NCBI GenBank assembly: GCA_025458545.1 | Contig: JALOSH010000014.1 | Coordinates: forward strand, 1 to 17,231 | Length of the DNA: 17,231 bases | Direction of reading: 5' to 3' | DNA from: Hydrogenophaga sp. | GTDB lineage: Bacteria > Pseudomonadota > Gammaproteobacteria > Burkholderiales > Burkholderiaceae | Notes under the pieces: generated by a model | Told to the model about the DNA's origin: nothing | Seen by the model: the letters and a program-made list of their open reading frames with translations, nothing else | Databases searched by the model: none | Made by a program: the position numbers and the translations under genes | Shown here: piece after piece, positions 1 through 17,231 of the stretch | How the letters are laid out: each line of letters begins with the position of its first letter | Numbering within the stretch: position 1 is the stretch's first letter

Positions 1-207
1 TCGCAGTTCGTGCTGGCGGCCTACCAGCAAGCCAGGTTGCCACTCACCAGCGCCGACCCGCTGCTGGTCAGCCCGGCCGACCTGCTGTACATGCGAGCAG
101 GCGACGTGCCCTCGGTCCGCACCGAACAGGCGCTGCTGTATGTGGGCCACCTCAAGTCCGGGCGGGCGGCGGTGGAGACGGAAGTCGCTCTGCGCGCAAA
201 CGACTGA
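1..207 (+). CDS. 3' end of an unrecognised gene (partial)
   Basis: An open frame is already running at base 1 and ends at a TGA at 205-207, giving the last 68 residues of a protein whose start lies outside the window. The fragment has no membrane segment, no cysteine and no motif I recognise. It reads as an ordinary soluble domain end, with a basic stretch (HLKSGR) and a short charged tail. Third-position GC is high, like the neighbouring genes, which supports real coding. A GTG at position 10 is in frame but there is no reason to call it a start, because the frame continues upstream. It is convergent with the lipoprotein gene at 468-965. I cannot assign a function. Confidence 0.6.
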   Translation, partial: SQFVLAAYQQARLPLTSADPLLVSPADLLYMRAGDVPSVRTEQALLYVGHLKSGRAAVETEVALRAND

Positions 208-221
208 TCGGAGAGACCGGC

Positions 222-252
222 GATCCGCCGACGGGCAGCCCCAAGGCGGATC
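222..252 (+). terminator. Hairpin after the partial gene, possible terminator
   Basis: GATCCGCC (222-229) and GGCGGATC (245-252) form a perfect 8-bp inverted repeat with a 15-base loop, starting 15 bases after the stop codon of the partial gene. No T-run follows, so it is not a canonical intrinsic terminator. It could act as one weakly or as an mRNA 3'-end stabiliser. Its right arm overlaps the first base or two of the tandem repeat block. Confidence 0.3.
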
Positions 253-467
253 AGCCCCCTTGGGGGGCAAGGAGCACACGCAGTGAGCGACTGTGGAGGC
301 TCAAAGACCGCAGCGAAGGGCCGCCCCGAGCAAGGTCAGCCCCCTTGGGGGCAAGGAGCACACGCAGTGAGCGACTGTGGAGGCTCAACGACCGCAGCGA
401 AGGGCCGCCCCGAGCAAGGTCAGCCCCCTTGGGGGGCAGCGACCCGCGCAGCGGTGGAGCGTGGGGG
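251..467. repeat. Tandem GC-rich intergenic repeat, 2.5 copies of ~85 bp
   Basis: Two near-identical tandem units are visible: 251-335 (85 bp) and 336-419 (84 bp). They differ by one G in the run after CCCCCTT and by A/C at a single site (tcaaagacc versus tcaacgacc). A partial third unit (420-467) starts with the same TCAGCCCCCTTGGGGGG, then changes to an end sequence closing with GTGGGGGTCA. Each unit carries the short self-complementary core CCCCCTTGGGGG. Repeats of this appearance are common between genes in Comamonadaceae (from general knowledge). The last bases of the block, read on the minus strand, supply the TGA stop of the lipoprotein gene at 468. Small open frames inside the block are repeat artefacts. 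Confidence 0.8.
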
Positions 468-965
468 TCAATTCCCCACATGCATGGCGAACACCGCGCC
501 GTTGTTCAGGCGGCAGGTGCCGGTGCCCAGGGTGGCCGAGTTCATCGTGTACTGGCAGCTCAGGTAACCGCCACGGTTGCCCGCGCCGCTGGCCAGGCCT
601 TCGCGTGACGAACCCGCCTTGCGCGTGGCCTCGCCCACAAAACTCTCACCGTTGATGTTCGCGTTGAAACTGCCACGACCCTGCAGGTCGTTGGTCACCG
701 TGGCGTTGATCACGCCGTAGCCGCTGGCCTGCGGGTTGGCCGGGTAGAGCCGGGCGGGAAAGGTGAGCGGCAACGCAGGCGCAGGCGCGGGCGCCGTCAC
801 CACCGGCGCTCCGCTTGGCAAAGACGCTGGCTGACCGGTGCGCGGGTCGATCGGCACCACGTAGCAGCCCGCCAGCGTGGCCACCGCGCTGGCCAGACCC
901 AGCGCCACCAGGCCACGGCGCGCGGCGGGAGAGACAGACACGGCGTTCAACGACAAAGTCCTCAT
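468..965 (-). CDS. Small outer-membrane-type lipoprotein of unknown function
   Basis: The 165-residue product has a lipoprotein signal: basic start (RR at 17-18), hydrophobic stretch 19-31 and lipobox L-A-G-C with Cys34 as the lipidated residue. A proline/alanine-rich linker (about 45-70) follows. The C-terminal domain (about 72-165) has a glycine-rich, beta-type pattern, two cysteines (137 and 151) that could pair, and an ending of the form GTGTCRLNNGAVFAMHVG. I do not recognise a named family. The start at 963-965 is preferred over an in-frame ATG 13 codons upstream, because AGAGGA lies just before it and it puts the positive charge at the N terminus. Residue 35 is Tyr rather than Asp, so outer-membrane sorting is expected. 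The stop codon lies at the edge of the tandem repeat block, and the gene is divergent from the MFS transporter. Confidence 0.8.
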   Translation of the reverse strand: MRTLSLNAVSVSPAARRGLVALGLASAVATLAGCYVVPIDPRTGQPASLPSGAPVVTAPAPAPALPLTFPARLYPANPQASGYGVINATVTNDLQGRGSFNANINGESFVGEATRKAGSSREGLASGAGNRGGYLSCQYTMNSATLGTGTCRLNNGAVFAMHVGN

Positions 966-1147
966 ACAGATCCTCTTGGCCCCAGCACATGCTGGTGGCG
1001 CCATCGTGTCGACCCTGGGTGAAGAAATGTCGAACCGCGTGCGAAGAACCGTAAAGCTGATCCAGTGGTCGAGCGGCAGACCACAACCTGCGCCACGGGT
1101 CAGCCCGGCGACAAGGCTTGTGGTGCCGAGCCCTTTACAGTGCAGCC
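966..1147. promoter_or_regulatory. Divergent intergenic region, lipoprotein / MFS
   Basis: These 182 bases must hold the promoters of the divergent lipoprotein and MFS genes. A near-perfect palindrome, CCAGCACATGCTGG, lies at 982-995, about 17 bases upstream of the lipoprotein start and therefore probably inside its leader. On the minus strand a weak TTTACG / GACATT pair with an 18-base gap (about 1031-1060) could be a sigma-70 promoter. No convincing promoter is seen for the MFS gene. Confidence 0.3.
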
Positions 1148-2335
1148 ATGACGACAGCCGCTGTGCCCCGCCACATCCTGCCCGTGCTGGTGCTCGCCCA
1201 GTTCGCCGGCACCTCGCTGTGGTTCGCGGTCAACGCCGTCATGCCCGACCTGCAGCGGGAACTCGGCTGGCCGGCCAGCGCCGTGGGGCCACTCACCTCG
1301 GCGCTGCAGTTCGGCTTCATCGTCGGCACGCTGGTGTTTGCGCTGCTGGCCATCGCCGACCGCTTTGCACCGCGCCGGGTGTTCCTGTTCTGCGCGCTGG
1401 CGGGTGCGGGCTGCACCGTCGGCGCCTGGGCCATGGTCACGCACTACGAAGCGCTGCTCGTGTGGCGCTTCCTCACCGGCGTGTTCCTGGCCGGCATCTA
1501 CCCGGTGGGTATGAAGATCGCCGCGCAGTGGTACACCAAGGGCCTGGGCGCGGCGCTCGGCCTACTGATCGGCGCACTGGTGCTCGGCTCGGCCAGTGCG
1601 CACGCGCTGCGCGCGCTCAGCGGCAGCCTGCCCTGGCCCACGCTCATGCTCGGTGTGGCGGCGCTCGCTGCCGCCGGCGGGCTGCTGCTGTACTGGGGCA
1701 CCAGCGACCCGCCCCACGCCCAGGCCCGGGTCACCACCCTGCAATGGCGGGCGCTGGCCACGGTGTGGACGGATGGCCGCGTGCGCGCCTCGGTGCTGGG
1801 CTACTTTGGTCACATGTGGGAGCTGTACACCGTGTGGGTGATGGTGCCGCTGGTGCTGGCCACGCGCCTGAGCGGCACCGATGTGTCGTGGGCGGCGTTC
1901 TGGGTGCTGGGCGCGGGCGCGCTGGGCTGCGCCGGCGGCGGCTGGGTGGCGCTGCGCTGGGGCAGCGCGCGCGTGGCCACGCTGCAGCTGGGCATCAGCG
2001 GGTTGTGCTGCCTGGCCACGCCGTTGGCCATCGACGCGCCGGCGCCGCTGTTCTACGGCTGGCTGCTGCTCTGGGGCATCACCGTCTCGGGCGACTCGCC
2101 GCAGTTTTCCACCCTCACCGCGCGCAACGCGCCTCCGCAGGCCGTGGGCAGCGTGCTCACGCTCACCAACAGCATCGGTTTCGGCATCTCCATCGTGAGC
2201 ATCCTGCTGTTCGTCTCGCTCGCAGAAACGGTGAGCCTGGGCGCCCTGCTGCCCTGGCTGGCGGTGGGCCCGGCACTCGGTTTGTGGGCCATGGTGCGGC
2301 TGGTGCGCGAGGAACGGCGCCCCGCCAGCCCCTGA
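1148..2335 (+). CDS. MFS transporter, 12 membrane segments
   Basis: This 395-residue protein belongs to the major facilitator superfamily. Hydrophobic segments run from about residue 9 to the C terminus in two blocks, separated by a more polar loop near residues 195-210. A motif-A-like sequence A-D-R-F-A-P-R-R lies between helices 2 and 3 (residues 70-77), where the superfamily expects its D-R-x-G-R-R signature. Length is normal for a 12-helix MFS protein. Substrate cannot be told from sequence; metabolite or drug export are both possible. The ATG at 1148 is chosen over an in-frame TTG ten codons upstream, because it puts a short polar tail before helix 1, although no strong Shine-Dalgarno is present. 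Its stop lies only 3 bases from the stop of the convergent zinc-ribbon gene, so the transcripts must overlap. Confidence 0.88.
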   Translation: MTTAAVPRHILPVLVLAQFAGTSLWFAVNAVMPDLQRELGWPASAVGPLTSALQFGFIVGTLVFALLAIADRFAPRRVFLFCALAGAGCTVGAWAMVTHYEALLVWRFLTGVFLAGIYPVGMKIAAQWYTKGLGAALGLLIGALVLGSASAHALRALSGSLPWPTLMLGVAALAAAGGLLLYWGTSDPPHAQARVTTLQWRALATVWTDGRVRASVLGYFGHMWELYTVWVMVPLVLATRLSGTDVSWAAFWVLGAGALGCAGGGWVALRWGSARVATLQLGISGLCCLATPLAIDAPAPLFYGWLLLWGITVSGDSPQFSTLTARNAPPQAVGSVLTLTNSIGFGISIVSILLFVSLAETVSLGALLPWLAVGPALGLWAMVRLVREERRPASP

Positions 2336-2338
2336 CAC

Positions 2339-3415
2339 TCAGGCTGGGCTGGCCGAAGCAGCTTCTGGCCGCTGTTGCAGCGATTCGGCCGACGTGCCAC
2401 ACGAAAAGCAGTAGCGCGCAAACGCGTTCTTGCGCGTCTTGCAGTGGCCGCAGTGGTCAAACAGGCACAGGCCACAGTGCGGGCAGAAGTCGGTCTTGCC
2501 GTCCTTCATGTCCACCGTGCGCTCGCAACCGGGACAAATGTTCTTGGTCATCCGCGCCTGCGCCTGGTCATAGTCCATCTCGCGCTGGCGCGTCTGGGCC
2601 GGCTGCGCTTCCGCCAGTTTCTGCCGCTCCAGATACCGCTGCAGCGCCTGGATCGCATAGCGGCCGCCGATCACCGTGAGCACGATGCCCACGATGTAGC
2701 GCACATAGCCGCCATAGCTGGGCAGGTAGGGCACCAGCTCGACAAAGAAGGCGAACAGCGCGAAAAAGATGAAGCCCCACACAAACGGCCACGACGATCC
2801 CTTGCGGTGCTTCTTGAACAGGTAGCCCGCCAGCGCCAGCAGGGGCAGCGTGAGCGCCACTCGGTAAATGAAGACCCGGAGCTCCTGCGCGCGCTGGGAT
2901 TCCACATACGTGTCGCGCGCCGCGTCCTCCAAGGTGCGCAGTTCGGACTGCGCACGCTGCTGCGCCTGGCGCGCGTCCAGCGCCACCTGCTGCTGCTTTT
3001 CCACCAAGGCGAAGGCATCGCGTTCGCGCTGGCGAAGTTCGTCCAGCTCGCGCGTGCGCTGCAGCACCTGCTCGTCTTGCTCGGCACGCTGCGTGACGCT
3101 GCGCGTGGCCAGCCAGTTGTCGAAGGTCTCGCGCGCGGCGCGGTTGTCGGCCCGAGCGGTCTGCAGCTTGAGCTGCGCCTGTTCCAGCGCAGCCTGGGCC
3201 TCTTCGGCGGAACGCTCGGCGGTCTTGATGGACGCCTTCAACTCGGGCGTGCGCTGCGGGTCCATGAAGTCTTCCAGCGAACGGGTCTGCTCGACCTGCG
3301 GCAGATCGCCCACGATGGTGCTGCCCAGGCCGGTCAGGAACCAGGCGAACAGAAATGCCACCAGCCACAGGCCGCGGTGGAACCACTTTTCAGACAGTCG
3401 CAAGGTCTTGCTCAT
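2339..3415 (-). CDS. Membrane protein with coiled coil and C-terminal nine-cysteine zinc ribbon
   Basis: The 358-residue protein has a clear modular layout. Membrane segment 1 spans about 15-33. A long charged, Glu/Gln/Arg/Ala-rich coiled coil spans about 55-180. Three further hydrophobic segments lie at about 182-200, 208-230 and 236-255. A C-terminal metal-binding tail (291-340) has cysteines at 294, 297, 311, 314, 317, 322, 325, 336 and 339, arranged as C-x2-C pairs like a double zinc ribbon. I infer that the coiled coil is periplasmic and the zinc ribbon cytoplasmic, or the reverse, depending on the number of crossings. The start at 3413-3415 follows GGAAG at good spacing; longer upstream frames lack this. 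It lies 101 bases downstream of the J-domain/PilZ gene on the same strand, with no strong terminator between, so co-transcription is plausible. Function unknown; a scaffold or quality-control role is speculation. Confidence 0.85.
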   Translation of the reverse strand: MSKTLRLSEKWFHRGLWLVAFLFAWFLTGLGSTIVGDLPQVEQTRSLEDFMDPQRTPELKASIKTAERSAEEAQAALEQAQLKLQTARADNRAARETFDNWLATRSVTQRAEQDEQVLQRTRELDELRQRERDAFALVEKQQQVALDARQAQQRAQSELRTLEDAARDTYVESQRAQELRVFIYRVALTLPLLALAGYLFKKHRKGSSWPFVWGFIFFALFAFFVELVPYLPSYGGYVRYIVGIVLTVIGGRYAIQALQRYLERQKLAEAQPAQTRQREMDYDQAQARMTKNICPGCERTVDMKDGKTDFCPHCGLCLFDHCGHCKTRKNAFARYCFSCGTSAESLQQRPEAASASPA

Positions 3416-3516
3416 GGGGTCACTTCCAGGTCGGTTGGGTTCGCGGCATTGTGACCGGTTCTGTACCGGCCATCGATCCCGGTCATGGCCTGGGCGGGAA
3501 CGGTGGTGTCGCGGGC

Positions 3517-4254
3517 TCACGCCCGAGAGTTCACATACACACCACGCGCCTGCTGCTGCATCAGCAGGGTCAGCAGCCGCCCATGCAGGGCGTGACCGCT
3601 GCGCAGGCGCCGACTGCCCACCACGGCGAACAAGGCGTCGAACCACGGTGCCACCACACGCACCACCTGGCCACCCGGCAGTGGCTCGGCCGCGTGCAAT
3701 TGCAGCCCGGAAAAAGACAGGTCCTGGAGTCGGGCGGATCGGGCGCGTTGCTCGCCCGGCAGCCAGAGCTGAACGATCGCGTCGCGGGCGAAGCGCGGAT
3801 CGCGCCGGCGACCCTGGTGTTCATCGCGCGTGCGGGTGCGCGACAGGGGTTCCGGCAGGGGTGCCAGCGGGCTGTGGCATCCGATGCAGCGGCTGTCGCG
3901 CCGCAGCGCACCCGCATGGGGCCGCTGGCAGAAAGGGCAAACGGTGGCGACGCTTTGGGCTGCGCCACCGGCGCCCGAACGCTGCGGGGTGGCACCGTGG
4001 CCAGCGGACGGATCGTCCTGGTGCGCGGCGCCTGCCGACCCCTGTGGCCGGTGGTCGTAGGCCGCGCGCCGCACCGGGTCGCCCAGCACCTCGTAGGCAG
4101 CGTTCAAGCGCACGGCGGTGTCGTGGTCGCCGCCAAGATCGGGGTGGACGCGCCGCGCACTCATGAGCGCGCGCCAGGCGGCCTTGATCACCTCGGGCGG
4201 TGCGTCGGGCTGCACGTAGAGGGTGCGGTAGTGGTCGAGCGGCTCTCGGTTCAT
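3517..4254 (-). CDS. J-domain / zinc-knuckle / PilZ fusion protein
   Basis: The 245-residue protein joins three modules. Residues 6-68 are a J domain with the HPD motif intact (37-39) and the ending A-A-Y-x-V-L-G-D-P-x-R-R-A-A-Y-D typical of DnaJ helix III-IV. Such domains stimulate DnaK ATPase. After a Gly/Ala/Pro linker, C-P-F-C (106-109) and C-I-G-C (123-126) form a probable zinc knuckle. Residues about 148-240 are a PilZ domain, with the c-di-GMP-binding R-x-x-x-R (R150, R154) and D-x-S-x-x-G (178-183) both intact. By family knowledge such a PilZ domain binds c-di-GMP; coupling of this signal to chaperone recruitment is inference. The protein lacks the G/F and C-terminal substrate domains of DnaJ, so it is a type III J protein. 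The ATG at 4252-4254 has a weak ribosome site. It is divergent from the ProQ gene and upstream of the membrane zinc-ribbon gene. Confidence 0.85.
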   Translation of the reverse strand: MNREPLDHYRTLYVQPDAPPEVIKAAWRALMSARRVHPDLGGDHDTAVRLNAAYEVLGDPVRRAAYDHRPQGSAGAAHQDDPSAGHGATPQRSGAGGAAQSVATVCPFCQRPHAGALRRDSRCIGCHSPLAPLPEPLSRTRTRDEHQGRRRDPRFARDAIVQLWLPGEQRARSARLQDLSFSGLQLHAAEPLPGGQVVRVVAPWFDALFAVVGSRRLRSGHALHGRLLTLLMQQQARGVYVNSRA

Positions 4255-4429
4255 GGGGATTCGATGGCCGGGTCGGGTACCGGGCCGTGTTCAGGGTATC
4301 GACCAGCGGGCACCAGGCTTGAACACAGCGACCGGCAGGCCGCTCCTCGCTCGTTGCGAGACGGTATTGGTCGGGCTGGCATGATGTCGGGCCTGCCCGG
4401 CTCCCGGGTGGCTCCATCTTTGCTCCGCC
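4255..4429. promoter_or_regulatory. Divergent intergenic region, J-PilZ / ProQ-like
   Basis: This 175-base region separates two divergent starts and should hold both promoters. I see no strong -35/-10 pair, no clear operator palindrome and no riboswitch-like structure. CATGAT near 4380-4385 is the best -10-like hexamer for the ProQ-like gene, but it lacks a matching -35. Confidence 0.25.
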
Positions 4430-5221
4430 ATGAACGCCTCTGCCGACCACGACACGCCCGACAACGCCGCTTCCGCACCCGCTGCCAGCCCCGCTGCGGC
4501 CGACGCCGCCCGCCCGCCCCGGCGCGGTGAGGGCCGCAACGGTGGTGGACGTGGCCGCAACGGCGGCAACCGCCCACAACGCCCGGCCAGCACCCAGCGC
4601 CCCACCGGCGCCGCGCCCGCTGCCGCGCGCCAGCACCCGGTGCTGGACCAGTTGGCCGCGCTGTACCCGGCGCTGTTTGGCGAGTCCTTGTTGCCGCTCA
4701 AACGCGGCATCTATGAAGACCTGCTGGCGGCGCATCCCGGGGTGCTGGACAAAGACGGCCTGAAGACCGCACTGGGGCTGCACGCGCGCTCGTCGCGCTA
4801 CCTCACGGTGGTGGCCTCGGGCCTGCCGCGGCACGACCTGAGTGGCCAGCCGGTGGAAGCGCTCACGCCCGAGCAAGTGCACCATGCACTGATCGAAGTG
4901 TTTCGCCGACGCGGCGCACGCAGCCGCGAAGACCTGCGCCCCAAGTTGCGCCAGCGCATCCTCAAGGCGTTTGAGGCCTCTGGCCTGTCGCCCGACGACT
5001 ACACCCAGCGTGTGCTGGGCCGCGACGAAGAAGTGAACCAGCTCACCCGCGACGCCTTGGCCGAGGCCAGCGCCCGCGCCGCGCGCGAAGACGCCCTGTT
5101 GCGCACCTTTGAAGCCAGTGGCAAACCGATCAACGAGTTTGCCGACATGTACGGCCTGCACATCCTGGACGCCAACCGTTCGCTGGAGCGGGCCCGCGCC
5201 CGGCAGGCGGCGAAGGCCTGA
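4430..5221 (+). CDS. ProQ/FinO-family RNA chaperone
   Basis: The 263-residue protein contains a ProQ/FinO domain at about 66-172, recognised from V-L-D-Q-L-A-x-L-Y-P-x-L-F, P-L-K-R-G-I-Y-E-D-L and the K-T-A-L-x-x-H segment followed by S-S-R-Y-L. FinO-domain proteins bind structured RNAs, including 3' ends of small RNAs and terminators, and act as RNA chaperones. In front lies a disordered tail (1-65) rich in Ala/Pro with an Arg/Gly/Asn-rich patch (31-51). Behind lies a helical, charged extension (about 175-263) unlike the C-terminal Tudor-like domain of E. coli ProQ. Whether it is the functional equivalent of ProQ cannot be told, so no symbol is given. It is divergent from the J-domain/PilZ gene and convergent with the FIST gene 33 bases away. 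Confidence 0.88.
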   Translation: MNASADHDTPDNAASAPAASPAAADAARPPRRGEGRNGGGRGRNGGNRPQRPASTQRPTGAAPAAARQHPVLDQLAALYPALFGESLLPLKRGIYEDLLAAHPGVLDKDGLKTALGLHARSSRYLTVVASGLPRHDLSGQPVEALTPEQVHHALIEVFRRRGARSREDLRPKLRQRILKAFEASGLSPDDYTQRVLGRDEEVNQLTRDALAEASARAAREDALLRTFEASGKPINEFADMYGLHILDANRSLERARARQAAKA

Positions 5222-5226
5222 TGCCG

Positions 5227-5244
5227 GGCGGCCGACCGGCCGCC
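5227..5244. terminator. GC hairpin between convergent genes
   Basis: GGCGGCC (5227-5233) pairs with GGCCGCC (5238-5244) around a four-base loop, midway between the convergent stop codons of the ProQ-like gene (5221) and the FIST gene (5255). It has no T-run on either strand, so terminator function is only suggested by placement and strength. Confidence 0.35.
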
Positions 5245-5254
5245 ACCCGAGCGA

Positions 5255-6535
5255 TCAATCGCCCGGGGTGGTGAACACGGTGAGCACGCCGGTGTAGCCG
5301 TAGAGTTGCCGGTGCGCGATTTCACCGCCGGCAAAAAAGCCCACCAGCGGCACATCGCCCAAGGCCCGGCGCACGATCTGCAGTTCGGCGCTGGGGGCGC
5401 CAAAATGCAGGCCGCCGCGCCCGGAGCAGCTGACGTACACCGCCCCGGCGATGCGGCGCGCGGGCACGGGAGGTGCCTCGGGCAGTCCGAACCCCTCTCC
5501 CATGCCCATGGTTTCGGACTCCAGCTCTTCGCGGATTTCGCTGCACACGCGCATGAGGTCGGCGCGCGCCGCGTTCGCATGGCGCTCGCAAAACGCGAGC
5601 CGGGCGCCGGGTTGTGGACGGGCGGCCACCGCGATGCCGCGGCGGCTGGGGTCCAGGCCAATGACATGCCGCACCGTCACGTCCGCGCCGAACTGGCCGC
5701 GGGTGTGCCGCTGGCGTGCGGCATCAGCGGGCAGGTGCTGCGGGTCGGTCAGGCCCACCAGGGTGGAGCGCAATCGTTCGATCGCCTCGCGCGGCCGGTC
5801 GAGCGAGAGCTCGAACTCGCGCAGCAGCACATCCAGCGCGGGCTCGCCGTCGAGCGCCAGCACCAGGTTGCCGTCGACAGCGGTGATGACGCGCTCACGG
5901 TCCACCGGCTGCGCGCCCTGGGTGACGCGGGAGACGATCTCCACCCCGGGCCCGAAGGCCACGCCGCTCAACCCGCCCAGGAACACGCCACTGGCCGCAC
6001 CCTGGCCCTGCAGATGACCGGCGCTGCTGGCCGCGAACTGCACGCTGGCCGCCCGACTACCAGCGAGCCCACCGAACACATAACCGGTGGTGGTGCGGTC
6101 GGCCACCTCCACGATCAGGTCGGCCAGGTCGGGCGTGCCGGCATCGGCGTGCACCAGCGCCGTGTGCGGCACGAATCCCCCCGGGCCGGCACTGGCCGCC
6201 AGCGGCGCCACACCGCTGAACACCCGGTACTGGTCAGGGGTCAGGTCGCACAGCATCACAGCCAGCGCGGGCTCGTCGATGTACTCCACATTGGTGGCCG
6301 CGATGCCCACGCCGACCGTGCCCACCCAGTCGGTCACTTCGGGCAACTCGGCGCTGAAGCATTCCAGGATGTCTTGCGCCTGGTGGGCATAGTGGTCGGT
6401 GATGTAGAGCATGCCCAGCGAGGGCGCGCTGGCGTGGCCCGGCAAAGCCATCTGCGCCCGCAACTGGGCCAGGGCCAGCGCAGCGGCCATGCGCCATTGC
6501 GGGTGGGTGGCGTGGGCAAAAAGAAAGCGCTTCAT
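5255..6535 (-). CDS. FIST-domain ligand-sensor protein (FIST_N plus FIST_C)
   Basis: The 426-residue protein matches the layout of stand-alone FIST proteins. The N-terminal FIST half (about 30-220) includes G-M-L-Y-I-T-D at 41-47, a V-G-T-V-G-V-G strand at 71-77 and G-Y-V-F-G-G-L-A-G at 151-159. The C-terminal FIST_C half (about 225-420) ends with V-P-L-V-G-F-F-A-G-G-E-I-A at 395-407 and Y-G-Y-T-G-V-L-T-V-F. FIST domains are thought to sense small ligands such as amino acids; here no kinase, cyclase or chemotaxis domain is attached. The start at 6533-6535 is chosen because MKRFLFAHAT is the family-like N terminus, and any longer frame would run into phaM. It lies 40 bases downstream of phaM on the same strand, so probably in the same transcript. 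Its ligand and output are unknown. Confidence 0.85.
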   Translation of the reverse strand: MKRFLFAHATHPQWRMAAALALAQLRAQMALPGHASAPSLGMLYITDHYAHQAQDILECFSAELPEVTDWVGTVGVGIAATNVEYIDEPALAVMLCDLTPDQYRVFSGVAPLAASAGPGGFVPHTALVHADAGTPDLADLIVEVADRTTTGYVFGGLAGSRAASVQFAASSAGHLQGQGAASGVFLGGLSGVAFGPGVEIVSRVTQGAQPVDRERVITAVDGNLVLALDGEPALDVLLREFELSLDRPREAIERLRSTLVGLTDPQHLPADAARQRHTRGQFGADVTVRHVIGLDPSRRGIAVAARPQPGARLAFCERHANAARADLMRVCSEIREELESETMGMGEGFGLPEAPPVPARRIAGAVYVSCSGRGGLHFGAPSAELQIVRRALGDVPLVGFFAGGEIAHRQLYGYTGVLTVFTTPGD

Positions 6536-6575
6536 GCCAGGCGGAGGGTGTTCAAACAGTGCACCGGTGGTCGGT

Positions 6576-7697
6576 TCAGCGTCCGCGCTTGCGCGACCCG
6601 GCGGCAGCGGCCTTCTTGGCCGGCGTCTTTTTGGCCGGCGCCTTGCGGGCAACGGCAGGCGCCTTGGCTGCGGCGGCGGCCGCCGGCTGGAAGCCCGGGA
6701 AAAACGCGGTGGGCAAGGTCCAGTCGCCAGGCGACAGGGGCTGCACTGCGCTGGCCCGCGGCGCTGCTGCGGCATTGCGCCGAGGAGCAGCTTCGGGCTT
6801 AGAGGCTTTGCGGACCCCCGCTTTCTGGGCGGTGGCCTTTTGGGCGGCGGCCCGGGGCGCGGACTTCGACTGCGCCTTCTGGCCACCCGTCACGGCGCGC
6901 GCTGCGGCTTTTCCCATGCCCACGGCATTGCCCACGTTGCGCGCCACGCTGCCGGCCGCCTTGCCGGCCATGCCGGTGGCGGTTTTCACGGCCTGCTCGG
7001 TCAGGCCGGTGGCGACCTGGCGTGTGGTGTCCAGTGCAGACTGTTTGGCCACGTCCTTCATGGCGGTGGCGGCGATGTTCTGGAACTGCTGCGAGAGCGC
7101 ACCCCACCATTGCAACGGGTCCACGACGCCGCCGGCGGGTGCAGGCGCTGCGGATTTGCGGGCTGGCGCCTTGCGTGGCTTGGGGGCTGGAGCGGCGGCG
7201 GCCTCCGGCGCTGGCTCTTCTTCGTCCTCGATCTCTTCTCCGGTCTCGGGCTCGGGGGCAGCGGGCGTGCCATAGGTGCGCGGAGGAATCTCCAGACCAG
7301 CAAACTGCGTGGGCGCGGGCGCGGGCGCAGCGCCGGTGAAACCGGCCACCGCGTCGGCGGCCTTGATCTTGAGCGCGTTGGCCACATCGCCCAGGCTGAA
7401 GTTCATGTTCTTCAGCGTGGCCAGCGTCATCTTCTGCACCTCCAGCGCCTGGATGGTGGCGCCCAGGGCCTTGGAGTTCTGGTCGAGCCAGAAGTGCACC
7501 GCCTTCAATTCCTCAATGCGTTTTTCGAGGTCTTCCACGTTGAAGGTCGGCGCGACCCAGTTGCCCAGGTTGGGCATCTGCGGGATGCTGTTGCCGATGC
7601 CCTGGGCCACGCCCCCCGCGGCCTGGCCCGCCAGGCTCTGCAGGAATTCGAAGCCCGGCACGTATTTGCCGAAACCGCTGCCCGGTGTGTCGCTCAT
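6576..7697 (-). CDS. phaM: PhaM-type polyhydroxyalkanoate granule regulatory protein
   Basis: The N-terminal part (about 10-115) has the PhaM pattern: F-L-Q-S-L-A-G, P-T-F-N-V-E-D-L-E-K-R-I-E-E-L-K-A-V, W-L-D-Q-N, and I-Q-A-L-E-V-Q-K-M-T-L. In Ralstonia eutropha PhaM binds the PHB synthase PhaC1 and activates it, sits on granules and ties them to the nucleoid through a basic tail. Here a Pro/Ala linker with an acidic run (149-162) follows, then a second amphipathic part (about 190-260, with D-P-L-Q-W-W-G). The Lys/Ala/Pro-rich histone-like tail contains two PAKK units (354-357, 359-362) and ends RKRGR. At 373 residues it is much longer than the roughly 260-residue Ralstonia protein. AGGAG stands at good spacing before the ATG. 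It lies 50 bases after the crotonase-fold gene and 40 before the FIST gene. Confidence 0.88.
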   Translation of the reverse strand: MSDTPGSGFGKYVPGFEFLQSLAGQAAGGVAQGIGNSIPQMPNLGNWVAPTFNVEDLEKRIEELKAVHFWLDQNSKALGATIQALEVQKMTLATLKNMNFSLGDVANALKIKAADAVAGFTGAAPAPAPTQFAGLEIPPRTYGTPAAPEPETGEEIEDEEEPAPEAAAAPAPKPRKAPARKSAAPAPAGGVVDPLQWWGALSQQFQNIAATAMKDVAKQSALDTTRQVATGLTEQAVKTATGMAGKAAGSVARNVGNAVGMGKAAARAVTGGQKAQSKSAPRAAAQKATAQKAGVRKASKPEAAPRRNAAAAPRASAVQPLSPGDWTLPTAFFPGFQPAAAAAAKAPAVARKAPAKKTPAKKAAAAGSRKRGR

Positions 7698-7747
7698 GGG
7701 AGTCTCCTGGTGGGTCGCTCTGGGGTCTGCTGGCGGGGTCGCTGTGC

Positions 7748-8587
7748 TCAGTGGTCCACGCCATAGCGGGGTGCGCGACGCTCCCGCAAGGATGCCACAC
7801 CTTCGCGCACATCGGGGCCGGCAAACCCCATGAATTCAAGCGCCAGCGAGGTGTCGAACGCGGGTCCGGCCTGGCGCAACCAGTTGTTGAGCGAGTACTT
7901 GGTCCAGCGGATCGCGGTCTGGCTGCCCGAGGCCAGGCGGTCCGCCACCTCGTAGGCCTTGTCGAGCAGCTGGGCGTCGTCCACCGCGAGCGACACCAGA
8001 CCGATCCGCTCGGCCTCTTCGCCACTGATCGGGTCGCACAGCATGAGGTAGTACTTGGCCTTGGCCAGGCCGCAGAGCAGCGGCCAGACGATGGCGGCGT
8101 GGTCACCGGCCGCCACACCCAGGCGGGTGTGACCATCGACGATCTTGGCGCTCTTGGCGGCGATCGAAATGTCGGCCAGCAGCCCAGCCACCAGCCCCGC
8201 GCCCACCGCCGGCCCGTGCATCGCGCTGACGATGGGTTTGTCGCAGTTGATGACGTTGTAGACCAGGTCGCGCGCTTCCTTCCAGACCCGGGTGCGGACC
8301 TCGAAGTCGGTCGCCATGTCCTGCACCAGCGCCAGGTCGCCGCCGCCCGAAAAACCCATGCCGCTGCCGCGCAGCACCGCGCAACGCACCGTGTCGTCGC
8401 GGCCCACGTCGCGCCAGATCTCGGACAGCTCCCAGTGGCCTTCGTGCCCAGCGGTGGGCAGCTTGCCGTTGCCACCAGGACCATCGGCGCGCATCTGGAT
8501 GTCGAGCACCGAGGGCACCCCGTTGACGGCCGGTCCGCGGCGGCTGATGGCAAGGGTCTGGTAGCGGCTGTAGTCCACGGGGGTCAT
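7748..8587 (-). CDS. Crotonase-superfamily (enoyl-CoA hydratase-like) protein, atypical active site
   Basis: The 279-residue protein has the crotonase fold. The first oxyanion-hole segment is [10 protein letters not shown] (76-85) and the second is [10 protein letters not shown] (123-132), both of which hold the CoA thioester. Aligned by eye with rat mitochondrial enoyl-CoA hydratase, the two catalytic glutamates (E144, E164) fall at Val133 and His153. A conserved-looking G-D-H-A-A follows at 161-165. It is therefore unlikely to be a standard hydratase; another crotonase reaction is likelier. TCTCC on the plus strand (8593-8597) gives a GGAGA ribosome site 5 bases before the ATG. It is the first gene of the minus-strand cluster with phaM and the FIST gene, which suggests a link to CoA-thioester or PHA metabolism (inference). 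Substrate unknown. Confidence 0.85.
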
Positions 8588-8603
8588 GCGGGTCTCCGGT
8601 GCG

Positions 8604-8623
8604 GGGCTGCGCGCAGGCAGCCC
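8604..8623 (-). other. Hairpin in the leader of the crotonase-fold gene
   Basis: GGGCTGC (8604-8610) and GCAGCCC (8617-8623) form a perfect 7-bp stem with a 6-base loop. It lies just upstream of the ribosome binding site of the minus-strand gene starting at 8587, so it would sit in that mRNA's leader. No function can be assigned. Confidence 0.4.
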
Positions 8624-8681
8624 GAATGGGGTGAAGGGTTTCAACGGGGAATTCTGCCCCTTCCGTTGGCTCGAAACCGAA

Positions 8682-8720
8682 GCGAACGGGCGGTGTTTTC
8701 CCGGGCACCTCCCCGTTCGC
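8682..8720. repeat. Inverted repeat in the divergent control region
   Basis: GCGAACGGG (8682-8690) and CCCGTTCGC (8712-8720) are perfect 9-base arms. Inside them GGTG (8692-8695) can pair with CACC (8706-8709), extending the stem after a small bulge. The element ends 9 bases before the FNR-type palindrome and lies between the divergent crotonase-fold and DksA-like genes. It could be a regulator site, or the hairpin of a transcript reading in either direction. Confidence 0.55.
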
Positions 8721-8728
8721 ATACCCCG

Positions 8729-8742
8729 TTGACGTGCGTCAA
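8729..8742 (+). promoter_or_regulatory. FNR/CRP-family operator, TTGAC-N4-GTCAA
   Basis: The sequence TTGACGTGCGTCAA is a perfect inverted repeat of TTGAC around four bases, matching the FNR/ANR/DNR-type consensus (TTGAY-N4-RTCAA). Its centre (8735.5) is 86.5 bases before the start codon at 8822. If transcription starts near 8777, the centre would be at -41.5, the standard class II activator position, and a -10-like CAAGAT lies exactly where expected. Regulator identity (FNR, ANR, DNR or another family member) is not determined by the site. Confidence 0.65.
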
Positions 8743-8764
8743 ACACCGGCACCGGATACCGGCG

Positions 8765-8770
8765 CAAGAT
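8765..8770 (+). promoter_or_regulatory. Candidate -10 box of the FNR-type promoter
   Basis: CAAGAT keeps the A at position 2 and the A-T at positions 5-6 of TATAAT, and is placed so that a start near 8777 gives -41.5 spacing to the palindrome. There is no good -35 box, as expected for a class II activator-dependent promoter. Confidence 0.4.
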
Positions 8771-8821
8771 AGCTTCAAAGGGGGTCGGCCACCGTCGGCT
8801 CCCGGCGACCAGGAGCATCCG

Positions 8822-9208
8822 ATGACCATGAACATTTCCGAAACCTTCAACGACCAGTTGCACCAGATGCGGGCCGAGTTGCTGGCGCAGATTCGCGCCC
8901 AGCGGGGCGGCCAGATCGGACGTGCCGAATCGGCCGCCGAGGCGCGTGAGAACGCCAGCGACGACTGGTCCCAGGCCGATGCCGAGCGCGATCTGGCGTT
9001 CGCGCTGGAAGAGCGCGGGTCGGCCGAACTGGTCGCGATCGACGATGCGCTGAGGCGGATTGCCGACGGCAGTTACGGCCTGTGCCTCGACTGTGGTGTG
9101 CAGATCGCCAACGCGCGCCTGCACGCCAATCCGACCGCCCTGCGCTGCGTGGCCTGCCAGGAAAAACTCGAACAAGCCGAAGACGGCGTGCGCCCGGCCA
9201 GCTACTGA
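8822..9208 (+). CDS. TraR/DksA-family zinc-finger transcription regulator
   Basis: The 128-residue protein has a helical N-terminal part (1-80) forming a probable coiled coil, with an acidic tip around S-D-D-W (46-49). A C4 zinc finger follows: C-L-D-C-G (88-92) and C-V-A-C-Q (109-113), after the family-typical I-A-D-G-S-Y-G-L-C and with A-R-L-x-A-x-P-T-A between the pairs. Family members bind RNA polymerase through the secondary channel and change promoter output, often with ppGpp. It is shorter than housekeeping DksA (about 150 residues) and the tip lacks the D-P-x-D-R-A pattern, so it is a paralogue rather than DksA itself. AGGAG at 8811-8815 favours the ATG at 8822 over 8828. It is first of a two-gene unit behind an FNR-type site. 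Confidence 0.88.
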
Positions 9209-9246
9209 ACGCTTTCATTTTTTCAACCCTCCCAGGAGACCCCCGA

Positions 9247-9624
9247 ATGACCACCTTCCACGCCGTTGTCTGGATGGACCACAGCCAGGCCCATGTGCTG
9301 ATGTTCGACAAGGAACACATCGAAGCCCAGCGCATCAAGGCGCGCAGCCACCACACCCCCAAGCACGGCCATGTCGGTCCCGACAAGGATTTCTTCCAAC
9401 AGGTGGCCGATGCGCTGGCCGGCGTGTCCGAGGTGCTGCTGACCGGCCCGGCCAATGCGAAGAACGAATTCCGCGACCACTGCAAACACCACGCGCACGC
9501 GGTGGACAAGGCGGTGGTCGACGTGGTCAGCAGCGACCACCCGACCGACGGCCAGTTGGTGGCAATGGCACGGCAGTATTTCGTGAAGTTCGATCAGAAA
9601 GCCGCCGACCCGACGCAGCGGTAG
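9247..9624 (+). CDS. Small eRF1-like 'translational machinery' protein
   Basis: The 125-residue protein starts T-T-F-H-A-V-V-W-M-D-H-S-Q-A and contains many histidines, a helix (48-59) and the strand/turn E-V-L-L-T-G-P-A-N-A-K (62-72), followed by F-x-x-H and H-P-T-D-G-Q-L-V-A. This is the pattern of proteins annotated in proteobacteria as translational machinery protein or host-attachment-like, related to the core fold of release factor eRF1/Pelota. No biochemical role is firmly established for this group; ribosome-associated or stress-linked action is inference from the fold. AGGAG at 9234-9238 gives a good start at 9247. It follows the DksA-like gene by 38 bases and ends before a strong terminator, so the two form one transcription unit. 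Confidence 0.78.
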   Translation: MTTFHAVVWMDHSQAHVLMFDKEHIEAQRIKARSHHTPKHGHVGPDKDFFQQVADALAGVSEVLLTGPANAKNEFRDHCKHHAHAVDKAVVDVVSSDHPTDGQLVAMARQYFVKFDQKAADPTQR

Positions 9625-9634
9625 AAGGCCACGC

Positions 9635-9670
9635 AAAGCCCGCAGGCCCCCCCGTCGGCGGGCTTTTGTT
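9635..9670 (+). terminator. Intrinsic terminator of the DksA-like / eRF1-like unit
   Basis: AAAGCCCGC (9635-9643) pairs perfectly with GCGGGCTTT (9658-9666) around a 14-base C-rich loop. The T-run of the right arm continues as TTTTGTTATT. It starts 10 bases after the stop codon at 9624 and ends only about a dozen bases before the next start codon. Confidence 0.85.
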
Positions 9671-9681
9671 ATTCTGTGGCG

Positions 9682-10122
9682 ATGTCCATTCAGTCCTCCA
9701 CTCTGCCCGCGCGAGCCCTGTTTCACCTCGCGTTCCACGTCACCGATCTGGCTGAAGCGCGCCGCTTCTACGGCAGTGTGCTGGGCTGTGCGGAAGGCCG
9801 CAGCACCGACACCTGGGTCGACTTCGATTTCTTCAGCCACCAGATTTCGCTGCACTTGGGCGAACCGTTCAAGACCACGCTCACCGGGCGCGTGGGCGAC
9901 CACCTGGTCCCCATGCCGCACTTCGGGCTGGTGCTGTTGTTGCCCGAATGGCAGGCCCTGGCCGCAAGGCTGGAGTCGGCGGGGATGGACTTTGTGTTGC
10001 CGCCGCAGCAGCGCTTTGCAGGCCAGCCAGGCGAGCAGTGGACCATGTTCTTCTGCGATCCCTTTGGCAACCCGATCGAGGTCAAAGGGTTTGCCTCGGT
10101 GGACCGCATCTACGCGCAGTGA
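9682..10122 (+). CDS. VOC/glyoxalase-fold protein (dioxygenase-like)
   Basis: The 146-residue protein is a two-module vicinal-oxygen-chelate protein. The first beta-alpha-beta unit starts F-H-L-A-F-H-V-T-D-L (14-23), with R-R-F-Y-G-S-V-L-G-C (27-36). The second ends F-F-C-D-P-F-G-N-P-I-E-V-K-G-F (123-137). Probable metal ligands are His15 or His19, His80 and Glu133. VOC proteins include glyoxalases, extradiol dioxygenases and resistance proteins; the substrate here cannot be read from sequence. The ATG at 9682 is used; a GTG two codons upstream is possible. Neither has a Shine-Dalgarno. It begins about a dozen bases after the preceding terminator, so it has either a promoter inside the terminator region or depends on read-through. 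The following 129 bases up to the binding-protein gene show nothing clear. Confidence 0.82.
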   Translation: MSIQSSTLPARALFHLAFHVTDLAEARRFYGSVLGCAEGRSTDTWVDFDFFSHQISLHLGEPFKTTLTGRVGDHLVPMPHFGLVLLLPEWQALAARLESAGMDFVLPPQQRFAGQPGEQWTMFFCDPFGNPIEVKGFASVDRIYAQ

Positions 10123-10251
10123 GCGCACCACCGAGCGACCGGCGGTGCCTTTGGCCTGCCGAGCGACGGTCGTGCAGGGGACGCAGTCGGTAGCATGGAC
10201 GGTTCGTCGTTGGCTCTGGCCATCCCCTGTCCGATCAGCCCCTCCTCCCCC

Positions 10252-11406
10252 ATGACAACCCCTCATTCCCAGCGCGGCCTCTCCCGGCGCGCTTTTGGCG
10301 GCCTGATGGCCGGCGCCTCGCTGCTCGGCAGCCCGGTGCTCCGTGCCCAGACCGGCAACCGCATCGTGCTCGGCCAATCGGCCGCGCTGTCGGGCGCGGC
10401 CGCCCAGCTGGGCATCCAGTTCCACGCCGGTGCCAAGCTGTTTTTTGACGCCATGAATGCGCAGGGCGGCGCCAACCCGACGCGGGTCGAGATCCGCCAG
10501 ATGGACGACGGCTACGAGCCCAACCGCTGCGCTGAGAACACCCGCCAGCTGCTCGGCGAAGACGTGTTCGCCCTGTTCGGCTACATCGGCACGCCCACCA
10601 GCCTGGCGGCGCTGCCACTCGCCACCAAAGCCCAAACACCGTTCTTTGCGCCGTTCACCGGCGCCATGGGTCTGCGCCAACCGTTCAACCGCATGGCTTT
10701 TCACATGCGCGCGTCGTACAACGACGAAACCGCGCTCATCGTGCGGCAGCTGACCAACCTCGGCCTGAAGAAGATCGCGGTTTTTCACCAGAACGACGCC
10801 TACGGCAAGGCGGGCCTTGACGGCGTGACGCTCGCGCTCGCCGCGCAGCAGCTGCAACCGGTGGCCACCGCCACGGTGGAGCGCAATTCGGTGGACGTGG
10901 CCAAGGCGGTCGCCACCATCAACGCGGCACAGCCCGACGCGGTGGTGCAGGTGAGCGCCTATGCCTCTTGCGCCGCCTACATCCGCGCCGCACGCAAGGC
11001 CGGTTTTGGGGGCACGTTTTTCAATGTGTCGTTCGTCGGCACCCAGGCGCTGGCGGACGAGCTGGGCAAAGACGGCGCCGGGGTGGTGGTGTCGCAGGTG
11101 GTGCCCACGCCCTACAGCGCGTCGCGCCAGGTGACGCGCGAGTTCCTGGCGGCGGTGGAACAAGGCGGCAAAAAGGTCCAGCCCAACTTTTCCAGCATGG
11201 AAGGTTTCATGGCCGCCAAGCTGTTTGCCGAGGGCATGCGGCGGGCCAGCGGTCGCCTCACCCGCGAAAGCCTGATCGATGGCCTGGAAAGCATCCGGGA
11301 CCTGTCCATGGGCGGGTTCAGCGTGTCATTCAGCCCGACCGACCATGTGGCGTCCAAGTTCGTCGAACTCTCCATGCTCACCGGCGACGGCCGGGTGAGG
11401 ACCTGA
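10252..11406 (+). CDS. ABC-type branched-chain amino-acid-like binding protein, Tat signal
   Basis: The 384-residue protein is a periplasmic type 1 substrate-binding protein (LivK-like, Peripla_BP_6). It starts with a twin-arginine signal, S-R-R-A-F-G-G (11-17), and a hydrophobic stretch, with likely cleavage near V-L-R-A/Q-T (29-34). The mature protein begins I-V-L-G-Q-S-A-A-L-S-G, the first strand and ligand loop of this family, followed by G-A-K-L-F-F-D-A-M-N-A-Q-G-G. Later F-G-Y-I-G-T-P-T and the hinge regions fit, and length is normal. Exporting a folded binding protein by Tat is less usual than by Sec, though twin-arginine starts are common in this family in betaproteobacteria. The ATG at 10252 is used because the signal starts there. 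No permease or ATPase gene is nearby, so it is an orphan component. It converges with the fumarylacetoacetate hydrolase gene 27 bases on. Confidence 0.88.
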   Translation: MTTPHSQRGLSRRAFGGLMAGASLLGSPVLRAQTGNRIVLGQSAALSGAAAQLGIQFHAGAKLFFDAMNAQGGANPTRVEIRQMDDGYEPNRCAENTRQLLGEDVFALFGYIGTPTSLAALPLATKAQTPFFAPFTGAMGLRQPFNRMAFHMRASYNDETALIVRQLTNLGLKKIAVFHQNDAYGKAGLDGVTLALAAQQLQPVATATVERNSVDVAKAVATINAAQPDAVVQVSAYASCAAYIRAARKAGFGGTFFNVSFVGTQALADELGKDGAGVVVSQVVPTPYSASRQVTREFLAAVEQGGKKVQPNFSSMEGFMAAKLFAEGMRRASGRLTRESLIDGLESIRDLSMGGFSVSFSPTDHVASKFVELSMLTGDGRVRT

Positions 11407-11433
11407 GCTCGGCGCGCACCCGGCGCCACCCGG

Positions 11434-12447
11434 TCAGGCGGTCTGCAGCGGCGCGATTTTCTGATCGATCGCGCCAAAGATGCTCTGACCGTCCCGGCCC
11501 TTCATCTCGATGCGGATGGTGTCGCCGAATTTCATGAACTCGGTGCTCGGCTGGCCGTCGAGGATGGTTTCGATGCAGCGCTTTTCGGCGATGCAGCTGT
11601 AGCCCTTGGGCCATTCTTTCTTGCCGTCCACCTCCACACCCCGGTTGCTCACCGTGCCGCTGCCGATGACGGAACCGGCGCGCACGTTGCGCGTCTTGCA
11701 AACGTGGGCGATCAGCTGGCCGAAGTGGAAGGTCATGTCCGGGCCGGCCTCACACATGCCGACCTTGCGGCCGTTCCAGGTGCTCTGCAGCGTCAGGTGC
11801 ACGCGGCCGCCGGTCCACGCGTCGCCCAGCTCGTCGGGCGTGACCGCCACCGGGCTGAAAGCGCTGGCCGGCTTGCTCTGGAAGAAGCCGAAGCCCTTGG
11901 CCAGCTCGGCCGGGATCAGGTTGCGCAGCGACACGTCGTTCACCAGCATCAGCAGGCGCACGCCGTCCAGCGCCTGTTCGGGTGTGGCACCCATGGGCAC
12001 ATCGCCCGTGACCACGGCGATTTCGGCCTCGAAGTCGATGCCGAAGTCTTCGCTCGGCACGACCACGTCGTCGCAAGGGCCGATGAAGTCGTCGCTGCCG
12101 CCCTGGTACATCAGCGGGTCGGTGTAGAACGTGGCCGGCACCTCGCTGCTGCGGGCGGCGCGCACCAGTTCCACATGGTTGATGTAGGCCGAGCCGTCGG
12201 CCCACTGGTAGGCGCGCGGCAGCGGCGCCATGCACAGCGCGGGATCGAACGGAAACGCGTGGCGCGCCTTGCCCTGGTTCAGCGTCACGTAGAGGTCGTG
12301 CAGTTGGGGGCTGAGGAAGTTCCAGTCGTCCAGCACCTGCTGCATCTTGTGGGCGATGCCAGTCGCATAATGGGCCGTGCTCAGATCGCGTGAGACCACC
12401 ACCAGTTGTCCGTCGCGCGAGCCGTCTTTGTAAGTGGCGAGTTTCAT
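11434..12447 (-). CDS. Fumarylacetoacetate hydrolase-family protein
   Basis: The 337-residue protein has the metal and catalytic residues of fumarylacetoacetases by eye alignment with the mammalian enzyme. D110 (in Y-T-D-P) matches D126, E140 and E142 (D-F-E-A-E-I) match E199 and E201, D171 (N-D-V-S-L-R-N) matches D233, R175 matches R237 and K192 matches K253. The family cleaves C-C bonds in beta-diketo acids, using Mg or Ca. The length, with an N-terminal domain (about 1-80), fits the bacterial fumarylacetoacetase group of tyrosine/homogentisate breakdown, but related acylpyruvases share these residues. The start at 12445-12447 gives the family-like MKLATYKDGSRDG. It is divergent from an IclR regulator with a 192-base shared control region, so regulation by that protein is likely. 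Homogentisate dioxygenase is not in the window. Confidence 0.87.
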   Translation of the reverse strand: MKLATYKDGSRDGQLVVVSRDLSTAHYATGIAHKMQQVLDDWNFLSPQLHDLYVTLNQGKARHAFPFDPALCMAPLPRAYQWADGSAYINHVELVRAARSSEVPATFYTDPLMYQGGSDDFIGPCDDVVVPSEDFGIDFEAEIAVVTGDVPMGATPEQALDGVRLLMLVNDVSLRNLIPAELAKGFGFFQSKPASAFSPVAVTPDELGDAWTGGRVHLTLQSTWNGRKVGMCEAGPDMTFHFGQLIAHVCKTRNVRAGSVIGSGTVSNRGVEVDGKKEWPKGYSCIAEKRCIETILDGQPSTEFMKFGDTIRIEMKGRDGQSIFGAIDQKIAPLQTA

Positions 12448-12513
12448 GCGTGTTTCCTGCTGCCGCAAAATGGGTTGAAGGCTCGGATTCTGCCCGCAAA
12501 GGCATGGAACCAA

Positions 12514-12547
12514 TTACGAATAGTGAAATCAGTTAACCTATCCGTAA
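12514..12547. promoter_or_regulatory. Probable IclR operator between divergent genes
   Basis: TTACGAATAG (12514-12523) and CTATCCGTAA (12538-12547) form an inverted repeat with 9 of 10 matches around a 14-base AT-rich spacer. It lies 66 bases upstream of the fumarylacetoacetate hydrolase start and 92 upstream of the IclR start, in the only clearly AT-rich stretch of the region. Arms of 10 bases and their placement suit a dimeric regulator acting on both genes. On the minus strand TTACGG/ACTATT at 17-base spacing could be a promoter overlapping the repeat. Confidence 0.5.
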
Positions 12548-12639
12548 GATCTGGATTCTAGTTCAAAGCCGTTCGGTGTGCTGAAATCTGCCGGAACGTC
12601 AGCCCGCCAGCATCGCCCCACCACCCCGCATTCACAGCC

Positions 12640-13509
12640 ATGTCCGTTGCCAACCATCCTGCCGCGCCTGCCACGACCGAGCCGACCGATGCGGGCGAAC
12701 CCCTGCGCGCCGGTATCCAGTCGGTGGAGGTCGGTTTCGAGCTGCTCGATGCCTTGTCTCGGGCGCCGGGCGCGCTGATGCTGCGCGATCTGGCCGCCGC
12801 GGCGGGCATGAGCGCGGCCAAGGCGCACCGATACCTGGTGAGTTTTCAACGCATGGGCCTGGTGCTGCAGGACCCGGTCAGCACCCAGTACGACCTCGGC
12901 CCCGCCGCGCTGCGCCTGGGCCTGGCCAGCCTGTCCCGCATCGACGCGGTGAAGCTCGCGCGCGAGAGGGTGGTCGGCCTGCTGCAGGACACCGGCCACA
13001 CACTGGCCATCGCGGTCTGGGGCAACCAGGGGCCCACCATGGTGCACTGGACCGAAGCGCCACAGACGGTGCCGGTCACCCTGCGGCTGGGCGACGTGAT
13101 GCCGCTGCTGACATCGGCCACCGGGCGCTGCTTCGCCGCCTTCATGGGCAGCGAGGGGCGTGACGCGCTGCGCATCGCGCCCATGATCCGCGAAGAGCTC
13201 GCGCGTCTGAAAAAACTCCCGCAGACCGGCACCACACTGACCGACGTGCCACAGACGCTGCAAGACGTGCAGGCCATGCTGGACGAAACCCGCGCGCGCG
13301 GGATGGGCCGTGTGGTGCACAGCCTGTTGCCCGGGGTGGGCGGATTCTGCGCACCGGTGTTCGACGCGCAGGGTCGGCTGGCGCTGGGCCTGGTGCTGCT
13401 CGGCTCGGTGGCCACGCTGGACACCGCCTGGAACGGCGCGCCCGCCGCGGCCTTGCTGCGCTGTGCCCAACAACTGAGCGCCGACCTCGGACACCAGCCG
13501 ACCCGTTGA
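12640..13509 (+). CDS. IclR-family transcriptional regulator
   Basis: The 289-residue protein has the IclR layout. A winged helix-turn-helix (about 25-85) contains G-I-Q-S-V-E-V-G-F-E-L-L-D-A-L, then L-R-D-L-A-A-A-A-G-M-S-A-A-K-A-H-R-Y-L (48-66) as the helix-turn-helix and Y-D-L-G-P-A-A-L-R-L-G at 84-94. A ligand-binding domain follows (about 105-285), with L-L-T-S-A-T-G-R-C-F-A-A (156-167) and G-F-C-A-P-V-F-D (235-242). Members bind as dimers of dimers and respond to aromatic or carboxylic-acid metabolites. The divergent fumarylacetoacetate hydrolase gene is the likely target (inference). The N-terminal 20 residues are a polar extension. The ATG at 12640 lacks a strong Shine-Dalgarno. The DUF3108 gene follows after 6 bases and may be co-transcribed. 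Confidence 0.9.
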   Translation: MSVANHPAAPATTEPTDAGEPLRAGIQSVEVGFELLDALSRAPGALMLRDLAAAAGMSAAKAHRYLVSFQRMGLVLQDPVSTQYDLGPAALRLGLASLSRIDAVKLARERVVGLLQDTGHTLAIAVWGNQGPTMVHWTEAPQTVPVTLRLGDVMPLLTSATGRCFAAFMGSEGRDALRIAPMIREELARLKKLPQTGTTLTDVPQTLQDVQAMLDETRARGMGRVVHSLLPGVGGFCAPVFDAQGRLALGLVLLGSVATLDTAWNGAPAAALLRCAQQLSADLGHQPTR

Positions 13510-13515
13510 ACCCCC

Positions 13516-14802
13516 ATGCCACCACCTGAACAGGCCCTTGCGCGCCGGCGCGCCCTGCTGTGGCTCAGCGCGGCGGTGCTGGCGGTGCATGTCGGGCTGC
13601 TGTCGGGCGGCTGGCCCGACTGGCGCAACAGCATCAGCCCGTCCGGCACCAGCCCGACCGACACCGGTGCGCCGTCCGCCACCCGCCCGTTGGCACCGGT
13701 CGGGACACCCGGCGCGGTGGTCGACACCGGCACCCACGCCATGCCGGTGACCATCAGCAGCGTGCGCTGGATCGTGCCCGCGCCTGCGCCCTTGCAAGCG
13801 CCTGTGGCCGCGCCCCTGCCCGACACCCCCCGGCCGGCGATCAGCCCGAAACCAGGCTCTGGTCTCGCCGCCGCAGAACCGCGCCCGGCGCCAGCCGACG
13901 AGGCCCACCTGAGCGCATCCGCGCCCTCCGCGCCCGCGCCCAGCGCGCCCGACCCTTCCAGCGCCGCCAGCATCCCGGACGAGCCGCCGGGTGTTCAAGC
14001 CGACAGCCAATCCCCGCTGCTGGACAGCCCGCCCAGCGAAGGGGTACCCGCACCGGCCACAGACCCTGCAACCGACCTCGACGCCGTGGTGGTGGCGGCC
14101 GCCGCGCCGAACACCAGCCCCGCTGCACCGCCCCCCGCAGCTCGCGCCAGCAGCCTGCCGCCTGCCCAGCCGCCGGGCCCGGCAGATTTGCGCTACGACA
14201 TCGACGGCCGCGCCAAGGGCCTGCGCTACAGCGCCGACGCGCACCTGCGCTGGCAGCCCAGCGGCAACCGCTACAGCGCCGAGCTGGAGATCAGCGCCTT
14301 TCTGGTGGGCAACCGGGTGCAGACCAGCCGCGGACGCCTGGAAGCACAAGGCCTGGCGCCCGAGCGCTTTGGCGATCGCCGCCGAAGCAACGAAAAAGCC
14401 ACCCACTTCGATTCCGCCAGCCAGCGCATCCGTTACAGCAGCAACGCGCCCGACACACCGCTGCTGCCGGGCGCCCAGGACCGGCTGTCGGTCTTTCTGC
14501 AGCTCGCCGCGCTGTTCCAGGCCCGGCCCGATGCCTACGCCGCCGGTCAGACCCTGCGGCTGCAGGTGGCGGGGACGGGCGACGCCGATACCTGGTCGTT
14601 TCTGGTCGGCGCGGAGGAAACCCTGGCGCTGCCGGCCGGCAGCATGACCGCCCGCCGCCTCACCCGCCCGCCCCGCGGAGAGCACGACAGCACCGTGGAC
14701 ATCTGGTTGGCGCCCGGCATGCAATTCCTGCCGGTGCGCATCCGCATCACCGAGCCCAATGGCGACATGGCCGACCAGCGCCTGCGCCAGCGGCTGCCCT
14801 GA
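13516..14802 (+). CDS. DUF3108-domain envelope protein with long Pro/Ala linker
   Basis: The 428-residue protein starts with basic residues (R10-R12) and one hydrophobic segment (about 13-31), most simply a membrane anchor or uncleaved signal. Residues about 40-220 are a low-complexity linker dominated by Pro, Ala, Ser, Thr and Asp. Residues about 222-428 form a beta-rich DUF3108 domain, starting L-R-Y-D-I-D-G and including L-E-A-Q-G-L-A-P-E-R-F and V-D-I-W-L-A-P-G-M-Q-F-L-P-V-R-I-R-I. DUF3108 proteins are periplasmic and of unknown function. The long linker would let the domain reach across the periplasm (inference). The start is 6 bases after the IclR stop. Such proteins are usually found with nucleotide-synthesis genes rather than IclR genes in my recollection, so the pairing may be accidental. 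Confidence 0.8.
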   Translation: MPPPEQALARRRALLWLSAAVLAVHVGLLSGGWPDWRNSISPSGTSPTDTGAPSATRPLAPVGTPGAVVDTGTHAMPVTISSVRWIVPAPAPLQAPVAAPLPDTPRPAISPKPGSGLAAAEPRPAPADEAHLSASAPSAPAPSAPDPSSAASIPDEPPGVQADSQSPLLDSPPSEGVPAPATDPATDLDAVVVAAAAPNTSPAAPPPAARASSLPPAQPPGPADLRYDIDGRAKGLRYSADAHLRWQPSGNRYSAELEISAFLVGNRVQTSRGRLEAQGLAPERFGDRRRSNEKATHFDSASQRIRYSSNAPDTPLLPGAQDRLSVFLQLAALFQARPDAYAAGQTLRLQVAGTGDADTWSFLVGAEETLALPAGSMTARRLTRPPRGEHDSTVDIWLAPGMQFLPVRIRITEPNGDMADQRLRQRLP

Positions 14803-14901
14803 AGCGCAGAAATGTGCCCAAAAACACACGCATCTTGAATCTTCTCGCGCAGTGACCATCTAAAAGCCTGCCCAGACTGAAGTGGCCCGGCCATTTGCCG
14901 A

Positions 14902-14907
14902 TATAAG
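14902..14907 (+). promoter_or_regulatory. Candidate -10 box for the DUF3567 gene
   Basis: TATAAG in the stretch gccgatataagg is the closest match to a -10 hexamer in the 149-base gap 14803-14951, about 45 bases before the start codon at 14952. No clear -35 box is present at normal spacing, so this is tentative. Nothing else is seen in this gap. Confidence 0.3.
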
Positions 14908-14951
14908 GTCCACAGGAACACGGGTTTCTTGCTTTGAAGGATATTGAAGCC

Positions 14952-15236
14952 ATGCACATGCTCTACGACTCCGATGCCTTTGCTGTGGTCCACATCTTGG
15001 CGAACGCGCCCGCCGAGGGCGAGGTCGTGACCGACCAAGGCCCCCAGATCCCGCGCCACGGTTTCGAAATCGTGGACAAGCGATCGGGCAAAGAGGTGTA
15101 CCTCGACGGCTCCTGGGCCGAGATGTTCCAGATCCAGATCACCGCCTGGCAAAAAGACATGCCTTCGCAAGAGGAAGTGGAAGACACGCTGGAAGGTTAT
15201 GCCACGCTAGCCCAGATGCCGGTCGTGATGCATTGA
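14952..15236 (+). CDS. DUF3567-family small protein
   Basis: The 94-residue protein begins M-H-M-L-Y-D-S-D-A-F-A-V-V, the pattern of the DUF3567 family found in betaproteobacteria. It continues with H-G-F-E-I-V-D-K-R-S-G-K-E-V-Y-L-D-G (36-53), W-A-E-M-F (55-59) and an acidic helix around E-E-V-E-D-T-L-E (74-81). It is soluble, has no signal and no cysteines. The family has no known function; it is near-universal in Burkholderiales in my recollection, suggesting a housekeeping role. AAGGA (about 14936-14940) precedes the ATG at 14952 at somewhat long spacing. An upstream in-frame TTG (14934) and the ATG at 14958 are alternatives. The stop codon is immediately followed by a Comamonadaceae-type repeat. 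Confidence 0.82.
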   Translation: MHMLYDSDAFAVVHILANAPAEGEVVTDQGPQIPRHGFEIVDKRSGKEVYLDGSWAEMFQIQITAWQKDMPSQEEVEDTLEGYATLAQMPVVMH

Positions 15237-15335
15237 CTGGGCTCCCCCCGCGCCGCGCCTGAGGGCGCGTCACCCCCCAGGGGGCGGCGCTGGCGGCCCG
15301 GCAAAGCCGGTTCCGCGGCGCCCACGACGACTCCC
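15237..15335. repeat. GC-rich intergenic repeat, Comamonadaceae type
   Basis: From the DUF3567 stop codon to about 15335 the sequence is built of short inverted repeats: a CCCCCC-AGGGGG core at about 15273-15284 and CCGGC-AAA-GCCGG (15298-15310). It also has GCGCC/GGCGC runs. Sequences ending gcaaagccggttccgcggcgcc are frequent after genes in this bacterial family (general knowledge). It is a different repeat from the one at 251-467. The limits are approximate. Confidence 0.6.
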
Positions 15336-15346
15336 CTTCCCTCACC

Positions 15347-15372
15347 AAGCCCGGCACTGGCCGGGCTTTGCA
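15347..15372 (+). terminator. Intrinsic terminator between convergent genes
   Basis: AAGCCCGG (15347-15354) pairs with CCGGGCTT (15361-15368) around a six-base loop. On the plus strand TTTGCATTTC follows, a modest T-rich tail. On the minus strand it would follow the AbrB-family gene (stop at 15389) after an A-rich approach, so it may serve both directions. Confidence 0.7.
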
Positions 15373-15388
15373 TTTCTGGGGGCTGTGT

Positions 15389-16498
15389 TCAGGCCGCCCG
15401 GCGCGCGCCCCACCACCGGAACACCGGCTCGGCCAGCACCAGCACCGCGACCAGGCGGCAGACCTGGAAGGCGGTGACGACCGGCACGCCGAGCTGCAAC
15501 ACCTTGGCGGTGATGGCCATTTCGGCGATACCGCCCGGCGAGGTGCCGAGCACCAGCGTGGCCAGGTGAAGGCCCGTGGCTTGGGACAGCGCAGCGGCAA
15601 ACCCGGCACACAACAGCATCATGGCCACGGTGGCCAGCGCCACCGAGCCGAGCCAGCGCGGCGCAGTGTGCACAAAGGCGGGCGTGAAGCGCACCCCCAG
15701 GCTGACGCCGATCACCAACTGCGCCGCCGCGGTGAGCCAGCCCGGCAGGGCCGACAGCGTGACCCCCGACAGCGTCAGCCCCATGGCGACCAGCAAAGCC
15801 CCCATGAACCACGGGTTGGCGCGCCCGAGTCGGCGCATGGCCAGCGCACCCGCCAGAGTCAACGCGGTCAGGACGGCAAAACCCGTGGGCGAGACGTCGC
15901 GCACGCCAGGCGTGTCCAGATCCAGCCCGCTCACGCCCGCGCCGTGCATCGCGAACGGAATGGTCAGCGTCACCATCAGCAGGCGCAGGCTGTGCGCCGC
16001 GGCCACCAGGTCGGTGCGCGCGCCGTGCCGTTCGGCGATCAAGGTCATTTCCGAAGCACCGCCGATGGCCCCGGCAAAGTAGGTGGTGCTCCAGCGTTGG
16101 GCCGGGGTCAGCGGCGCCAGCTGCACCGCGTGCACACGCCGCAGCCAGGTGCCAAAAGCCAGCCCCAGGGCCAGCGCCCACACAATGCCCAGCGCGATCG
16201 CCCACCACAGACTGGCCACCAGCGCGCCGACCTGGGGCGTGAAATACAGACCCAGCGCCGCACCGATCACCCACTGCCCGGTGTTGCGCAGCGGGCCCCA
16301 GCTGGCGGTGGGCGCGCCGAACACCGACACCAGCGCGGTCGCCACCAGCGGTCCGATCATCCAGGGAATGGGCGTGTCGAGCCAGACACACAGCCCCGCA
16401 GCCGCCCAGGCCAGCAGCAACGTCAGGACGATGCGGGTCAGCAGGCGGGCAGAGGGCAGAACCGGTTTCGGCGATTTCACGGGCTGGGGTGTGGCCAT
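15389..16498 (-). CDS. AbrB-family membrane protein (PF05145 type)
   Basis: The 369-residue protein is mostly hydrophobic, with about 10 membrane segments, and shows a clear internal duplication typical of the AbrB (formerly 'ammonia monooxygenase') membrane family. First half: P-W-M-I-G-P (45-50), W-V-I-G-A-A-L-G-L-Y-F-T-P (76-88), G-A-I-G-G-A-S-E-M-T-L-I-A (143-155). Second half: N-P-W-F-M-G-A (228-234), L-V-I-G-V-S-L-G-V-R-F-T-P (261-273), G-T-S-P-G-G-I-A-E-M-A-I-T-A (318-331). Members are suggested transporters, possibly regulators of carbohydrate or carboxylate uptake; the substrate is unknown. The name is unrelated in function to the Bacillus AbrB DNA-binding protein. The start at 16496-16498 leaves a polar tail of about 18 residues before helix 1. 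It is divergent from the ChaN-like lipoprotein gene with only 23 bases between start codons. Confidence 0.87.
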   Translation of the reverse strand: MATPQPVKSPKPVLPSARLLTRIVLTLLLAWAAAGLCVWLDTPIPWMIGPLVATALVSVFGAPTASWGPLRNTGQWVIGAALGLYFTPQVGALVASLWWAIALGIVWALALGLAFGTWLRRVHAVQLAPLTPAQRWSTTYFAGAIGGASEMTLIAERHGARTDLVAAAHSLRLLMVTLTIPFAMHGAGVSGLDLDTPGVRDVSPTGFAVLTALTLAGALAMRRLGRANPWFMGALLVAMGLTLSGVTLSALPGWLTAAAQLVIGVSLGVRFTPAFVHTAPRWLGSVALATVAMMLLCAGFAAALSQATGLHLATLVLGTSPGGIAEMAITAKVLQLGVPVVTAFQVCRLVAVLVLAEPVFRWWGARRAA

Positions 16499-16521
16499 GG
16501 CAAGCCACGTAGTATCTGGCC

Positions 16522-17231
16522 ATGAACTGTCGAAGCGCTGTCACCCGCCGGCTTTTGCGAACCGCCTGCTGGACCATCCCAGGGCTGGTGCTGCTGACCG
16601 CCTGCACCGCCACCCGGCCGACCCCAACCGGGCTCAGCGCCGATCTGAACGGCTTGCTGCCCACGCCTTTGCTGCTGCTGGGTGAACAGCACGACGCACC
16701 CGAGCACCAGGCGCTGCAGCGCGACGCCGTCGAGCAGCTCGCGGGGCAAGGCCGCCTGGCTGCGCTGGTGCTGGAGATGGTGGAACAGGGGCCCAACACC
16801 ACCGGCCTGACGGCCAGCGCCAGCGAAACCCAGGTGCGGGATGCCCTCGGCTGGCGCGAAGCGCGCAACAGCGGCGGTTGGGCCTGGTCGGTCTACGGTC
16901 CGGTGGTGATGGCCGCGGTGCGCTCCGGCGTGCCGGTGCTGGGCGGCAACCTGCCACGGGCGCAAATGCGAACCGTGATGGCCGACGCCACGCTCGACGC
17001 CAGCCTGCCGGCCGACGCCTTGCAACGCCAACGCGAGGCGATGCGCACCGGCCATTGCGACCTGCTGCCGGCGTCCCAGATCGCGCCCATGACGCGCATC
17101 CAGCTCGCGCGCGACCGGTCGCTGGCTCAGACCGCGGTGAACGCCCAGCGCCCGAACCAGACCGTGTTGCTGATCGCGGGCAATGCCCATGTGCAGCGCG
17201 ACCTGGGCGTGCCGCGCCACCTGGCGCCCGG
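16522..17231 (+). CDS. ChaN/Tiki-fold lipoprotein (haem-binding-uptake-like), 3' truncated by window
   Basis: An ATG at 16522 opens a frame that stays open to the window end (236 residues seen). It starts with a lipoprotein signal: basic R9-R10/R13, hydrophobic segment about 17-27 and lipobox L-L-T-A-C with Cys28. The domain begins L-L-L-L-G-E-Q-H-D (50-58), the hallmark of the ChaN-like haem-binding-uptake / Tiki superfamily, whose E and H residues bind metal or haem. Further family-like elements are A-L-V-L-E-M (81-86), G-P-V-V-M-A-A (126-132), T-G-H-C (176-179) and L-L-I-A-G-N-A-H-V (216-224). ChaN of Campylobacter binds haem in the outer membrane; Tiki relatives are metalloproteases. Which applies here is undecided. 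The gene is divergent from the AbrB-family gene. Confidence 0.83.
   Translation, partial: MNCRSAVTRRLLRTACWTIPGLVLLTACTATRPTPTGLSADLNGLLPTPLLLLGEQHDAPEHQALQRDAVEQLAGQGRLAALVLEMVEQGPNTTGLTASASETQVRDALGWREARNSGGWAWSVYGPVVMAAVRSGVPVLGGNLPRAQMRTVMADATLDASLPADALQRQREAMRTGHCDLLPASQIAPMTRIQLARDRSLAQTAVNAQRPNQTVLLIAGNAHVQRDLGVPRHLAP

Follow-up and report, generated by a model that had tools for sequence, protein, structure and literature searches.

The second messenger c-di-GMP acts via transcription factors, motors, enzymes and secretion systems. Hsp70, for its part, owes its specialisation to the J-domain proteins with which it partners. Among the described systems, the closest to the protein considered here are CsdK1 and CsdK2, the PilZ-DnaK chaperones of Myxococcus xanthus (PMC10313047, accessible text). 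The accessible part of another study of M. xanthus (PMC8316039) states that a DnaK or DnaJ domain is present in four of its 24 PilZ proteins, for which it suggests a possible role in folding or quality control; of the 24 PilZ deletions, those of plpA, pixA and pixB are described as impairing motility, and only those of pkn1 and pixB as impairing development. Beyond these chaperones and the single sentence on PilZ proteins that contain DnaJ, we found no described system of the kind considered here in the accessible texts, in keeping with the sequence-only reading of this DNA, which knew of none. No description of a J-ribbon-PilZ fusion was found in the PMC literature, beyond whose reach most subscription papers lie, and searches of PMC for “PilZ-DnaJ”, “DnaJ-PilZ”, “J-PilZ”, or PilZ together with “J domain-containing” returned no paper. 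The accessible portions of two c-di-GMP effector reviews do not mention DnaJ. These negative results apply to papers other than PMC4403809, PMC5951579, PMC4971617, PMC6211767 and PMC3238334, in which both words occur.

The window analyzed here, the whole stretch of 17,231 nucleotides, encodes a protein that combines a J domain, a four-cysteine ribbon-like module and a PilZ domain, with the following features (the minus strand, absent from the earlier reading, was established in this work):

3517..4254, minus strand: gene for the J domain-four-Cys ribbon-PilZ protein (245 codons plus stop; 245 aa)
4054..4236, minus strand: J domain, residues 7-67 (Pfam DnaJ; four helices in the model)
4138..4146, minus strand: HPD tripeptide, residues 37-39, with a two-residue insertion before it relative to solved J domains
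3952..4026, minus strand: linker, residues 77-101 (pLDDT <50; the J-to-ribbon distance is variable across the family)
3877..3939, minus strand: ribbon-like module CxxC-x13-CxxC, residues 106-126 (Cys 106/109/123/126)
3520..3810, minus strand: PilZ domain, residues 149-245 (Pfam PilZ and fold matches to c-di-GMP-bound PilZ structures)
3793..3807, minus strand: RxxxR motif, R150 and R154, with R149 directly before
3706..3723, minus strand: [D/N]xSxxG motif, residues 178-183 (D178-L-S180-F-S-G183)
3520..3543, minus strand: C-terminal tail of near-fixed length, G238 to A245

All the motifs named in the sequence-only reading (HPD, the four cysteines, R150/R154 and D178-S180-G183) are present at the residues it gave, and both domains that it proposed, a J domain and an intact PilZ domain, are recognised by Pfam above the gathering cut-offs. 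The DnaJ profile matches residues 7-67 (E 2.5e-10, 40.8 bits against a cut-off of 27.8) and all 112 members of our alignment A1 (E <= 0.01), and the modelled domain matches the fold of the DnaK-bound J domain 5nro_B, so that profile, fold and conservation all agree. In this one protein, the PilZ domain is a weak, partial sequence match (residues 149-203, E 4.5e-5, 24.2 bits against 22.5, covering profile positions 2-55 of 102) that is supported by the homologues and by the fold: the profile is matched by 104 of the 112 A1 members (E <= 0.01), and the model of this part matches the folds of c-di-GMP-bound PA0012, VCA0042 and PP4397. The ligand motifs RxxxR and [D/N]xSxxG, as defined in the accessible text of PMC3131395, are both present, and their conservation agrees with the profile and the fold. 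R150 and R154 occur in 112/112 proteins, and together in 79/81 locus rows; position 178 is Asp or Asn in 112/112 proteins (Asp in 108, Asn in four) and in 79/81 locus rows; S180 and G183 are found in 112/112 proteins and 80/81 locus rows.

The earlier term “zinc knuckle” is wrong for the middle module, which is a ribbon-like, four-cysteine CxxC-x13-CxxC pattern. No zinc family was matched in the 245-aa protein (Pfam, E <= 1), and four zinc-type Pfam families were each matched in one of the 112 A1 members (E <= 0.01). The four cysteines are kept in 112/112 proteins and in 80/81 locus rows (the remaining row, L078, is truncated where its contig ends), and the module very probably binds zinc. The predicted structure comprises the J fold, a low-confidence linker and the PilZ barrel. 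Across the family, the distance from the end of the J domain to the ribbon varies from 18 to 125 residues, and that from R154 to D178 spans 23-25 residues (regex; L078 left out). The C-terminal tail has a Gly at the eighth place from the end in 119/119 newly listed proteins and in 177/193 rows of the first set (regex). The tail, at window positions 3520-3543 and in a part where the model is unsure, often has the pattern G-x-[FYV]-V-x-x-x-A at its very end and might act in docking or as a signal for degradation.

A single-sequence search returned 131 proteins at E <= 0.001; 112 of the 120 listed, counting the window's own, contain all three parts, and by regex the other eight, at the end of the list (P0114-P0121), lack the Cys pairs or the PilZ motifs. 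These 112 are P0002-P0113, among which the window's protein is P0002 (row WIN in the locus set). A genome scan yielded 189 encoding stretches, of which the best 80 were kept as loci, giving 81 locus rows with the window. These best 80 include Ideonella isolates (among them the Ideonella alba relative L001, 55% identical), Methyloglobulus and many metagenome-assembled genomes (MAGs) of Beta- and Gammaproteobacteria; a few are labelled Gemmatimonas, Acidobacteria or Desulforhopalus. Five MAG loci labelled as distant phyla, on contigs of 3.5-27 kb (L055, L070, L077, L079, L080), could have been misbinned. When 16 distant members served as queries, the search reached 3522 proteins at E <= 0.001 among 7996 scored, J-only ones included; in the 119 new proteins listed from these 3522, the Cys pairs and PilZ motifs are present in every case, by a regex that also accepted Thr for Ser. 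Regular expressions likewise underlie the 112-versus-8 split, the linker spans, the counts of GGDEF ORFs and tails, and the 14/14 given below. The tree was built from 123 of 205 tails, the remainder being >72% identical to a retained tail.

A survey of the fusion, proposed with the sequence-only reading, demonstrates that it recurs in a patchy manner. Profile A2, built on the ribbon-PilZ half, was searched against genome draws, with a single match per matched genome at the threshold used. Because scoring covered the first 11-20 candidates of each genome, the counts, each of which includes the genome at the draw's centre, are lower bounds: at least 8/300 genomes in the order of Ideonella, at least 6/250 in its family and at least 16/369 in its class; at least 10/244 in the order of a Halieaceae member, four of them with short stand-alone PilZ proteins; at least 5/201 in the order of Methyloglobulus, two with short frames of 105-107 aa; and at least 2/198 in the phylum of L077, one without the J domain or ribbon. 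Several rows repeat genomes or genes already seen (L081=L046, L082=L001, L091=L073, L101=L054, L102=L036, L104=L056, L105=L043 and L123=L077), and L106-L108 enter as rows of the Methyloglobulus-order draw alone. The J-ribbon-PilZ proteins are a family, patchy in distribution, and not a chance fusion. Chance and assembly artefact are both rejected because the same domain order is seen in 231 distinct proteins among those listed (112 + 119) and because, in G153 and G1038, the match sits megabases inside a single contig.

On balance, we favor, with modest confidence, the interpretation that this protein is a c-di-GMP-responsive co-chaperone of DnaK (Hsp70), its partner or place set by c-di-GMP, and that some lineages have dropped the Hsp70 part. 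The HPD motif, the hallmark of the Hsp70 link, is intact in 111 of the 112 listed homologues; the exception, P0113, retains the ribbon and PilZ motifs. Among the 119 new proteins listed, HPD is present in 72/72 single-J members and in the first J domain of 46/47 tandem-J members, and it is also found in the first J domain of all 14 newly seen members from the class-wide draw (regex). On the window's own branch of the tree, HPD is kept in 51/51 rows. Elsewhere, several branches have lost HPD but retained the zinc and PilZ motifs: HPD is missing from 11/81 locus rows with the ribbon and PilZ motifs still present, from both J domains of four of the eight carriers in the order-of-Ideonella draw (L084, L085, L087, L088; tandem-J) and from two of the five J-bearing carriers in the family-of-Ideonella draw (L101, L102), a loss rate that is uncertain because HPD was within one search pattern and word-based searches favor it. 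Given these repeated losses, recruiting DnaK cannot be what every member does; in some lineages, the J fold must act independently of Hsp70 or have turned into a scaffold. Hsp70 itself was found in 15/15 tested carriers, seven of which have the HPD-less form (G153, G221, G281, G588, G705, G990, G991). The first alternative is a c-di-GMP adaptor in which the J fold is mainly a protein-interaction scaffold and DnaK recruitment is an ancestral trait being lost; we regard this as unlikely for the family because the near-constancy of HPD among the proteins listed is hard to explain without selection.

The tandem-J subfamily (L084-L088, L112, L118, L120 and 47 of P0122-P0240) contains a J domain with a mostly intact HPD, followed by a J-like domain, the ribbon and PilZ. 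The second, J-like domain is without HPD in 46 of the 47 tandem members and could be an internal brake, by analogy with mitochondria, where Pam16 brakes Pam18. A two-residue insertion ahead of HPD, compared with solved J domains, is usual in the family and might weaken DnaK docking.

The genomic links to c-di-GMP enzymes bear on the favored interpretation and on the second alternative, a DnaK co-chaperone in which PilZ is a client-docking or localisation domain, constitutively ligand-bound or binding another ligand, so that no switching occurs. GGDEF genes are present in 20/20 tested carriers, with 10-55 matches each (including G560, which has a J-less form), which speaks for the favored interpretation, and also in 37/40 non-carriers, which speaks against it. 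Enrichment in carriers was not significant: the median GGDEF density was 7.9 per Mb in 7 carriers vs 5.2 in 40 others of one draw (p 0.25; the central genome, G001, excluded). Physical linkage was rejected as well: the 1.26 Mb covered by the loci contains 5 GGDEF-motif ORFs (regex), below the whole-genome value of ~5-8 per Mb. This absence of a general genomic tie to c-di-GMP enzymes is compatible with a protein that does not switch, as is the two-hybrid observation that CsdK2 binds its client despite mutation of its PilZ motif (PMC10313047, accessible text). Nevertheless, across this highly diverse family both ligand motifs are near-invariant, as is ordinarily the case where a ligand is bound, and we consider the absence of switching improbable. 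Annotation of several source proteins as “curved DNA-binding protein CbpA”, together with the resemblance of the J domain to that of CbpA (3ucs), could point to a nucleic-acid-related protein, but there is no DnaJ C-terminal domain (Pfam) and the name was probably assigned from the J domain alone, making such a role very improbable.

The surroundings of the gene were examined using a caller seeded by the known gene's codons, which missed L034, L051 and L071. No conserved operon was found, the recurrent neighbours being limited to clades, and 0/80 loci (flanks of at most 10 kb, often shorter) yielded a relative of either of the window's two neighbours. In the window, the product of the next downstream gene (2339-3415, minus strand) shows membrane-like segments, by eye, and has a double zinc-ribbon at its C-terminus, for which the Pfam DZR match was below the cut-off; the divergent neighbour (4430-5221, plus strand) encodes a ProQ/FinO-family RNA chaperone (Pfam E 3.1e-24). 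In one MAG clade (L007, L012, L015, L016, L021-L023 and relatives), a response-regulator-like gene follows on the same strand, and the gene for a large protein lies on the opposite strand. Locus L099 encodes a J-less ribbon-PilZ protein of 170 aa (1498-2010, minus strand), whose gene starts 13 bases after a GGDEF-EAL-like gene (2024-3415) on the same strand, the sole such case seen. In L056, also a single case, a GGDEF-motif ORF ends 18 bases from the family gene in convergent orientation.

Under the interpretation of the protein as a c-di-GMP-responsive DnaK co-chaperone, it would belong to the class C kind, with a J domain and without the client-binding domain of DnaJ: DnaJ_C is absent from the 245-aa protein (Pfam, E <= 1), and no G/F region is apparent by eye. 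The C-terminal ribbon-PilZ half would serve as both the sensor and the target-binding half. Binding of c-di-GMP would span RxxxR and DxSxxG and would refold the segment from the ribbon to the barrel, changing the binding partner or location of the ribbon-PilZ half, and the flexibly tethered J domain would then deliver DnaK to that partner. In VCA0042, the N-terminal domain turns almost 180 degrees and wraps around c-di-GMP on binding (PMC3131395, accessible text); the ribbon of the J-ribbon-PilZ protein lies on the same side of PilZ as that domain. Domain content and order, motif conservation, the variable linker and the folds are established from sequence and prediction. Judged by its motifs, the PilZ domain very likely binds c-di-GMP, and R149 directly ahead of RxxxR suggests that each protein would take up two intercalated c-di-GMP molecules, as PP4397 does. 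The HPD-bearing members, the window's protein included, are likely to stimulate DnaK. That one of these activities regulates the other has, in our estimate, an even chance: the near-invariant fusion favors c-di-GMP control of chaperone recruitment, and the HPD losses argue against such control as a rule for the whole family, the coupling itself being an inference.

More speculatively, this proteobacterial family, with scattered relatives in MAGs labelled as other phyla, might let Hsp70 directly answer c-di-GMP, the ligand on the ribbon-PilZ half freeing or hiding the tethered J domain, and in tandem-J members the HPD-less second J domain might brake the working one as Pam16 does Pam18, a reading that we consider rather unlikely to hold in full. 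The family is widespread and apparently unstudied. A c-di-GMP signal may steer the protein-folding machinery of the cell through the J-PilZ fusion; as a small, testable protein, this highly conserved fusion, present once in each carrier genome, could be used to ask if chaperones can be directed by a second messenger. The repeated HPD loss and the HPD-less second J domain represent a natural experiment on J domains without Hsp70.

As far as we have seen, both parts are known, and the conserved combination and the tandem-J form are undescribed. DnaJ and CbpA share with this protein a J domain with HPD; they differ from it in that here there is no DnaJ_C, no apparent G/F region and, usually, a two-residue insertion before HPD. 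With YcgR, VCA0042 and PP4397, it shares a C-terminal PilZ domain, RxxxR at the domain junction and a fold match, but their N-terminal part is a YcgR-N type domain, in place of the J domain and ribbon. AtcJ of Shewanella similarly pairs a J domain with a small segment that targets DnaK to a dedicated partner, although that segment is a 21-residue peptide with no ligand domain (PMC6715715, accessible text, a study that also used an E. coli strain lacking dnaJ, cbpA and djlA). The DnaJ-containing PilZ proteins of M. xanthus resemble the family in combining DnaJ and PilZ, as described in the accessible text of PMC8316039. Finally, CsdK1 and CsdK2 are alike in that PilZ is fused to the Hsp70 system, with the full c-di-GMP motif in CsdK2; unlike the window's 245-aa protein, in which Pfam finds no HSP70 match, they carry an N-terminal PilZ domain fused to Hsp70 itself, neither a J domain nor a four-Cys module is described for them in the accessible text of PMC10313047, and client binding by CsdK2 is independent of its PilZ motif.
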